Shown here one piece after another: positions 1 through 64,000 of a stretch of 64,000 bases of DNA. The DNA comes from Rhodospirillaceae bacterium (lineage in GTDB: Bacteria > Pseudomonadota > Alphaproteobacteria > UBA6615). A program made the translations under genes and the position numbers. The notes under the pieces are model-generated. The model was not told the DNA's origin. It did no database searches and saw only the letters and a program-made list of their open reading frames with translations. The DNA is taken from positions 1 through 64,000 of the forward strand of contig PBPM01000031.1 of the NCBI GenBank assembly GCA_002724635.1. The letters are read 5' to 3'. Position 1 is the first letter of the stretch. The number at the start of each line of letters is the position of its first letter.

Positions 1-1008
1 ACGGCGGTGCCGCTCGCCGAGGTCCTCGGCGCGTTCCTCGGCCAGTTCTACGAGAACAAGCCCGCACCCGGCACGATCCTGCTGAGCCACAAGCCCTCGG
101 AGATCGACCTCATCGCCGAGGCACTGAGCGTTAGGGCCGAGCGCAAGGTAACAATCACGATCCCCCAGCGCGGCGCCAAGCGGAAGTTGGTCGATCATGC
201 CCGCACCAACGCCCGCGACGCTCTCGGACGGCGGCTGGCGGAATCCGCCACCAACCGCGACCTGCTAGTTGGGGTTGCGGAGCTGTTCGGCCTCGACGCA
301 CCGCCGAACCGGATCGAGGTGTACGACAACTCCCATATCCGTGGCGCCCACGCGACGGGCGCGATGATCGTCGCAGGGCCCGACGGCTTCATAAAGTCGG
401 CCTATCGCCGCTTCAACATCAAGGGCGCTGCCAGCGGCAGGGACGCAAACGACGGTTATGCGCGCGGCGACGACTACGCGATGATGCGGGAGGTGCTGCA
501 CCGACGCTTCTCGCGCGCCCTTAAGGAGGACCCCGAACGCAGCCGCGGTCAGTGGCCCGACTTGATCCTGATCGACGGCGGCAAGGGCCAGCTAACCGCA
601 ACCCTCGAGGTGATGCAGGAACTCGGCGTCGAGGACGTGCCGACCGTCGCCATCGCCAAGGGGCCGGACCGGGACGCGGGGCGCGAGCATTTCTTTGTCG
701 CCGACGGCGACGCGGACGGCATCCAGCTGCCCCATGACGATCCTGTGCTCTACTACCTGCAGCGGCTGCGCGACGAGTCCCATCGCTTCGTGATCGGCGC
801 CCACCGCCAGAAACGGTCCAAGGCGATCACCAACAACCCACTGGATGAGGTGCCGGGTATTGGTGCGAAACGCAAGCGCGCGCTACTCAACCATTTCGGC
901 TCGGCCCGCGCCGTCGCCCGTGCCGGATTAAAGGATCTTGAACGGGTCAACGGGATCAGCGACACGGTGGCCCGACGCATCTATGATTTCTTCACCACAA
1001 ACGACTAA
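1..1008 (+). CDS. uvrC: Excinuclease ABC subunit C, 3' part
   Basis: UvrC makes the two incisions beside a lesion in nucleotide excision repair, acting with UvrAB. The frame is open from base 1, so only the C-terminal 335 residues are present and the start lies upstream. The RNase H-like nuclease that makes the 5' cut is visible, with the expected acidic and histidine residues in [20 protein letters not shown] and GREHFF. A tandem helix-hairpin-helix domain ([18 protein letters not shown] onward) ends the protein and binds DNA. The GIY-YIG domain and UvrB-binding coiled coil would be off the window. pgsA follows 20 nt downstream on the same strand, an order common in bacteria. Confidence 0.97.
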
Positions 1009-1028
1009 CTGCGCCTGACGGCCTGCCG

Positions 1029-1574
1029 ATGACTATACCCAACATCCTAACCCTGTCCCGGTTAGCCCTCATTCCGCTAGTCGTTGCGCTGCTGTGGGCA
1101 GAGGACCCGGCCATGCGCTGGTGGACCTTCGGCCTGTTCGCATTGCTCGCCGTGACCGACTGGCTCGACGGATATCTCGCCCGCCGGCTCAGGCAGCACA
1201 GCGCACTCGGCGCGCTGATGGACCCGATCGCGGACAAGGTGCTGGTCGCCGCCCTAATCGCGGGTCTGCTCGCGCGCGGCGAGATCGCAAGCTGGGACGT
1301 CGCCGGTGCAATCCTGATCCTCTGCCGGGAGTTTCTCGTTTCGGGCCTGCGCGAGTTTCTCGCCCAGCGCGACGTGCCCCTGCCGGTCACGAATCTCGCC
1401 AAGTGGAAGACCACGGTACAACTCGTCGCGCTGGCGCTGCTGATCCTCGCGCCCCTGGCCGACCCGAGACAGCTGACCGTGATCTCCGCAATCTGGTGGA
1501 TCGCCACCGCGCTCACCCTGATCACCGGCTATGACTATCTGCGCACGGCCGCGCGCCATATGCGGGCGACATGA
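1029..1574 (+). CDS. pgsA: CDP-diacylglycerol-glycerol-3-phosphate 3-phosphatidyltransferase
   Basis: Inner-membrane enzyme that makes phosphatidylglycerophosphate from CDP-diacylglycerol and glycerol-3-phosphate, the committed step to phosphatidylglycerol. The 181-residue length is normal. The CDP-alcohol phosphotransferase signature is intact at about residues 42-65: DGYLARR, then a Gly eight residues on, then two Asp in LMDPIAD. Several hydrophobic segments flank it, including one at the N-terminus. The stop overlaps the mobB start by four bases (ATGA), so the two are probably co-translated. It continues the uvrC transcription unit. Confidence 0.95.
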   Translation: MTIPNILTLSRLALIPLVVALLWAEDPAMRWWTFGLFALLAVTDWLDGYLARRLRQHSALGALMDPIADKVLVAALIAGLLARGEIASWDVAGAILILCREFLVSGLREFLAQRDVPLPVTNLAKWKTTVQLVALALLILAPLADPRQLTVISAIWWIATALTLITGYDYLRTAARHMRAT

Positions 1575-2098
1575 TGCGGATCGCGGGAATTATCGGCTGG
1601 CACGACAGCGGCAAGACCACCCTGGTGACGGCGCTGGTCGCCGAACTAGTGTCCCGGGGCTATCGCGTGTCGACCGTGAAGCACGCGCATCACAGCTTCG
1701 ACGTGGACACGCCGGGCAAGGACAGCTGGAAGCACCGGGAATCCGGCGCGACCGAGGTCATGGTAGGCTCGGCGGCACGCTGGGCGCTAATGCATGAATT
1801 GCGTGGCAATCCCGAGCCCGCGCTGGCGAAACTGCTGTCGTCGATGAGCCCGGTCGACCTGGTGCTGGTAGAGGGCTTTAAGAACGAAGACCATCAGAAG
1901 ATCGAGGTTTACCGCCAAAGCCTCGACGAGCCGCCCAATGCGTTGCGAGACCCAACAATCGTGGCGCTGGCCGACGACGGCACGACTACCGACCTGCCCG
2001 ACCGGGTCCAACGCTTGGACGCGGGTGATCCGATGGCCGTCGCGGACTTCATCGAGCGCCACTGGGGCCTCAAGCGCTCGGCGGACCGGACCGTATAG
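1571..2098 (+). CDS. mobB: Molybdopterin-guanine dinucleotide biosynthesis adapter MobB
   Basis: GTP-binding adapter that assists attachment of GMP to molybdopterin, giving the MGD form of the cofactor. The Walker A loop GWHDSGKTT is at residues 8-16, followed by the family motif VKHAHHSFDVDTPGKDSW and, further on, VEGFKNED. At 175 residues it is full length. Two ATG codons are adjacent at 1571 and 1574; either could start the protein, and the first overlaps the pgsA stop. moeA begins 3 nt after its stop, so this is the first gene of a molybdenum-cofactor run. Confidence 0.93.
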   Translation: MMRIAGIIGWHDSGKTTLVTALVAELVSRGYRVSTVKHAHHSFDVDTPGKDSWKHRESGATEVMVGSAARWALMHELRGNPEPALAKLLSSMSPVDLVLVEGFKNEDHQKIEVYRQSLDEPPNALRDPTIVALADDGTTTDLPDRVQRLDAGDPMAVADFIERHWGLKRSADRTV

Positions 2099-2101
2099 GC
2101 G

Positions 2102-3382
2102 ATGGCGCAACTCTCCGACGACTGCTTCGAGACCGGCGGCGGGCTGATGCCCACCGACGAGGCGCTCGCCGAGCTGGAAATGCGACTGACATGCCTGGTC
2201 GGCACCGAGCAGGTGCTGCTGCAAGCCGCGGCCGGACGCATTCTAGCCAAGGACGTCCTGTCCGACCGGGCGGTGCCGCCCCACGACAATTCGGCGGTCG
2301 ACGGCTATGCCGTCTATTTCGACGACCTCGACACTGCCGGCGAGACCGCGCTTCCGGTCGTGGGCAGGGTTGCCGCCGGGCATCCGCTCGTCGGACCAGC
2401 CGCACGCGGACGGGCAGTCCGCATCTTCACCGGCGCGCCAATCCCGGATGGCCCCGATGGGGGGCCGGACACGGTGCTGATGCAGGAGGATTGCCGTACC
2501 GAGACACGGGACAACGTGCCCCATGTGGTGATCCCGGCGGGCATCGCCCGTGGCGCCAACCGGCGAGACCGAGGCGAGGACATCGCCGAGGGCCAGACGA
2601 TCCTCGCGCGCGGGCAGCGCCTGCGCCCTCAGGATGTCGGCCTCGCAGCGTCGATCGGGCGGAATGAACTACTGGTCCATGCGCGGCTCAAGGTCGCGGT
2701 GCTGTCGACCGGGGACGAGGTGTTCGAACCGGGGGCCGAGGCGCCGGCAGGCGGCATCTACGATGCAAACCGCCACGCCCTGATTGCCGTGCTGTCGGAC
2801 CTCGGCTGCGATGTGCATGACATCGGCATCGTCGCCGACGACCGAACGCAGATCGAGTCGACCCTGACGCAGGCGGCCACGACCTGTGACATCATCCTTT
2901 CTTCAGCCGGCATGTCGGTCGGCGAAGAGGACCATCTGGCAGCCAGCGTCGCGGCGCTGGGCCGACTGCACTTCTGGAAGGTAGCAATCAAGCCCGGCCG
3001 CCCTGTAGCCTTCGGCCAGATCGGCAACACGCCCTTCATCGGCCTTCCCGGCAATCCTGCCGCGATGATGGTGACGTTTCTACGCCTAGCCCGGCCGGCA
3101 CTGCTGCGGCTCGCCGGGGCCAAGGACGTGACGCCGCGCCTCTATCGGGTGCGCGCCGGGTTCCATTACCGGAAGAAAGAGCGGCGGCGCGAGTATGTCC
3201 GGGTCCGCCTCGACACGGCTAAAGACGGCATGCTGGTCGCGCACAAGCACCCGCGCAGCGGCGCCGGTGTGCTGACATCCATGGTCGAATCCGACGGGCT
3301 AGTTGAATTACCCGAGGAGATGACCCAACTCACGCCGGGGACAATGGTATCCTTTCTTCCCTTCACGGAAGTGGCGCGATGA
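2102..3382 (+). CDS. moeA: Molybdopterin molybdenumtransferase MoeA
   Basis: Inserts molybdate into adenylylated molybdopterin, completing Moco. The 426 residues hold the expected order: an N-terminal domain with VPPHDNSAVDGYAV (about residues 58-72), a central MoCF-binding fold with LSTGDEVFEPG, the conserved SSAGMSVGEEDH segment, IKPGRP and GLPGNP, and a C-terminal beta-barrel. The usual GLPGNPVS reads GLPGNPAA here, a mild change. The moaD start overlaps its stop by four bases. Mo-enzymes using this cofactor are not in the window. Confidence 0.95.
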   Translation: MAQLSDDCFETGGGLMPTDEALAELEMRLTCLVGTEQVLLQAAAGRILAKDVLSDRAVPPHDNSAVDGYAVYFDDLDTAGETALPVVGRVAAGHPLVGPAARGRAVRIFTGAPIPDGPDGGPDTVLMQEDCRTETRDNVPHVVIPAGIARGANRRDRGEDIAEGQTILARGQRLRPQDVGLAASIGRNELLVHARLKVAVLSTGDEVFEPGAEAPAGGIYDANRHALIAVLSDLGCDVHDIGIVADDRTQIESTLTQAATTCDIILSSAGMSVGEEDHLAASVAALGRLHFWKVAIKPGRPVAFGQIGNTPFIGLPGNPAAMMVTFLRLARPALLRLAGAKDVTPRLYRVRAGFHYRKKERRREYVRVRLDTAKDGMLVAHKHPRSGAGVLTSMVESDGLVELPEEMTQLTPGTMVSFLPFTEVAR

Positions 3383-3630
3383 AGATTCTCTATTTCGCCT
3401 GGATGCGGCAACGCATCGGTCTGGCAACCGAGGACATCGAAAAACCGGCCGAAGTCGGCTCGGTGGATGAACTGATTGACTGGCTGATCGGTCGTGGCGA
3501 CGGTTATGCTGACGCCTTCGTAAAGCGCGAGGTAATTCGGGCCGCCGTGAATCAGGAATATGTGCCATTCGACCACGCTGTCGCCGATAGCGACGAGATT
3601 GCGTTCTTCCCGCCGGTCACCGGAGGCTGA
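3379..3630 (+). CDS. moaD: Molybdopterin synthase sulfur carrier subunit MoaD
   Basis: Small ubiquitin-like sulfur carrier; its C-terminal Gly-Gly is thiocarboxylated and donates sulfur to precursor Z inside the MoaE complex. The 83-residue protein ends in FFPPVTGG, the exact terminus required. The beta-grasp core starts with KILYFAWMRQRIG. It overlaps moeA by ATGA and moaE begins 7 nt later, so subunit genes sit side by side. The activating enzyme MoeB and the precursor enzymes MoaA and MoaC are not in the window. Confidence 0.95.
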   Translation: MKILYFAWMRQRIGLATEDIEKPAEVGSVDELIDWLIGRGDGYADAFVKREVIRAAVNQEYVPFDHAVADSDEIAFFPPVTGG

Positions 3631-3637
3631 GGCGGCC

Positions 3638-4114
3638 ATGATACGCGTCCAAGAAGAGGATTTCGACATCGGGGCCGAGCTCGCGGCCCTGACCGCCGGG
3701 AGAACAACCATCGGCGGGGTCGCTACCTTCACCGGCCTGGTACGCGAGATGACCCCGGTCGGGGGATCTAACCGTCCGATAAACGCTATGACCCTAGAAC
3801 ATTATCCGGGCATGACCGAAAAGAAGCTGGCCGAGATCGATGCCGAGGCGAACCGGCGCTGGCCCCTCGACGCCAGCCTGATCATTCACCGCCATGGCCG
3901 GCTCAAGCCCGCCGACCGAATTGTCTTGGTTGCCTGCGCCTCCGCTCACCGGCAGGCCGCGTTCGAGGCGTGCCAGTTCCTGATGGACTGGCTTAAGACG
4001 GACGCGCCATTCTGGAAGCTGGAAGACACCGATGCCGGAGGCGTTTGGGTTGAGACCCGCGACACCGATGCAGCGGCAGCCACAAGCTGGAACGAAGCGC
4101 CGGGCGGCAAGTAG
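3638..4114 (+). CDS. moaE: Molybdopterin synthase catalytic subunit MoaE
   Basis: Catalytic subunit of molybdopterin synthase, which transfers two sulfurs from MoaD to precursor Z. The frame is open from 3560, but that extension lies wholly inside moaD; the ATG at 3638, 7 nt after the moaD stop, gives a protein beginning MIRVQEEDFDIG, as expected for the family. This yields 158 residues. Conserved features include FTGLVREM, LEHYPGMTEKKL, IIHRHGRLKPADRIVLVA and the active-site stretch PFWKLED. The gene converges on ilvE, 6 bp away. Confidence 0.95.
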   Translation: MIRVQEEDFDIGAELAALTAGRTTIGGVATFTGLVREMTPVGGSNRPINAMTLEHYPGMTEKKLAEIDAEANRRWPLDASLIIHRHGRLKPADRIVLVACASAHRQAAFEACQFLMDWLKTDAPFWKLEDTDAGGVWVETRDTDAAAATSWNEAPGGK

Positions 4115-4120
4115 CCGGCG

Positions 4121-5020
4121 CTACTCAGCGGCGGCGGCGGCCGACCGGCCGTTCACCAAATCGTCGTAATCCTGCATCAAAGTCTTGGTGATCTCGCCAA
4201 CCATGAAGGTGTGGTCGTCCGCGACCCGTGCGATCGGAGTGACCTCGGCCGCCGTGCCAGTAACGAACATCTCATCCGCATCGTTCAGCTCTTCCGGCAG
4301 GATCACGCGCTCAATGACCTCGTATCCACGCTTCTTCGCCAGTTCTATGACCGAACGCCGGGTAATACCGTCGAGGAAGCAGTCCGGCGTTGGCGTGTGA
4401 ATCTTGCCGTCAATAATCAGAAACATGTTGGCACCGGTTGTCTCAGCGAGCTGGCCGCGCCAGTCGAGCATTAGGGCATCGGAGAACCCCTTCGCCTCGG
4501 CGGCATGCTTGGATAGGGTGCAGATCATGTAAAGGCCGGCCGCCTTGGCGCTGACAGGCGCCGTCTTCGGGTCGGGCCGTCGGTAGATCGCCCAGTCCAG
4601 CTCGATACCCTTCATTCTTGCCTCAGGCGTGAAATAGGAGGGCCAGTCCCAAACGGCGATCGCGACCTGAATCTCGCACTTCTGAGCCGAGACACCCATC
4701 TGCTCGGGTCCGCGCCAGGCGATCGGGCGGAGATAGGCATCGGTCAGGCCGGCACGACTCAGCGCCTCCCGGCACGCATCATCCAGTTCGACGACCGTAT
4801 AGGGCACTTCGAAGCCGAGGACCCCGGCCGAGGCGTGCAGGCGCTCGTTGTGGGCGGTGAGTTCGAAAATCTCGCCATTATAGGCGCGCATACCCTCAAA
4901 AACGGCGGATGCGTAATGCAACGCATGGTTCAGGACATGCAGCTTAGCATCGGCCCAGGGCACGAATTCGCCGTTGAACCAGATCACCCCTTCGCGATTG
5001 TCATAGGGAGTTTCGTGCAT
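4121..5020 (-). CDS. ilvE: Branched-chain amino acid aminotransferase
   Basis: PLP-dependent fold-type IV aminotransferase, last step of leucine, isoleucine and valine synthesis and first step of their breakdown. The 299-residue protein begins MHETPYDNREGVIWFNGEFV; further marks are HALHYASAVFEGMRAY and the late EVTPIARV region. The PLP lysine lies in the SAKAAGLYMICTLSKHAAEAK region. A C-terminal Ala-rich tail is dispensable-looking. It is divergent from petP across 101 bp, so its promoter shares that short region with the petP operator. Confidence 0.94.
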   Translation of the reverse strand: MHETPYDNREGVIWFNGEFVPWADAKLHVLNHALHYASAVFEGMRAYNGEIFELTAHNERLHASAGVLGFEVPYTVVELDDACREALSRAGLTDAYLRPIAWRGPEQMGVSAQKCEIQVAIAVWDWPSYFTPEARMKGIELDWAIYRRPDPKTAPVSAKAAGLYMICTLSKHAAEAKGFSDALMLDWRGQLAETTGANMFLIIDGKIHTPTPDCFLDGITRRSVIELAKKRGYEVIERVILPEELNDADEMFVTGTAAEVTPIARVADDHTFMVGEITKTLMQDYDDLVNGRSAAAAAE

Positions 5021-5085
5021 CTCTCAGCCCTCGAAATTTATGGTCCCGAGATCCAGAACCCAGGACGAAAAGTTACCCCAAAAGG

Positions 5086-5114
5086 TTGCGTCAGGTAACA
5101 TTGCGATTTAATTA
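5086..5114 (+). promoter_or_regulatory. Candidate sigma-70 promoter of petP
   Basis: TTGCGT at 5086-5091 and TAATTA at 5109-5114 are separated by exactly 17 bases. Transcription would begin about seven bases after the -10 box, at or next to the petP ATG at 5122. No Shine-Dalgarno precedes that ATG, so a leaderless mRNA is the simplest reading. The -10 overlaps the inverted repeat listed next. This is pattern matching only, with no expression evidence. Confidence 0.4.
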
Positions 5115-5135
5115 AGTCAACATGGTTGACCTTAA
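5112..5135. promoter_or_regulatory. Inverted repeat over the petP start codon, candidate MarR-type operator
   Basis: A perfect dyad GTCAAC-ATG-GTTGAC spans 5116-5130, with the petP ATG as its centre. The arms extend outward through TTAA on both sides, with one extra C in the right arm. MarR proteins usually bind palindromes of about this size near their own promoters and repress them. Position over the -10 and predicted start site fits autorepression, and the same site could also affect ilvE. The operator role is inference; the symmetry is seen directly. Confidence 0.5.
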
Positions 5136-5619
5136 ATCGAGCCGTGACACCACCTCCCTTCGCGAAGAAGACCTGCGCCAGGGCATCGAGTTGATGTTCT
5201 ATGCCTACCGGGACTTCACCGGTGAACCCGATGCCATCCTCGAGGAATACGCCCTCGGGCGCGCCCATCACCGAGTGATCTATTTCGTCGGCCGCAACCC
5301 GGGTATCAGCATCACCGAGCTGCTCGACATCCTGCGGATCACCAAGCAGAGCCTTGCGCGGGTCCTAGGCAAGCTGATCGCGGACGGATTCATAAATCAG
5401 CGCCTCGACCCGTCGGACCGGCGGCGCAAGCAGCTCACACTCTCGGCCAAGGGAAAAGAACTCGAACATGCCCTCACCTCGACCCAGATGGAGCGATTCG
5501 TGCGCGCCTATTGCGAGGCCGGTGAGGAAGCCGTCGTGGGTTTTCGCCGGGTTCTAACCGGCATCATCAACCCCGAGGACCGCGCCCGGGTGCGTCCCGT
5601 CACCCGGCGTCGTTCCTAG
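5122..5619 (+). CDS. petP: MarR-family transcriptional regulator, PetP type
   Basis: Winged-helix MarR protein of 165 residues. The DNA-binding segment is clear: ITELLDILRITKQSLARVLG is the recognition region and DPSDRRRKQLTLSAKG the wing (residues about 65-115). It resembles PetP of Rhodobacter, known from the petP-petR pair upstream of petABC in R. capsulatus. Here it again directly precedes a petR-like gene, but petABC lies some 17 kb away. The ATG at 5122 lacks a ribosome-binding site and sits inside a palindrome. The ligand is unknown. The petP name rests on similarity plus the petR neighbour. Confidence 0.85.
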   Translation: MVDLKSSRDTTSLREEDLRQGIELMFYAYRDFTGEPDAILEEYALGRAHHRVIYFVGRNPGISITELLDILRITKQSLARVLGKLIADGFINQRLDPSDRRRKQLTLSAKGKELEHALTSTQMERFVRAYCEAGEEAVVGFRRVLTGIINPEDRARVRPVTRRRS

Positions 5620-5652
5620 AGACGGGCGCGTCGATCGGGGATAAGGTCGAGT

Positions 5653-6336
5653 ATGATGGAAGACAGCCCGCACATTCTCGTTGTCGACGACGACCGCAGG
5701 CTCCGAGACCTGCTGCAGAAATTTCTGACGGAAAGCGGATTCCGCGTCACGGTGGCAGACAGTGCCGCCGAGGCACGTGAAAAACTCCTCGGTTTCCAGT
5801 TTGATCTGCTGGTGCTCGATGTGATGATGCCCGGCGAGAGCGGGCTCGACCTCACCAGCGGACTGCGTGAGACGAGCGCGGTTCCGATCCTCATACTCAC
5901 GGCGATGGCCGAGCCCGAGAATCGCATCGACGGTCTGGAACTCGGCGCCGATGACTATCTCACGAAGCCCTTCGAGCCCCGCGAGCTGGTCGCGCGTATC
6001 CGCTCGATCCTGCGCCGCGCCCAAACGGTCCAGCGGGATAAGACCGCGTTCCGCTTCGGTCCGCACAGCTACGACACCCGGCGGCAAATCCTGATGGGGC
6101 CGGGCGGCGTGGTTCCGCTGACCGGCGCCGAGGCGCGATTGCTCGATGTGCTGGCCGGCAACGCGGGCGAGCCTGTAAATCGTGATACGCTACAGGAACG
6201 CAGCGGAATCACGGGCAGCGCCCGCGCCGTAGACGTGCAGGTGACGCGGCTCCGCCGCAAGATCGAACCCGACCCACGGACCCCGCGATATCTGCAGACG
6301 ATCCGGGGACAAGGTTACGTCCTATGGCCCGACTAG
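5653..6336 (+). CDS. petR: OmpR-family response regulator, PetR type
   Basis: Two-domain response regulator of 227 residues. The receiver has its acidic pocket at Asp12-Asp14, phosphoacceptor Asp56 in LLVLDVMMPG and the lysine in DDYLTKPFEP. The C-terminal winged helix carries VDVQVTRLRRKIEPDPR and ends with the typical IRGQGYVLWPD. Two in-frame ATGs (5653, 5656) could start it. It follows petP by 33 nt and nearly abuts a histidine kinase, which is the likely partner. Target genes cannot be read from the sequence. Confidence 0.92.
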   Translation: MMEDSPHILVVDDDRRLRDLLQKFLTESGFRVTVADSAAEAREKLLGFQFDLLVLDVMMPGESGLDLTSGLRETSAVPILILTAMAEPENRIDGLELGADDYLTKPFEPRELVARIRSILRRAQTVQRDKTAFRFGPHSYDTRRQILMGPGGVVPLTGAEARLLDVLAGNAGEPVNRDTLQERSGITGSARAVDVQVTRLRRKIEPDPRTPRYLQTIRGQGYVLWPD

Positions 6337-6341
6337 GTGTT

Positions 6342-7676
6342 ATGACCCGCGCGCCGCGCATCCTCCGGCTGACCGTGAAACGGCTTTTGCCACGCGGCCT
6401 ACTGGCCCGTTCCCTGCTCATCATCGTCACGCCGCTGGTGCTGCTGCAGGTCGTCAGCGGGGTCATCTTCTACGATCGCCACTGGTCGAATGTCAGCCGG
6501 CACCGGGCGACCGCGCTGGCCGGTGACATCTCCATGGTCCAGGCGCTGATCAACGAGGACCGCAACACCGGCGGCCAGGCCGAACTGTTCGAACTCGCAC
6601 GTCGCACCCTTGACCTAATTATCGTCTATGAGCGGGATACGATCTTGCCTAACACCCATTTCAAACCGCACGGCAACCTTGAGATCACACTTTCCCGTGC
6701 GCTGCAGGAAATCGTCCAGCGACCCTTCGTGATCGACACGCGCAGCGAGACCGAACGTGTCCTGATCGACGTGCAACTGCCCTCGGGTATCCTCAAGGTC
6801 TCGGCGAACGAGGAACGCCTGATCAGTTCGACGACAAAGATCTTCATCTTCTGGATGATCGGGACCTCTCTCATCCTGTTCGGTGTCGCGACCCTGTTCA
6901 TGCGCAACCAAGTCAGCCCGATCCGGCGCCTCGCCACGGCGGCGGAGAATTTCGGCAAAGGACGGGACACGCCCAACTTCAAGCCGTCCGGTGCCACCGA
7001 GGTGCGCCAGGCAGCCAGCGCCTTCATGGCTATGCGCAACCGGTTGGAAAGCCAGATTCAGCAGCGCACCGACATGCTGGCTGGGGTCAGCCATGACCTG
7101 CGGACCCCGCTTACACGCATGAAGCTGCAGCTGGCTATGCTGAGCAGCAACACCGAGATCAACGAACTCAATTCCGACGTCGCGGCGATGGAGGGGATGA
7201 TAGAGGGCTATCTGAATTTCGCGCGCGGCGAGGGCACGGAGGAACGTCAGACGGTCAACGCCGGCGAGCTACTCGAAGGAGTCGCGCATGATGCCGGCCG
7301 GAACGGCACCGACATCCGGCTGAACATGGGCGAACCCGTCGAGCTGCCGCTCGCCCGGGCCGCGATCCGACGCTGCCTGACCAACCTAACCGATAACGCG
7401 GCGCGCCACGCAAACATGATCGAACTGAGTATGCACCGCAACGGCAGCGTGCTCGAGATCATCGTCGACGACGACGGGCCCGGGATTCCTGAGGATATGC
7501 GCGAAGATGTGTTCCGGCCCTTCTTCCGCCTTGATGAATCCCGCAACATGGAAACCGGCGGCACCGGTCTGGGCCTGTCGATCGCACAGGATATCGTCCA
7601 CGGCCATGGCGGCGAAATCAGCCTGAGCGACGCTCCCGCCGGCGGCCTGCGTGTACTGATCCGAATCCCAATCTAG
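6342..7676 (+). CDS. EnvZ-type sensor histidine kinase
   Basis: Inner-membrane sensor kinase, probably phosphorylating the adjacent PetR-type regulator. Order: TM helix about residues 25-43, periplasmic domain of roughly 120 residues, second TM about 167-187, HAMP, then the dimerisation helix with His251 in GVSHDLRTPLTRMK. The ATP-binding domain shows NLTDNAARHA, DDDGPGIPEDMRE and GGTGLGLSIAQDI. The ATG at 6342 follows the petR stop by 5 nt; an ATG at 6324 would overlap petR and add six residues. The periplasmic signal is unknown. It converges on csaA 7 bp away. Confidence 0.9.
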   Translation: MTRAPRILRLTVKRLLPRGLLARSLLIIVTPLVLLQVVSGVIFYDRHWSNVSRHRATALAGDISMVQALINEDRNTGGQAELFELARRTLDLIIVYERDTILPNTHFKPHGNLEITLSRALQEIVQRPFVIDTRSETERVLIDVQLPSGILKVSANEERLISSTTKIFIFWMIGTSLILFGVATLFMRNQVSPIRRLATAAENFGKGRDTPNFKPSGATEVRQAASAFMAMRNRLESQIQQRTDMLAGVSHDLRTPLTRMKLQLAMLSSNTEINELNSDVAAMEGMIEGYLNFARGEGTEERQTVNAGELLEGVAHDAGRNGTDIRLNMGEPVELPLARAAIRRCLTNLTDNAARHANMIELSMHRNGSVLEIIVDDDGPGIPEDMREDVFRPFFRLDESRNMETGGTGLGLSIAQDIVHGHGGEISLSDAPAGGLRVLIRIPI

Positions 7677-7682
7677 CCCGGC

Positions 7683-8021
7683 TCAGAACAGGCGGGCCCC
7701 ATTCGGCACAGGCCGGTCGATATCGAGCAGAACCACGGCATTGTCGGAGTCGGGAAACCCGAGAACCAGGATCTCCGACATGAACTTGCCGATCTGGCGC
7801 GGCGGAAAATTCACCACCGCGGCGACCTGGCGGCCGATTAGGGCTTCCGGCGCGTAATGCACCGTCAACTGCGCCGACGACTTGCGGACTCCGATCTCCT
7901 CGCCGAGGTCAACCCACAGCTTAATCGCGGGGCGACGCGCCTCGGGAAAGGGTTGGGCGTCAACCACCGTGCCCACGCGTATGTCGACTTTCTGGAAATC
8001 CTCGAACGTGATCTCGCCCAA
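7683..8021 (-). CDS. csaA: tRNA-binding OB-fold protein, CsaA family
   Basis: Single tRNA-binding-domain protein of 112 residues, related to CsaA, described as an export-related chaperone, and to the C-terminal domain of MetRS. Seen are [15 protein letters not shown], a conserved [10 protein letters not shown], and [19 protein letters not shown]. The frame runs open upstream, but that part overlaps the tetR-type gene. A TTG at 8021, one base after the preceding stop and with GAGG about seven bases before it, gives [14 protein letters not shown], the expected N-terminus. So this is a TTG start and probably translationally coupled. Confidence 0.85.
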
Positions 8022-8022
8022 T

Positions 8023-8664
8023 TCAGACCTCGTCTGTTGCCGTTTCAACGGGGTGGCCGACGAGCGGTGCAAGCAGGTCGATCGCGCGGCGCAGGTTGCG
8101 ATCGAGAGACGCCATGGTGGCCGCAAGATCTGGTGTGTCGTCGCGCAACCAGTCGCGCTGGGTCATGAGCCAGACCGCCGTAAGTGCCTTAGTCATCGCC
8201 ATGCCCGCGATTCCCAGATCGGGATAGCCCGCCGCGCGCGCCAACCCCGCGAAGGAACGTCGGGCCGCGGGCAGGCACCGCAGCAGCGTGCAGGGATCAG
8301 CCGGCAGTTCACCCAGCAGACGCGCGACCGCCTCGCGGTTTGCGTTCAGGATCTCGAACCGGCGCATCAGGATATCGAGCAGCTCATCATAGCGCGTGTC
8401 GGCATCAGAGCCCGCTTCGGCATCCGCGCAGGCCGCTACGTCGACCCGCCGGGCATAGGCGATCAAGAGCCCGACACGATCACCGCACAGCGCGTGCGCA
8501 TCGGACATCGCGACACCAGCCCGCAGAGCCACCGCGCCGAGAGTAATTGGGCGCCAGCCATCAGCCGCAACCAGTTGAAGCATCGCGTCGACCAGCCGGG
8601 CCAGATTGTCCTGCTCGTCTCCGTCGCTTCCGGTATTGGCGTTGGTTGATGTAGTTCGCGTCAT
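8023..8664 (-). CDS. TetR-like transcriptional regulator
   Basis: Protein of 213 residues with a TetR-like N-terminal helix-turn-helix (about residues 22-65: [19 protein letters not shown], then [17 protein letters not shown]). The rest is helical and would form the ligand or dimer domain. The HTH match is weaker than in classical TetR proteins; a COQ9-like TetR-fold protein was considered, but the characteristic COQ9 segments are not evident. It lies immediately upstream of csaA and is probably co-transcribed. Ligand and targets are unknown. Confidence 0.65.
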
Positions 8665-8743
8665 CTCGGCTCCGAATCGCCCCGAAACTTAGGCCAGACC
8701 GCCGGTGCCTGTTAAGGGCCGGAAAGAGGCAAATTCAGGATGC

Positions 8744-9550
8744 TTAGCCCGCCAGTTCGCGCGACCGTTCGGTGGCGCGCAGGATCGCGCGGGTCATGAG
8801 CGCGGTCAGTCCGTCCTCGGCCATCAGAATTTCAAGCGCCGCCGCGGTAGTGCCACCGCGGCTGGTCACATTCTCGCGCAGTGTGGCCGCCGGATCAGCG
8901 CTGCGGAACAGCAATTCACCGCTGCCTGCAACGGTCTGGCGGGCGAGTTGCATGGCGAGGTTCGGAGCAAGGCCCGCAGCGACCCCCGCTGCGGCCATCG
9001 CCTCGACTAGGTGGAATACATAGGCCGGGCCACTGCCGGAGACGCCGGTGACGGCATCAATCAGAGCCTCGTCGTCGGCCCAGGCAACCTCGCCCACCGC
9101 GGCCATCAGTGTCTCGCAGGCGCCCCGCTGTTCATCCGTGGCATGCGCGTTCGCCACCAGTACGGTGATTGCCCTACCTACTGCGGCCGGCGTGTTGGGC
9201 ATGGCCCGGACAACCCGAGCCGCCTCGCCGAGGACCCCCTCGAAGGATGCGATTGTACGCCCGGCGGCGATAGACAGGAAGACCGTCTCAGGCCGCACGA
9301 GCGCAGTATAGGGCGCGAGGACATCATCCATCACCTGTGGCTTGACCGCCAGCACGGCGACGCCTGGGGCGAAGCCGTCCGGAATATCCTCGAATCCCGC
9401 GCCGCCCATAACGTCGGATGGCAAATACGGCTGCGTCGGATCGACGACGAAAATCTTTTGCGGCGGGGTGCCCTGGGCGATCCAGCCGTCCATAAGCGCA
9501 CCGCCCATCTTGCCGCAGCCAACGAGTAATATATTCTCGGATGATGTCAT
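8744..9550 (-). CDS. proC: Pyrroline-5-carboxylate reductase
   Basis: NAD(P)H-dependent reductase, last step of proline synthesis. The open frame extends upstream to 9706, but the family N-terminus begins at the ATG at 9550 (MTSSENILLVGCGKMGGAL), giving 268 residues. The Rossmann motif VGCGKMGGALMDGW is at about residues 10-23; the C-terminal dimer domain has TGVSGSGPAYVF and VTSRGGTTAAALEIL, the signature for the substrate pocket. The YbjN gene ends 49 nt upstream on the same strand. Confidence 0.95.
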   Translation of the reverse strand: MTSSENILLVGCGKMGGALMDGWIAQGTPPQKIFVVDPTQPYLPSDVMGGAGFEDIPDGFAPGVAVLAVKPQVMDDVLAPYTALVRPETVFLSIAAGRTIASFEGVLGEAARVVRAMPNTPAAVGRAITVLVANAHATDEQRGACETLMAAVGEVAWADDEALIDAVTGVSGSGPAYVFHLVEAMAAAGVAAGLAPNLAMQLARQTVAGSGELLFRSADPAATLRENVTSRGGTTAAALEILMAEDGLTALMTRAILRATERSRELAG

Positions 9551-9599
9551 CGCACGTGATCCGTGAATTCCCGCCGGCGACCGTCGCGCGGCGTTCCGG

Positions 9600-10100
9600 T
9601 TAGGCCTCACCGACTGTGTCGAACATAATCGAGCTGACCGCCGCACGGGCCGAATGCTGGCCCCATACCACATACTGGAAGGCAGGATAGAAACGGTCGA
9701 GTTCATATACCGCGATGTCCACCATGTCCTCGATCTGCTCAGCCGACAACGCCCCGCCGCGCAGCAGCAAGGCGTGGCGGTAAGCCGGCAGCCCGTCCTC
9801 GGACCCGATATCGAAGTGACCTATCCCCAACCGCTCGTTGAGGACCGCCAGCAACTCGTGGACGGAATCGCGCCGCTCAGGCGGCGTGTGCATGTCAAAG
9901 GCGAACGTCAATTGCAGCGCGCCGATCTCGTCGACCCAATTGAACACGCCGTGATATTCGCACCAGCGCCCGCTGATCTCGGCGAACAGCTGATCCCGGC
10001 GGGTGCGTTCTTGGGTCCAGTCACGCATCGCAATCATCTCCTCGACGAGATCGAGGGGGTGCATCGTCTGATCGATGACGTTTTCGGACAGATTACCCAT
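9600..10100 (-). CDS. YbjN domain-containing protein
   Basis: A 166-residue YbjN-domain protein, a fold resembling type III secretion chaperones whose biochemical role is unsettled. Recognisable are GVFNWVDEIGALQLTFAFD, the acidic ERLGIGHFD region and LPAYRHALLLRGG. The ATG at 10100 is preferred to one at 10133 because GGAGG lies ten bases before it. No signal peptide or membrane segment is visible, so it is probably cytoplasmic. It precedes proC on the same strand, an arrangement I believe recurs in Alphaproteobacteria. Confidence 0.85.
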   Translation of the reverse strand: MGNLSENVIDQTMHPLDLVEEMIAMRDWTQERTRRDQLFAEISGRWCEYHGVFNWVDEIGALQLTFAFDMHTPPERRDSVHELLAVLNERLGIGHFDIGSEDGLPAYRHALLLRGGALSAEQIEDMVDIAVYELDRFYPAFQYVVWGQHSARAAVSSIMFDTVGEA

Positions 10101-10141
10101 ACGGGAAAAGCCTCCGGAATGCGGCTTGCACATGACCGACC

Positions 10142-10187
10142 CGCAACCACAATATCAAGTCATTCCGACGAAATATTGTGGGTTGCG
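10142..10187. repeat. Long imperfect inverted repeat upstream of the YbjN gene
   Basis: The arms are CGCAACCACAATAT (10142-10155) and ATATTGTGGGTTGCG (10173-10187). They pair over 14 bp with a single bulged base, around a 17-base loop. No T-run follows on either strand, so an intrinsic terminator is unlikely. It lies between the ubiK 3' end and the YbjN start. It could be a regulatory stem in the 5' leader or a protein-binding site. Function unknown. Confidence 0.6.
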
Positions 10188-10305
10188 AGCGTATAACCAC
10201 TACGGAAAGTAGACTGTCACGAACGTGCGCTGCGTCGCAACCGCGGCCCCTGTGGACATCCCAGAGTGTTTACAGATCGCGCCCGAGACGAACTCACGGC
10301 GCGCG

Positions 10306-10617
10306 TCAGGACTTGTCAGCCGACTTCTGGGCAGCCTTTCCGGCCGTCTTCGCCGCCGGTTTGCGCTTGCGCGTGGCCAGAGCCTTCTCGAGAGCAGCGA
10401 CACGCTTCTCGAGCGCCTCCTGCTCCTCACGCGCTCGGATCGCGACGGCCTCGACGGCCTCAAACTCCTCGCGCCGTACGAGTTCCATGCCTGACAGCAC
10501 CCGCTCAAGGCGCTGCTGCACGAGCGTCCCGACTTCCTCGCGCAGGCCGCTGGCAACGCCGGCGGCGCCGTTGGCAACCCGAGCCATATCATCCAACAAT
10601 CGGCTTTTGGTCTGCAT
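10306..10617 (-). CDS. ubiK: Ubiquinone biosynthesis accessory factor UbiK (BMFP family)
   Basis: Small helical protein of 103 residues. Family members help late ubiquinone synthesis, interacting with UbiJ, and show membrane-fusogenic activity in vitro. The N-terminus MQTKSRLLDDMARVANGAAG and the central coiled coil VRREEFEAVEAVAIRAREEQ match the family. The tail is rich in Lys and Ala (KRKPAAKTAGKAAQKS), typical of these proteins. The ATG at 10617 is chosen over the adjacent GTG at 10620. It is divergent from hldD. Confidence 0.85.
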   Translation of the reverse strand: MQTKSRLLDDMARVANGAAGVASGLREEVGTLVQQRLERVLSGMELVRREEFEAVEAVAIRAREEQEALEKRVAALEKALATRKRKPAAKTAGKAAQKSADKS

Positions 10618-10719
10618 CACCTATGCTCCCTGCCTGCAGCGCCCGAATCCCGGTACCCCGCGACGTTTACCACGACCCTACACTACGCCGGTCGGTCATG
10701 ACGGAACAAGGCCGCCACA

Positions 10720-10749
10720 TTGCCGTACTAATCCGGCTCGGCCTATAAA
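10720..10749 (+). promoter_or_regulatory. Candidate promoter of hldD-lgt
   Basis: TTGCCG at 10720-10725 and TATAAA at 10744-10749 are 18 bases apart, giving a start site near 10756 and a leader of about 20 nt before the hldD ATG. It lies in the ubiK/hldD divergent region, where a promoter is required. Pattern match only. Confidence 0.45.
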
Positions 10750-10774
10750 GCCGCAACAAGGAATGGAGTTGTTC

Positions 10775-11752
10775 ATGTATCTCGTGACTGGCGGGGCCGG
10801 CTTCATTGGCTCGAACATCGTGGCAGCACTCGCAGAGCGCGGTGACATGCTGGCGATCTGCGACTTCGATGATGAAGAACTGGCTCGCAACATCGCGAAG
10901 CGCGGGCCGTTCCACATCATCGCACCGGACCACCTCCTCGACTGGCTCGCGGGCCAGAAGACACCGCCTGCCGCCGTCTTTCACATGGGGGCCATCTCCT
11001 CCACCGTAGAGCGCGACGTCGACCGAGTGATGCGCAACAACTATCTTCTGAGCGTGCGGCTCTGGGACTTGTGCGCGGCCCTAGCGGTGCCGTTCATCTA
11101 TGCCTCGTCCGCTGCAACCTATGGTGCGGGTGAACGAGGCTTCGACGATTCCAACGATGCCGCGCTACAGGCAGGGCTGCGGCCGCTCAACCCCTATGGC
11201 TGGTCGAAGCTACTGTTCGACCGCGCGGCGTTACAGATGGCGGCTACGGGGCACGCCCCACCGCAATGGGCGGGCTTGCGTTTCTTCAACGTCTACGGTC
11301 CGAACGAGTATCACAAGGGCGGACAGTGCAGTGTCGTGCCGCAGTTCTGGCAGCAGATCCGTGAGACCGGAGGCGTGCGCCTGTTCAAGTCCCATGATCC
11401 GGACTACGTCGACGGCGGACAGCTGCGCGATTTCGTACATGTATCGGACACCGTCTCGGTGATGCTCTGGCTAGTGGAGAATCCCGAGGTCAGCGGCATC
11501 TTCAACCTGGGCACCGGCGCGGCACGCTCGTTCGACGAAATGGCCGCGGCGATCTTCGCGGCCATGGGCGAAACCCCGAAGATCAATTATGTCGACATGC
11601 CCAACACGGTCCGCAACCAGTATCAGTACTTCACGGAAGCGCGAATCGACCGGCTGCGGGCCGCCGGATACGATCGACCCTTCACGTCGCTTGAAGAAGG
11701 GGTGCGAAGCTATGTGCGCAGCTTCCTCGAAACCAACGACCCCTATGTCTAG
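10775..11752 (+). CDS. hldD: ADP-L-glycero-D-manno-heptose 6-epimerase
   Basis: Extended short-chain dehydrogenase that epimerises ADP-heptose for the LPS inner core. 325 residues. The NADP-binding GGAGFIGSN is at residues 6-14; the catalytic Tyr-x3-Lys is in NPYGWSKLLF (Tyr141, Lys145). FFNVYGPNEYHKGG is the motif that separates HldD from other sugar epimerases. The frame is open far upstream, but GGAG six to seven bases before the ATG at 10775 supports that start; a second ATG at 10763 would add four residues. lgt follows 7 nt later. Confidence 0.93.
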   Translation: MYLVTGGAGFIGSNIVAALAERGDMLAICDFDDEELARNIAKRGPFHIIAPDHLLDWLAGQKTPPAAVFHMGAISSTVERDVDRVMRNNYLLSVRLWDLCAALAVPFIYASSAATYGAGERGFDDSNDAALQAGLRPLNPYGWSKLLFDRAALQMAATGHAPPQWAGLRFFNVYGPNEYHKGGQCSVVPQFWQQIRETGGVRLFKSHDPDYVDGGQLRDFVHVSDTVSVMLWLVENPEVSGIFNLGTGAARSFDEMAAAIFAAMGETPKINYVDMPNTVRNQYQYFTEARIDRLRAAGYDRPFTSLEEGVRSYVRSFLETNDPYV

Positions 11753-11759
11753 GCGTTGA

Positions 11760-12602
11760 ATGTCCGGCCCGATCCCCTTTCCCGAGTTCGACCCGATCGC
11801 GATCGAGATCGGTCCGTTGGTCGTGCGCTGGTACGCGCTTGCATTCATCATCGGCCTGCTCGCCGGATGGGGCTATATCATAACCCTGCTCCGCCACCCG
11901 CCTGAGACGATGATATCGCAGCAGGTCGGCGACTTTTTCAGCTGGACCATCATTGGCGTAATCGCCGGCGGTCGGCTGGGCTTCGTCGGCTTCTATCAGC
12001 CAGACTATTTCCTTGCCAATCCACTGCAGATTCTCGCCGTTTGGGCCGGTGGGATGTCGTTCCATGGCGGGCTGATCGGCGTGATGGTGGCGATCATCCT
12101 GTATGCACGGAAATACCACATTCGTGTGCTGTCGCTGGCGGATCTGGTCGCGGCGGCCGCGCCAATCGGGCTGTTCCTAGGCCGGCTGGCGAACTTCATC
12201 AATGGCGAGCTCTATGGCCGCGCTACGGATGTGCCATGGGCCGTGGTGTTCCCCGGCGGTGGCAACATCGGGCGCCATCCGAGCCAGCTTTATGAGGCCG
12301 GTCTCGAGGGGCTGCTGCTGTTCATTATCCTCTTCGCGCTAGCGCGCTTCGCCGGCGCTCGGTATCGCCCCGGCCTGATCACCGGCGTTTTCCTGCTCGG
12401 CTATGGCGCAGCACGGACCTTCGTTGAGTTCTTCCGGCAGCCTGACACCTATGTAGGCGAAGGCGGATTCCTAATCTGGGGGTCGACCATAGGCCAGTGG
12501 CTCTCGGTACCCATCGCCATTGCCGGGCTGACCTTCATCGTTTATGCGATGCTACATGACCGCCTCGATAGCAAACCGCGCGCGGCTAACCCCGCCGGCT
12601 AG
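11760..12602 (+). CDS. lgt: Prolipoprotein diacylglyceryl transferase
   Basis: Inner-membrane enzyme that moves diacylglyceryl from phosphatidylglycerol to the lipobox cysteine of prelipoproteins, the first step of lipoprotein maturation. 280 residues with about seven membrane segments. The Lgt signature GRLANFINGELYGR is near residue 141, and the conserved GGMSFHGGLIG and HPSQLYEA are present. It sits between hldD and midA on one strand. An unknown lipoprotein gene lies two genes downstream. Confidence 0.96.
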   Translation: MSGPIPFPEFDPIAIEIGPLVVRWYALAFIIGLLAGWGYIITLLRHPPETMISQQVGDFFSWTIIGVIAGGRLGFVGFYQPDYFLANPLQILAVWAGGMSFHGGLIGVMVAIILYARKYHIRVLSLADLVAAAAPIGLFLGRLANFINGELYGRATDVPWAVVFPGGGNIGRHPSQLYEAGLEGLLLFIILFALARFAGARYRPGLITGVFLLGYGAARTFVEFFRQPDTYVGEGGFLIWGSTIGQWLSVPIAIAGLTFIVYAMLHDRLDSKPRAANPAG

Positions 12603-12613
12603 CGCCGCTGCCT

Positions 12614-13723
12614 ATGGCTAAAGCAAAACCGGTCGCCCGTCGACTAGCCGGGCTGATTACCCGCGATGGGCCAGTCTCCGTAGCACGTTTCATGGAAATC
12701 GCGCTTGGCGATACAGATGGCGGTTACTACGCGGCACGCGACCCGTTCGGCGCCGCGGGCGACTTCACGACTGCGCCCGAAATATCCCAGATGTTTGGCG
12801 AGCTGATCGGCGCGTGGTGCGCCGATACATGGCAGCGGATCGGCGCACCCGACCCGTTCGCACTGATCGAGTTCGGCCCCGGCCGCGGCACGCTCATGGT
12901 CGATGCGCTGCGTGCACTTAAGGCGCTTCCCGCCTGCCGGGACGCAGCGCATGTCCGCCTGATCGAGACCAGTACGGTCCTGTGCGCCGTCCAGAGGAAG
13001 GCGCTGCATGACCAGGATGCAACCTGGTATAACTCGCTACCACCGGCCGACGGAATACCGGCGATTATAATTGCGAATGAGTTCCTCGACGCGCTACCGA
13101 TACGCCAGTTCGTGAAGTCCGAAGGCGCCTGGCGCGAACGCTGCGTCGATATCGACCCACAGGGCGACGGTTTTAGGTTCACCCTCGGGACGGGCGTACC
13201 TCAAACGCCTCATGCGCCAGAACTGCTCGCCGCCGCCTTCGATGGCGACATCATGGAGGAGTCCCCCGCGATCGTATCTTTGGTCGGCGACATCGCCGCG
13301 CGTATCGCCGTGACGGGGGGCGCAGCCCTGTTCATCGATTATGGCCATGCTCGCAGCGCGGTGGGCGACACCCTGCAGGCGGTGCAGCGGCACAAGCCGG
13401 TTAACCCGCTGGACAGCCCCGGCGCCGCCGACCTCACAGCGCACGTGGATTTCCAGCGCGTCCGCGAGGCTGCGGCGGCCGGCGGTGCGCGATGCTGGGG
13501 ACCGATCGATCAAGGTTCTTTTTTGACGCAGATTGGAATCCGTGAGCGCGCCACGCAGCTCCGCGCGGCCGCCGATACACACCAGACCAGCGACATCAAC
13601 GCGGCGCTGACGCGCTTGATCGGCCCCGCCGAAATGGGCACCCTGTTCAAGATACTGGCCCTTAGCGAACCGCGGCTCGAGCAGCTCGCCGGCTTTGAAT
13701 ACGGAGCTGACCATGACGCATGA
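12614..13723 (+). CDS. MidA/NDUFAF7-family SAM-dependent methyltransferase
   Basis: Class I methyltransferase of 369 residues. The human relative NDUFAF7 methylates an arginine of a complex I subunit during assembly; bacterial substrates are not established. The SAM loop is EFGPGRGTLM (about residue 94); other family segments are AARDPFGAAGDFTTAPEISQ at the start, IIANEFLDALPI and ALFIDYGHA. It lies 11 nt after lgt, and pgeF overlaps its 3' end, so the three are likely one transcript. It may serve complex I, whose genes are outside this window. Confidence 0.9.
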   Translation: MAKAKPVARRLAGLITRDGPVSVARFMEIALGDTDGGYYAARDPFGAAGDFTTAPEISQMFGELIGAWCADTWQRIGAPDPFALIEFGPGRGTLMVDALRALKALPACRDAAHVRLIETSTVLCAVQRKALHDQDATWYNSLPPADGIPAIIIANEFLDALPIRQFVKSEGAWRERCVDIDPQGDGFRFTLGTGVPQTPHAPELLAAAFDGDIMEESPAIVSLVGDIAARIAVTGGAALFIDYGHARSAVGDTLQAVQRHKPVNPLDSPGAADLTAHVDFQRVREAAAAGGARCWGPIDQGSFLTQIGIRERATQLRAAADTHQTSDINAALTRLIGPAEMGTLFKILALSEPRLEQLAGFEYGADHDA

Positions 13724-14495
13724 ACATCACGCGAGTGCCGAGAATCTGCTGCAAAGCAACGGCATACGGCACCTGTTTCTGTCGCGCGCGGGCGGCGTCA
13801 GCGAAGGCATCTATGCCGGGCTCAACTGCGGCCTCGGATCTGATGACAGCCGCCCCCATGTGGTCGAGAACCGGTCCCGCGCCGCTCGCTCGTTGGGCAT
13901 CGACGACGACAAGCTGCGCACGCTTTACCAGGTGCACTCGGCGACGGTGATCGACGCCGAAACGATGGACCCTTCAGACCCGCCAAGGGCAGACGCACTG
14001 GTCTGCAGCGAGCCGGGCATAGCGATCGGCGTTCTGGCCGCCGACTGCGCACCAGTGCTATTCGCCGCGCCTGCAGCCCGAATCGTCGCGGCCGCCCATG
14101 CCGGCTGGCGCGGTGCGCTTGACGGCGTCATCGAGGCCACGGTCGCGGCCATGACAGCGCGTGGCGCAGACCGCGCCGACATCACCGCCGCCGTGGGACC
14201 CTGCATCGGCCCGCAGTCCTACGAGGTCGGCCCCGAGTTTCCGGCGCCTTTCCTGACCCGGGACCCGGCCCATGCGCGCTTCTTTACGCCGCGCTCAGGC
14301 TCGGATCGTCTACTCTTCAATCTGCCGGGCTATGTCGGCAGCCTCTTGGCGAAGGCCGGTGTCGACAGTCACACGACGACCGGGCACGACACCTATGGCG
14401 ACGAAAATTTCTTCAGCTACCGGCGCAGCTGCCACCGGGCCGAACCGGACTATGGCCGGAACCTCTCCCTGATCATGCTGGACACGACGAACTAG
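13713..14495 (+). CDS. pgeF: YfiH/LACC1-family peptidoglycan editing factor or purine nucleoside phosphorylase
   Basis: 260-residue member of the family formerly called polyphenol oxidase, now linked to purine nucleoside phosphorylase activity and, in E. coli YfiH (PgeF), to correcting L-Ser misincorporation in peptidoglycan. The metal site is formed by His in YQVHSATV, Cys in LAADCAPVLF and His in AAAHAGWRGAL, all present; FSYRR and C-terminal LSLIML complete the fold. The ATG at 13713 has GGAG about eight bases upstream and overlaps midA by 11 nt. Confidence 0.9.
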   Translation: MTHEHHASAENLLQSNGIRHLFLSRAGGVSEGIYAGLNCGLGSDDSRPHVVENRSRAARSLGIDDDKLRTLYQVHSATVIDAETMDPSDPPRADALVCSEPGIAIGVLAADCAPVLFAAPAARIVAAAHAGWRGALDGVIEATVAAMTARGADRADITAAVGPCIGPQSYEVGPEFPAPFLTRDPAHARFFTPRSGSDRLLFNLPGYVGSLLAKAGVDSHTTTGHDTYGDENFFSYRRSCHRAEPDYGRNLSLIMLDTTN

Positions 14496-14498
14496 CCG

Positions 14499-14564
14499 AT
14501 GCCTTACCTGATAATGCTGGTCTTTTTCTCGCTGGCCGCGATGATGGTGAGCTGTGCGCTTTAA
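14499..14564 (+). CDS. Possible 21-residue hydrophobic micro-ORF
   Basis: An ATG three bases after the pgeF stop opens a frame of 21 codons ending TAA, encoding a hydrophobic peptide with VFFSLAAMMVSCAL at its end. The stop lies ten bases inside the next gene, which starts at GTG 14554, so it could couple translation of the lipoprotein to pgeF. It could equally be chance: there is no conservation evidence and no strong ribosome-binding site of its own. Confidence 0.2.
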   Translation: MPYLIMLVFFSLAAMMVSCAL

Positions 14565-15522
14565 CCCGCGGCCCGCGCTACTCATCGCACTGCTGATCGC
14601 CCTGACCGCCTGCCAGCCGGTCCCCCGCGTATTTGAGCGCAATGCAGATGAGGACAACGGTCTGTTGCGGCTAACGGATTCCCTCGGCATCATAGTCGAA
14701 CCGGTGGTCGCCGCACCACCAGCGACTGCTCAGGGTCTGGCCCGCGAAATGGTCGCAGCCCTGATCGATCGGAACGTGCCGGCCTACATGGGCAGCCGCA
14801 ATCAATCGAGCATGGTTCTCGCCGGCCGGGTCGTCGACCGGGGGCGTGAAGCGCATATTGTCTGGGTACTGCGCGACCGTAACGGCGCGGTCATCGGCGA
14901 ATATGACCAGAGCATCGAGGGCACGCCTATCGCACCATGGGCCGACGGCGATGCAACGCTGATGGCCGCCTTCGCCGAGCGCGCCGCAACCCGGATCGCC
15001 GGCTTCATTCAGGAAGATGGGAAGGGCGAGATCGTCATGCCCGCGATCCATGTGGGCGAGGTAAACGGAGCCCCCCAAGGCGGCACCACGCACCTGCAGG
15101 CGGCCCTGCGCCAAAGCCTGCGCCGGATGGGTGCGCGTGTCGCGAAAAAGCCGGGTAAAGAGGCCCTAACGGCCAGCGCCAACGTGCACCTCACACCCCT
15201 GGACGGCGACCGGGTGGAAGTCGCGATCGGCTGGATCGTGGCCGACCCGTTTGGGTTTGAAATCGGCCGAATCGAGCAGGCCAGTCCCTTCGCCCGGCGG
15301 GTCGTCGAAGAACGCTGGGGCGAGCTCGCGCGCGAGGCCGGCCTGGCGGCCGCGGCAGGAATGGTTGACCTCGTCTCGCGGATCGACTGGCGCGAGGGTT
15401 TCCTTCGCCCGGATCGCGACGACGAGGTCCTCGAACCCGTTGAAACAATCCCATCCGTTCAAATAACGTCGCGCAATGACAGTGCCGGATTATCCCCAGT
15501 CGAGCTATATTTACAGCCCTGA
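14554..15522 (+). CDS. Lipoprotein of unknown function with two similar halves
   Basis: 322 residues beginning MRFNPRPALLIALLIALTAC: a signal peptide with the lipobox LTAC at Cys20, so it should be lipidated by Lgt and end in a membrane, probably the outer one. The start is GTG with GGTGAG just upstream. The body looks like two related modules. Each has a helix, a strand with ANVHL or AGRVVD, then a hairpin: AHIVWVLRDRNGAVIGEY in the first and VEVAIGWIVADPFGFEIGRI in the second. I do not recognise the family; the layout recalls TolB-N or CsgG-like folds, as inference only. Confidence 0.75.
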   Translation: MRFNPRPALLIALLIALTACQPVPRVFERNADEDNGLLRLTDSLGIIVEPVVAAPPATAQGLAREMVAALIDRNVPAYMGSRNQSSMVLAGRVVDRGREAHIVWVLRDRNGAVIGEYDQSIEGTPIAPWADGDATLMAAFAERAATRIAGFIQEDGKGEIVMPAIHVGEVNGAPQGGTTHLQAALRQSLRRMGARVAKKPGKEALTASANVHLTPLDGDRVEVAIGWIVADPFGFEIGRIEQASPFARRVVEERWGELAREAGLAAAAGMVDLVSRIDWREGFLRPDRDDEVLEPVETIPSVQITSRNDSAGLSPVELYLQP

Positions 15523-15637
15523 TTCGGGTTGATACTTTCCGCCGTTCATGGGGGTGGTTTCATCAACCGGCTTCATTCTGACGGGCGCAGTAGATCTGTG
15601 TCGCCGCAGCGACATTCAGGGTTCGGGGGTACGGTCG

Positions 15638-16570
15638 ATGAAAGTGCTGGCGTGCAACAGCAACCGCCCACTTGCCGAAGCGATTTCGGCATATCTGAAT
15701 ATCGAACTGACACAGGCGTCCATCCGACGATTCTCGGATATGGAAGTCTTCGTCGAGATTCTCGAGAATGTGCGCGGCGAGGACGTATTTGTGGTCCAGT
15801 CCACCTCCTATCCCGCCAACGACAATCTGATGGAGCTACTGGTGACACTGGACGCGCTTCGGCGCGGCTCAGCCCGCCGGATCACGGCGGTGTTACCCTA
15901 TTTCGGATATGCCCGCCAGGATCGGAAAACCGGACCCCGGACCCCCATCACCGCGAAGCTAGTCGCCAACATGATTACCCGGGCCGGTGCAGACCGGGTC
16001 CTGACCATGGATCTGCATGCGGGACAAATTCAGGGCTTCTTCGATATCCCGGTCGACAATCTCTACGCCGAACCGCTCTTCTCGGAAGACATCGAGAGCT
16101 TGGGTGGGAACGAAAACCTCGTCATCGTGTCCCCCGATGTGGGCGGTGTCGTGCGTGCCCGGGGGCTCGCCAAGCGGCTTGACGCCGACCTCGCGATCAT
16201 CGATAAGCGCCGCGAACGGGCTGGCGTCTCCGAAGTGATGAACATCATCGGCGACGTCGACCGGCGACGCTGCATACTTGTCGACGATATCTGCGATAGC
16301 GCCGGCACGTTGTGCAACGCCGCTTCAGCGTTGGTGAATCAAGGCGCCAAGTCGGTGTCTGCCTATGTCACACATGGCGTGTTATCGGGCGGCGCGGTTG
16401 GGCGGGTTGCGGCATCTCCGCTGGAAACCCTGGTGATGACGGACTCGATTCAGGCCACCGAAGCGGTGCGCGTGGCGAGTAATATCCGGCAGCTGACGGT
16501 CGCCCCCCTGTTGGGCAAGGCGATCGATCGCATCAGCTGCGAAGCCTCGGTTTCAAGTCTGTTCAACTAA
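15638..16570 (+). CDS. prs: Ribose-phosphate pyrophosphokinase
   Basis: Makes PRPP from ribose-5-phosphate and ATP, feeding purine, pyrimidine, His and Trp synthesis. The ATG at 15638 gives the family start [20 protein letters not shown] and 310 residues; an upstream in-frame ATG at 15548 would add an unrelated leader. Present are the metal-binding [20 protein letters not shown], the [11 protein letters not shown] loop, DKRRER, and the PRPP site [15 protein letters not shown]. It stands alone, 115 nt after the lipoprotein gene and 81 nt before rplY. Confidence 0.96.
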
Positions 16571-16651
16571 GATTCGGCGCATTCCGCGTCGATGGTGAAC
16601 CGTTCCGGTGATGGCACCCTTGGAGGCATTACCGGGTCAAAGGAGTGAATT

Positions 16652-17332
16652 ATGGCGAATACCGTGACGTTTAACGCGGAGTCGCGTGCACAGGTCGGCA
16701 AGGGGGCCGCCCGTGCAACTCGCCGGGACGGCAAGGTGCCGGCGGTGATCTATGGCGCGAGCAAGGACCCCGAAACCATCTCGATCAGCCCAGCGCAGTT
16801 GCGGGCGGCACTCGGGCAGCCCGGATTCTTCGCCACGCTGTTCGACATCGAGGTAGATGGCAACCAGCAGCAGGTCCTGTGTCGCGACTTGCAGGTGCAC
16901 CCAGTCACAGACGTGCCTATGCATCTGGACTTCCTGCGCGTTACCGAGCGGACGCGCATCAACCTCGAGATCCAAGTAACCTTCATCAACGAGAACGCAT
17001 CCCCCGGCCTCAAGGGCGGCGGCGTCCTCAACATCGTCCGCTACGCGATCGAGGTGGTCTGCCGTGCGGGCGCGATCCCGGAAGAGTTCGTGGCCGACCT
17101 TACCGGTCTCGACGTCGGCGATAGTATTCATATATCGGACATCACCCTGCCCGACGGCGTGAAGCCGACTATCACCGATCGCGACTTCACAATTGCTACG
17201 ATCGCCGCACCGACCGTGGCGCCGGTGGAAGAAGAGATCGATCAGGATGCCGAAGGTGAAGAGGGCGAAGCGGCCGCAAACACCGATGGTGAAGGCGGCG
17301 GCGAGGACGACGCCGGGGACGGCGAGGAGTAG
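16652..17332 (+). CDS. rplY: Ribosomal protein bL25, long Ctc form
   Basis: 5S rRNA-binding protein of the large subunit. 226 residues, the long two-domain Ctc form: an L25 domain (residues about 6-95, with VGKGAARATRRDGKVPAVIYG) and a C-terminal TL5/Ctc beta domain. The last 35 or so residues are a low-complexity acidic and Gly/Ala tail (EEGEAAANTDGEGGGEDD), common in alphaproteobacterial members. AAGGAG lies seven bases before the ATG. pth follows after 30 nt, the usual rplY-pth-ychF order. Confidence 0.96.
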   Translation: MANTVTFNAESRAQVGKGAARATRRDGKVPAVIYGASKDPETISISPAQLRAALGQPGFFATLFDIEVDGNQQQVLCRDLQVHPVTDVPMHLDFLRVTERTRINLEIQVTFINENASPGLKGGGVLNIVRYAIEVVCRAGAIPEEFVADLTGLDVGDSIHISDITLPDGVKPTITDRDFTIATIAAPTVAPVEEEIDQDAEGEEGEAAANTDGEGGGEDDAGDGEE

Positions 17333-17362
17333 CCCGCCTCCCCGCAGACGGGCGAGCAGACA

Positions 17363-18088
17363 ATGCGATTGGTTGTGGGACTGGGAAATCCCGGTTCAAA
17401 ACATAAGGACAACCGGCACAATATCGGCTTCATGGCGGCGGACGAAATCGTTCGCCGCCATGGCCTTTCTCCGCCCCGCGCCAAGTTTCAGGGGGACGTC
17501 AGCGAGGGCCAGATCGCCGGCGAGCGGGTGATCGTGCTCAAGCCTACCACCTTCATGAACGAGTCCGGGCGCGCGGTCGGCGAGACCCTACGCTTCTTCA
17601 AACTCGCGCCCGAAGACGTGATCGTGATCTATGACGAGATCTATCTCGCGGCCACCAAAATCCGGGTTAAGCAGGGCGGCGGACATGCCGGCCATAACGG
17701 GTTGCGCAGCATTGACGCGCATCTGCCAGACAAAAATTACTGGCGCGTGCGGCTGGGTATCGGCCATCCTGGAGACAAAGCCCGGGTAAGGAATTATGTG
17801 CTGGGCGACTTCGCCAAGGCGGACCAGAACTGGCTCTCCCGCGAGCTGGCCGCCGTCGCCGACGAGCTGCCGGCCCTGTTCGACGGCCGGGCAAGCGATT
17901 TCATGAACCGGGTCGCGATGGCGACACAGGGTACAAGGGAAAAGCCCGACGACGAGAGCGAAGCGTCCCGGGCAAAACTAGGCACCGCCGGGCAGACTTT
18001 CACGGCGGAGAACGGGCCGGGCGAACCGGATACCGCGGTTGGCAGCGCCCTGTCGCGGGCCATGAACCGGCTACGAGGACGCGACTGA
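17363..18088 (+). CDS. pth: Peptidyl-tRNA hydrolase
   Basis: Releases tRNA from peptidyl-tRNA that drops off stalled ribosomes. The first 190 residues carry the family motifs: [18 protein letters not shown] with the catalytic His20 region, [16 protein letters not shown], and [13 protein letters not shown]. The usual second residue of YDDLDL is altered to YDEIYL, with the acidic residue kept. A tail of about 50 Ser/Glu/Gly-rich residues exceeds the normal length of 190-200; similar tails occur in Alphaproteobacteria. ychF starts 1 nt after its stop. Confidence 0.96.
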
Positions 18089-18089
18089 G

Positions 18090-19190
18090 ATGGGTTTCAA
18101 CTGCGGAATCGTGGGTCTGCCCAACGTCGGCAAGTCGACTCTTTTCAACGCGCTCACCGCTACAGCGCAGGCGGAATCGGCGAACTATCCGTTCTGCACG
18201 ATCGAGCCGAATGCCGGTCGCGTCGCGGTGCCCGACGACCGGCTGGCTGTCCTCGCCGAACTAGCGTCCTCGGCGCAGGTCGTCCCGACCTATCTCGAAT
18301 TCGTCGACATCGCCGGCCTGGTGCGTGGTGCCAACAAGGGCGAGGGACTTGGCAACAAGTTCCTCTCACATATCCGCAAGGTGGATGCGGTCTGTCACGT
18401 GCTGCGCTGTTTCGACGATGGCGGCATCACGCATGTCGAGGGAGAGGTCGATCCGGTGCGTGACGCCGAGATCGTGGAGACAGAACTTCTGCTCGCCGAC
18501 CTCGATGCCATGGAACGTCGCTTCGAGGCCACCGAGAAACGCGCCAAGGGCGGCGACAAGGACGCCCGCGCCCAGCTTCAGCTGCTCGAACCGGTGATGA
18601 CCGTGCTGCAGGACGGACGTCCGGCGCGCGCGGCGGACATATCGGACGACCAGCAATCCGACTTCCGCGAGCTGCAACTGCTGACTGCCAAGCCCGTACT
18701 CTATGTCTGCAACGTGGACGAGCATTCGGCTGCCAATGGCAACGCGCACACGGCCGGGGTCGAGGCCATGGCGGCAGCCAATGGCGCGGCGACGGTGATC
18801 GTGTCCGCGGAGATCGAATCCCAGATTGTGCAACTCGACGACCTCGGTGATCGGGCCGAGTATCTTGAGGGCCTCGGTCTCACCGAGACCGGCCTGTCCA
18901 GGGTCATCCAGGCCGGCTACGGTCTGCTGCAGCTGATCACCTTCTTCACCGTGGGCCCAAAGGAAACCCACGCTTGGACCGTAGCCAGCGCCGCGACCGC
19001 CTATGAAGCGGCCGGCCGCATCCATACCGACTTCCAAAGGGGTTTCATCCGTGCCGAGACTATCGGATATGACGACTATGTGGAACACGGCGGGGAATCT
19101 GGCGCGCGAGATGCTGGCCGGATGCGCCAGGAAGGCCGCGACTACAAGGTCCGGGACGGCGACGTGATGTTGTTTCGCTTCAATGTCTAG
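18090..19190 (+). CDS. ychF: Ribosome-associated ATPase YchF
   Basis: Obg-family P-loop protein that prefers ATP to GTP and binds ribosomes; in E. coli it restrains oxidative-stress responses. 366 residues. G1 is GLPNVGKST (residues 8-16), G3 is DIAGLV, and the G4 position reads NVDE rather than NKxD, the basis of ATP preference. A helical coiled-coil insert (about 130-165) and a C-terminal TGS domain follow, ending YKVRDGDVMLFRFNV. Third gene of the rplY-pth-ychF unit. Confidence 0.97.
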   Translation: MGFNCGIVGLPNVGKSTLFNALTATAQAESANYPFCTIEPNAGRVAVPDDRLAVLAELASSAQVVPTYLEFVDIAGLVRGANKGEGLGNKFLSHIRKVDAVCHVLRCFDDGGITHVEGEVDPVRDAEIVETELLLADLDAMERRFEATEKRAKGGDKDARAQLQLLEPVMTVLQDGRPARAADISDDQQSDFRELQLLTAKPVLYVCNVDEHSAANGNAHTAGVEAMAAANGAATVIVSAEIESQIVQLDDLGDRAEYLEGLGLTETGLSRVIQAGYGLLQLITFFTVGPKETHAWTVASAATAYEAAGRIHTDFQRGFIRAETIGYDDYVEHGGESGARDAGRMRQEGRDYKVRDGDVMLFRFNV

Positions 19191-19242
19191 ACCACTAGGA
19201 TAGCGCGCGGAAAACCAATCAACCTGGCAGGGGAGAAATGAC

Positions 19243-19911
19243 ATGGGTGCGAATCTGAAACTGACGGCCGCCGACGGCCATCAGCTCGACGCGTACAAGG
19301 CCGAGCCCGACGGCTCCGTGCGCGGTGGAGTCGTGATCATCCAAGAAATCTTCGGGGTCAACGACGACATCCGCGAGACCGTCGACAACTTCGCCAAGGA
19401 GGGATATGTGGCGATCGCACCGGCCCTGTTCGACCGGCATGAGCGTGACGCTGTTCTCGATTTCAACGAGGACGGCATGGCCAAGGGCCGCGCTCTCAAG
19501 AGTGCGCTAGACTGGGACGACGTGATCAAGGACGTGGATGCTGCTATTGACGAACTCGACGGCGCCGGCAAGATCGGCGTGGTCGGCTTCTGCATGGGCG
19601 GCTCGGTCGCCTGGTTCGCGGCCGCCCGCTCAAGGGTATCCGCAGTCGCCTGCTACTATGGCGGCGACATCCTGACAAACAGCAGCGAGACACCAAAATG
19701 CCCGGTGATGTTCCACTGGGGCGCCGAGGATGCGGGCATCCCGCTGGATGGGGTCGCCGCAGTCGAGGCTGACCATCCCGACATTCCGAGCTTCATCTAC
19801 GAGGGCGCCGGGCACGGCTTCAGCTGCTCGCGCCGCGGCTCCTATCACAAGAAAGCGGCCGGCCAGGCGATGGAACGCACGCTGGAATTCCTGGCAGCGA
19901 ATATCGGCTGA
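19243..19911 (+). CDS. Dienelactone hydrolase family protein
   Basis: Alpha/beta hydrolase of 222 residues. The Cys-Asp-His triad is visible: nucleophile in VGFCMGGSVAW, acid in WGAEDAGIPLD, and His in EGAGHGFSCSRR. VIIQEIFGVNDDIRE near the start supplies the substrate-binding Glu of the family. No aromatic-ring cleavage genes lie nearby, so a role in chlorocatechol breakdown is not supported; many such proteins are general carboxylesterases. GGGGAG precedes the ATG. It converges on the VOC gene with no gap. Confidence 0.9.
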   Translation: MGANLKLTAADGHQLDAYKAEPDGSVRGGVVIIQEIFGVNDDIRETVDNFAKEGYVAIAPALFDRHERDAVLDFNEDGMAKGRALKSALDWDDVIKDVDAAIDELDGAGKIGVVGFCMGGSVAWFAAARSRVSAVACYYGGDILTNSSETPKCPVMFHWGAEDAGIPLDGVAAVEADHPDIPSFIYEGAGHGFSCSRRGSYHKKAAGQAMERTLEFLAANIG

Positions 19912-20808
19912 TCAGCCCTCGGGCGTGTCTGCGAAGACGAGGAAGGTCCCGCAGGCCTCCTCCGACGAGACGATGACAGCGTCGGTGCTGTCGCGCTCGA
20001 ACGCCACCTGCTGCCCCGTCAGGTAGAGCGCAGTCGCTTGGGTATCGGCGACCTCGAGGGTGAGCGCGGCGAGACGCGGCAGCGGCAGGCTCTCGTCGAT
20101 CTTCTTGTCATAGTGGCGCTCGGGGAAGCTCTTCGGCGTGACGAACCAGAGCTCGTCCCGACTGGTATCAACCGTGATATTACCCCTGCGCTCGTCACCT
20201 GAAACGGCCTCTTCGCCGAAGAGGCGCACATAGGCATCGCGCACCCCGTCGAGCGTCTCCATGACGATCGTGACCTCGGCGATCCGCCTCGCACCGTTGG
20301 GGTGCGACAGCCAGCTCGGCCGGCGGATCTTGTCCGGCGTGCGGTGCTCGCAGGCGAAGGTGTTAAGTCCGGGGGTCAGGTCGTTCGGCAGGTACACGTT
20401 GCGGAATTGCAGGGTTTCGTCTCCCTGGTCCGTCTCCAGCAGCCGCTGCAGCTGTTCGGGCGGCGACGCATCGACGCCTTCCGCCTGCAGCCAGCGGAAC
20501 GCCGCCTCCGCATCGTCGGTACCCAGCGCGACATTCAACAACCCCTCGCCGGTTTTGAGGAACTCATCGAGCCGGTGGATGTACTGGGTCGGGTCCACGA
20601 CCCCGATCAACTCGACATAGTCATGCTCGAACATGATCGTGTAGTTGCCGGTACCCCAGCCGATATGCCGCCCGCGCGGCGACACGGTAAAGCCGAGACG
20701 CTCGAAAGCATCGCGCGCCGCATCCAGATCGGCGACGCCGATTAGGGCATGGTCGATTCCGACGATGGGGCGGTCGGTCACTTTCTCATGGCCGTTCGCG
20801 TCTGGCAT
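19912..20808 (-). CDS. VOC-family protein (glyoxalase-like domain)
   Basis: 298-residue protein with a vicinal-oxygen-chelate fold. The first module starts VGIDHALIGVADLDAARDAF and includes the conserved HIGWGTGNYTIMFEHDYVEL, a pattern of the glyoxalase-like PF13468 type; a second module begins near EVTIVMETLDGVRDAYVRLF. The ATG at 20808 is preceded by GGGGAGA; an ATG at 20865 lacks such a site. The substrate is unknown. It is the last gene of a minus-strand group with mtnP and a BKACE enzyme, separated from mtnP by 124 nt. Confidence 0.8.
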   Translation of the reverse strand: MPDANGHEKVTDRPIVGIDHALIGVADLDAARDAFERLGFTVSPRGRHIGWGTGNYTIMFEHDYVELIGVVDPTQYIHRLDEFLKTGEGLLNVALGTDDAEAAFRWLQAEGVDASPPEQLQRLLETDQGDETLQFRNVYLPNDLTPGLNTFACEHRTPDKIRRPSWLSHPNGARRIAEVTIVMETLDGVRDAYVRLFGEEAVSGDERRGNITVDTSRDELWFVTPKSFPERHYDKKIDESLPLPRLAALTLEVADTQATALYLTGQQVAFERDSTDAVIVSSEEACGTFLVFADTPEG

Positions 20809-20932
20809 GGCTTCCGTCTCCCCGGGCAATCTTGCCGGCCCCGACGGGAGCCAATTGCCGTTCATGTCATTCTATTACGTACGCGGCGGTGCAGAAAGCA
20901 CGTCCACACAAGCCCTTGAAACAAAGGAGGTT

Positions 20933-21823
20933 TCAGTCGAGGAAACGCCCCGCGATGGTCGCCAGGCGCTCGACGACCGCCGGATCGCGTGCCTCGGGTG
21001 CCGTAATCAGCGCATTGTCGAGGCTGGTGTGGCAGCCCTGCGTACACTGCGCCGTCCGCGGCGCGACACGCGGCGCCAGTGCCCTTACGAGGCTCCGCCC
21101 CTTGCCGGCATTGGACATGAGAATTTCAATAATCTTATCGACCGTCACTTCGTCATGATCGTCATGCCAACAATCGAAATCCGTCACCATCGCCACCGTC
21201 GCGTAGCAGAGCTCCGCTTCGCGTGCGAGCTTCGCCTCGGGCATGTTGGTCATGCCGATTACCGAACAATCCCAGCTCCGATAGAGCTCGGACTCTGCAC
21301 GCGTCGAGAATTGCGGTCCCTCCATGACGAGATAAGTCCCGCCGCGGACGATATCAATATCCAGCTCACCGGCCGCCGCCATGATGTGCTCGACTAGACG
21401 CCCACAGACCGGGTCCGCCATGGACACATGAGCTACGAGCCCCGACTCGAAGAACGACTTCACCCGCGCAAAGGTCCGGTCGATGAACTGGTCAACCACC
21501 ACGAAGGTGCCGGGCACGAGATCCTCGCGCAGGGACCCCACGGCGGACAGGGAGACGACATCGGTGACGCCGACGCTCTTAAGGGCATGGATGTTAGCCC
21601 GGAAATTGAGCTCCGAGGGCGGCACGCGATGTCCGCGGCCATGACGCGGCAGGAACACGATCGGGAATGCGTCGAGGGTACCGAACATCAGCTCATCCGA
21701 AGGGCTGCCAAAAGGCGTATCCACAGCCTCCCAGCGCACATCGCTCAGCCCCTCGACATCATAGATGCCGCTGCCGCCAATGATGCCCAGCATGGGGGGT
21801 ACGCTGTCGTGATTGGCCGGCAC
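20933..21823 (-). CDS. mtnP: S-methyl-5'-thioadenosine phosphorylase
   Basis: Cleaves methylthioadenosine, a by-product of polyamine synthesis, to adenine and methylthioribose-1-phosphate. The family start MLGIIGGSGIYDVEGLSDV is at residue 11; the phosphate site FLPRHGRGHRVPPSELNFRA and the purine site MEGPQFSTRAES follow, then GMTNMPEAKLARE. 296 residues counted from GTG 21823, which sits 5 nt after the upstream stop; the ATG at 21793 is an alternative. Asp in DFDCWHDD marks the adenine specificity region. No other methionine-salvage genes are nearby. Confidence 0.92.
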   Translation of the reverse strand: MPANHDSVPPMLGIIGGSGIYDVEGLSDVRWEAVDTPFGSPSDELMFGTLDAFPIVFLPRHGRGHRVPPSELNFRANIHALKSVGVTDVVSLSAVGSLREDLVPGTFVVVDQFIDRTFARVKSFFESGLVAHVSMADPVCGRLVEHIMAAAGELDIDIVRGGTYLVMEGPQFSTRAESELYRSWDCSVIGMTNMPEAKLAREAELCYATVAMVTDFDCWHDDHDEVTVDKIIEILMSNAGKGRSLVRALAPRVAPRTAQCTQGCHTSLDNALITAPEARDPAVVERLATIAGRFLD

Positions 21824-21828
21824 GAGGC

Positions 21829-22710
21829 CTACTGGGCCCGCGGCAGGAGATCGAGCATCTCGGCCGCCCGTTCGGGTTCGACGGGCTCCGCGTCGAGCTC
21901 GCGCATGATGCGGACCGCCTTGTCCACGAGCTGGCCGTTGCTCGCATACTCGCCCTTACTTAGATAAAGATTGTCCTCGAGGCCGACGCGCACATGGCCG
22001 CCATTGTTGACCACCTCAGCGACGATCGGGAACTCCCAGCGGCTGATACCGAAAGCTGCCCAGTTGGCATCGGTCGGCAGCATCGAGTGCATGACCTGCA
22101 CCATCTGCGGCGTCGCCGGCGAGCCCCAGGGAATACCCAGGCAGAGCTGGAAAAGAGGCGGAGATTCGATGTAGCCATTCTTGATCATATCGACCGCAAG
22201 CCGGATATGACCGGGCTCGAACACCTCGATTTCGGGTTTCACGCCGGCATCCTTGATAAGTTCTGCCATGCGCCGCAGATGTGCCGGCGTGTTCATGAAC
22301 ACCGCCTCGCCGAAATTCATGGTTGCCACGTCTAGGGTACAGATGTCGGGCCGCAGGTCGAGCACATGGCGCACCCTGACCTCCGGCGTGGAAAGCGAGC
22401 TTCCCGGCCCTCCAACCTGAGGATCCTCCTCACTCGGGAAATAGCGGGCGCCCTCGCCCGTGGTCAGGTTGATCAGGACATCGCAGTCGGCATCGCGGAT
22501 GCGCTCGACGACCTCACGGAAATATTCCGGATTGCCCGAGCGGGACCCATCAGGCTCGCGCACGTGGATATGCGCCACGGCCGCGCCGGCCTTGCGGGCC
22601 TCGATCGCCGATTCCGCGATCTGCTTAGGCGAAATCGGGAAATCCGGGTGATCATGGAAGTTCTGGTGACCGCCGGTCACCGCACATGTGACGATGGTTT
22701 CGCGCGCCAT
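21829..22710 (-). CDS. Beta-keto acid cleavage enzyme (BKACE, DUF849)
   Basis: Zinc-dependent Claisen-type enzyme; family members convert a beta-keto acid plus acetyl-CoA to acetoacetate and a new acyl-CoA. 293 residues from the ATG at 22710, which has a G-rich ribosome-binding site; the longer frame to 22749 is less likely. Zinc ligands are in HIHVRE (two His) and late GLEDNLYL (Glu); GGHQNFHDHPDFPISPKQ is the N-terminal signature. Its substrate could be 3-keto-5-aminohexanoate, dehydrocarnitine or another acid; neighbours do not decide it. Confidence 0.88.
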   Translation of the reverse strand: MARETIVTCAVTGGHQNFHDHPDFPISPKQIAESAIEARKAGAAVAHIHVREPDGSRSGNPEYFREVVERIRDADCDVLINLTTGEGARYFPSEEDPQVGGPGSSLSTPEVRVRHVLDLRPDICTLDVATMNFGEAVFMNTPAHLRRMAELIKDAGVKPEIEVFEPGHIRLAVDMIKNGYIESPPLFQLCLGIPWGSPATPQMVQVMHSMLPTDANWAAFGISRWEFPIVAEVVNNGGHVRVGLEDNLYLSKGEYASNGQLVDKAVRIMRELDAEPVEPERAAEMLDLLPRAQ

Positions 22711-22783
22711 ATTTTCCCCCCAAAGGAGTTGTTCGTGTGGTGCATACACTCCGAGTTTACCGAATGTGCGTCCCGGCGTTTAA

Positions 22784-22816
22784 CAAAAAGGCCGCCTGCG
22801 GCTCCGCAAGCGGCCT
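22784..22816 (-). terminator. Intrinsic terminator of petABC
   Basis: Read on the minus strand, AGGCCGCTTGCGG (22816-22804), a 2-base loop, CCGCAGGCGGCCT (22801-22789) and a T-run follow the petC stop by about 20 bases. The stem pairs 12 of 13 positions and is GC-rich. This is the clearest Rho-independent terminator in the window. It separates petABC from the BKACE gene downstream. Confidence 0.85.
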
Positions 22817-22837
22817 ATCCGTCTGATATCGCTTCGA

Positions 22838-23623
22838 TCAGTGATCGACGTTTGCCCACATCTTACGCTTGCCAGCATACAGGATCGCACTGAGGATGAT
22901 CAGGAAGATCACAACCTTGAAGCCGATCTTCTTTCGCTGCTCCATCTCGGGCTCGGCCGCCCACTGCATGAAGTTCACTACATCGGTCGCCATCTGCTCG
23001 ATGGTCGCCGGCGTGCCGTCAGCATACTCCACACCGTCCGCGTACAGGGGTTGCGGCATAGCAATGAAGTTCCCCGCGTAGTAGGCATTGTAGTTCGAAC
23101 CCTCGGGCACCTCGGTGCCAGCCGGCGGATCGACATAACCGGTCAGAAGCGCGTGGATGTAATCCGCGCCACCCGGATGGGCCTTGACCTGCAGGGTCAG
23201 GTCCGGCGGGTTCGCACCGTTGTTGGCGGCCTTGGCAGCCTCCTCGTTCGGGAACGGAGAGACGAATCGGTCGGACGGGATCGCCGGCCGCTCGAACATC
23301 TCGCCATCGTCGTTCGGCCCGTCAGTCACATCGAAGCCCGACGCGATCACCTTAATCTCGGCCTCGGTGAAACCGAGGTCGGCCAGGTTCCGGTAGGCCA
23401 CCTGCTTGAGCGAATGGCAGCCCGCGCAGACCTCGATGTAGACCTGCAGGCCGCGCTGGGCCGAGGCCCGGTCCACGGTGCCGAAGATCCCCTCGAAGTG
23501 CCAGTCCCGGTTCTTGGGCTCCTTGGCGTCGCCCGCGGCGAACGCCGCCGCCGAGACCACCGCCGCAAACCCAGCGATGCCCACGACCGCCGCTGTGCGG
23601 CGCATCTTGGAAAAAATACCCAT
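22838..23623 (-). CDS. petC: Cytochrome c1 of the bc1 complex
   Basis: Periplasmic heme-c subunit of ubiquinol-cytochrome c reductase, passing electrons from the Rieske centre to cytochrome c. 261 residues from the ATG at 23623, which shares one base with the petB stop (TAATG). Signal peptide at residues 1-30, then the heme motif CAGCHS in YIEVCAGCHSLKQVAYRNL. The axial-ligand region IAMPQPLYADGVEYADGTPA is present, and the C-terminal helix KVVIFLIILSAILYAGKRKM anchors it. The frame is open well upstream but that part is petB. Confidence 0.96.
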   Translation of the reverse strand: MGIFSKMRRTAAVVGIAGFAAVVSAAAFAAGDAKEPKNRDWHFEGIFGTVDRASAQRGLQVYIEVCAGCHSLKQVAYRNLADLGFTEAEIKVIASGFDVTDGPNDDGEMFERPAIPSDRFVSPFPNEEAAKAANNGANPPDLTLQVKAHPGGADYIHALLTGYVDPPAGTEVPEGSNYNAYYAGNFIAMPQPLYADGVEYADGTPATIEQMATDVVNFMQWAAEPEMEQRKKIGFKVVIFLIILSAILYAGKRKMWANVDH

Positions 23624-24933
23624 TACGCCTTCTCCATCGGCTTGGCGGTTGCCGAGGCCCCGGCGGATCCGCCCCCCAAAACGGGTTCGGAAATGCTCTT
23701 GGGCAATGGCTTCGGTCTCTCGAAGATGCCAAGCAGCGGCAGCAAAATCAGGAAGTGGAAGAAGTACCAGAAGGTCGACAGCCAACCCAGATGAAGAACC
23801 TTCAGGCCCAAACCGTCAAAGACCAGATCGTCCGGCGTTTTTCCACCGACCCATCCGAGAAGCACGCAATCGAGCAGAAAGATCCAGAAGAACCACTTGT
23901 ACATCGGCCGGAACTTGGCGCTGCGCACCGGCGACTTGTCCAGCCAAGGTAGGACGAACAGCACGAAGATCGCCGCAAACATCGCGATAACGCCGCCGAG
24001 CTTGGCTTCGATGAACCAGATGTCGAAGGTGATCGAACGCAGGATCGCGAAAAAGGGCAGGAAGTACCATTCGGGCACGATATGCGCCGGCGTGTTGAGC
24101 GGCGCCGCCTCGAGATAGTTCTCTGGCTCTCCGAAGAAGTTCGGCGCAAAGAACGCGAAGAAGGCGAAGATCGTGACGAAGATCGCCAGTCCGGCACTGT
24201 CCTTCATCGTGTAGTAGGGGTGGAACGGCACCGTATCCTGCGGTCCCTTGGGGTCGACGCCCAGCGGGTTGTTCGAGCCCGACACATGAAGCGCGACCAC
24301 ATGCAGCACCACCACCCCGAAGATCAGGAACGGGAAGAGATAGTGCAGCGCGAAGAATCGGTTCAGGGTCGGGTTGTCGACCGAGAAGCCGCCCCACAAC
24401 AGGGTAACGATCGAATCGCCTACCAGCGGGATTGCCGAGAACAGGTTGGTGATGACCGTCGCGCCCCAGAAACTCATCTGGCCCCAAGGAAGCACATAGC
24501 CCATGAACGCCGTCGCCATTAGCAGCAGCAGGATGATCACGCCGAGAATCCACAGCAGCTCGCGCGGATTCTTGTAGGATCCGTAATACATGCCGCGGAA
24601 CATGTGGATGTATACGGCGATGAAGAAGAAGGTCGCACCGTTCGCGTGCATATATCGCAGCATCCAGCCGAAGTTCACGTCGCGCATGATACGCTCGACG
24701 GAATCGAAGGCCAGCGTGGTGTTGGGCTGATACTGCATCGCCAGCACGATGCCCGTGAGGATCATCAGCACGAGCATGAAAGTCAGGATCGCACCGAAGT
24801 TCCAGAACCAGTTGAAGTTCTTCGGGGACTGAAACTCGGCATATTCCTTCTGCATATAGCTAAAGACGGGCAGCCGAGCGTCAATCCACTTGACCAGACC
24901 GGTGCCGACGGGTTTTTGGTTTCCAGCGCTCAT
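23623..24933 (-). CDS. petB: Cytochrome b of the bc1 complex
   Basis: Eight-helix membrane subunit with hemes bL and bH and both quinone sites. 436 residues from the ATG at 24933, two bases after the petA stop. Heme ligands lie in [29 protein letters not shown] and [11 protein letters not shown]. The Qo-site PEWY motif is in [17 protein letters not shown]. The longer open frame to 25068 overlaps petA and is rejected. Middle gene of petABC. Confidence 0.97.
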
Positions 24934-24935
24934 GT

Positions 24936-25487
24936 CTAGCCTCGGCCGATCTTGATGGTGGTATCGTTCAGGAAGGTGAGCGGCGGCACCGGCAGATTGA
25001 GCGGTGCCGGGCCCTTCCGGATGCGACCCGACGTGTCGTAATGGGATGCGTGGCACGGACAGAACCAACCGCCCCAGTCACCGCGGTTCTCCGAGGGCTT
25101 CTGCCCCTTCGGCACGCAACCGAGATGGGTGCAGACGCCAATCACCACCAGCCAATCGGGCCGTTCCGCGCGGGACTCGTCCGGTTGCGGATCGCGCAAA
25201 TCGCTCAGCGGCGTGTCACGAGCCTCCTCGATCGCAGTCTCAGTGCGATGATCGATGAAGACCGGCTTGCCCTGCCATTTGACCGTCACCCGCTGCCCAA
25301 CCTCGACCTGAGACACATCCACCTCGATGGTAGACAGCGCTAACACGTCGGCGGCGGGGTTCAGGGAATGGACGAAGGGCCAGAGTGCAATCGCACCGCC
25401 CACGCCGCCGAACGCGCCGGCTGACAGGTAAAGAAAATCGCGTCGGCTCCCAGAATGACCGTCGTGATCCTGAGTATCATCGCTCAT
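24936..25487 (-). CDS. petA: Rieske iron-sulfur subunit of the bc1 complex
   Basis: 183 residues. The N-terminus has a Tat-type signal anchor: [18 protein letters not shown], so the folded protein is exported with its cluster and stays anchored. The [2Fe-2S] ligands are in CTHLGC and [24 protein letters not shown] is typical. It leads petABC on the minus strand. The region upstream to trmL (289 bp) holds the promoter; petP and petR, which precede petABC in Rhodobacter, are 17-20 kb away here. Confidence 0.97.
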
Positions 25488-25680
25488 GAGAAAATGTCCT
25501 TAATTCGGCAGGATTCCTCCGCCTTGAGACCGGAAGGGCAAGGTATCTTTCGGTATGCGAATTTCCGGTTCGAAGCAATGTGACACCGTGCCGCAATGGT
25601 GAAGCCCTGCGCGTCACGATCCGTCTGAATGCACTGTCCAGGAACCCCTCCAAAACCTTTAATACCCTACACTTAGTCCG

Positions 25681-25710
25681 GGTATAATCGAAGTCCCAAG
25701 CGTTTGCCAA
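25681..25710 (-). promoter_or_regulatory. Candidate promoter of petABC
   Basis: On the minus strand TTGGCA (25710-25705) and TATACC (25686-25681) are 18 bases apart. This gives a transcript start near 25674 and an untranslated leader of about 185 nt before petA. The -10 match is only moderate, and I saw no better pair in this gap. The long leader is otherwise unexplained. Confidence 0.3.
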
Positions 25711-25743
25711 GTCCGCCTTGGCCCCTTCTTTTCCACCGAATTG

Positions 25744-25759
25744 CCGGACCAGGGTCCGG
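25744..25759. repeat. Short perfect palindrome upstream of trmL
   Basis: CCGGACC-AG-GGTCCGG: 7-bp arms with a 2-base spacer, 17 bp before the trmL ATG. It could be an operator, or a small hairpin next to the ribosome-binding site GGAG at 25764-25767. No partner site was noticed elsewhere. Confidence 0.4.
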
Positions 25760-25776
25760 TATCGGAGACGATCCGC

Positions 25777-26253
25777 ATGCGCATCGCCCTCTTCCAGCCA
25801 GACATTCCACAGAATGCGGGCGCCATTCTCCGCCTAGCCGCCTGCCTGGATCTGCCCGTCGACCTTATCGGGCCGGCCGGTTTCGTGCTGCAGAACCCTG
25901 GTATAAGGCGTGCGGGCATGGACTATCTGGATCACGTCCAGCTTACCCATCACACCTCCTGGGACCGTTTCGAGGCCTGTTTGGTACCGCCGCGGCGCCT
26001 CGTCCTCCTCAGCACCAAGGCGACAGAACGGCACATTGACTTTGCCTTCGGGCCCGAAGATACGTTGCTCGTCGGCCGCGAGAGCGATGGGGTTCCGGAA
26101 CCGGTTCACGCGCGCGCCGGCGCACGGATCTGCGTGCCTATGCGCGCAGGCCTGCGCTCGCTGAACGTCGTCACCGCACTGGCGATCGTGCTCGGCGAGG
26201 CGCTGCGGCAACAAAACGGTTTTCCCACGTTGGACACGGTGAACAGGCGATGA
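25777..26253 (+). CDS. trmL: tRNA (cytidine/uridine-34 2'-O)-methyltransferase
   Basis: SPOUT-family methyltransferase that modifies the wobble ribose of tRNA-Leu species. 158 residues, the typical minimal knot protein. It starts [20 protein letters not shown]; the SAM-binding knot is formed by [10 protein letters not shown] and [20 protein letters not shown]. The ATG at 25777 matches the family start exactly; a TTG at 25741 is not needed. Its last bases overlap the hemF start (ATGA). Confidence 0.95.
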
Positions 26254-27122
26254 CGGACACGGATCACAAGGTACGCGCTTCGGCTTGGTTTGCGACCCTG
26301 CGCGACCAGATCTGCGACGCATTCGAGGCGATCGAGGACGATCTGGACGGGCCGACGGACAGCCCGTTCGCCGACCGGCCGGCCGGCCGGTTCGAGCGGA
26401 CCAGCTGGGATCGCCGAGATCAGGACGACGCGCCGGGCGGCGGCGGGGTGATGTCGATTATGCGCGGGCGCGTGTTCGAGAAGGTCGGCATCAACATCTC
26501 GACCGTCGAGGGCGTCTTCTCCGAGGATTTCCGCCAGAATATTCCCGGGGCCGAAGATGACGGCCGGTTCTGGGCGTCAGGCATCTCGCTGGTGGCGCAC
26601 ATGCAATCACCGCTGGTGCCGGCGGCCCACATGAACACCCGCCACATCGTGACAACGAAGGGCTGGTTCGGCGGCGGCGCGGACCTGACGCCTATGTATC
26701 CCAATGATGATGACACCGCACGTTTCCACGGCGCGCTCAAAACGGCTTGCGACGCGCACGATCCGGACTATCACCCCAAGTTCAAGGCCTGGTGCGATGA
26801 GTATTTCCACCTGCCGCATCGCGACGAGTCTAGGGGCGTCGGCGGCGTGTTCTTCGACTATTTGGACAACGGCGATTGGGAGGCGGACTTCTCCTTTACC
26901 CAAGATGTGGGTCGGGCGTTCCGAGACGTCTATCCCAAGATCGTACGCCAACACATGAACAAATCCTGGACTGACGACCAGCGCGCGCATCAGCTCCAAC
27001 GCCGCGGCCGGTATGTGGAGTTCAACCTGCTGTACGACCGCGGCACCACCTTCGGGCTCAGGACCGGGGGCAACGTCGATGCGATCCTGATGTCCCTGCC
27101 GCCGGTCGTCACCTGGTCCTAG
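26250..27122 (+). CDS. hemF: Oxygen-dependent coproporphyrinogen III oxidase
   Basis: Aerobic heme-synthesis enzyme converting coproporphyrinogen III to protoporphyrinogen IX, using O2. 290 residues. Signatures: [68 protein letters not shown] and the terminal [17 protein letters not shown]. Conserved His residues are in place. Co-translated with trmL. Its presence indicates oxygen-supported heme synthesis, matching the respiratory genes nearby. Confidence 0.97.
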
Positions 27123-27260
27123 TGCCGGGAGCCACTAAGTCGGTCCGAAATTCCGCTACGCATGGAGTTCCTATATCGTCCGCCCTGAGCTAGTTTCGGG
27201 ATCTGATACATGTCACTCGGCCAAGCCGGGCTGGCCCCCGTGCGCAGGATTGGAGAGACC

Positions 27261-27821
27261 ATGGCCCGCACTCGCCATTATCTCATCACGCCTCTGGCCA
27301 CCGTCATACTGGTCGCAGCGAGCTGGCTCGGTGCGACCGCCGCGATGGCGGACGATCTGCCGGTGAAGTCCTTCTACGGGCATTTCCAAGGTTCAGGCGT
27401 CGCCGAGAACAGCGACTCTCTGTATTTCGGCGTTACCGTCCGCGATCTCGACGTGAAGATCGGCGCCGAGGGTACTGGCTTCTACGTCGAATGGACCAGC
27501 GTGATCCGCGGCGGCGGTGATCGGAATAACTCCGACATCCGCCGACGCACCCAGCGCATTAACTTCACGCCGGGCGACACGGCCAACTTCTTCAATGCGG
27601 TCGGCCGCCAAGACCCGCGCGGCAAGGGGCTCACCTGGGCGCAGATCGAGAAGCAGACCCTGTCGGTCTACGTGATGCAAATCACCGAGGCGGGCGGCTA
27701 TGTGATCCAGACCTACAAACGAACACTTAAAGGTACCGGCATGCACCTCAAGTTGATCAATGTCGCCAACGGCGAGCCGCAACGCGAGGTCGATGCTCGG
27801 CTCGTCAAGGTCGGGAACTAG
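27261..27821 (+). CDS. Secreted protein of unknown function, intact copy of a tandem pair
   Basis: 186 residues from the ATG at 27261, with GGAGAG seven bases upstream; an ATG at 27210 is less likely. A signal peptide of about 29 residues ends ATAAMADD. The mature part looks all-beta, opening with SFYGHFQGSGVAE and repeating short strands (LYFGVTVRDLDVKI, GFYVEWTSVIRGG, LSVYVMQITEAGGYVIQTY). The FxGxxxGxG opening recalls lipocalin-like barrels, inference only. I do not recognise the family. A related, broken copy follows 30 nt downstream. Confidence 0.75.
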   Translation: MARTRHYLITPLATVILVAASWLGATAAMADDLPVKSFYGHFQGSGVAENSDSLYFGVTVRDLDVKIGAEGTGFYVEWTSVIRGGGDRNNSDIRRRTQRINFTPGDTANFFNAVGRQDPRGKGLTWAQIEKQTLSVYVMQITEAGGYVIQTYKRTLKGTGMHLKLINVANGEPQREVDARLVKVGN

Positions 27822-27851
27822 ACCACACGAAGATCAGAGGTCAGACCCGGT

Positions 27852-28445
27852 ATGAGCTTACGAGTATATTTTCTAAAGGCGGCACGTACCGCGATGACAG
27901 GGCTGGCCATACTGGTCGCAACCGCGGCGCTGACCAGCACCGCTCAGGCCACGGAGGCTATAGAGAAATTCTTCGTCAACCATGTGGGCGCGGGCACCGC
28001 AATCTTCACCGTCGAATACCACCGGGAAGTGCGTGACCTCGACGTCACCGTCGAGCGCTACAAGAATGAGGACTTCACCCTGACTTGGATTACTGCCATC
28101 CGCTACGCGGATGCGGGCTAGGTCGGCGACGGGGTCAAGCGGCGAGAGGTTTCGGAGAGCTTGATGCAAGTCTAAAACAAGGAAAACGTCTTCATCATGT
28201 TGCTCGAGAATCCTGTTCCAGAAGTCGGAAATGCCCAACCCCTTCGCGGCGAAAACGCCCGCTGGGCGGGGATCGACGGCGTTACGATGGTGGTCTACTC
28301 GCTCGCCACCAGTGAGGCAGGCGGCCCGGAGCTGCAGATCTACCAGCGAGTGCTCACCGACAAGGGCATGACCATCACCTTTAAGCGGCTGTAAAACGAA
28401 GAGGTGAAAGTCCCCATGTTGGGCGAACTGGTGCACACTGAATAG
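27852..28445 (+). pseudogene. Decayed second copy of the secreted protein, three in-frame stops
   Basis: The same reading frame runs from an ATG at 27852 to a TAG at 28443 and would give about 197 residues, close to its neighbour's length. It opens with an intact signal peptide (AILVATAALTSTAQA) and matches the upstream protein in EVRDLDVTVER, TWITAIRY and LQIYQRVLTDKGMTITFK. It is interrupted by TAG at 28119, TAA at 28173 and TAA at 28392. No frameshift is needed. All three codons are one C-to-T change from a Gln codon. The N-terminal 89 residues could still be made. Confidence 0.7.
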
Positions 28446-28448
28446 GAC

Positions 28449-29756
28449 CTACATGCCGCCGAACAGACGTCGGAGCCCACGCCAATGCATTCGCCACTTC
28501 AACTTCGCGACACAGGCCGCGTGGTCAGGCCGGAAGTCACGGATCATCCACCAGTTCTCGACCGCGGCCAGATGCCGGCCGATATCCGGCCCCTCGACAA
28601 CCCCGAGGGCTCGCACATCCGACCCTTTAAGCGGAAACGCCGGGACCGGCCAGACCTCGGGGAACCGCAGCAGCTCCAGCCAGTCGACTTCCGGCGAGAC
28701 CTCGAAATCCGAACACTCGGCAGCGGCTGACTCCGCTCGGGCCCAGCTCAGAATGACTGCGTCCTGCCATGCTTCGACCCCCAACGCGTAGAGCCTAAGC
28801 TTCCGCGTGTGGGGATAGAGCTTCGGCGTCATGCCAGGCGGGCTCGCCGCCATCGACTTTAGTCGCGCTCCTTCGGCCTTCGACAGATTCAGCCGCGTCG
28901 CCGCTGCCGCGGCAACGTCTGGATCGGGCGTCAGCATGGCCAGGCGGCGCAGCGGGTCGCGCATGTCGAGCGCATCCTCGCGCGCAACAATGAAGGGGAG
29001 TGTGAAGCCGACCTCGGGTCTGGTTTCGGCCGGAAAGAGCGCCTGAAAAAGGTCAATATATTCGATATGTTTCCGCATCCAGCCGGTCGCAGGCGTCATC
29101 AGGATCTTAAATAGTTCCTCGCGGACGCGTTCGCCCGAGAGATTCAAGAGCTGATCAAGTTGTTGTCGGCATGCCGCCAGGCCCGGTGCGTCGAGGGCAG
29201 GCAAATCGAACTGCGCGTGGAATCGGAAGAAGCGCAGGATGCGTAGTGCGTCCTCTTCGATACGCGCTTTGGGGTCGCCGATGAACCGGACCTGCGGCGC
29301 CTGCACGTCTGGAATACCGCCGAGCGGATCGAAGAGGTTGCCGTCAAGATCTGCATAGAGCGCGTTTATGGTGAAGTCGCGCCGCGACGCATCGGCCGTC
29401 CAGTCGTCGGTGTAGGCGACGGTCGCGTGGCGGCCGTCGGTCTCCACATCGACCCGCAGGGTCGTGATCTGGAACAGCTTCCGGCCGAACCGGGCAACCA
29501 CGGTGCCGTGCGCGATGCCAATCTGGAGTAAGTTGATTCCCGCGGCTGCGAGCCGGGCCGTAACTATGTGGGGGGGATGGACCGTCGCCAGATCGACATC
29601 CACCACCGGGCGATCCATCAGTGCGTCGCGGACACATCCGCCGACGCACAACAAGGCCGGCTCCGGATCGCCGGACGCCTGCAGCGCCGCGAAGATGGCC
29701 CGCAAATCGCGATCCGCCATCCATTCCTGCTGTTCGATCATGCGGCTGGGAGTCAT
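28449..29756 (-). CDS. cca: CCA tRNA nucleotidyltransferase / poly(A) polymerase family
   Basis: Class II nucleotidyltransferase of 435 residues that adds or repairs the CCA end of tRNAs. The catalytic head shows LCVGGCVRDALM, the metal-binding pair in VVDVDLAT, and RRDFTINALYADLDG. The RNA-binding neck has RIEEDALRILRFFRFHAQF. The 3' end is 3 bp from the converging pseudogene. The only tRNA in the window encodes its own CCA, so repair is the likely main task. It lies downstream of a NUDIX and a DUF1285 gene on one strand. Confidence 0.93.
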   Translation of the reverse strand: MTPSRMIEQQEWMADRDLRAIFAALQASGDPEPALLCVGGCVRDALMDRPVVDVDLATVHPPHIVTARLAAAGINLLQIGIAHGTVVARFGRKLFQITTLRVDVETDGRHATVAYTDDWTADASRRDFTINALYADLDGNLFDPLGGIPDVQAPQVRFIGDPKARIEEDALRILRFFRFHAQFDLPALDAPGLAACRQQLDQLLNLSGERVREELFKILMTPATGWMRKHIEYIDLFQALFPAETRPEVGFTLPFIVAREDALDMRDPLRRLAMLTPDPDVAAAAATRLNLSKAEGARLKSMAASPPGMTPKLYPHTRKLRLYALGVEAWQDAVILSWARAESAAAECSDFEVSPEVDWLELLRFPEVWPVPAFPLKGSDVRALGVVEGPDIGRHLAAVENWWMIRDFRPDHAACVAKLKWRMHWRGLRRLFGGM

Positions 29757-29805
29757 GTTTTTCCGGCGCCGCCGGGCGTGCCCGACGCTGTCTTGCGACC
29801 GGTGA

Positions 29806-30516
29806 CTAGCGCCAGCGCGCCGTCTGGCCGGTCAGAACCTCATAAAGATTTACGAGCATACCCGCGGTCGCTCCCCAAATGTATCGGTCATCGAAGGGCA
29901 ACACATAGAAATAGCGACGCTTGCCCTGAAAAACCCGGCTTTGGCGCTCGTGATTAGCGGGGTCGAGGATGAAGGCCAGCGGCACCTCGAAGACGTCCGC
30001 GACCTCACCGGGCTCGCAGACCAGATCGAAGCCGGGCTCGACGAGGCCAACCACGGGCGTGATCTCAAAACCTGTGCGGACCTCGTAGGTATCCAGCCGG
30101 CCGACCAGTTCGACCGACGTCAGTGGCAGTCCGACCTCCTCGTTCGCCTCGCGCAACGCGGCGGCTTCGGGACTCGCGTCTTCGGGGTCGATCCGCCCGC
30201 CGGGAAAGCTAATCTGTCCGGCATGGGCGCGCAAATCGGCTGCGCGCTCGGTCAGGAGCACCGTGATCCGGTCGCCGTGATCGAGCAAAGGCACTAGGAC
30301 GGCCGCCGGAGTCAGCGGCGGCTTCGGCCGCATGCCGATCTCGTTCAGGTCATGATCACCGCGCCGCTTTGCGGGCAGCTCACCCGGTTCCGCATCGGAA
30401 TCGTAGTGCAGCATCTGCGTGACGGCCGCACCGCTGCTGCGTCGGACATCGAGATGGGACTGGGTCTCACGGATACGCGCGGTAATCTGTTCGCGGTCAG
30501 GCACTGCCGGGCTCAT
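29806..30516 (-). CDS. NUDIX hydrolase, CoA pyrophosphatase type
   Basis: 236 residues from the ATG at 30516, which overlaps the DUF1285 stop by four bases. The Nudix box is complete: GGRIDPEDASPEAAALREAN followed by EEVGL. Upstream, ISFPGGRID and the TERAADLRAHAGQ stretch match the CoA-diphosphatase subgroup (UPF0035). It would hydrolyse CoA or its oxidised and acyl derivatives. It sits between the DUF1285 gene and cca. Confidence 0.88.
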   Translation of the reverse strand: MSPAVPDREQITARIRETQSHLDVRRSSGAAVTQMLHYDSDAEPGELPAKRRGDHDLNEIGMRPKPPLTPAAVLVPLLDHGDRITVLLTERAADLRAHAGQISFPGGRIDPEDASPEAAALREANEEVGLPLTSVELVGRLDTYEVRTGFEITPVVGLVEPGFDLVCEPGEVADVFEVPLAFILDPANHERQSRVFQGKRRYFYVLPFDDRYIWGATAGMLVNLYEVLTGQTARWR

Positions 30517-31097
30517 GATTTCGCTTGTTCTCCCGTCGATCCCTCGCCCGCCTCGAGCGCAAAGAACATTCCTTCGCTCCACACCCCGAACAGACCTGTG
30601 CCGGGGTCTTCCACCGCGAGCTCGGCAAGCTGGTAATAGACCGCGCGGGTCAACAGGGCCTCGAGCCCATCGCGCACATGGACATAGGGTGACGGTTCGC
30701 CGGTCGATTCGTCGAACAACACCCGCAGCGAATGTTCCGGACCCGCCATCACCATTTCGTCAAGATTGGTGCGGAATATGAGCTGTTGGTCGCAGCCCGC
30801 ACCGGTCGCGTCGAGCTCGACGGCGGTGAAGGGCGCGTCATCCACGTCGATGCGCCCGCGTTCGACCGGTGTCTCGAGCCAGTACTGGCCGTCGGCGTCG
30901 CGCTTGAGCACTGATGAAAACAGCGTGACCAGTGGTTTACGGCCTATGGGGGAGCCGCGATAATGCCAAGTCCCGTCGCGCGCAATGCGCATGTCGAAGT
31001 GGCCGCAATCGATCGGCTCGCGCCGGGACGAACCTTTGGCGCGGGACTTCTCGATCCGTTCGAACAGGCCTTGAGGATTGTTGTTGTTAGAGCCCAT
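30513..31097 (-). CDS. DUF1285 domain-containing protein
   Basis: 194-residue protein with the DUF1285 core: CGHFDMRIARDGTWHYRGSP, VTLFSSVLKRDADGQYWLET, and the closing YVHVRDGLEALLTRAVYYQL. No signal peptide or membrane segment. Function unknown. The ATG at 31097 is preferred to a TTG at 31106. It is divergent from the MoxR operon across 35 bp, so control regions overlap. Confidence 0.85.
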   Translation of the reverse strand: MGSNNNNPQGLFERIEKSRAKGSSRREPIDCGHFDMRIARDGTWHYRGSPIGRKPLVTLFSSVLKRDADGQYWLETPVERGRIDVDDAPFTAVELDATGAGCDQQLIFRTNLDEMVMAGPEHSLRVLFDESTGEPSPYVHVRDGLEALLTRAVYYQLAELAVEDPGTGLFGVWSEGMFFALEAGEGSTGEQAKS

Positions 31098-31132
31098 GGT
31101 TCGCAAACAGTAGCACTGGCGGGAGAAAAGTG

Positions 31133-32152
<1,020 letters not shown>

Positions 32153-32197
32153 GCCACGCCGTGACTCGCTCCAGGGTCATTCGGATGCGTGCCTGAG

Positions 32198-33097
32198 ATG
32201 GCGCCCGGTCCCAACACGGCGACCCGCCGCGACGCCGAGGAGATCGCGGCCACCTTCCCGCCGTTGCTGGCGGCCGCAGACCGGGTGGCATCGACGGTCG
32301 CTCAGGGCGTGCATGGCCGCCGCCGGGTCGGTCAGGGAGAGACCTTCTGGCAGTATCGGCGTTTCGCCTTCGGCGACAGCCCGTCCGACATCGACTGGCG
32401 ACGCTCGGCGCGCTCGGATCGACTCTATGTCCGCCAGACCGAATGGGACGCCGCCCAGAGCATCTGGCTATGGCCGGACCTGACGGCCTCGATGCGCTAC
32501 GCCTCGCGCCTTGACCTGCCCAAGAAACAGGATCGCGTGGCCGTCCTGTCGCTGGCCCTAGCATCGCTCCTCACTCGCGGCGGCGAGCGGATCGCACTGC
32601 TCGACCGACCGGAGCCACCGGAAACCGGGCGCGCCGTTCTCGACCGGATCGCGATGGCCGTGATGCACAAGATAGCCGGCGCGCCGCAAGACTACGACGT
32701 GCCGCAGGTTCCGGCGCTGCCGCGCTACGCAAACGTAGTCCTGATCAGCGATTTCATGGTCGATCGTGATGCCCTTATGACGTTCCTGCGCGACATGGCC
32801 GCTCGAGGCGTTCGTGGCCATCTGCTGCAGGTCCTCGACCCCAGCGAGGCACGGCTCCCGTTCCGCGGCCGCACGTGGTTCCGCGGGCTCGAGACCGAGG
32901 GCGAGCTGCTGGTCAGGCGGGCGGAGTCCCTGCATGACGGTTATATGGCACGCCTCGACGCGCTGCAGACATCACTCGCCACCTTCGCCCAACAGGCCGG
33001 ATGGTCCTTCGCCATCCACCGAACCGACGCCCCGCCGGAGCCCGCCTTGCTGAGCCTATTCATGGCGATGGCCGACCGACAGGCGGCGGGAGGCTGA
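32198..33097 (+). CDS. DUF58 domain-containing protein
   Basis: 299-residue DUF58 protein, often partnered with MoxR. The signature is GETFWQYRRFAFGDSPSDID followed by WRRSARSDRLYVRQTEWD. The rest folds like a von Willebrand A domain (SIWLWPDLTASMRY, NVVLISDFMVDRDALMTFL). No membrane segments precede the domain, unlike many DUF58 proteins. Start: ATG 32198, with GTG 32189 possible; neither has a strong ribosome-binding site. Exact role unknown. Confidence 0.88.
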   Translation: MAPGPNTATRRDAEEIAATFPPLLAAADRVASTVAQGVHGRRRVGQGETFWQYRRFAFGDSPSDIDWRRSARSDRLYVRQTEWDAAQSIWLWPDLTASMRYASRLDLPKKQDRVAVLSLALASLLTRGGERIALLDRPEPPETGRAVLDRIAMAVMHKIAGAPQDYDVPQVPALPRYANVVLISDFMVDRDALMTFLRDMAARGVRGHLLQVLDPSEARLPFRGRTWFRGLETEGELLVRRAESLHDGYMARLDALQTSLATFAQQAGWSFAIHRTDAPPEPALLSLFMAMADRQAAGG

Positions 33098-33103
33098 GCC
33101 GCG

Positions 33104-35839
33104 ATGCTGAGCATCGGCTCACTCTCCTTTGCCATGCCCTGGCTGCTAACGGCGCTGGCAGCACTGCCGGTCCTGTGGTCGTTGCTCCGGGCCGTGCCGC
33201 CCGCCCCAGCCCGGGTCGCCTTCCCGTCCATCCGGCTACTGATGGGGTTGCCGCAGCACGAGGAGACCCCGCACCGCACACCTTGGTGGCTGCTCGCCCT
33301 TCGCCTTGTCCTAACTGCGCTCGTCATCCTGGCGCTCGCCCATCCCGTTCTCGACCCCAGTCGCGTGCTGCGCACTAGTGGACCGCTGGTCATAGTCATC
33401 GACAACGGATGGAGCGCCGGCGACGACTGGCCCGCGCGCCGCGAAGCGGCGGCTGCTCTGATCGACGAGGCCGCCCGCGAAAACCGCGCCGTCTACATCG
33501 CGACGACCGCACGCGGCGCGGCGCGCACCGGCACCCCCCTGCGTCCAATGTCCGCGGCCGAGGCACGCGATCGTCTGCGCACGATCGTGCCGGTGCCCTG
33601 GACGGCAGACCATGAACACGTGCGCACCCGGATCGAGGCCTCGGACCTCGACGGCCCCGCCAACGCCGTCTGGCTGGCGAGCGGCCTCGAAGACCCGGAG
33701 GCGGCCACGGCCCCGCTCGCACGCGCGCTACAGGACCTCGGCGCGCTTCGCTTCGTGCACCCGGCACCCGGCGATTATCCCCTGATGATCACGGCGAGCG
33801 AGAACACATCCGACGGCGTCCGGATTCGCGTGACACGCGTCGACAAGGCGGGCATGCGCAGCGCGGCGCTCGTCGCGACGGACGAAACTGGCCGGCTACT
33901 CGGCCGCGGGGCCTTCGAATTCGAAGACGGGGTAGAACTTGTCGATGTACCCCTGAGCATGCCGAGCGAGCTACGGAACCGCATCGCGCGGATCGGCATC
34001 GAGAATGCCAGCCATGCGGGAGCGATCATGCTGTTCGACGAAAGCCTGCGGCGACGGCCTGTCGGCATTGTTTCGGGCGACACCGCCCAAGTAGACCAGC
34101 CGCTGATCGGCAACGCCTTCTATCTGAACCGCGCGCTCGAACCCTTCGCCGAAGTGCGCAACGGCACCGTCGAGACTCTGCTGGAACGACAGCTCGCCGT
34201 GATGATCCTGTCGGACATCGGCAACTTAACCAAGTCCGAGATTTCCCGGCTCGACGCCTGGATCGACGACGGCGGCGTCCTAGTACGCTTCGCCGGACCC
34301 AACCTCGCCGACGGCAGCGATCGCCTGCTGCCCGTCGATCTGCGTCGCGGCGGACGCGTATTCGGTGGCGTCATGAGCTGGGGCCGGCCCTCGCGCCTGG
34401 CGCCGTTCGATGCGACATCTCCCTTCGCCGGACTGGAACCATCTGACGATGTGGTCATCCGCCGTCAGGTCCTAGCCCAGCCCTCGCCCGAGCTGGCGGC
34501 AAAAATCTGGGGTCGGCTGCATGACGGCACGCCGCTGGTCACGGGCGAACCACGCGGCGACGGCTGGCTCGTCTTGTTCCACACCACGGCCAACGCCGAA
34601 TGGTCATCGCTGGCGCTCTCCGGCCTGTATGTCGACATGCTACGGCGCCTCGTCGCGCTCAGCCACGGCGTGGCCCCAGAGGCCAATGCCATCCGTCCGC
34701 TGCCGCCTCTGGCGACATTGGACGGCTTCGGCCGTCTGGCCAAACCACCCGCCACCAGTCGTCCACTTCCGGCCGGACCCAACGCCGACGTCGGCCCGGG
34801 ACCGCAGACACCACCGGGGTTCTACGGCGGCACCCAGTCGCGCCGCGCGATCAATCTCGGCCCACACCTCGCGCCAGAGATTTTTGACGCCCATGCGCCC
34901 GGCGTCGAGAACGTCACCTACGGCCCGACCCAGCAGCGCGACCTGCGGGTCTGGCTCCTGGTCGCGGCCTTCATGCTGCTACTCGTCGATTTTATCGTAT
35001 CCCTGGTTCTGCGTGGCCTGACTCCACGACTGTCGCGTGGCGCCACTACGGTCGCGATCTGCCTTACCTTGGCCGGGGGCATACTCACAGCCGGCACGAC
35101 CTCGGGCTGGGCCCAGTCGAGTGACCAGTTCGCCCTTGAGGCGACCAGAGACACGCGGCTGGCCTACGTGATGACCGGCGACACAAAGGTCGACGAAACC
35201 AGCCGCGCCGGCCTCGCCGGATTGGGACAGATACTCGCGCGGCGAACATCGGTCGTACCGGGTGCGCCCGTGGGCCTCGATGTCGAACGCGACGAGCTGG
35301 CCTTCTTCCCTCTGATCTACTGGCCGATGACCGATCGCCAGGCACCGCTGTCGGATGCGGCGCAGGCACGCATCAACGCCTTCATGCGAAACGGCGGAAC
35401 CGTCCTGTTTGACACGCGCGACCAGAATCTTTCAGGCATCGGCGGCGTAGGCTCCGGCACCCAGACCCTGCGCAGCCTGGTGCAGGGGCTCGATATCCCG
35501 GCCCTGCTCGAAGTTCCCGCCGGGCATGTGCTGACCAAGGCCTTCTACCTACTGCATCAGTTCCCTGGGCGCTGGGAAGGCGGACGGCTCTTCGTCCAGC
35601 AACCCGACGAACGGGTGAACGACGGCGTCTCCTCGGTGATCATTGGCGCGAATGATTTCGCCGCCGCATGGGCGATCGATCAGACCGGTCGACCGATGTT
35701 TCCGGTGGTGCCGGGCAGCGCCCGACAGCGCGAGCTGGCCTTCCGTTTCGGCGTCAACCTCGTGATGTACGCGCTCACCGGCAACTACAAGGCCGACCAA
35801 GTGCACGTAGACGAGATACTCGAGCGGCTAGGACAATAG
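33104..35839 (+). CDS. BatA-like and DUF4159 membrane protein
   Basis: 911 residues. The N-terminal 90 form a BatA/aerotolerance-type double membrane segment (SFAMPWLLTALAALPVLWSL and LRLVLTALVILALAHPVLDP). A vWA-like periplasmic or cytoplasmic region follows, then two membrane helices near residues 614-665 (VWLLVAAFMLLLVDFIVSLV), and a C-terminal DUF4159 domain from about 680. DUF4159 resembles glutamine-amidotransferase-like folds; GGTVLFDTRDQ is typical. Third gene of the MoxR operon; anchors the system in the inner membrane. Confidence 0.88.
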   Translation: MLSIGSLSFAMPWLLTALAALPVLWSLLRAVPPAPARVAFPSIRLLMGLPQHEETPHRTPWWLLALRLVLTALVILALAHPVLDPSRVLRTSGPLVIVIDNGWSAGDDWPARREAAAALIDEAARENRAVYIATTARGAARTGTPLRPMSAAEARDRLRTIVPVPWTADHEHVRTRIEASDLDGPANAVWLASGLEDPEAATAPLARALQDLGALRFVHPAPGDYPLMITASENTSDGVRIRVTRVDKAGMRSAALVATDETGRLLGRGAFEFEDGVELVDVPLSMPSELRNRIARIGIENASHAGAIMLFDESLRRRPVGIVSGDTAQVDQPLIGNAFYLNRALEPFAEVRNGTVETLLERQLAVMILSDIGNLTKSEISRLDAWIDDGGVLVRFAGPNLADGSDRLLPVDLRRGGRVFGGVMSWGRPSRLAPFDATSPFAGLEPSDDVVIRRQVLAQPSPELAAKIWGRLHDGTPLVTGEPRGDGWLVLFHTTANAEWSSLALSGLYVDMLRRLVALSHGVAPEANAIRPLPPLATLDGFGRLAKPPATSRPLPAGPNADVGPGPQTPPGFYGGTQSRRAINLGPHLAPEIFDAHAPGVENVTYGPTQQRDLRVWLLVAAFMLLLVDFIVSLVLRGLTPRLSRGATTVAICLTLAGGILTAGTTSGWAQSSDQFALEATRDTRLAYVMTGDTKVDETSRAGLAGLGQILARRTSVVPGAPVGLDVERDELAFFPLIYWPMTDRQAPLSDAAQARINAFMRNGGTVLFDTRDQNLSGIGGVGSGTQTLRSLVQGLDIPALLEVPAGHVLTKAFYLLHQFPGRWEGGRLFVQQPDERVNDGVSSVIIGANDFAAAWAIDQTGRPMFPVVPGSARQRELAFRFGVNLVMYALTGNYKADQVHVDEILERLGQ

Positions 35840-35841
35840 CG

Positions 35842-37971
35842 ATGGCTGCGTCCTCAATCATCTGGGACCCGCTGCTTCCGCTCGACACCCTGATCGCCAT
35901 GGTGGTCTTGGGCATGCTCATCATGCTAGCCGGTTTCTTCGCGCCGCGCCCTGGACTGCCGGCGCCCGGGGTGATCTGGCGAATCGCGGCGACCGCTGCA
36001 GTCCTAGCCGTGCTCGCGAACCCGTCGATAGTGATCGAGGACCGCACGCCGCTTTCGGACATCGGGCTGGTAGTCGTCGACCGTTCCCAGAGTCAGTCAA
36101 TCGGCGCGCGCAGCGCGAAGGCTGACGCAGCACTCGCCCGGATCACCGAATGGGCGGCGACCCAGCGCAACTTCGAGCTCCGGGTCGTCGAGGCGCCGGT
36201 CGCCAGAGACGCGGAGACGCCGGCGTCGGGTCCGCGTGACGGCACACATCTGTTCACGGCCCTAGACCGGTCGCTGATCGACATTCCACGCGACCGCTTC
36301 GCCGGCGCCGTCCTGATCACCGACGGACAGGTACACGATCTGCCCGAGAATATCCTTGGTCTCGACACCGGCGGACCGGTGCATACAATCCTTACCGGTG
36401 ACCGCGCGGCGGGTGACCGTAAACTCACCATCGTCGAGAGTCCCGGCTTCGGGATCGTCGGCGAGACGGTGCGCCTCACCCTGAGGATCGACGAACCCTT
36501 CGCGGTCCGCGCGCGCCAAGCGCAAGTCACGATCCGGCACAATGGTGCCCAAGACGGTCGTACAATCCTACTTCCGGTCGGGGTCGATCACGGCATCGAC
36601 CTGGTCGTTGACCGAGGCGGCACGAGCGTCTTCGAACTTTCAGTCGCGCCGGGCCGCGCAGAACTGACCCGGACTAACAACCGGGCGGTCGTCACCGTCA
36701 ACGGCATTCGCGACCGGCTGCGGGTGCTGCTCGTGTCGGGCGCCCCGCATCCCGGCGAACGCACATGGCGCAATCTGCTGAAGGCCGACCCGTCGGTCGA
36801 CCTCGTACATTTCACGATCCTGCGGCCGCCCGAAAAACAGGACGGCACGCCAGTGCGCGAGCTCAGCCTGATCGCATTTCCCTATCGCGAACTCTTCGAG
36901 GTCAAGCTCAACGATTTCGACCTGATCATCTTCGATCGCTACCGGCGCATGGGCGTACTGCCGTCGATCTACCTGCGCAACATCGCCAACTATGTAGAAT
37001 CCGGCGGTGCGCTGCTCGAGGCGACGGGACCCGAGGTCACGCCCGCCACCAGCCTTTACCGCACGGCGCTCGCGACCGTGCTGCCAAGTGAACCGACCGG
37101 CAGGGTGACCGACGCGCCCTTCGTCGCCAACGTCAACGAGGTCGGACGCCGGCACCCGGTGACGGCCAACCTTCCGGGCCTCGGCTCGGCCGACGACACA
37201 CCTGACTGGGGCCGCTGGTTCCGCCATGTCGACGCGCGACCCAAGTCCGGCACGGTGCTTATGGACGGGCCCGCGGGGCGCCCCCTCCTAATACTGGACC
37301 GGGTCGGCGAGGGCCGCGTCGGCCAGTTACTCAGCGATCACATCTGGCTGTGGGCGCGCGGCTTCGAGGGCGGCGGACCGCACAACGAATTGCTGCGCCG
37401 CCTCGCCCATTGGCTGATGAAGGAGCCCGAACTCGAGGAAGACCAGCTCACCGCCATGGTCCGTGGCGACGCAATTGAGATCGAACGGAGGAGCCTCGCG
37501 CCTGACCCGGCGCCCGTGACCGTGACCGGTCCGACCGGCGAAGTTAACTCGGTCACACTCGAGGAGACGGGCGATGGCCGCGCCGTCGGCAGCCTCACCG
37601 TCACCGAGACCGGCATCTACCGGCTCGACGACGGCAGCCGGACGGCAGTCGCCGGGGTCGGTATCATCAATCCGATAGAGTTTGCCGACGTGACCGCGAC
37701 GGATGAACTGCTGCGCCCCGTTGCCGCGGTGACCGGTGGCGGGGTAGCCTGGATGTCGGAATCCGGCCCGCCCGAATTGCGCCGCGTCCGGGCAGGCCGC
37801 GCGCTCAGTGACGGATCGACGCAGCAAAGCTCCGCACGCTGGGTCGCGTTCTTGCGGAACGACGCCACCGCCGTCGCGGGCGTGCGCGAGATGCCATTGC
37901 TCCAAGGCTTGATTCTGTTGCTTGCGATCGGCGCGTTCCTGGTCGCCGCGTGGCGTCGCGAGGGGCGGTAG
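35842..37971 (+). CDS. Large membrane protein of the MoxR operon
   Basis: 709 residues from the ATG at 35842, 2 nt after the previous stop. Two N-terminal helices (LIAMVVLGMLIMLAGFF; WRIAATAAVLAVLANP) and one at the C-terminus (LLQGLILLLAIGAFLVAAW) bracket a large soluble part. The vWA-like start DIGLVVVDRSQSQSIG has a degenerate metal site. Later, LRVLLVSGAPHPGERTWRNL and ESGGALLEATGPEV look amidotransferase-like. Equivalent proteins end MoxR-DUF58-DUF4159 operons in Alphaproteobacteria. No experimental function known to me. Confidence 0.85.
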   Translation: MAASSIIWDPLLPLDTLIAMVVLGMLIMLAGFFAPRPGLPAPGVIWRIAATAAVLAVLANPSIVIEDRTPLSDIGLVVVDRSQSQSIGARSAKADAALARITEWAATQRNFELRVVEAPVARDAETPASGPRDGTHLFTALDRSLIDIPRDRFAGAVLITDGQVHDLPENILGLDTGGPVHTILTGDRAAGDRKLTIVESPGFGIVGETVRLTLRIDEPFAVRARQAQVTIRHNGAQDGRTILLPVGVDHGIDLVVDRGGTSVFELSVAPGRAELTRTNNRAVVTVNGIRDRLRVLLVSGAPHPGERTWRNLLKADPSVDLVHFTILRPPEKQDGTPVRELSLIAFPYRELFEVKLNDFDLIIFDRYRRMGVLPSIYLRNIANYVESGGALLEATGPEVTPATSLYRTALATVLPSEPTGRVTDAPFVANVNEVGRRHPVTANLPGLGSADDTPDWGRWFRHVDARPKSGTVLMDGPAGRPLLILDRVGEGRVGQLLSDHIWLWARGFEGGGPHNELLRRLAHWLMKEPELEEDQLTAMVRGDAIEIERRSLAPDPAPVTVTGPTGEVNSVTLEETGDGRAVGSLTVTETGIYRLDDGSRTAVAGVGIINPIEFADVTATDELLRPVAAVTGGGVAWMSESGPPELRRVRAGRALSDGSTQQSSARWVAFLRNDATAVAGVREMPLLQGLILLLAIGAFLVAAWRREGR

Positions 37972-38004
37972 TGATATTGCTTGCGGGCCGATTAGCGAAA
38001 AACC

Positions 38005-38019
38005 GTTCGTTATTCGAAC
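38005..38019. repeat. Short inverted repeat upstream of the hydroquinone reductase gene
   Basis: GTTCG-TTATT-CGAAC, perfect 5-bp arms around 5 bases, 76 bp before the GTG start of the glutathionyl-hydroquinone reductase gene. It lies in the 124-bp gap after the MoxR operon and could be an operator. It is not a LexA box, whose half sites are direct repeats in this class. Confidence 0.35.
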
Positions 38020-38095
38020 ATCGCGCCTCGACATTCCTGACCGCCCGCCCCACCTGATGCGCCAGTGAGCTTCCCATCCGCGCGAGGAGTTGGCC

Positions 38096-39088
38096 GTGGG
38101 CATGATGATCGAAGGCGTGTGGCAGCCCGTCGAACCGAAGAATGACGCGAAGGACGTTGCGTTCAGACGCCCCGAGACCTCCTTCCGCAACTGGGTCACC
38201 GCCGATGGTGCCCCCGGATCGACCGGTACCGGCGGCTTCAGGGCCGAGTCCAGGCGCTATCACCTGTATGTCTCCCATGCCTGCCCCTGGGCGCATCGCA
38301 CCATGATCTTCCGTGCCCTGAAGGGGCTGGAGGACGTGATCTCGGTTTCGGTCGTGCACTGGTACATGGCCGAGAGTGGCTGGACGTTCGAGCCCGGCAA
38401 GGGGGTTGTGCCCGATCCGGTGATCAACGCCAGCTATCTGCACGAAATCTACAAGGCAGCCGAACCGAACTTCACCGGCCGGGTCACGGTCCCGGTGCTC
38501 TGGGACCTACATACGGGCACCATCGTAAGCAACGAATCCTCCGAGATCATCCGCATGCTCAACAGCGCATTCGACGCCTTCGCGGCACATCCGGAACGCG
38601 ACTATTGCCCCGCAGAGCTTATGGACGAGATCGATGCCGTGAACGAGCGCATCTATCACACGCTCAACAACGGCGTTTACAAGTCGGGCTTTGCGCGCTC
38701 GCAGGAGGCTTATGAAATGGCCGTCACCGACCTGTTCGAGACGATGGACTGGCTCGACGACCGCTTGTCGCGGCAACGCTATCTGGCAGGCGATCGCATC
38801 ACCGAGGCTGACTGGCGGCTGTTCACCACCCTGTTGCGCTTCGACCCGGTCTATCACGGGCACTTCAAGTGCAACATCCGGCGACTGATCGACTATCCCA
38901 ACCTCTGGGACCACACCCGCGAACTCTACCAGGTGCCCGGCGTGACCTCGACCATCGACCATTGGCACATCAAGACCCATTATTACGGCAGCCATGCAAC
39001 CGTGAACCCGACCGGCATCGTACCCAAAGGCCCGGACATCGATTTCACTGCGCCGCATGACCGCGGCCGTCTGGAGGCCGCAGCATGA
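38096..39088 (+). CDS. Glutathionyl-hydroquinone reductase (GST superfamily)
   Basis: Xi-class glutathione transferase that removes glutathione from glutathionyl-hydroquinones, returning the hydroquinone. 330 residues. The catalytic Cys is in YVSHACPWAHRTMIF (about residue 65); SNESSEIIRMLNSAF binds glutathione, and the C-terminal domain has FTTLLRFDPVYHGHFKCNIR. AGGAG six bases before GTG 38096 favours that start over ATG 38102 by two residues. It overlaps the pirin gene by four bases; both handle quinone or flavonoid-type compounds. Confidence 0.93.
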   Translation: MGMMIEGVWQPVEPKNDAKDVAFRRPETSFRNWVTADGAPGSTGTGGFRAESRRYHLYVSHACPWAHRTMIFRALKGLEDVISVSVVHWYMAESGWTFEPGKGVVPDPVINASYLHEIYKAAEPNFTGRVTVPVLWDLHTGTIVSNESSEIIRMLNSAFDAFAAHPERDYCPAELMDEIDAVNERIYHTLNNGVYKSGFARSQEAYEMAVTDLFETMDWLDDRLSRQRYLAGDRITEADWRLFTTLLRFDPVYHGHFKCNIRRLIDYPNLWDHTRELYQVPGVTSTIDHWHIKTHYYGSHATVNPTGIVPKGPDIDFTAPHDRGRLEAAA

Positions 39089-39789
39089 TCGACGTCACCG
39101 CGCTAGACGACCTAGGCCACTTCCGCAACGAATGGCTCGACGCACATCACCATTTCAGCTTCGGCGGCTACATGAACCCGGACCGAATGGGCTTTGGCCC
39201 GCTGCGGGTGTGGAACGATGACACGATCTTTGCCAAGGGCGGCTTTCCACCCCACGACCATCGCGACATGGAGATCATCACCTATGTGCGCGAGGGCGCG
39301 ATCACCCATGAGGACAATCTCGGAAATCGCGGCCGCACTGAGGCCGGTGACGTGCAGATCATGAGCGCAGGTACAGGGATCCGGCATTCAGAATTCAATG
39401 TCGGGGACGTGACGACACGCATCTTCCAGATCTGGATCACACCCGACCGCGACGGCCACACTCCCCGCTGGGAAACAAAGGCTTTCCCGCGCGGCGAACA
39501 TGCAAGCGCTCTGGTCCTGCTCGCCTCCGGACGCGATCAGGACACCGCGCTCGATGCACCGATAATCCAGCAGGATGCGGCACTGTTCGGCGCCACCCTG
39601 GCCGCCGGCAAGAGCGTGACCCATGGCTTCGCCCCTGATCGCAAGGGCTATCTGGTGCCGTCGCGCGGCACGGTTACGGTGAACGGCACCGCGGTCGGCG
39701 AGCGGGCCGGTGCGGCCATCGGGGGGGAGACGGAGATCACGATCACCGCCATCGGCGACGCCGAAATCGTGCTCGCCGACCTTCCCTGA
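39085..39789 (+). CDS. Pirin family protein
   Basis: Bicupin of 234 residues. Iron ligands are present: two His in PPHDHRDMEIITYV and a His-Glu in GIRHSEFN. WNDDTIFAKGGFPPH and IMSAGTGIRHSE are the pirin signatures. Some bacterial pirins have quercetinase activity, others bind metabolic enzymes. Its ATGA overlap with the hydroquinone reductase gene suggests a shared role in handling quinols or redox-active aromatics. Confidence 0.93.
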   Translation: MIDVTALDDLGHFRNEWLDAHHHFSFGGYMNPDRMGFGPLRVWNDDTIFAKGGFPPHDHRDMEIITYVREGAITHEDNLGNRGRTEAGDVQIMSAGTGIRHSEFNVGDVTTRIFQIWITPDRDGHTPRWETKAFPRGEHASALVLLASGRDQDTALDAPIIQQDAALFGATLAAGKSVTHGFAPDRKGYLVPSRGTVTVNGTAVGERAGAAIGGETEITITAIGDAEIVLADLP

Positions 39790-39801
39790 TCCGCCACAGC
39801 C

Positions 39802-40303
39802 TCAGAAAGAGGAATTGGGTTCCAGCAGGAATGCGATTTCCTCGGGCGTGCTGGTGCGGCAGAGGACATCATTGCGATGGGGGAAGCGTCCGAAGCGGGC
39901 AATGAAGTCCCGGTGCCGGATGACAAATTCCAGCGACAGGGCCTCGTCGGCTGACCCTGCCGCCAGTGTCCGGAACAGCGCCACGCAGTCCTCCAGATCG
40001 GCCGGCGCCTCGCTGAGCATCAGCGGCATGCAAAGGAAATTGCGCTCGGTGACGAAAAGCCCCACATCGAAACCATAGGCCAGCGCACGACGCATCAGGT
40101 TGACTGCTGCGGCATCGGCCGACCAAGCCTCGGGGAGTCCCGACATATATTTCGGGATAACTGATCGATCAGGATGATCAGCGCGAGGCAACCACATCGG
40201 CAAACTGCGCAGCGATCTTCGCATCGAACGCGTCGGAGCGTTCGAACCAATCTTCGGGGCTCGATTCTTCGAACCAGAAACTCAGCACCTCATCCGCCCT
40301 CAA
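39802..40303 (-). pseudogene. DUF924 family pseudogene
   Basis: Three reading frames each carry part of one DUF924 protein. From TTG 40303, with GGGAGG upstream, frame one gives ADEVLSFWFEESSPEDWFER and runs to a TGA at 40180. Frame two carries CLALIILIDQLSRN (about 40190-40149). Frame three gives PEAWSADAAAV through LCMPLMLSEAP to a normal end. About 20 codons expected between parts one and two are missing. A single G lost near 40140 explains the second shift. The longest single frame begins at 40224 and covers only the C-terminal part. Confidence 0.8.
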
Positions 40304-40388
40304 CCGAATTTACCCTCCCGCAACCGCGGTTCAGTTCCCCTGTGTCGATTGATATACACGGTACCATGACGCCTGAATCAGATTCGAA

Positions 40389-41072
40389 ATGACAAATAAG
40401 CTCAACCGGGACTCCATCCGTAACGGAGAAGTCTACCGCATGCTTAAGCAACAGCAGCATGTGACGAACATCCGTCCATTGACAGACGCCGAACGCGCTA
40501 CCGCACTGGACGCGTTCTTCGCCGACTCTCCCACGCATGACATGTGGGTGTTCGGCTATGGCTCGCTCATCTGGAACCCGGCAATCCACTACAGCGAGAA
40601 ACGCACGGCGCGGATCTGGGGCTATCATCGTTCCTTCTGCCTGCAGACGCCGCTGGGACGCGGCACGCCGGAACGGCCCGGCCTCGTCCTAGCGCTCGAC
40701 CGCGGCGGCTCATGCAACGGCATAGTCTTCAAGTTGCCCGAGGGTCGCGAGCGGGACGAACTCTCCATCGTCTGGGATCGCGAGATGGCGCTCGATAGCT
40801 ATGCCGCGGTCTGGGTGTCGGCGATGACCCCGGACGGACCCGTCAATGCCGTCACTTTTGTGATCAATCGCACGGCGGAGCGTTATGTGGGCCGCCTGCG
40901 CGAGGACAGCGTCGCGGAACATCTGGCCACGGCCGAGGGCTATCTCGGCAGCTCCGCGGAGTATCTCGAGAACACGGTCGAGCATTTGCGCGCAGCGGGT
41001 ATCCATGACCGCCAGATGTTCCGCCTGCAGCAGTTGGTGCGCGTACGACAGGCACATGGCGCAAACGACTGA
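40389..41072 (+). CDS. chaC: ChaC-type gamma-glutamylcyclotransferase
   Basis: Degrades glutathione to 5-oxoproline and Cys-Gly. 227 residues. The substrate loop is WVFGYGSLIWNPA (about residue 50), followed by WGYHRSFCL and TPERPGLVLALD. The catalytic Glu should lie in the LSIVWDREMAL region. The ATG at 40389 opens MTNKLNRDSIRNGEVYRML, which matches usual ChaC N-termini. It ends 23 bp from tRNA-Gln on the other strand. Together with the nearby hydroquinone reductase it indicates glutathione use. Confidence 0.92.
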   Translation: MTNKLNRDSIRNGEVYRMLKQQQHVTNIRPLTDAERATALDAFFADSPTHDMWVFGYGSLIWNPAIHYSEKRTARIWGYHRSFCLQTPLGRGTPERPGLVLALDRGGSCNGIVFKLPEGRERDELSIVWDREMALDSYAAVWVSAMTPDGPVNAVTFVINRTAERYVGRLREDSVAEHLATAEGYLGSSAEYLENTVEHLRAAGIHDRQMFRLQQLVRVRQAHGAND

Positions 41073-41095
41073 CGGTTTTCCGATTTCACAAGAGT

Positions 41096-41169
41096 TGGCT
41101 GGGGCGGCAGGGTTCGAACCTGCGATCACGGGATCAAAACCCGATGCCTTACCACTTGGCTACGCCCCA
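41096..41169 (-). tRNA. tRNA-Gln(TTG)
   Basis: Read on the minus strand: a 7-bp acceptor stem TGGGGCG/CGCCCCA, D arm GCC...GGC with GG in the loop, anticodon loop TTTTGAT (anticodon TTG), T arm GCAGG-TTCGAAC-CCTGC, discriminator G and encoded CCA; 74 nt in all. The outermost anticodon-stem pair is T-T, so that stem has four good pairs. Identity as glutamine follows from the anticodon and the T1 start typical of alphaproteobacterial tRNA-Gln. Confidence 0.95.
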
Positions 41170-41225
41170 ATTCCGACTGTAGGGATTATATCGCTCTTGC
41201 CGACGCGATCCGCAAGCCGCAGGCC

Positions 41226-42296
41226 TCAGTCGAAGCTTTGGTGAATGTCGCCTTCAGCGCGCATAAGCTCGAGATCGGCCGCGACCATTTCTTTGACCAG
41301 CTGCGGGAAAGGCGTGGTGTGTTCCCAGCCCAGCTCCCGCTTCGCCTTGGACGGGTCGCCGAGCAGAAGGTCCACCTCGGTCGGCCGGAAGTAGCGCGGG
41401 TCGATCGCGATCAGGGTCTCGCCCGTCTTCGCATCCTTCCCAACCTCATCGACCCCCTCACCGTGCCAGACGACCTTACGTCCGACCTCGGCAAAGGCCA
41501 GCTCGGCGAACTCGCGGACCGCATGGGTCTCGCCGGTCGCGAGGACGAAGTCGTCGGCCATTTCATTCTGGACGATCCGCCACATCCCCTCGACATAGTC
41601 GCGTGCATGACCCCAGTCGCGCTGTGCATCGAGATTGCCGAGGAAAAGTTGTTTCTGGAGGCCGAGCTCGATTGCCGCAATCGCGCGGGTAATCTTACGC
41701 GTGACAAATGTCTCGCCGCGGATTGGGCTTTCATGGTTGAACAGAATACCGTTTGACGCATGCATGCCATACGCCTCGCGATAGTTCACCGTGATCCAGT
41801 AGCCATAGAGTTTCGCCGCCGCATACGGACTGCGCGGATAGAAGGGCGTGGTCTCGCTCTGGGGTATCTCCTGAACGTTGCCGTAAAGCTCGGACGTCGA
41901 GGCCTGATAGTAGCGCGCCGTGTCCTCGAGCTTCAGGATTCGGATCGCCTCGAGCAGGCGGAGCGCTCCCATCGCGTCCGCGTTGGCGGTGTACTCCGCA
42001 GTCTCGAAACTCACCTGCACATGCGACTGGGCGGCGAGATTGTAGATCTCAGTCGGCTGTACCTCCTGGATCAAGCGAATCAGGTTGGTGGCGTCGGTCA
42101 TATCTCCGTAATGGAGATGGAATGCCACGCCGGCCTCGTGCGGATCGCGATATAGATGATCCACTCGGCCGGTGTTGAACGACGAGGAGCGTCGCTTCAC
42201 GCCGTGAACCTCGTAACCCTTCTGCAAAAGCAGTTCGGCCAGATAGGCCCCGTCCTGCCCGGTCACGCCGGTGATGAGGGCAACGTCTTTAGCCAT
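41226..42296 (-). CDS. gmd: GDP-mannose 4,6-dehydratase
   Basis: Makes GDP-4-keto-6-deoxy-mannose, the precursor of GDP-fucose, GDP-rhamnose and related sugars for surface polysaccharide. 356 residues from ATG 42296. NADP motif [19 protein letters not shown], then [18 protein letters not shown], the Tyr-x3-Lys in [13 protein letters not shown], and [20 protein letters not shown]. The enzyme that would finish the sugar (fcl or rmd) is not adjacent. It stands alone between tRNA-Gln and a promoter-bearing gap. Confidence 0.96.
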
Positions 42297-42362
42297 GAAA
42301 ACGGCTCCGTCTCGAGAGGGTGCACCACATACAATGATAAGCACAATGCGGCTGGCGGCGCG

Positions 42363-42392
42363 ACTATACGTGCCGCGCCGAAGCGCAGACAA
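42363..42392 (-). promoter_or_regulatory. Candidate promoter of gmd
   Basis: On the minus strand TTGTCT (42392-42387) and TATAGT (42368-42363) are 18 bases apart, giving a start near 42356 and a 60-nt leader to gmd. It lies in the 219-bp gap between ispE and gmd, where I see nothing else. Pattern match only. Confidence 0.4.
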
Positions 42393-42515
42393 GACCGGAG
42401 CCGTCCGGCTTCGATTCGGGTTCCCGCGGCGTGACTATTCCCCCATCGACGATCGCCCCGCCGGGATCATTCGGCGCGCCTCCACACTCCCTCGGCCACA
42501 AGAATTAGGTCGGGT

Positions 42516-43424
42516 TCAAACGGCCGGTTGGCCCGTCCGTGTCGGGATTATCCACCAATCCGGGTTCGCCGCGCCGATCGCCGCACCGGCGCGTTCACAT
42601 GCCACCCGGTCATCGAAGACCCCAAAGCAGGTCGGTCCGCTGCCGCTCATCCGTGCCAGCCGGCACCCGTCCTGTCGCTCGAGTCCGGACAGCACGTCAT
42701 CGATCACGGGGCAGAGTGCCCGGGCCGGCTCGGCAAGATCGTTTCGTTGCGATTCCAGATAGGAAAGAAAAGCCGCGGGCGCGGCGAAATCCACCCCGGT
42801 TGGCAACATCCGATCAAGGCTGGCAGGTGATGTGAAGGTGCCGAATACGTGACCCGTGGCGAGGGGCACGCGCGGATTGACCAGCAACAGATCCAGATCG
42901 GTCAGACCGGGCAGCGGCGTTATCTGCTCACCCACCCCGGTCGCCCAAGCCGGTTCGCTGTAGAGGCACACCGGCACATCCGCACCGAGGCCCACCGCAA
43001 GCGAAAGCACGTCCGGGCTCTCGAACGGCACGCCCCATGTGCGGCAGACCAGCCGAATCGCCGCGGCCGCATCGGCCGAGCCGCCGCCCATGCCGGCGGC
43101 GACCGGAATATTCTTCTCCAGCGTAACGGTAAAGTCCGGCACGCGAGCAACTAGTTCACCAAGCCCTGTCACGGCGCGAGCCGTCAGGTCGTCCGCGGCG
43201 GCGGCGGGTAGTGCATCCGCGAACGGACCGATACGCCGCAGCCTGAAACCTTTTGACGGTTCTAGGTGCAACCGGTCCCCGAATTCCGTGAAGACGACGA
43301 GGCTTTCGAGCGGATGGAAGCCATCCGGTGCCCGCGCACCAACATGCAGAAATAGGTTGAGCTTTGCCGCCGCGTGCTCGCGGCGTGACACATCGTCCGG
43401 CGCCGTATCAGTGTCACGGGGCAC
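42516..43424 (-). CDS. ispE: 4-diphosphocytidyl-2-C-methyl-D-erythritol kinase
   Basis: GHMP kinase of the non-mevalonate isoprenoid pathway. The core begins AAAKLNLFLHVGARAPDGFH; the ATP loop is PVAAGMGGGSADAAAAIRL, and the C-terminal MSGSGPTCFGVF closes the GHMP fold. Start uncertain: GTG 43424 (302 residues) is 4 nt after the TPR stop, with AGGCGG directly before it; GTG 43391 gives 291 residues. The larger open frame upstream overlaps the TPR gene. Co-transcribed with the TPR gene. Confidence 0.92.
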   Translation of the reverse strand: MPRDTDTAPDDVSRREHAAAKLNLFLHVGARAPDGFHPLESLVVFTEFGDRLHLEPSKGFRLRRIGPFADALPAAAADDLTARAVTGLGELVARVPDFTVTLEKNIPVAAGMGGGSADAAAAIRLVCRTWGVPFESPDVLSLAVGLGADVPVCLYSEPAWATGVGEQITPLPGLTDLDLLLVNPRVPLATGHVFGTFTSPASLDRMLPTGVDFAAPAAFLSYLESQRNDLAEPARALCPVIDDVLSGLERQDGCRLARMSGSGPTCFGVFDDRVACERAGAAIGAANPDWWIIPTRTGQPAV

Positions 43425-43428
43425 CCGC

Positions 43429-45189
43429 CTAGATGTCGCGTTTCTTGCCCGACGGCAACGGCGCGGGTGTTTTCTCACCATCGAGCTTCTGACGTATTTC
43501 GCCCTCCACGTCCGCGTCGGGCTCCAGCGACAGGGCACGCAGCCATTGAAAGCGCGCCTCGAGCTTTCGCCCGACGACCCAGTAGGCATCGCCCAGATGG
43601 TCGTTTATAATCGGGTCGCCCGGCTCGAGCGCGACGGCACGCTCAAGATGTACCACCGCTTCCGCGAAGTCACCCAAGCGGTAGAGAACCCAGCCTAGCG
43701 AATCCGTGATGTAGCCGTCCCGCGGCCGTTTCTCGACAGCGGTCTCTATCATCTGTCTGGCGAGCTCGAGCTGCACGCCCTGTTCGACCCAGCTATATCC
43801 AAGATAGTTCAGCACCAGCGGCTGGTCGGGAGAAAGTTCGAGCGCGCGCAGAAAATCCTTCTCCGCACGGTCCCAGTCCTTGGCGCGCTCCAGCGCAATG
43901 CCACGCGTATACAGCAGGCCCCAATCGGGTTCGCGTCCGAGCCGTTGCATGGTCAAATCATACGCGACGACCGCCTCGTCGAAACGCTGGGTGACCCGCA
44001 ACAGATCAGCCAACGCGCGTGCCGCATCCGAGCGCGCGGGGCGTTCGGCCAGCATCTCCCGCAGCAATCCGATGGCCGCATCGCTGTTGCCAAGAGCATG
44101 CAGGGCATCCGCGACACCCAGCCGGGCATACCAGCTGTAGGGAGACGCGGGGTCGATCTTCTCATAGGCCTCGATCGCCAGATCCTCTCGATCACGCGCC
44201 TCGAGCAACTGTGCGAGAGAGAATTTCGCGGATGCATCGTCCGGTGCAAGGTCCAGCGCCATCCGCGTGAAGAGCATCGCTTCGGCCCTAAGTTGTTCCC
44301 GGTTGAGCAGGCTCGCAACGTTGCCGAAAACCTCGGCCGCACCCCGACGCACGTCGCCGAACAGCGGGTCCGGCTCCGCGCGTCCCTCGACCACGTCGCG
44401 CACAGAATCAACCAAAAGCGTTTCCTTATTGCGGCCCCTGAAATCGTCTACAAGGCTGCGCGCTTCGTCCTTTTGATCGTTGCGCATGAGGAACCGCGCG
44501 AACGAATCGACAAGCTGCAACGACGGGCGTTCGCCCGATGCTGCGAGGGTACGTCGGAATGCTGCCTCGGCACCCATGTTATCGTCCCCGATCTCCGCGA
44601 TCAGCGCCTGATGAAAACCCGCCACGGGTGCGAGTCCGGCAATCCGGGCCATCGTGTCCAGAGCGGCGATTCCGTCCGCCGTGCGCCCCAAGCCCGCAAG
44701 TGACCAAGCCTTGAGCAGCGGCGCGACAATCGCGTTGACCCCCGACGTCGGGATATCTTCGAGAAGCTCGAGCGAGCGCGCATACGCGCCGTTGTGAAAA
44801 GCACGCACGATCAGCGTGTAGACCACCAGTGGGTCGTCAGGACGCGAGGTCAGAAGCTCTTCCGCAATGGCGGCCGCATCGTCGAACCGGCCCGCCCCGA
44901 CCATGACCAGATGTGCGCGACGTTGCAAGATCTCGCTGGTCGGCACATCTCCAAGGACGCCGGCCGTCAGGTCGGCTGCCGCAACAAGATTGCCGACGGA
45001 TTCCGCATGCCGCGCCGCGAGGAAACGCCCAGCCACGGACAACCCTGCCTCGAATGGCGCACCCTCGATGTCCGTCTGGAAACCCGGCGGACCCGCCCGG
45101 TTCTCGGTCGCACTATTCACAGGCAATACGGACAGAACCAGGATCGCCGCAATGGCGAAGCCGACCGATAGGGGAAATTTCATACGCAT
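43429..45189 (-). CDS. Periplasmic tetratricopeptide-repeat protein
   Basis: 586 residues with an N-terminal signal peptide (KFPLSVGFAIAAILVLSVLP). The remainder is a long helical solenoid; clear TPR units include DWDRAEKDFLRALELSPDQP, LNYLGYSWVEQGVQLELARQ and YITDSLGWVLYRLGDFAEAV. It resembles TPR proteins commonly upstream of ispE in Alphaproteobacteria. Role unknown; probably a scaffold in envelope assembly. ATG 45189 chosen, ATG 45183 possible. Confidence 0.85.
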   Translation of the reverse strand: MRMKFPLSVGFAIAAILVLSVLPVNSATENRAGPPGFQTDIEGAPFEAGLSVAGRFLAARHAESVGNLVAAADLTAGVLGDVPTSEILQRRAHLVMVGAGRFDDAAAIAEELLTSRPDDPLVVYTLIVRAFHNGAYARSLELLEDIPTSGVNAIVAPLLKAWSLAGLGRTADGIAALDTMARIAGLAPVAGFHQALIAEIGDDNMGAEAAFRRTLAASGERPSLQLVDSFARFLMRNDQKDEARSLVDDFRGRNKETLLVDSVRDVVEGRAEPDPLFGDVRRGAAEVFGNVASLLNREQLRAEAMLFTRMALDLAPDDASAKFSLAQLLEARDREDLAIEAYEKIDPASPYSWYARLGVADALHALGNSDAAIGLLREMLAERPARSDAARALADLLRVTQRFDEAVVAYDLTMQRLGREPDWGLLYTRGIALERAKDWDRAEKDFLRALELSPDQPLVLNYLGYSWVEQGVQLELARQMIETAVEKRPRDGYITDSLGWVLYRLGDFAEAVVHLERAVALEPGDPIINDHLGDAYWVVGRKLEARFQWLRALSLEPDADVEGEIRQKLDGEKTPAPLPSGKKRDI

Positions 45190-45295
45190 CGATTGTCCAT
45201 AACGTCCCGAATATCTAGTCCGGTCGTGCGGCGAAGTCGAATCTAGCCGCAGCGATGATGGTGGGGGCCACAACTTGTCGTGACAGCCGGGTCAT

Positions 45296-46960
45296 TTACA
45301 TATTCGGATAGTTCGGGCCGCCGCCACCCTCGGGTGCAACCCAGACAATATTCTGGGTCGGGTCCTTGATGTCGCAGGTCTTGCAGTGGACGCAATTCTG
45401 GGCGTTGATCTGCAGCCGCGGGTTGGACCCGTCGTCGTCGCGCAGGATCTCGTAGACCGAGGCCGGACAGAAGCGCTGCTCGGGCGCATCATAATGCTCG
45501 AGGTTCACCGTGATCGGAACGGCGGGGTCCTTGAGGGTAAGGTGGACCGGCTGGTTTTCCTCATGGTTGGTGTTCGAGATGAACACCGATGAGAGCTTGT
45601 CGAAGCTCACCTCTCCATCCGGCTTCGGATAGTCGATCGGGGCATGCTTTCTCTTGGATTCGAGCGCCTCGTGATCGGCATGTCCATGCTTCAGCGTCCA
45701 CGGCGCTCGCCCCCGCAACACGACCTGATCGAGGCCCGCCAGAAGGGTGCCCATGAACAGGCCGAACCTGAACGCGGGCCGGAAGTTGCGCGCACGCGTC
45801 AGTTCCGTGTAGGCCCAGCTCTGCCTGAACGCCGCCGTGAACCTATCGATTTTTGGTCCCGGCGCGTCGCCCGCCGTCAACGCCTCGAATGCCGCATCGG
45901 CGGCCAGCATGCCCGACTTCATGGCCGTATGGGTTCCCTTGATCTTGGGCACGTTGAGCGTCCCCGCCTCGCAGCCGATCAACGCACCGCCAGGGAACAC
46001 CATTTCCGGCAGGGACTGCACCCCGCCCTCGTTCAGAGCTCGGGCACCATAGGATAGCCGCTTGCCGCCCTCGAAAACGGGCCGCACCGCAGGGTGGGTC
46101 TTGAACCGCTGAAACTCGTCAAAGGGCGAGAGATAGGGGTTCTTGTAGTCGAGGCCTATGACGAAGCCGACCGCGACCTGGTTATCCTCCAAGTGATAGA
46201 GGAACGATCCGCCATAGGTCGATCCGTCTAGTGGCCAGCCGGCAGTGTGCATAACCAGTCCCGGCTGGTGTTTCTCGGGATCGATCTCCCATAATTCCTT
46301 GATGCCGATCCCGTATGTCTGCGCCTCGGCCTGCGCACGCAAATCGAATTGATCCATCAGCTGGCGCCCCAGATGGCCGCGGCAACCCTCGGCAAAGAAG
46401 GTGTAGCGAGCGTGCAGCTCAATGCCCTGTGCGTAGTTGGCGGTGGGCGTGCCGTCAGCGCCGATGCCCATGTCTCCCGTCGCCACGCCTTTGACCGCGC
46501 CGTCATCGTCGAACAGGATCTCGGTCGCCGCAAACCCTGGATAGATTTCGACGCCCAGCGCCTCCGCCTGCTCGCCAAGCCAGCGACAAAGGTTGCCGAG
46601 CGAGATGATGTGGTTCCCGTGGTTCTTCAGTGGCGGCGGTAGCAACCCCGTGGGGATCGAGGTGGCGCCGGTCTCGCGCAGGAACAGAAACTTCTCGTCG
46701 CTGACCGGCGTGTTGATCGGTGCGCCGCGATCCCGCCAGTCCGGAATGAGTTCATCGAGCGCCCGGGTTTCGAGCACCGCCCCCGAGAGAATATGTGCGC
46801 CGACCTCAGAACCCTTCTCGAGAACACAAACACCTATTTCGGCATCCGCCGCCGCAGCACGCTGCTTGAGCTGGATGGCTGCTGCCAGACCCGATGGCCC
46901 GGCCCCGACGATCACCACGTCGTAGGGCATTGATTCCCGTTCGGTGGCCGGTTCGCTCAT
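45296..46960 (-). CDS. Electron transfer flavoprotein-ubiquinone oxidoreductase
   Basis: Membrane-associated FAD/[4Fe-4S] enzyme passing electrons from ETF (fatty-acid, amino-acid and one-carbon dehydrogenases) to ubiquinone. 554 residues from ATG 46960. FAD motif VVIVGAGPSGLAAAIQL, then GSEVGAHILSGAVLE, CEAGTLNVPKIKGTHTAMKS, and the cluster ligands in RFCPASVYEI and NCVHCKTCDIKDP. The longer frame upstream overlaps the UDG gene and is rejected. ETF subunit genes are not in the window. Confidence 0.97.
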   Translation of the reverse strand: MSEPATERESMPYDVVIVGAGPSGLAAAIQLKQRAAAADAEIGVCVLEKGSEVGAHILSGAVLETRALDELIPDWRDRGAPINTPVSDEKFLFLRETGATSIPTGLLPPPLKNHGNHIISLGNLCRWLGEQAEALGVEIYPGFAATEILFDDDGAVKGVATGDMGIGADGTPTANYAQGIELHARYTFFAEGCRGHLGRQLMDQFDLRAQAEAQTYGIGIKELWEIDPEKHQPGLVMHTAGWPLDGSTYGGSFLYHLEDNQVAVGFVIGLDYKNPYLSPFDEFQRFKTHPAVRPVFEGGKRLSYGARALNEGGVQSLPEMVFPGGALIGCEAGTLNVPKIKGTHTAMKSGMLAADAAFEALTAGDAPGPKIDRFTAAFRQSWAYTELTRARNFRPAFRFGLFMGTLLAGLDQVVLRGRAPWTLKHGHADHEALESKRKHAPIDYPKPDGEVSFDKLSSVFISNTNHEENQPVHLTLKDPAVPITVNLEHYDAPEQRFCPASVYEILRDDDGSNPRLQINAQNCVHCKTCDIKDPTQNIVWVAPEGGGGPNYPNM

Positions 46961-47076
46961 GTTAAGACTCTCCCGCACAAGACAAGATACAATTCGCAAG
47001 GAACCATGACCCACCGCGAATCTCAACCGAACGATTTTATGACCCGCACGCTCCGAACCACGCACCGCGACGCACC

Positions 47077-47931
47077 ATGACGACCGCACCGGAAACAGGT
47101 CAGAAGTTGGCGGCCGCCCTGCGCTGGCAGATCGAGGCCGGTGCGGATGAAGCCATTCTCGACGCGCCAGTCGACCGGTTCGCCACACAGCCGCCAAATC
47201 CTGCACCGAAACCGGCGCGTGAACGCGCCCCGAGCAACGCCGCGCCGGCACCCACAACGACTACGGCGCCGCCCAACCTCGCGCCCGCCGACGCCGTGAA
47301 CGAAACCGCCCGCGGCTTGGCGAATGCTTGCGACGACCTAGCGTCACTCCAGACAGCCCTGGCGGCGTTCGACGGTTGCGCGCTGAAGACTACGGCGACC
47401 AACCTTGTATTCGGGGCCGGCGCCCCCGATGCGGATATCATGCTGGTGGGCGAGGCGCCGGGCCGGGACGAGGACCGCGAGGGAATGCCCTTCGTCGGCG
47501 CCAGCGGCCAGCTGCTCGACGGCATGCTCGGCTTCCTCGATCTGAGCCGGGAAAGGAATGTCTACATCACGAACATCCTGCCCTGGCGCCCGCCCGGCAA
47601 CCGACAGCCGACTACCGCCGAGATCGCGGCTTGCCTGCCGTTCCTGGAGCGCCACATCGCGCTGGTCGCGCCGCGTCTCCTGGTGTTTCTCGGCGGCACA
47701 TCGGCGAAGACACTCCTAGGCCGGAGCGAAGGCATCACCCGGCTGCGCGGCAAGTGGTACGAATATGCATCGGCTGCAACACAGGATTCGCGCCTGGCCG
47801 CGATCCCGGCCATGCCAACGCTGCATCCGGCCTATCTGCTGCGCCAACCCGCTCAGAAACGCGCCGCTTGGCTCGATCTGATCGCGGTGCGCGAGAAACT
47901 GGACGCGCTGGCGCCAATGACCGATCATTAG
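47077..47931 (+). CDS. Uracil-DNA glycosylase, family-4-like, lacking two cluster cysteines
   Basis: 284 residues: about 80 variable Ala/Pro-rich residues, then the glycosylase fold. Motif A is [20 protein letters not shown] (about residue 125), followed by [18 protein letters not shown] and the C-terminal [13 protein letters not shown]. In classic family 4 enzymes four cysteines hold a [4Fe-4S] cluster. Here the first (in CxxC) is Phe and the one before RPP is Trp; only the Cys of CALK and of AACLPF remain. Uracil excision from DNA is the likely activity. Divergent from ETF-QO. Confidence 0.85.
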
Positions 47932-48019
47932 TGAATTGTGAAGCCCCGACGCGGCAACGTGTCGTACAAACCCGGCGGGCTATTCGACGGCCCGGATATC
48001 CAATCGAGACGGAAACGCT

Positions 48020-49816
48020 GTGAAATATCGGATCATGGTTCCGCGAGCCATTGCCGCATTCGTCATTGCGGTCGGTATTGCCTCGCCTGCCGTCGAGGCA
48101 CAGCAACCCAAGCCGCGACCTGTCGAAACGGCCCTGGTCGGCCCTGGTACCCTCGTAATTCCGGGAATAGGATCGCTCGACGGGATCTTGTCCGCAGCGG
48201 ACGTCGCGCGATATCAGCGGGTCTACGAGTTGCAGGAGACGGGTGACTGGAAGGCCGCGGACGCGATCATTGCGCGGATACACGACCACCGGTTGATGGG
48301 CCATGTGGAAGCCCAGCGTTACCTCCACCCGACCAGATACCGCTCGCGCTTTTCGGAACTGCGGGCATGGATGGCCGCGTATGCCGATCACCCGCAGGCG
48401 CGCCGCATTCACCGGCTTGCGGTTCTGCGTCAGCCCAAGGGCTCGCGTGCTGCGCAGGCACCGATCACTAACACCTTGCAAGTACGCAGTGAGGCTGTGC
48501 GCAAGGCATCCGAGGGCCGACCGCTTTATTCACGTGCTGCGACCCGGGCAGGGCGCCAGGCCCAGAGCGACATTCGTCGCCGGGTCGGCCGCGGCTGGCC
48601 CACGGGTGCCAAACAATTACTCGGACAGCGCCAGATCCAGCGAAATCTGAACAATGTTCAGATTGCCCAAGCCTGGCGGACAATTGCCCGCGGTTACTAT
48701 CGGGCAGGCAAGGATGCGGAAGCGCTGAAAGCCGCTAGGACGGCGGACGTAGTCGCCCCCGGCGCCGCGCCCCTTGCCTACTGGTGGGGCGGGCTTGCTG
48801 CGTGGCGGCTCGGCAAGACACAAGACGCCGAATCTCTGTTCGGCGCGCTCGCCCAATCCCCGCAGGCGGCCGACTCGCTGGTCGCGGCCGGCGGGTTCTG
48901 GGCAGCCCGCGCGGCGATCGCCAACGGCCACTCGGACCGGGTCACATCTCTGCTGGAGATCGGCGCATTACACGAGCGCCATTTCTACGGGCTCCTGTCC
49001 CGCCGGGCACTAGGTATCACCGCCGACTTCGGCTGGAAGAAACCCGACCTTCAAGTCGGCGGCTATCGTGATATTGCAGACACGCGGATCGGCGCCCGGG
49101 CGATCGCCCTCTTGCAGGTAGGTCGCGAACATGAAGCCGGGCTCGAGCTCCTCAATCTCGCCGCCGCGAGCCCTACCCTGCTGCCCGAAGTGCTGGCACT
49201 CGCCGCCCATGCCAGCCTGCCCGCGCTCTCGCTAAAGCTGTCCGGCTTCGCCGAACCGCAGGCGAAGCTCGCCGCGGCTTACCCGCTGCCGGAGTGGCAA
49301 CCTGCCAACGGATACGCGATCGACAGGGCGCTGGTCTTCGCCTTCGTACGGCAGGAATCCGCCTTCAACCGGCGGGCCAAGAGCCATGCTGGCGCACGCG
49401 GGCTGATGCAGTTGATGCCGCGTACCGCCAGTTTCGTCGCCCGCGAGCGTGCGCTGCGCGGACGCGGTAAGTACAAGCTGTTCGACCCCGAGTTCAATCT
49501 CGCGTTGGGCCAGCAGTATATCGAGTTGCTGATGTCCGAACGCGGCATCCAGCAGGACTTGTTCCGCACGGCGACGGCCTATAACGCCGGCCCGGGCAAT
49601 CTGCGGAAATGGGAGCGTGTTGTGTCCCATGGCAACGACCCCCTGCTGTTTATCGAGAGCCTGCCGTCGCGCGAGACCCGTGCGTTCGTCGAACGTATCT
49701 TGACCAATCTGTGGATCTACCGTGATCAGCTGGGGCAGGAGTCGCCCTCGCTCGATGACATCGTCGCCGGCCGCTGGCCTCGCTACGAAGCGCAGGACAC
49801 CGATGCAAGAAACTGA
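48020..49816 (+). CDS. Soluble lytic murein transglycosylase
   Basis: 598 residues with a signal peptide (AIAAFVIAVGIASPAVEAQ). A helical superhelix of about 400 residues (like Slt70) is followed by the catalytic SLT domain, residues about 430-560: AFVRQESAFNRRAKSHAGAR with Glu446 region, GLMQLMPRTASFVA, and TATAYNAGPGNLRKWE. It cleaves glycan strands in the periplasm to form anhydromuropeptides. Start is GTG 48020; ATG 48035 is possible. Its 3' end overlaps moaB by 14 nt. Confidence 0.93.
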   Translation: MKYRIMVPRAIAAFVIAVGIASPAVEAQQPKPRPVETALVGPGTLVIPGIGSLDGILSAADVARYQRVYELQETGDWKAADAIIARIHDHRLMGHVEAQRYLHPTRYRSRFSELRAWMAAYADHPQARRIHRLAVLRQPKGSRAAQAPITNTLQVRSEAVRKASEGRPLYSRAATRAGRQAQSDIRRRVGRGWPTGAKQLLGQRQIQRNLNNVQIAQAWRTIARGYYRAGKDAEALKAARTADVVAPGAAPLAYWWGGLAAWRLGKTQDAESLFGALAQSPQAADSLVAAGGFWAARAAIANGHSDRVTSLLEIGALHERHFYGLLSRRALGITADFGWKKPDLQVGGYRDIADTRIGARAIALLQVGREHEAGLELLNLAAASPTLLPEVLALAAHASLPALSLKLSGFAEPQAKLAAAYPLPEWQPANGYAIDRALVFAFVRQESAFNRRAKSHAGARGLMQLMPRTASFVARERALRGRGKYKLFDPEFNLALGQQYIELLMSERGIQQDLFRTATAYNAGPGNLRKWERVVSHGNDPLLFIESLPSRETRAFVERILTNLWIYRDQLGQESPSLDDIVAGRWPRYEAQDTDARN

Positions 49817-50351
49817 ACTCAGACCCGGCTTCAAGCCCGTCCGCATCGCCGTCCTAACCATTTCCGACACGCGGAGCTTCGACAATGACCGGTCGGGCGA
49901 CACGCTTGCGGACCGTCTTCAAGACGCTGGGCACATTCTGGCCGCACGCGACATTGTGCGCGATGACCGAGCCTCCATCGCCGAAAAGTTTCGCAGCTGG
50001 GCGGCGGACCCCCAGATCGAGGTCATCATCTCGACCGGTGGCACCGGCGTTACCGGCCGTGACGTGACGCCTGAGGCGCTGGGCGACGTGATCGAAAAAC
50101 GCATCGACGGGTTCGGGGAGCTGTTCCGCTGGATTAGTTTTCGGAAGATCGGCACTTCGACCATCCAGTCGCGGGCCGATGCAGGCGTGCTAGCCGGCAC
50201 CTATATCTTCGTGCTGCCCGGATCGCCCGGAGCATGCCGCGATGGCTGGGACGACATCCTGAAGGACCAGCTCGACATTCGGCATAAGCCCTGCAACTTC
50301 GCCGAGCTCCTGCCGCGCCTGCGCGAGCATGAAGGGCGCGAGGCACTTTGA
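49803..50351 (+). CDS. moaB: Molybdenum cofactor biosynthesis protein B
   Basis: 182-residue MoaB/MogA-fold protein that adenylylates molybdopterin before molybdate insertion. Marks: IAVLTISDTRSFDNDRSGD, ISTGGTGVTGRDVTPEAL, and FVLPGSPGACRDGWDDIL. It lies 46 kb from the other cofactor genes of this window. It starts inside the 3' end of the transglycosylase gene and its TGA overlaps the TTG start of the next gene, so three unlike proteins share one message. Confidence 0.94.
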   Translation: MQETELRPGFKPVRIAVLTISDTRSFDNDRSGDTLADRLQDAGHILAARDIVRDDRASIAEKFRSWAADPQIEVIISTGGTGVTGRDVTPEALGDVIEKRIDGFGELFRWISFRKIGTSTIQSRADAGVLAGTYIFVLPGSPGACRDGWDDILKDQLDIRHKPCNFAELLPRLREHEGREAL

Positions 50352-51394
50352 GGCCGGTGTCGGATACGCTCGACCCAGACGCGATCGCCGAATGCCTGCG
50401 GCAGTCAGGCCATGCACCCGAGGTCAAGGGCACGGATCTGAGCATCCTCTCGACCAAGGGGGTTTCCCACGATCATTGGCGCATCGGCGACAGCGATCTG
50501 GTCTTGCGCATTCCTCGGATGAACCAGTGGGGCCTAGTCGCGGCGGACGCGCTTGCCTATCAGGCCGCGGCGTTCGACCGGGCGTCAAAGAGCGACCATA
50601 CGCCGGAATGTCGTGCAATACTCGCGCCAGGCGACCAGTTGCCGCGCGGCGCACTCCTAGTCACCGCGATCAACGGGCGCACGCCCGCATTGCCGGATGA
50701 TCTCACAGCGATCGCCGTGGCACTGGCAGCGATCCATGAACTGCCTGTCCCGACCGAAGACAAGCTAGCGCCCCTCCAAATTCACCGCAATCCGGTTTCC
50801 TCGACTCTGCAGGTTATCGAGGAACAGGCCGCCTTCCTGTCGGATGCAGGGATTGACGACGAAACCGCTGCCGGCATCCGCGAAGACCTCGCCTGGGCGC
50901 GCAACTTCGCCGGCCAAGGCGAACCCGATTTTCCGCACCGCCTCGTCTGTACGGACGCCCATCCCGGAAACTTCCTGATCGACGCCGCGGGCAAGGCCTG
51001 GTTCGTCGATCTCGAGAAAGCGCTCTATGGTGCTGCGCCGATCGACCTTGCCCATGTCACTCTGGGCACGTCGACCAGCTGGGACCCGGATTGCCGCGGC
51101 GAGTTGTCGGCCGCCGATGTCGGGGGCTTCTATCACCATTATCTGGACCTGGTGGACCGGGAACGCGCCGCCGCGTTCGGCCCCTGGCTGTTGCCCATGC
51201 GCAGGCTCACCTGGCTGCGCACAATCACCTGGTTCGCGCGCTGGAAGGCACAATGGTCCGGCGATGATCACGCCGCGATGCGCGACCCGCGAATGGCAGC
51301 CCACATCCGCACCCATGTGGATCGATGCTTCGCCCCCGAAGTCGTCGCGGCCACCCGCGGCGACTGGCTCGCCCCCAGCATCCTGACGATCTGA
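50348..51394 (+). CDS. Aminoglycoside/choline phosphotransferase-fold kinase
   Basis: 348 residues with the APH-type kinase fold. The catalytic loop is CTDAHPGNFLID (Asp203 region; the usual leading His is Thr-replaced), and the metal-binding Asp is in WFVDLEKALYGAAPIDLAH. GVSHDHWRIGDSDLVLRIPR is the nucleotide-binding start. Substrate unknown; a small-metabolite kinase is more likely than an antibiotic resistance enzyme. Start is TTG 50348 overlapping moaB, or GTG 50357. Last gene of the SLT-moaB message. Confidence 0.8.
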   Translation: MRPVSDTLDPDAIAECLRQSGHAPEVKGTDLSILSTKGVSHDHWRIGDSDLVLRIPRMNQWGLVAADALAYQAAAFDRASKSDHTPECRAILAPGDQLPRGALLVTAINGRTPALPDDLTAIAVALAAIHELPVPTEDKLAPLQIHRNPVSSTLQVIEEQAAFLSDAGIDDETAAGIREDLAWARNFAGQGEPDFPHRLVCTDAHPGNFLIDAAGKAWFVDLEKALYGAAPIDLAHVTLGTSTSWDPDCRGELSAADVGGFYHHYLDLVDRERAAAFGPWLLPMRRLTWLRTITWFARWKAQWSGDDHAAMRDPRMAAHIRTHVDRCFAPEVVAATRGDWLAPSILTI

Positions 51395-51438
51395 GTGTCC
51401 CGATCCGGTGCACCGACCTTCCTGCACTAGCACCAATA

Positions 51439-51453
51439 GTTCTTGTTTTGTTC
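51439..51453 (+). promoter_or_regulatory. LexA (SOS) box, alphaproteobacterial type
   Basis: GTTC-TTGTTTT-GTTC, a direct-repeat GTTC-N7-GTTC with a T-rich spacer, is the LexA-binding consensus of Alphaproteobacteria. It lies 24-38 bases before the radical-SAM ATG and overlaps the candidate -35 box, a position where LexA would block transcription. No second box was noticed in the window. Confidence 0.75.
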
Positions 51454-51471
51454 CTTTCGGCGATTATCATC
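51443..51471 (+). promoter_or_regulatory. Candidate promoter of the radical-SAM gene
   Basis: TTGTTT (51443-51448) and TATCAT (51466-51471) are 17 bases apart. The predicted start falls at or one base from the ATG at 51477 and no Shine-Dalgarno is visible, so the mRNA may be leaderless. The -35 lies inside the LexA box. Confidence 0.5.
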
Positions 51472-51476
51472 ATGAC

Positions 51477-52649
51477 ATGGACAAGATGATCGAACCGCAG
51501 ACCCGCCCCGCGCGCGCCACCGACGCCGTTCACGACGTCGGTCCAGACGCATTGCCCGACCGCACACGCCCGGGACGCGGCGCGATCTCCAACCGCACGG
51601 GGCGGTTCGAGCGATTACGGAAAAACGCCACGGATGATGGCTGGCGGCAAGATCATGCAGACGGCGATCCGGCGCCCCGTCTCGACACGATCGTCACCTT
51701 CGACCGGACACGCAGCATCATCGCCCGGAACGATTCGCCGGATATCCCCTTTGACCGTTCGATCAACGCCTACCGGGGTTGCGAGCATGGCTGCGTCTAT
51801 TGCTACGCGCGCCCTACCCATGCCTGGCTCGGCCTATCGCCCGGCCTTGACTTCGAGACAAGGCTGTTTGCCAAGCCGAACGCCGCGGAGCTTCTCGCCC
51901 GCGAACTCGCGCGGCCGGGTTACAAGCCGCGCACCATCGCCATAGGCACAAATACGGACCCGTATCAACCGGTCGAGCGGCGGCTGAAGATCACGCGGGC
52001 GATCCTCGAGGTACTCGCCGCGCATAACCACCCGGTCTCGATCGTGACCAAGAGCGGGCTTGTCGCCCGCGACCTCGACATTCTCGGCCCGATGGCCGCG
52101 CGCGGCCTCGCGGCGATCGGTGTTTCGCTGACGACCCTAGATGCGGACTTGGCCGCGAATATGGAACCCCGGGCACCGCGGCCAGAGCGCCGCCTCGAGA
52201 CGATCCGGATGCTGGCGACAGCGGGTCTTCCCGTCACTGTCATGGCGGCACCGATGATCCCGGCCCTGACCGATCACGAGCTCGAAGCGATACTGATTCG
52301 GGCTCGCAAGGCCGGCGCGACCCATGCGGGCTATATCCTGCTGCGCCTGCCGCTGGAACTGAAGGAGTTGTTCGAGGAATGGCTCGCGACCCACTATCCG
52401 GACCGAAAACGTCGGGTGCTGAACCGGTTGCGGGAAATGCGCGGTGGCGCGCTTTACCGCAGCCAGTTCGGCGAGCGCATGCACGGGCGCGGCGACCTGG
52501 CGAAGCTGCTCGAGGAACGCTTCCGCATCGCGGCCCGTCAACAGGGCTTCAGAACCGAGCGGACCCTGCTCGACCCGCACCGTTTCAGGCTTACCGAAAC
52601 AGAGGCCACGGCACGCCAACTCGATCTGTTCGACGCCGCGCCTGCCTGA
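51477..52649 (+). CDS. PA0069-family radical SAM protein
   Basis: 390 residues, related to spore photoproduct lyase-type radical-SAM enzymes but of unknown substrate. The cluster motif Cx3Cx2C is in YRGCEHGCVYCYARP (about residues 102-109); preceding it are PGRGAISNRTGRFE and FDRSINAYRG, both family-typical. AIGTNTDPYQPVERRLKIT and TKSGLVARDLDIL follow. The N-terminal 30 residues are disordered-looking. A LexA box directly upstream suggests DNA damage control. ATG 51477 or 51486 could start it. Confidence 0.92.
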   Translation: MDKMIEPQTRPARATDAVHDVGPDALPDRTRPGRGAISNRTGRFERLRKNATDDGWRQDHADGDPAPRLDTIVTFDRTRSIIARNDSPDIPFDRSINAYRGCEHGCVYCYARPTHAWLGLSPGLDFETRLFAKPNAAELLARELARPGYKPRTIAIGTNTDPYQPVERRLKITRAILEVLAAHNHPVSIVTKSGLVARDLDILGPMAARGLAAIGVSLTTLDADLAANMEPRAPRPERRLETIRMLATAGLPVTVMAAPMIPALTDHELEAILIRARKAGATHAGYILLRLPLELKELFEEWLATHYPDRKRRVLNRLREMRGGALYRSQFGERMHGRGDLAKLLEERFRIAARQQGFRTERTLLDPHRFRLTETEATARQLDLFDAAPA

Positions 52650-52723
52650 GACAACGACGCAGTTTTTGTGGGACACGCGAATTAACAATCGACAACGCGG
52701 CATTGTGCTAGCGTGCGCCCCGC

Positions 52724-54061
52724 ATGCTTACAAGCCACGAACTGCTCCCGCTCACCATCGTGGTACTCGTCGCGCTGCTGTGCGGCGTATTCTTGACGCG
52801 CCTGAAGCAGCCGGCGGTAGTCGGCTACATCATCGCCGGTTTCGTCCTCGGTCCGTCGGGATTTGGTCTTGTCGAGAACGAGGCAAGCATCGGCCTGCTC
52901 GCCGAGCTCGGTGTCCTGCTCCTGCTCTTCGTGATTGGCATGGAGCTGAGCCTGCGCGCCTTCCGGCAGATCTGGAAGATCGCGGTCACCACCGTGGCGC
53001 TGCAGACCGCGGGCGCCACGTCACTCGTTTGGCTGATCGGTCAGTGGCAGGGCTGGCCGGTCGCGGCGGTGGCGCTGCTCGCCTTCGTACTCGCGCTGTC
53101 GAGCACTGCGGTCGCGGTAAAGATGCTCGAGGATATCGACGAGCTGCGCACCCGCACCGGCCAGATCACCGTCGGCATCCTGATCGCACAGGACCTGGCG
53201 GTCGTGCCTATGATTCTGCTGCTCGACGTCGTCGCCGACGGCGCGTTCAGCATCTTCGCGATCGGGCGTATTATGCTGTCGATCGGTTTCCTGCTTGCCC
53301 TGATCATCTTCCTGAGCCGCCGCCAGCGCCTCAGCATCCCCTTGCTGAGTCGGACGCAGGGACACAGGGATCTGACACCCCTGCTGGGGCTCGTCTGCTG
53401 CTTCAGCGCGGCCGCAGTTTCCGGGCTCATCGGCCTGTCGCCCGCCTACGGTGCGTTCCTCGCCGGGCTCACCATCGGCAACAGCAACCTGCGCGTCGGC
53501 ATGCTCGACATGGTGATGCCGATCCAGTCGGTCTTGATGATGGTGTTCTTCCTCTCGGTAGGGCTGCTGATAGACGTAGCGCTAATATGGGAAAATTTGG
53601 GCCTTATCATCCTGATGCTGCTAATCGTCACCGTCGGCAAGACCGCCATCAACCTCTCGATCTTCGCAGCCCTGCGCCAACCCTGGGCACAGGCGCTGCT
53701 CAGCGCGCTGATCCTCGCGCAGGTCGGCGAATTCTCGTTCCTGCTTGGCAATGTTGGACTGCAAAAAGGAATCATCTCGGGCGACGAGTTCCGCATCATC
53801 CTGTCGGTCACGGCGCTGTCGCTGATCATCTCGCCGCTCTACATGAACGCGATCCGCCGCCTGCACCGCGCCGCGCGCTATCAGCACGCCTCAATCCGCT
53901 ATGTCTTTCTTGTCGCCTTCGGACGCGAGGCGGATTGGGCACGATTAGCGTTCCGCAAAATCGCGAGCGTGCGCATCTACGCACCCAACGGGGTGAAGCG
54001 GCTGTTCATACCGCTGGTAATTAAGCGGCTCAGACGCCGCAGGCCCCGGAATTCGGACTGA
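52724..54061 (+). CDS. CPA2-family cation:proton antiporter, no RCK domain
   Basis: 445-residue membrane protein of the KefB/YbaL type, exchanging K+ or Na+ for H+. About 12 hydrophobic segments. Signatures: PAVVGYIIAGFVLGPSG, LSSTAVAVKMLEDID, GILIAQDLAVVPM (the conserved Gln-Asp) and LAQVGEFSFLLG. There is no C-terminal TrkA-N/RCK domain, so ligand gating as in KefC is not expected; a basic tail (KRLRRRRPRN) ends it. rnhB starts 8 nt later. Confidence 0.92.
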   Translation: MLTSHELLPLTIVVLVALLCGVFLTRLKQPAVVGYIIAGFVLGPSGFGLVENEASIGLLAELGVLLLLFVIGMELSLRAFRQIWKIAVTTVALQTAGATSLVWLIGQWQGWPVAAVALLAFVLALSSTAVAVKMLEDIDELRTRTGQITVGILIAQDLAVVPMILLLDVVADGAFSIFAIGRIMLSIGFLLALIIFLSRRQRLSIPLLSRTQGHRDLTPLLGLVCCFSAAAVSGLIGLSPAYGAFLAGLTIGNSNLRVGMLDMVMPIQSVLMMVFFLSVGLLIDVALIWENLGLIILMLLIVTVGKTAINLSIFAALRQPWAQALLSALILAQVGEFSFLLGNVGLQKGIISGDEFRIILSVTALSLIISPLYMNAIRRLHRAARYQHASIRYVFLVAFGREADWARLAFRKIASVRIYAPNGVKRLFIPLVIKRLRRRRPRNSD

Positions 54062-54069
54062 TTGCCCGC

Positions 54070-54692
54070 ATGTGTTCTAAGGAAATCTATGACAGCGTCG
54101 CCGGAGTGGATGAGGCCGGTCGGGGCCCTTGGGCCGGGCCGGTGGTCGCCGCGGCGGCCATCCTGAGCGACGAGAGCGGCGCGATCCTGCGCGCAGCCGG
54201 GGTCGACGATTCAAAGGCCCTCAGCAAGACAAAGCGGCAGCGATGTTTCGATATTATCTGCGAACAGCAGGACCGCGGCACCCTGTCATTCGCCCTCGCA
54301 AGTGCCGATCCCGCGGAAATCGACGAACATAATATTCTCGGCGCGACCATGCGGGCGATGACCCGAGCGGTCACCGCGTTGCCGGGGACGCCCAACCGTG
54401 TGCTTATCGACGGCAACCGAATGCCGCCGGACCTCCCATGCCCAGGCGAGACGATCGTCGGCGGAGATGCGAAAATCCTGTCGATTGCTGCTGCATCGAT
54501 ACTGGCAAAAATCACCCGCGACCGGCTCATGGCCGCCCTGGCCGAGCTGCATCCAGGCTATGGCTGGGAGCGCAACGCGGGCTACGGCACCGCGGAACAT
54601 CGCCAAGGCCTCGAATCCCTCGGCGTCACGATTCATCACCGGCGCAGCTTTGCACCCATACGCGAAATCCTAGAACGCACCCCAACATCTCG

Positions 54693-54696
<4 letters not shown>
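54070..54696 (+). CDS. rnhB: Ribonuclease HII
   Basis: Removes RNA from RNA-DNA hybrids and single ribonucleotides from DNA. 208 residues. The catalytic Asp-Glu pair is in VAGVDEAGRGPWAGPVVAAA (about residues 13-14), the third Asp in RVLIDGNRMP and the fourth in GDAKILSIAAASILAKITRD. The closing RNAGYGTAEHRQGLESLGVT is characteristic. It directly precedes ccrM, the usual alphaproteobacterial order. Confidence 0.96.
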
Positions 54697-55885
<1,189 letters not shown>

Positions 55886-55888
55886 CGC

Positions 55889-56956
55889 CTATTCGTTGTC
55901 GGGGCGGCCCAGATGGGCCAGGACGTGATGCACCACCTTACGGGTCAGGGTCGGTAGCGGATGGTCCCCAAATTTCTCGACCGGCACCCACACACCGCCG
56001 AGCGACCTCCGGCCGTCGATCCGGGCGGCCCGGACCTGCAGTTCGAGCTGCAGGTGGGTGAAAACGTGAGTCACAAGCCCAGGCAACAGCCGCCAGTCCG
56101 CCGCCACGGGCGGATCGTCACGGAACACCTCCGATTCCGCCCAGTCCCCCGACGGCACCTCCATCATGCCGCCGAGGAGCCCCGATTCAGGCCGCCGCCG
56201 AAGCAAGACCGCACCGTCCCGCCGGGTCATCCAGTAGGCGGTCGCACGGCGGACCGGGCGCGGCACCTTCGGGGCACGGCGTGGGAGCTCCGCCGTGGTC
56301 CCACCCGCGTGCGCCAGGCAATCCGGCCACCAGGGACACAGCCCGCAGGCCGGCGCACGCGGCGTACAAATCGTCGCCCCCAGGTCCATCACTGCCTGAG
56401 CGTAGTCGCCGGCGCGCTGCTCGGGCGTCATGCTCGTAGCGTAGGACTTGAGCGCAGGCTTGGCATCCGGCAGCGGCGTTCCGACCGCGAAGAGCCGCGC
56501 CATCACCCGCTCGATATTTCCATCGACCGGCGTCGCCTTTCGTGCGAAGGCGATCGCCGCGATGGCGGCGGCGGTATAAGGGCCAATTCCGGGCAACGCG
56601 CGCAGGCCGTTCTCAGTGTCCGGAAAATGTCCGCCATGCTGGTCACGCACCTGGCGTGCACATTTGTGCAAATTGCGGGCGCGAGCGTAGTAGCCAAGGC
56701 CCGCCCAGGCGGTCAGCACCTCGTCTAGATCGGCGTCGGCCAGGTCTTCGACCCGCGGCCAGCGTTCGAGAAATTTCTTAAAGTAGGGCCCGACGGTTAC
56801 GACCGTGGTCTGCTGCAGCATCACCTCGCTGAGCCAGACATGATAGGGGTCGGGCCGCACGCCCTGGCGCGAGAGAGCCGGCGACACTCGCCAAGGCAAG
56901 CGCCGGGCATTGCGGTCATACCATTCGAGGATCGTGTCGGCGGTGGGCGCGGGCAT
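55889..56956 (-). CDS. mutY: Adenine DNA glycosylase MutY
   Basis: Removes A paired with 8-oxoguanine. 355 residues from ATG 56956; an in-frame ATG at 57007 would add 17 residues, and neither has a clear ribosome-binding site. The HhH-GPD catalytic region shows VMLQQTTVVTVGPYFKKF, LPGIGPYTAAAIAAIAF and the catalytic Asp in PVDGNIERV. The [4Fe-4S] loop CTPRAPACGLCPWWPDC is intact. A C-terminal NUDIX-like domain (GAVLLRRRPESGLLGGMMEV) reads 8-oxoG. Divergent from dciA. Confidence 0.95.
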   Translation of the reverse strand: MPAPTADTILEWYDRNARRLPWRVSPALSRQGVRPDPYHVWLSEVMLQQTTVVTVGPYFKKFLERWPRVEDLADADLDEVLTAWAGLGYYARARNLHKCARQVRDQHGGHFPDTENGLRALPGIGPYTAAAIAAIAFARKATPVDGNIERVMARLFAVGTPLPDAKPALKSYATSMTPEQRAGDYAQAVMDLGATICTPRAPACGLCPWWPDCLAHAGGTTAELPRRAPKVPRPVRRATAYWMTRRDGAVLLRRRPESGLLGGMMEVPSGDWAESEVFRDDPPVAADWRLLPGLVTHVFTHLQLELQVRAARIDGRRSLGGVWVPVEKFGDHPLPTLTRKVVHHVLAHLGRPDNE

Positions 56957-57042
56957 GTCGGAAGAGACGTTAGAGACGTTGTGGCGGTCGGTTACGCCTT
57001 CTAACATGCTCACATGGACGTGAATGCGAGAAACCTGACGCG

Positions 57043-57534
57043 ATGACGAGCAAGCGTGCTCGCGGACTGCGTGCCATCGGCGCCGAGAGCAGCCGTGCCA
57101 CCGCCACCATACGACGCAAGCGCGGCTTCTTCGAGGCGAGCGTGTTCTCGGACTGGGCCGATATCGTCGGTAGCGAGCTGGCGATCCAATGCGTTCCACT
57201 ACGCCTCGTGCGTGGCGACGATGGCGAAGGCGGCACCCTGCATGTCCGCGTCACCGGTCCGCTCGCCCTCGAACTCCAGCATCTCGAACCCCAGGTGATC
57301 GAGCGGATCAATAGCTATTATGGCTACCGTGCCGTCGCGCACCTACGCCTCCACCAGGGGCCAATCTCAGCACCCGCGCGGCCCGCACCCGCCATTCCCG
57401 GAAAGGCAGATCCCGACGACCTCGCACGGCTGGACGCCGATCTCGCCGGCGTGGAGGACCCCGAGTTGCGGCGCGCACTGCGCACCCTGGGCGAATCTGT
57501 GTTGGCCTGTAGCCGAACCCGGTCCCAATCCTGA
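57043..57534 (+). CDS. DUF721 protein, DciA-type
   Basis: 163 residues. The N-terminal DUF721 domain (RRKRGFFEASVFSDWADIVG, then LHVRVTGPLALELQHLEPQV, IERINSYYGYRAVAHLRL) matches DciA, the predicted DnaB helicase operator of bacteria lacking DnaC. The C-terminal 60 residues are Pro/Ala-rich and probably disordered. The mutY-dciA-dsbA-smc layout is familiar in Alphaproteobacteria. The DciA function is inferred from family membership. Confidence 0.85.
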   Translation: MTSKRARGLRAIGAESSRATATIRRKRGFFEASVFSDWADIVGSELAIQCVPLRLVRGDDGEGGTLHVRVTGPLALELQHLEPQVIERINSYYGYRAVAHLRLHQGPISAPARPAPAIPGKADPDDLARLDADLAGVEDPELRRALRTLGESVLACSRTRSQS

Positions 57535-57624
57535 GCCAAACCAGGGTCTCCATTCGGCCACAATCGGCTATCAGAATCGTCCTAAGGGTCGCTAAATGTT
57601 TGGCAGAATGCATCTTTTCTGCGC

Positions 57625-57653
57625 TTGGCCGGTCGTATACGCGTCCCTATAAT
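57625..57653 (+). promoter_or_regulatory. Sigma-70-like promoter of the DsbA-like gene
   Basis: TTGGCC (57625-57630), 17 bases, then a perfect TATAAT (57648-57653). Start near 57660, leaving a 22-nt leader with GGAGG five bases before the GTG. One of the best-formed promoters in the window; it probably serves smc as well. Confidence 0.65.
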
Positions 57654-57681
57654 CTTCTACATATAGTATTTGGAGGACCCT

Positions 57682-58299
57682 GTGGGCCTATATCGAGGAA
57701 TTGGAGCCGCCCTGACCGGCGCCATCGCACTCGCTTTTGCGGCGACATCCGCCCCTGCGCAAGAGACGATCGACGCGGCGACGGCGCTGCAGGAACGCTC
57801 GATCGGAAGCCCCGACGCGCCCGTTACTGTGATCGAGTATTTCTCGCTGACCTGTCCGGCATGCGCGAGCTTCCACAATGACGTCTACGGCGACCTTAAG
57901 GCAAAGTATGTTGACACGGGCAAGGTTCGCTTCGTTTATTCGGAGTTCCCGCGCGACGGTGTAGACCTGCGCGCCGGCATGATGGCCCGCTGCGCCCACC
58001 CGCGACGCTATGCCGGCCTGATCCAAGTCCTTTTCAAAAACCAGACGAAGTGGACGCGATCCAATGACCCTTTGGGTGAATTGGCAAAGATCGGCCGCCT
58101 GGCCGGGATCGACGAAGCCAGATTCCAGAGTTGCATAGCAAACGAAGAGCTCGCGAACGGAATCCTCTTAAGCCTGCAAAAGGCGAGTTCACTTGGTATT
58201 CAGAGCACGCCGACATTCGAAATCGACGGCCAGCTTTATTTGGGTTTGCGCTCGATCGAGGAATTCTCCGAAATCATCGATCCGCTTCTGGCGAACTAG
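57682..58299 (+). CDS. DsbA-family thiol-disulfide oxidoreductase
   Basis: 205 residues with a signal peptide (ALTGAIALAFAATSAPAQ), so periplasmic. Thioredoxin fold with the active site FSLTCPACASFHNDVY; the cis-Pro is in GIQSTPTFEIDG. The helical insert carries two more cysteines (MARCAHPRR and FQSCIAN). Start is GTG 57682 with GGAGG five bases upstream; it belongs to the DsbA/DsbG-like COG1651 group. Substrates unknown. It precedes smc by 64 nt. Confidence 0.9.
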   Translation: MGLYRGIGAALTGAIALAFAATSAPAQETIDAATALQERSIGSPDAPVTVIEYFSLTCPACASFHNDVYGDLKAKYVDTGKVRFVYSEFPRDGVDLRAGMMARCAHPRRYAGLIQVLFKNQTKWTRSNDPLGELAKIGRLAGIDEARFQSCIANEELANGILLSLQKASSLGIQSTPTFEIDGQLYLGLRSIEEFSEIIDPLLAN

Positions 58300-58363
58300 T
58301 GATTCGGTGTTCACAATGCACGGCGTCTTGTAGGCGGTGTTCTTTCTTGGGGGTTACGTACCG

Positions 58364-61300
58364 GTGCAGTTCAACAAGCTGAGACTGAGAGGCTTCAAAT
58401 CATTCGTTGATGGGACCGATCTCGAGATCGCGCCCGGCCTGACCGGTATCGTCGGCCCCAACGGCTGCGGCAAGTCCAACCTGGTCGAGGCCCTGCGCTG
58501 GGTGATGGGCGAGACTTCGGCCAAGCAGATGCGCGGCGGCGGCATGGACGACGTGATCTTCGGCGGTACGTCCGACCGTCCGGCCCGCAACGCGGCCGAG
58601 GTGGTGCTGAGCCTGGACAACCACAACCGCACGGCCCCAACCCAATTCAACAATTCCGACGATATCGAGATCTCCCGCCGGATCGAGCGCGAGAAGGGCT
58701 CGAACTATAAGATCAACGGCGACGACGTACGCGCACGCGATGTACAGATCCTGTTCGCCGATCAGGCAACCGGTCCGCGTTCCACCGCGCTGGTCAGCCA
58801 GGGCCGGGTCGGCGCTCTGATCAACGCCAAGCCGTCGGACCGGCGAATCCTGCTCGAAGAGGCCGCGGGCATCACGGGCCTCCATTCGCGCCGCCACGAA
58901 GCGGAACTGCGTCTACGCGCCGCCGAGAACAATCTGGAACGGCTCGACGATGTGCTTGTCACCCTAGACGCACAGCTTCAGGGCCTGAAGAAACAGGTCC
59001 GTCAGGCACGTCGCTACAAGAATATCTCCCAAGACATCCGCCGCACCGAAGCAACCGTCCTGCATCACCGCTGGACGGCGGCGGGCAACGACCTGGCGAA
59101 TGCCAAGAAACGTTTCCGCCAGTCCGAGACCGTGGTGGCAGAGCAGACCCGTGTGGTGTCCGAGGTCACGCGCCAACGCGAGGCCGCCGCGGCTGAACTG
59201 GTGCCCCTGCGCGAAACTGAGGCAGCAGCCGCAGCCGAGCTGCAGACGCTCAACATCGCCCGCGAAGAGCTGGACGCGGAGGAAGAACGCAACCGCACGG
59301 CGCGCGAACAATGGGAGACCCGGCTCGCCCAGATCGAGGCCGATCTCGGACGCGAACGCGGACTCGCCGCAGAGGCCCGGAATGCGCTGACGCGAATGGG
59401 CACCGAGAAAGCCGATATTGAGCGGGCCTGTGCCGGCGAGGCCGATCTGATCACTGAGACACTGGCAACATTGGAGGCCCGCACCGGGCGTGTCGAGGCG
59501 ATCGAGTCCGAACTGACCGGACTAATGGAGCGTCTGGCAACGGGGGAAGCCGAGATCACGGCCGTCGAGCGCGAGGTCAGCGAACTGGCCGCACGACGGC
59601 GCCGGCTCGAGACCGAAAGCGACGAGGCCAAGGCCGAGCGCGCGGCGATCGAGGAACAGGGGCTCTCATCGGACGAGCTGGAGACCGCGGAGGCGCGCCT
59701 CAACGCGGCGGAAGAAACACTCAAAGCGGCACGCGGCGCTCTCGATGACGCCGAGTCGGCGCGCGAACACGCCGACGGCGAGCGCGACAAAGCCCGCGAC
59801 GTCCGCTCTCAGGCAGATGAGGCCCTGTCGCGGATGCGTGCCGAGGCGGGAGCGCTGGAAGATCTGCTGGACACCGAGGCCGAAGCCCTCGACACCGATT
59901 GGACGCCGATGATCGACGCCGTCGAGGTCATGGCAGGCTATGAGGCGGCCCTGGGGGCGGCCCTCGGCGAAGACTTGGACGCGCCGTCCGACGAGCGCGC
60001 ACCGCGTCACTGGCAGATCATGGGCGCCCCCGCCGACGATCCGAGCCTGCCCATGGGTATCCGGCCCTTAAGCGAGTATGTCGGCAAGGCCGGGCCCCTG
60101 ACCCGCCGCCTGGCCCAGATCGGGGTTGTCAGCGATGTGGAAACGGGGGAACGGCTCGCCCGCGAACTTAAGGCCGGCCAGCGACTGGTCGATCGGTCGG
60201 GCAATCTCTGGCGCTGGGACGGCTACATCTCGCGCAACGACGCGCGCTCCTCGACCTCGACCCGCCTTCGGCAGCGCAACCGGCTCACCGAGCTCGCCAA
60301 ACGCATCGCCACGGCCGAGACAGGCTTCGAGACGATCGAGGCCGAACACCGCTCAGCACGCACGCGAGCCGATGCTGCGAGCGAGGCCGCCCGCTCGGCC
60401 CGCGCGGCGCTCGAGAACGCCGACGACACGGCCGCCGATGCGCGGCGCACCCATGCCGGTCTCGCGCGCGAATTCGCTGCGCGGGTGGCGCGTCACGATA
60501 ATCTGGGGGAGACCCTCGCCCGCATCAATGCCGATATCGCCGATATCGACGTGCGTGTCGACGATGCGCGCGCCCGATGCACCGCGGTTGGCGACCTCAA
60601 TGCCCTGCGCGGCAACACCGGGGCGCTGCGCGGCCAACTCAACGAGGCGCGGGCCGCATCCGTGGCCGCGCAGAGCGAGCATGACCGTCTCGTGCGCGAG
60701 TCCGAGGAACGCCATCGGCGCATCACCGCGCTGGCTGCCGAGGAAACCTCCTGGCAGGCGCGCGACAACGGTGCCGGCGAGCGGATCGCCGAGCTCGAGG
60801 CGCGCGACGGTCAGGCCCGGGGCGAACTCGAGACCCTCGCGGCCCGCCCGGCCAAGATCGAGATCCAGCGTCGGACCCTGATGGGCCGCCTAACGGCCTC
60901 GGAGGCACGACGCAACGAGGTCGCGGATGCGGTAGCACGAGCCGACGAGCGCTTGTCCCGGGCCGAACGCACCATGCGCGACGCCGAGGCCAGGCTTGGC
61001 GATGTACGCGAGGATAAGGTCCGAACAGAGTCGACCGTCGCCCAGGCTAGGCAGACCCTCGAGACCGTCGTCGAACGCATCACCGAGCGGCTGGAGTGCA
61101 AGCCCGAGGAAGTTCTGGCGCTGGTGGAGGTACCTGAAGGCAAGGAGATGCCGGACCTCGAATCGTCGGATCGTCGCCTCGAACGGCTGCTGCGCGAGCG
61201 CGACAATATGGGGCCGGTGAACCTGCGCGCCGAGCAGGAATCCGAAGAACTCATCGAGAAGATCGAGACGATCCAGACCGAGCGCGAGGATCTGGTCTCG

Positions 61301-61834
61301 GCGATCGACCGGCTGCGCCGCGGCATCGCCAGCCTGAACCGCGAGGCCCGTCAGCGGCTGCTTGCGTCGTTTGAGGAGGTCGACAAACACTTTCAGGATC
61401 TGTTCACGCGCCTGTTCGGCGGTGGACGTGCACATCTCGAGCTCACCGACGCGGAAGATCCGCTCGAGGCCGGCCTAGAAATCTACGCCAGCCCGCCGGG
61501 CAAGAAGCTTCAGGCCCTGTCGCTCCTGTCGGGCGGCGAGCAGGCATTGACCGCGACCGCGCTGCTGTTCGCGGTGTTCCTGACCAACCCGGCGCCGATC
61601 TGCGTACTCGACGAGGTCGACGCGCCGCTCGACGACGCCAATGTCGACCGCTTCTGCAACCTTCTGGACCACATCGCCCAGACGGGCACGACGCGGTTCC
61701 TCATCGTCACCCATCACCGAATGACGATGGCCCGCATGGACAGATTGTACGGTGTGACCATGCCCGAACGCGGCGTCAGCCAGCTCGTGTCGGTCGACCT
61801 TCGCGGGGCTGAGGAAATCCGCGCGATCGCCTAA
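58364..61834 (+). CDS. smc: Chromosome segregation ATPase SMC
   Basis: Condensin subunit that organises and segregates the chromosome with ScpAB. 1156 residues from GTG 58364 (VQFNKLRLRGFKSFVDG); the frame is open from GTG 58337 but the family start is the later one. Walker A is VGPNGCGKSNLVEALRW (about residue 28), hinge about 510-615, between two coiled-coil arms rich in Ala, Glu and Arg, then the signature LLSGGEQALTATALLFAVF and Walker B CVLDEVDAPLDDANV. scpA and scpB are not in the window. Confidence 0.97.
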   Translation: MQFNKLRLRGFKSFVDGTDLEIAPGLTGIVGPNGCGKSNLVEALRWVMGETSAKQMRGGGMDDVIFGGTSDRPARNAAEVVLSLDNHNRTAPTQFNNSDDIEISRRIEREKGSNYKINGDDVRARDVQILFADQATGPRSTALVSQGRVGALINAKPSDRRILLEEAAGITGLHSRRHEAELRLRAAENNLERLDDVLVTLDAQLQGLKKQVRQARRYKNISQDIRRTEATVLHHRWTAAGNDLANAKKRFRQSETVVAEQTRVVSEVTRQREAAAAELVPLRETEAAAAAELQTLNIAREELDAEEERNRTAREQWETRLAQIEADLGRERGLAAEARNALTRMGTEKADIERACAGEADLITETLATLEARTGRVEAIESELTGLMERLATGEAEITAVEREVSELAARRRRLETESDEAKAERAAIEEQGLSSDELETAEARLNAAEETLKAARGALDDAESAREHADGERDKARDVRSQADEALSRMRAEAGALEDLLDTEAEALDTDWTPMIDAVEVMAGYEAALGAALGEDLDAPSDERAPRHWQIMGAPADDPSLPMGIRPLSEYVGKAGPLTRRLAQIGVVSDVETGERLARELKAGQRLVDRSGNLWRWDGYISRNDARSSTSTRLRQRNRLTELAKRIATAETGFETIEAEHRSARTRADAASEAARSARAALENADDTAADARRTHAGLAREFAARVARHDNLGETLARINADIADIDVRVDDARARCTAVGDLNALRGNTGALRGQLNEARAASVAAQSEHDRLVRESEERHRRITALAAEETSWQARDNGAGERIAELEARDGQARGELETLAARPAKIEIQRRTLMGRLTASEARRNEVADAVARADERLSRAERTMRDAEARLGDVREDKVRTESTVAQARQTLETVVERITERLECKPEEVLALVEVPEGKEMPDLESSDRRLERLLRERDNMGPVNLRAEQESEELIEKIETIQTEREDLVSAIDRLRRGIASLNREARQRLLASFEEVDKHFQDLFTRLFGGGRAHLELTDAEDPLEAGLEIYASPPGKKLQALSLLSGGEQALTATALLFAVFLTNPAPICVLDEVDAPLDDANVDRFCNLLDHIAQTGTTRFLIVTHHRMTMARMDRLYGVTMPERGVSQLVSVDLRGAEEIRAIA

Positions 61835-61840
61835 TCACAA

Positions 61841-61868
61841 GCCGCGATTTCCCCCGGATTTCCGCGGC
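61841..61868 (+). terminator. Possible weak terminator after smc
   Basis: GCCGCG (61841-61846) and CGCGGC (61863-61868) can pair around a 16-base loop just after the smc stop, followed by CCTTTGTCCCCTTT, not a clean T-run. It may end smc transcription inefficiently. Confidence 0.25.
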
Positions 61869-61901
61869 CTTTGTCCCCTTTCGCATGTGCGGAATGTCAC
61901 C

Positions 61902-61930
61902 TTGACTTGCCCAGGGACGGTCGCTACGTT
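61902..61930 (+). promoter_or_regulatory. Candidate promoter of the ATP synthase Fo operon
   Basis: TTGACT (61902-61907), 17 bases, TACGTT (61925-61930). The start would be near 61937, with a leader of about 60 nt before atpI. It sits in the 161-bp gap between smc and atpI where a promoter is needed. Confidence 0.5.
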
Positions 61931-61995
61931 GCGCTCGCTTTCGGGCGTTGGTTCAGTCGAGCCGCGGGGACAGCAATTCGGGGACGAGGGGATCC

Positions 61996-62328
61996 ATGAC
62001 CGATCCGGACCATCCGCCTGAACTGCCTGAACTCAAACAGCGCCTCGGCAAAATTCGCGACCGGCGCGCGGGGGAACAACAAAAATCCTCGTCCCGGTCC
62101 AAAGGTGGCGCTTCGGATATCGGCGTCGGCGCAAAGGTCGTCGTCGATCTGGTCGCCGGAGTGGGTTTCGGCGGTGGCATCGGCTGGAGCTTAGACTGGT
62201 GGTTGGAAACGAAGCCCTGGTTCTTGGTCGTGTTCTTGATGCTTGGGTTTGTCGCGGGTTTGTTGAACGTCATTCGGACGGCAAACCAGGCAAGCCAGCC
62301 AAAGACAAACGGCGATACCGACGCATAG
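61996..62328 (+). CDS. atpI: AtpI/AtpZ-type ATP synthase accessory protein
   Basis: 110-residue protein with an N-terminal charged part (LPELKQRLGKIRDRRAGEQQ) and two membrane segments (AKVVVDLVAGVGFGGGIGW and PWFLVVFLMLGFVAGLLNVI). Family members assist Fo assembly or c-ring formation and may carry Mg2+. The ATG at 61996 is preferred to one at 61948, having GAGGGG just upstream. First gene of the Fo operon. Confidence 0.88.
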   Translation: MTDPDHPPELPELKQRLGKIRDRRAGEQQKSSSRSKGGASDIGVGAKVVVDLVAGVGFGGGIGWSLDWWLETKPWFLVVFLMLGFVAGLLNVIRTANQASQPKTNGDTDA

Positions 62329-62376
62329 GAATGGCCGCGTCGGGTTCAACGCCGAGAAAGACTGGAGAGTATCCGG

Positions 62377-63111
62377 GTGGCTAGTCCTCTCGAACAATTC
62401 ACGATCGTTCCGATTGTCGAACTCGAAGTTGCAGAGATCGATATCTCATTTACGAACTCGTCGCTCTGGATGGCGATCACGGCCGCCGTACTGGTGATAT
62501 TCATGGTCGTCAGCACCCAGCGCCGCGCGCTGGTGCCCGGGCGGATGCAGGCCTCGGCCGAGTATTTCTACCAGGTCATCGCGGACATGGTCCGCGACAA
62601 TGTGGGATCGCAGGGTCGCCCCTACTTCCCGTTCATCTTCAGCTTGTTCATGTTCATCATGTTCGGCAATCTGCTGGGGCTCATCCCCGGCGCATTCACG
62701 TTCACGAGCCATCTCGCGGTTACCTTCGCGATGGCGGCATTCATCTTCGTCGGCGTCACAATAATCGGCCTGGTGAAGCACGGCCTCAAGTTCTTCACGC
62801 TGTTCTTCCCGCACGGCGCGCCCATCGTCTCGGCGCCGGTGCTAATCCCGATTGAGATCATTTCCTACTTCTCGCGCCCGATCAGCCTGTCTGTGCGCCT
62901 GTTTGCAAACATGACCGTCGGACACGTGCTGCTCAAGGTCATCGGCGGCGGCGTCGTCGCGCTCGGCGGCTTCTGGGTCCTGCCCGGCCTGCTGCCGCTG
63001 GCCTTTCTGATCGCGATCACCCTGCTCGAAGTCATGATCGCCGTCATCCAGGCCTATGTGTTCGCCATCCTTACATGCGTCTATCTCAACGACGCACTGC
63101 ATCTGCATTAA
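62377..63111 (+). CDS. atpB: ATP synthase subunit a
   Basis: Fo subunit with the proton half-channels. 244 residues, start GTG 62377 with GGAGAG seven bases upstream. The essential Arg is in PISLSVRLFANMTVGHVLL; FPFIFSLFMFIMFGNLLGL and the C-terminal VMIAVIQAYVFAILTCVYLN are typical. About five or six membrane helices. It precedes atpE by 35 nt. Confidence 0.96.
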   Translation: MASPLEQFTIVPIVELEVAEIDISFTNSSLWMAITAAVLVIFMVVSTQRRALVPGRMQASAEYFYQVIADMVRDNVGSQGRPYFPFIFSLFMFIMFGNLLGLIPGAFTFTSHLAVTFAMAAFIFVGVTIIGLVKHGLKFFTLFFPHGAPIVSAPVLIPIEIISYFSRPISLSVRLFANMTVGHVLLKVIGGGVVALGGFWVLPGLLPLAFLIAITLLEVMIAVIQAYVFAILTCVYLNDALHLH

Positions 63112-63146
63112 TCCCCATACGAGAGAGCTTGAAGGAGCATTCAATA

Positions 63147-63383
63147 ATGGAACTCGAAGTCGCAACACAATTCGCGAGGCTCATCGGCGCCGGTCTGGCC
63201 GCCATTGGAATGGTCGGTGCCGGTATCGGTGTCGGTCGCATCTGGGCCAGCTACATCGAAGCGATCGGCCGCAACCCGGCGGCGAAGGACGAGATAGGTG
63301 CGTTTATCTGGATCGGTTTCGCGGTCACGGAGGCCATTGCGCTGTTCGCGCTGATCATGGCTTTCATTATCCTCGCCGGTTAG
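63147..63383 (+). CDS. atpE: ATP synthase subunit c
   Basis: 78-residue hairpin forming the rotor ring. The helix-1 glycine pattern is in GAGLAAIGMVGAGIGVG, the polar loop in GRNPAAKDE and the proton-carrying Glu in GFAVTEAIALFALIMAF. It is H+-type: there is no Gln/Ser pair of the sodium signature. AAGGAG precedes the ATG; a longer frame to 63075 overlaps atpB and is rejected. Confidence 0.97.
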   Translation: MELEVATQFARLIGAGLAAIGMVGAGIGVGRIWASYIEAIGRNPAAKDEIGAFIWIGFAVTEAIALFALIMAFIILAG

Positions 63384-63474
63384 TCGAAACCGAACGCAAC
63401 GGTTAGGGTCATACGGTCTAATGGCCCGCGGGCATGTCGGCCGATGACCGGATCGAAAGCGGAAGAGCACCGAA

Positions 63475-63966
63475 ATGCCTCAGTTTGAACCCTCCTCATT
63501 CGCGAGCCAGATCTTCTGGCTGGTCGTGTGCTTCGCCGTCGTCTTCCTGTTCGCGTGGCGCATCTATCTGCCGCGAATATCCGCGACTATCGATAACCGC
63601 CATCAGCGGGTCGACGGCGACATCAAGCGGGCGGAGGAATTGACGGCCGAGGCTGAAGAGGTGCTTGCAGCCTACGAAGCCGAGCTGACCAAGACCCGCG
63701 CCGACGCCCAGGAACAGCTGCACAAGGCGGCGGAAGCTGCGACGGCTGAGGCCGAGGCACGGAACGCGGCGTTGACGGAGAAACTGTCGGCCGATGCTGA
63801 GGCGGCGCGCGTGCGGATCAACGACGCCAAGCAATCTGCCATGGGCAACGTGTCCGAGCTCGTCGAGGATATCGCAAGCCAGGCCGTGGAGCGGCTGATC
63901 GGGGTAACCCCAGCCAGTGGTGCCGTTCGCAAGGCGGTCGACGCGGCCGCAGGGGAGCGCTCCTGA
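63475..63966 (+). CDS. ATP synthase subunit b'
   Basis: 163-residue peripheral-stalk subunit: one N-terminal membrane helix (SQIFWLVVCFAVVFLFAWRI) and a long coiled coil (RHQRVDGDIKRAEELTAEAE onward). b' and b occur together in Alphaproteobacteria, as the next gene shows; the YLPRISATIDNRH pattern assigns it to b'. Its stop shares one base with the following ATG (TGATG). Confidence 0.93.
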   Translation: MPQFEPSSFASQIFWLVVCFAVVFLFAWRIYLPRISATIDNRHQRVDGDIKRAEELTAEAEEVLAAYEAELTKTRADAQEQLHKAAEAATAEAEARNAALTEKLSADAEAARVRINDAKQSAMGNVSELVEDIASQAVERLIGVTPASGAVRKAVDAAAGERS

Positions 63967-64000
63967 TGTTCACACGGTTGTTCGCTGCATCGATCGCGCT
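63966..64000 (+). CDS. atpF: ATP synthase subunit b, first codons only
   Basis: ATG at 63966 opens MFTRLFAASIA, which continues beyond the window. Position directly after b' and overlap of one base with its stop identify it as the expected b subunit; eleven residues alone do not prove it. Confidence 0.6.
   Translation, partial: MFTRLFAASIA

Follow-up and report, generated by a model that had tools for sequence, protein, structure and literature searches.

A gene for a radical-SAM protein in Rhodospirillaceae bacterium begins shortly downstream of a sequence resembling a LexA box, which raises the question of whether the gene belongs to the SOS response and, if so, where in the cell and on what its product would act. 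In the following, "the window" is the whole 64-kb stretch of DNA that was analysed.

LexA box and promoter of the radical-SAM gene

The features that bear on the control of the gene are:
51439..51453, plus strand: LexA box GTTCTTGTTTTGTTC, of the alphaproteobacterial direct-repeat operator type GTTC-N7-GTTC (from the sequence and ortholog conservation)
51443..51448, plus strand: -35 element TTGTTT, within the LexA box (read directly; TTG is the commonest spacer start among orthologs)
51465..51470, plus strand: -10 element TATCAT, at a spacer of 16 bases (TAnnnT lies 26-28 bases past the box start in orthologs)
51477..52649, plus strand: PA0069-family radical-SAM protein of 390 aa, mRNA probably leaderless (NF033668 match; ATG 12 bases past the first T of the -10 element)

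An earlier note, made from the letters of this DNA, had described a LexA box overlapping the -35 region of the gene, and the box indeed covers the whole TTGTTT hexamer. GTTCTTGTTTTGTTC is the sole exact GTTC-N7-GTTC within the window, and the whole genome holds 93 such words compared to 55 reversed control words. Because about two matches per 64 kb are expected by chance, the box alone is not significant; significance from the box by itself was therefore rejected, and conservation has to decide.

Orthologs for the box scan were drawn from the same bacterial family, 80 genome contigs and an even sample of the class, in which 107 of 192 alphaproteobacterial genomes had a match to the gene and the 300 bases upstream were scanned for 103 orthologs. 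As the other 85 genomes have no match, the radical-SAM gene is dispensable. An exact box was found within 300 bases upstream in 16/16 orthologs of the same family and in 90/103 orthologs of the class sample, among which the same word at other spacings matched 0-4 times and the word in reverse 0-5 times. Of the 13 class orthologs that lack an exact box, several carry a box with one mismatch. Box density was 77 in 28.8 kb of upstream DNA versus 29 in 703 kb elsewhere, a comparison that understates the effect because it includes loci whose strand had been misread. Relatives annotated as PA0069 family radical SAM protein carry the box, and the same box type is present in the same genome at lexA (contig C10), at recA (C38) and at an operon read as imuA-imuB-dnaE2 from sequence resemblance. 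The earlier note had named absence of the box upstream of orthologs as grounds for dropping its proposal; this absence was not borne out, and LexA control of the gene stands as the reading best fitted by the comparison of relatives.

Beyond the class, the search covered 32 more distant orthologs from other Proteobacteria. A CTGT-N8-ACAG operator was detected in 15 of them (controls 0-1), and two carry TTAG-N6-TACTA, the LexA motif known from Xanthomonas. In addition to these 32, an ortholog of the gammaproteobacterium Aeromonas has a CTGT-N8-ACAG box, CTGTATATATAAACAG. About half of the 32 yielded none of the searched operators, as did two of the three actinobacterial loci checked. That the same gene is kept under operators unrelated to each other strongly indicates that LexA control has been selected. 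These comparisons confirm, at the level of sequence, that the conserved box upstream of the radical-SAM gene is a real, LexA-type operator, and we infer that the gene is a genuine SOS gene to which LexA would bind in Rhodospirillaceae bacterium.

The spacing between box and start codon is also conserved. Of 103 box-bearing loci, 82 have an open, in-frame ATG at 36-43 bases past the box start, mostly at 38-40; TAnnnT is found in 60 of these 82 genes, and in 45 of the 60 the distance from its first T to the ATG is exactly 12 bases, which places the ATG at +1. The frequency of Shine-Dalgarno-like words does not exceed background (4/82 compared to 6.6% per 11 bases). In the window, the ATG at 51477 coincides with the predicted +1 when read directly. 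A longer GTG-started frame (51408) begins 5' of the box, and relatives in the genus instead share the ATG 38 bases past the box start. The leaderless mRNA that the earlier note had predicted is thus supported by the +1 geometry in orthologs and the background level of Shine-Dalgarno-like words, and the arrangement is probably a conserved leaderless SOS promoter in which box, -10 element and ATG keep a fixed spacing and the mRNA starts at the ATG. That the box is a coincidental match without regulatory function, for which the two or so boxes expected per window would be the argument, is difficult to reconcile with class-wide conservation at fixed promoter spacing and with class-specific operators replacing the box elsewhere, and we give it practically no weight.

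Several additional observations were made on boxes and regulon members. Orthologs outside the class (loci L295 and L308; genomes G289 and G441) carry TTAGTAATAATACTAA-type boxes, and no box was recognised in close relatives of L295 and L308 from their family (f160), where control has thus been lost or changed. The ortholog of Streptomyces sp. BHT-5-2, whose C-terminus is QLTLL, is preceded by GAACATGTGTTC, which lies 147 bases upstream of the match and resembles an actinobacterial SOS box. Two divergent lon-like (protease) genes in the assembly are each preceded by an exact GTTC-N7-GTTC, at a distance of about 160 bases from the start (C10:2560-2574 and C52:5682-5696; L009 and L143), so that lon may belong to the SOS regulon, or one lon copy may be contamination (6% in the assembly). 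GTTCTTGGAATGTTC (C104:113934-113948, L147) lies about 250 bases upstream of genes resembling mraZ-rsmH of the cell division cluster. The recA matches at two contig ends (C38:61429-62325 and C14:1-477) appear to be the two parts of a single gene interrupted where the assembly breaks.

Protein family and relation to spore photoproduct lyase

Two further features concern the active site of the protein:
51780..51803, plus strand: [4Fe-4S]/SAM motif CEHGCVYC (C102, C106, C109), its cysteines invariant in 50 aligned relatives
51948..51950, plus strand: codon of Thr158 (GTNTD), by eye the counterpart of Cys140 (ACTSD) of spore photoproduct lyase (SPL); T42/A5/V2/S1 in 50 relatives, never Cys

The protein matches NF033668, "PA0069 family radical SAM protein", over profile positions 2-348 of 348 with 494 bits against a cut-off of 360, and its place in the radical SAM superfamily follows from the CxxxCxxC motif and from Pfam PF04055 (68.6 bits versus 29.5). 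NF033668 is a hypothetical equivalog model, and despite the full-length match its description holds no LexA boxes, leaderless promoter or clamp tail. The Rv2578c family radical SAM protein (NF038135) is a sister family, which the window protein matches at E 3e-70 but below the cut-off (237 versus 430 bits). PA0069 itself and Rv2578c are both said to be listed among damage-induced genes; a search of the open-licence literature found no paper on the function of either. A phage origin was considered and rejected, the phage matches being weak and partial.

The earlier note had related the gene to SPL, and at the level of the fold this relation holds. The AlphaFold model (pLDDT 78, pTM 0.80, residues 1-33 disordered) has SPL as all six of its best PDB matches, with E-values of 2e-8 to 2e-7 over about 303 columns and TM scores of 0.52-0.61, which makes SplB (PDB 4FHC series) the closest solved fold; lower-ranked matches include peptide- and cofactor-modifying enzymes. 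In both proteins the Fe-S motif is of the same type, a tyrosine preceding its last cysteine, and core motifs align (EPRA..RL with EPGT..RL). By sequence, the relation is distant. A PDB search with the single window protein gave no match, and one with a profile gave only weak SPL matches. A profile comparison with an SPL segment yielded E 4e-4 over residues 188-261, at a reported probability of only 36%. The window protein matches neither of the curated SPL models, TIGR04070 and TIGR03886, at E 0.001, 2 of 50 relatives match them weakly, and TIGR03886 exceeds its cut-off in 0/144 alphaproteobacterial genomes.

In SPL, Cys140/141 is the catalytic H-donor cysteine. The window protein's family has no conserved equivalent of it by our by-eye correspondence: the three Fe-S cluster ligands are the only conserved cysteines, with no fourth among 50 relatives. 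Tyr108 is invariant, and 36/50 relatives have Phe at position 110, where SPL has its second tyrosine. From the predicted fold and these residues, the window protein looks like a distant SPL relative with changed chemistry.

LexA control of radical-SAM genes called "splB" has been predicted in alpha- and beta-Proteobacteria, where the product was read as a photoreactivation enzyme and the control was not seen in gamma (Sanchez-Alberola 2012, PMC3323433). The window gene has the same operator type and the same kind of protein, and Sinorhizobium meliloti, a species of that study, has an annotated PA0069-family gene with the box on pSymB; in contrast to that study, the Aeromonas ortholog found here has a LexA-type box, and the window protein is clearly not SPL. 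Because the window protein fails the curated SPL models, and TIGR03886 is without a hit over cut-off in the alphaproteobacterial genomes, the published alphaproteobacterial "splB" is probably the PA0069 family. That the window gene nonetheless encodes a true spore-photoproduct-type lyase, reversing 5-thyminyl-5,6-dihydrothymine by SPL chemistry as the name implies, would agree with the closest solved fold, the aligned core motifs and the published naming (PMC3323433). We regard this as very unlikely, given the missing match to the curated families, the restriction of conserved cysteines to Fe-S ligands with Thr, Ala, Val or Ser at the Cys140 position, the Phe at the second tyrosine, and the description of spore photoproduct as spore-specific (PMC4929162).

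SplB-like genes appear in other SOS regulons as well. In Streptomyces, one is LexA-bound by ChIP-seq and induced by mitomycin C (PMC9380542); such a gene is a recurrent SOS member in Gram-positives and Balneolaeota (PMC7739468), and LexA control is described in Bacteroidetes (PMC8565304). SplB-like proteins have been associated with ImuB-C and SRAP proteins (PMC3765255), and in archaea their genes adjoin nreB, NreA requiring its own PCNA motif for mitomycin C repair (PMC4929162, a review that proposes other cross-links as substrates). "SplB-like" radical-SAM proteins recur in SOS regulons of many phyla under an SPL label that misfits the window protein, which has no catalytic cysteine. The earlier note had presented LexA control here as the clearest lead to an untested repair activity; the regulation is real, but it is already known in kind (PMC3323433, PMC9380542, PMC7739468, PMC8565304). 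What appears new from the comparison is the predicted class-wide leaderless SOS promoter, the counterparts under other operators and, above all, a conserved putative clamp-binding tail.

The C-terminal tail

52617..52631, plus strand: QLDLF (residues 381-385), a candidate beta-clamp-binding motif followed by the last five residues of the protein (consensus match, ortholog conservation)

The window protein ends in ...ARQLDLFDAAPA, a C-terminus that the earlier reading of the locus did not mention and that is the strongest clue to function. QL(S/D)LF at the C-terminus is a beta-clamp-binding consensus (review, PMC9690074), and QLDLF fits it exactly. The repair proteins known to bind the clamp through this consensus include no radical-SAM enzyme in the open-licence literature searched, and a full-text search of that literature found no paper joining a clamp-binding motif to such an enzyme.

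Q[LM]x[LF][LF] lies no more than six residues from the C-terminus in 114/130 complete orthologs. Among the 410 further proteins from these loci it does not occur (0/410), and shuffled tails yielded a mean of 0.41 matches (maximum 4). Q..[LMF][LF] ends 32/32 of the more distant proteobacterial orthologs, with looser variants (QGSLF, for example) in 16, and Tsukamurella and Arthrobacter members of the Rv2578c family end in QESLF and QEPLF. The motif pattern was not found in ImuB of the same genome, which was tried as a positive control. Motifs of this kind are short and degenerate; the conservation nevertheless leads us to infer that the tail would bind the beta clamp (DnaN).

The same residues could instead form a tail degron or folding element in an enzyme that is SOS-controlled and not clamp-tethered. 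In 94 of 118 matches to the loose pattern the motif forms the very last residues, where degrons sit, and the AlphaFold model places residues 374-386 in a helix. Nevertheless, the Gln at the fifth place from the end is conserved in 45/50 relatives, the whole pattern is the clamp consensus, and the motif is followed by five further residues in the window protein and in its genus, which together render a degron or folding role improbable.

Proposed role and gene neighbourhood

Since the putative clamp-binding tail is conserved, DNA at the replication clamp is the likely place of work. We consider it probable that the gene product is a radical-SAM enzyme of SPL-like fold, SOS-induced and tethered to the clamp, that acts on damaged DNA near forks. 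In the undamaged cell, LexA on the box covering the -35 element would block RNA polymerase. Upon DNA damage, RecA would induce LexA to cleave itself, and the gene would be transcribed into a leaderless mRNA with the ATG at its 5' end. The C-terminal QLDLF peptide of the product would then dock in the hydrophobic pocket of DnaN, the beta sliding clamp would keep the enzyme on DNA near replication forks, and the 5'-deoxyadenosyl radical would be used to reverse or process a base lesion. DNA as the substrate is deduced from the tail and fold, and the lesion, perhaps of the cross-link or dimer type, is a guess.

DNA is not the substrate of most radical-SAM enzymes, including most of those characterised, and the lower-ranked structural matches of the model include peptide- and cofactor-modifying enzymes; both would suit an SOS-induced enzyme whose target during damage recovery is RNA, protein or a small molecule. 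Such a substrate seems unlikely to us, as the tail is conserved from Alphaproteobacteria to more distant classes and a fold search led by SPL points to DNA.

Beta-clamp clients include polymerases, MutS and ligase. If DnaN binding and a need for the tail in damage resistance hold true, a radical-SAM enzyme would join these clients, and the candidate lesions would narrow to those met by forks. A wider proposal, toward which we are tentative and lean slightly to the negative, is that the PA0069 family comprises widespread clamp-tethered, SOS-induced radical-SAM enzymes whose non-SPL chemistry achieves the direct reversal of a base lesion that blocks replication, in a fork pathway not previously described.

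Finally, the neighbours of the gene recur in related loci:
50348-51391: 348-aa protein adjoining the radical-SAM gene, in 19 related loci; by eye an aminoglycoside-phosphotransferase-type kinase, with no Pfam or NCBIfam match
52724..54061, plus strand: CPA2-type cation/proton antiporter, the next gene downstream, in 27 related loci
54070..54696, plus strand: rnhB (ribonuclease HII), a conserved downstream neighbour, in 68 related loci

The order moaB - phosphotransferase-like gene - radical-SAM gene - antiporter - rnhB - ccrM - mutY (49722-57199 in the window) recurs, whole or in part, across Alphaproteobacteria. As rnhB is often close downstream of the radical-SAM gene on the same strand, transcripts from the SOS promoter might extend into it, and it might then be co-induced.
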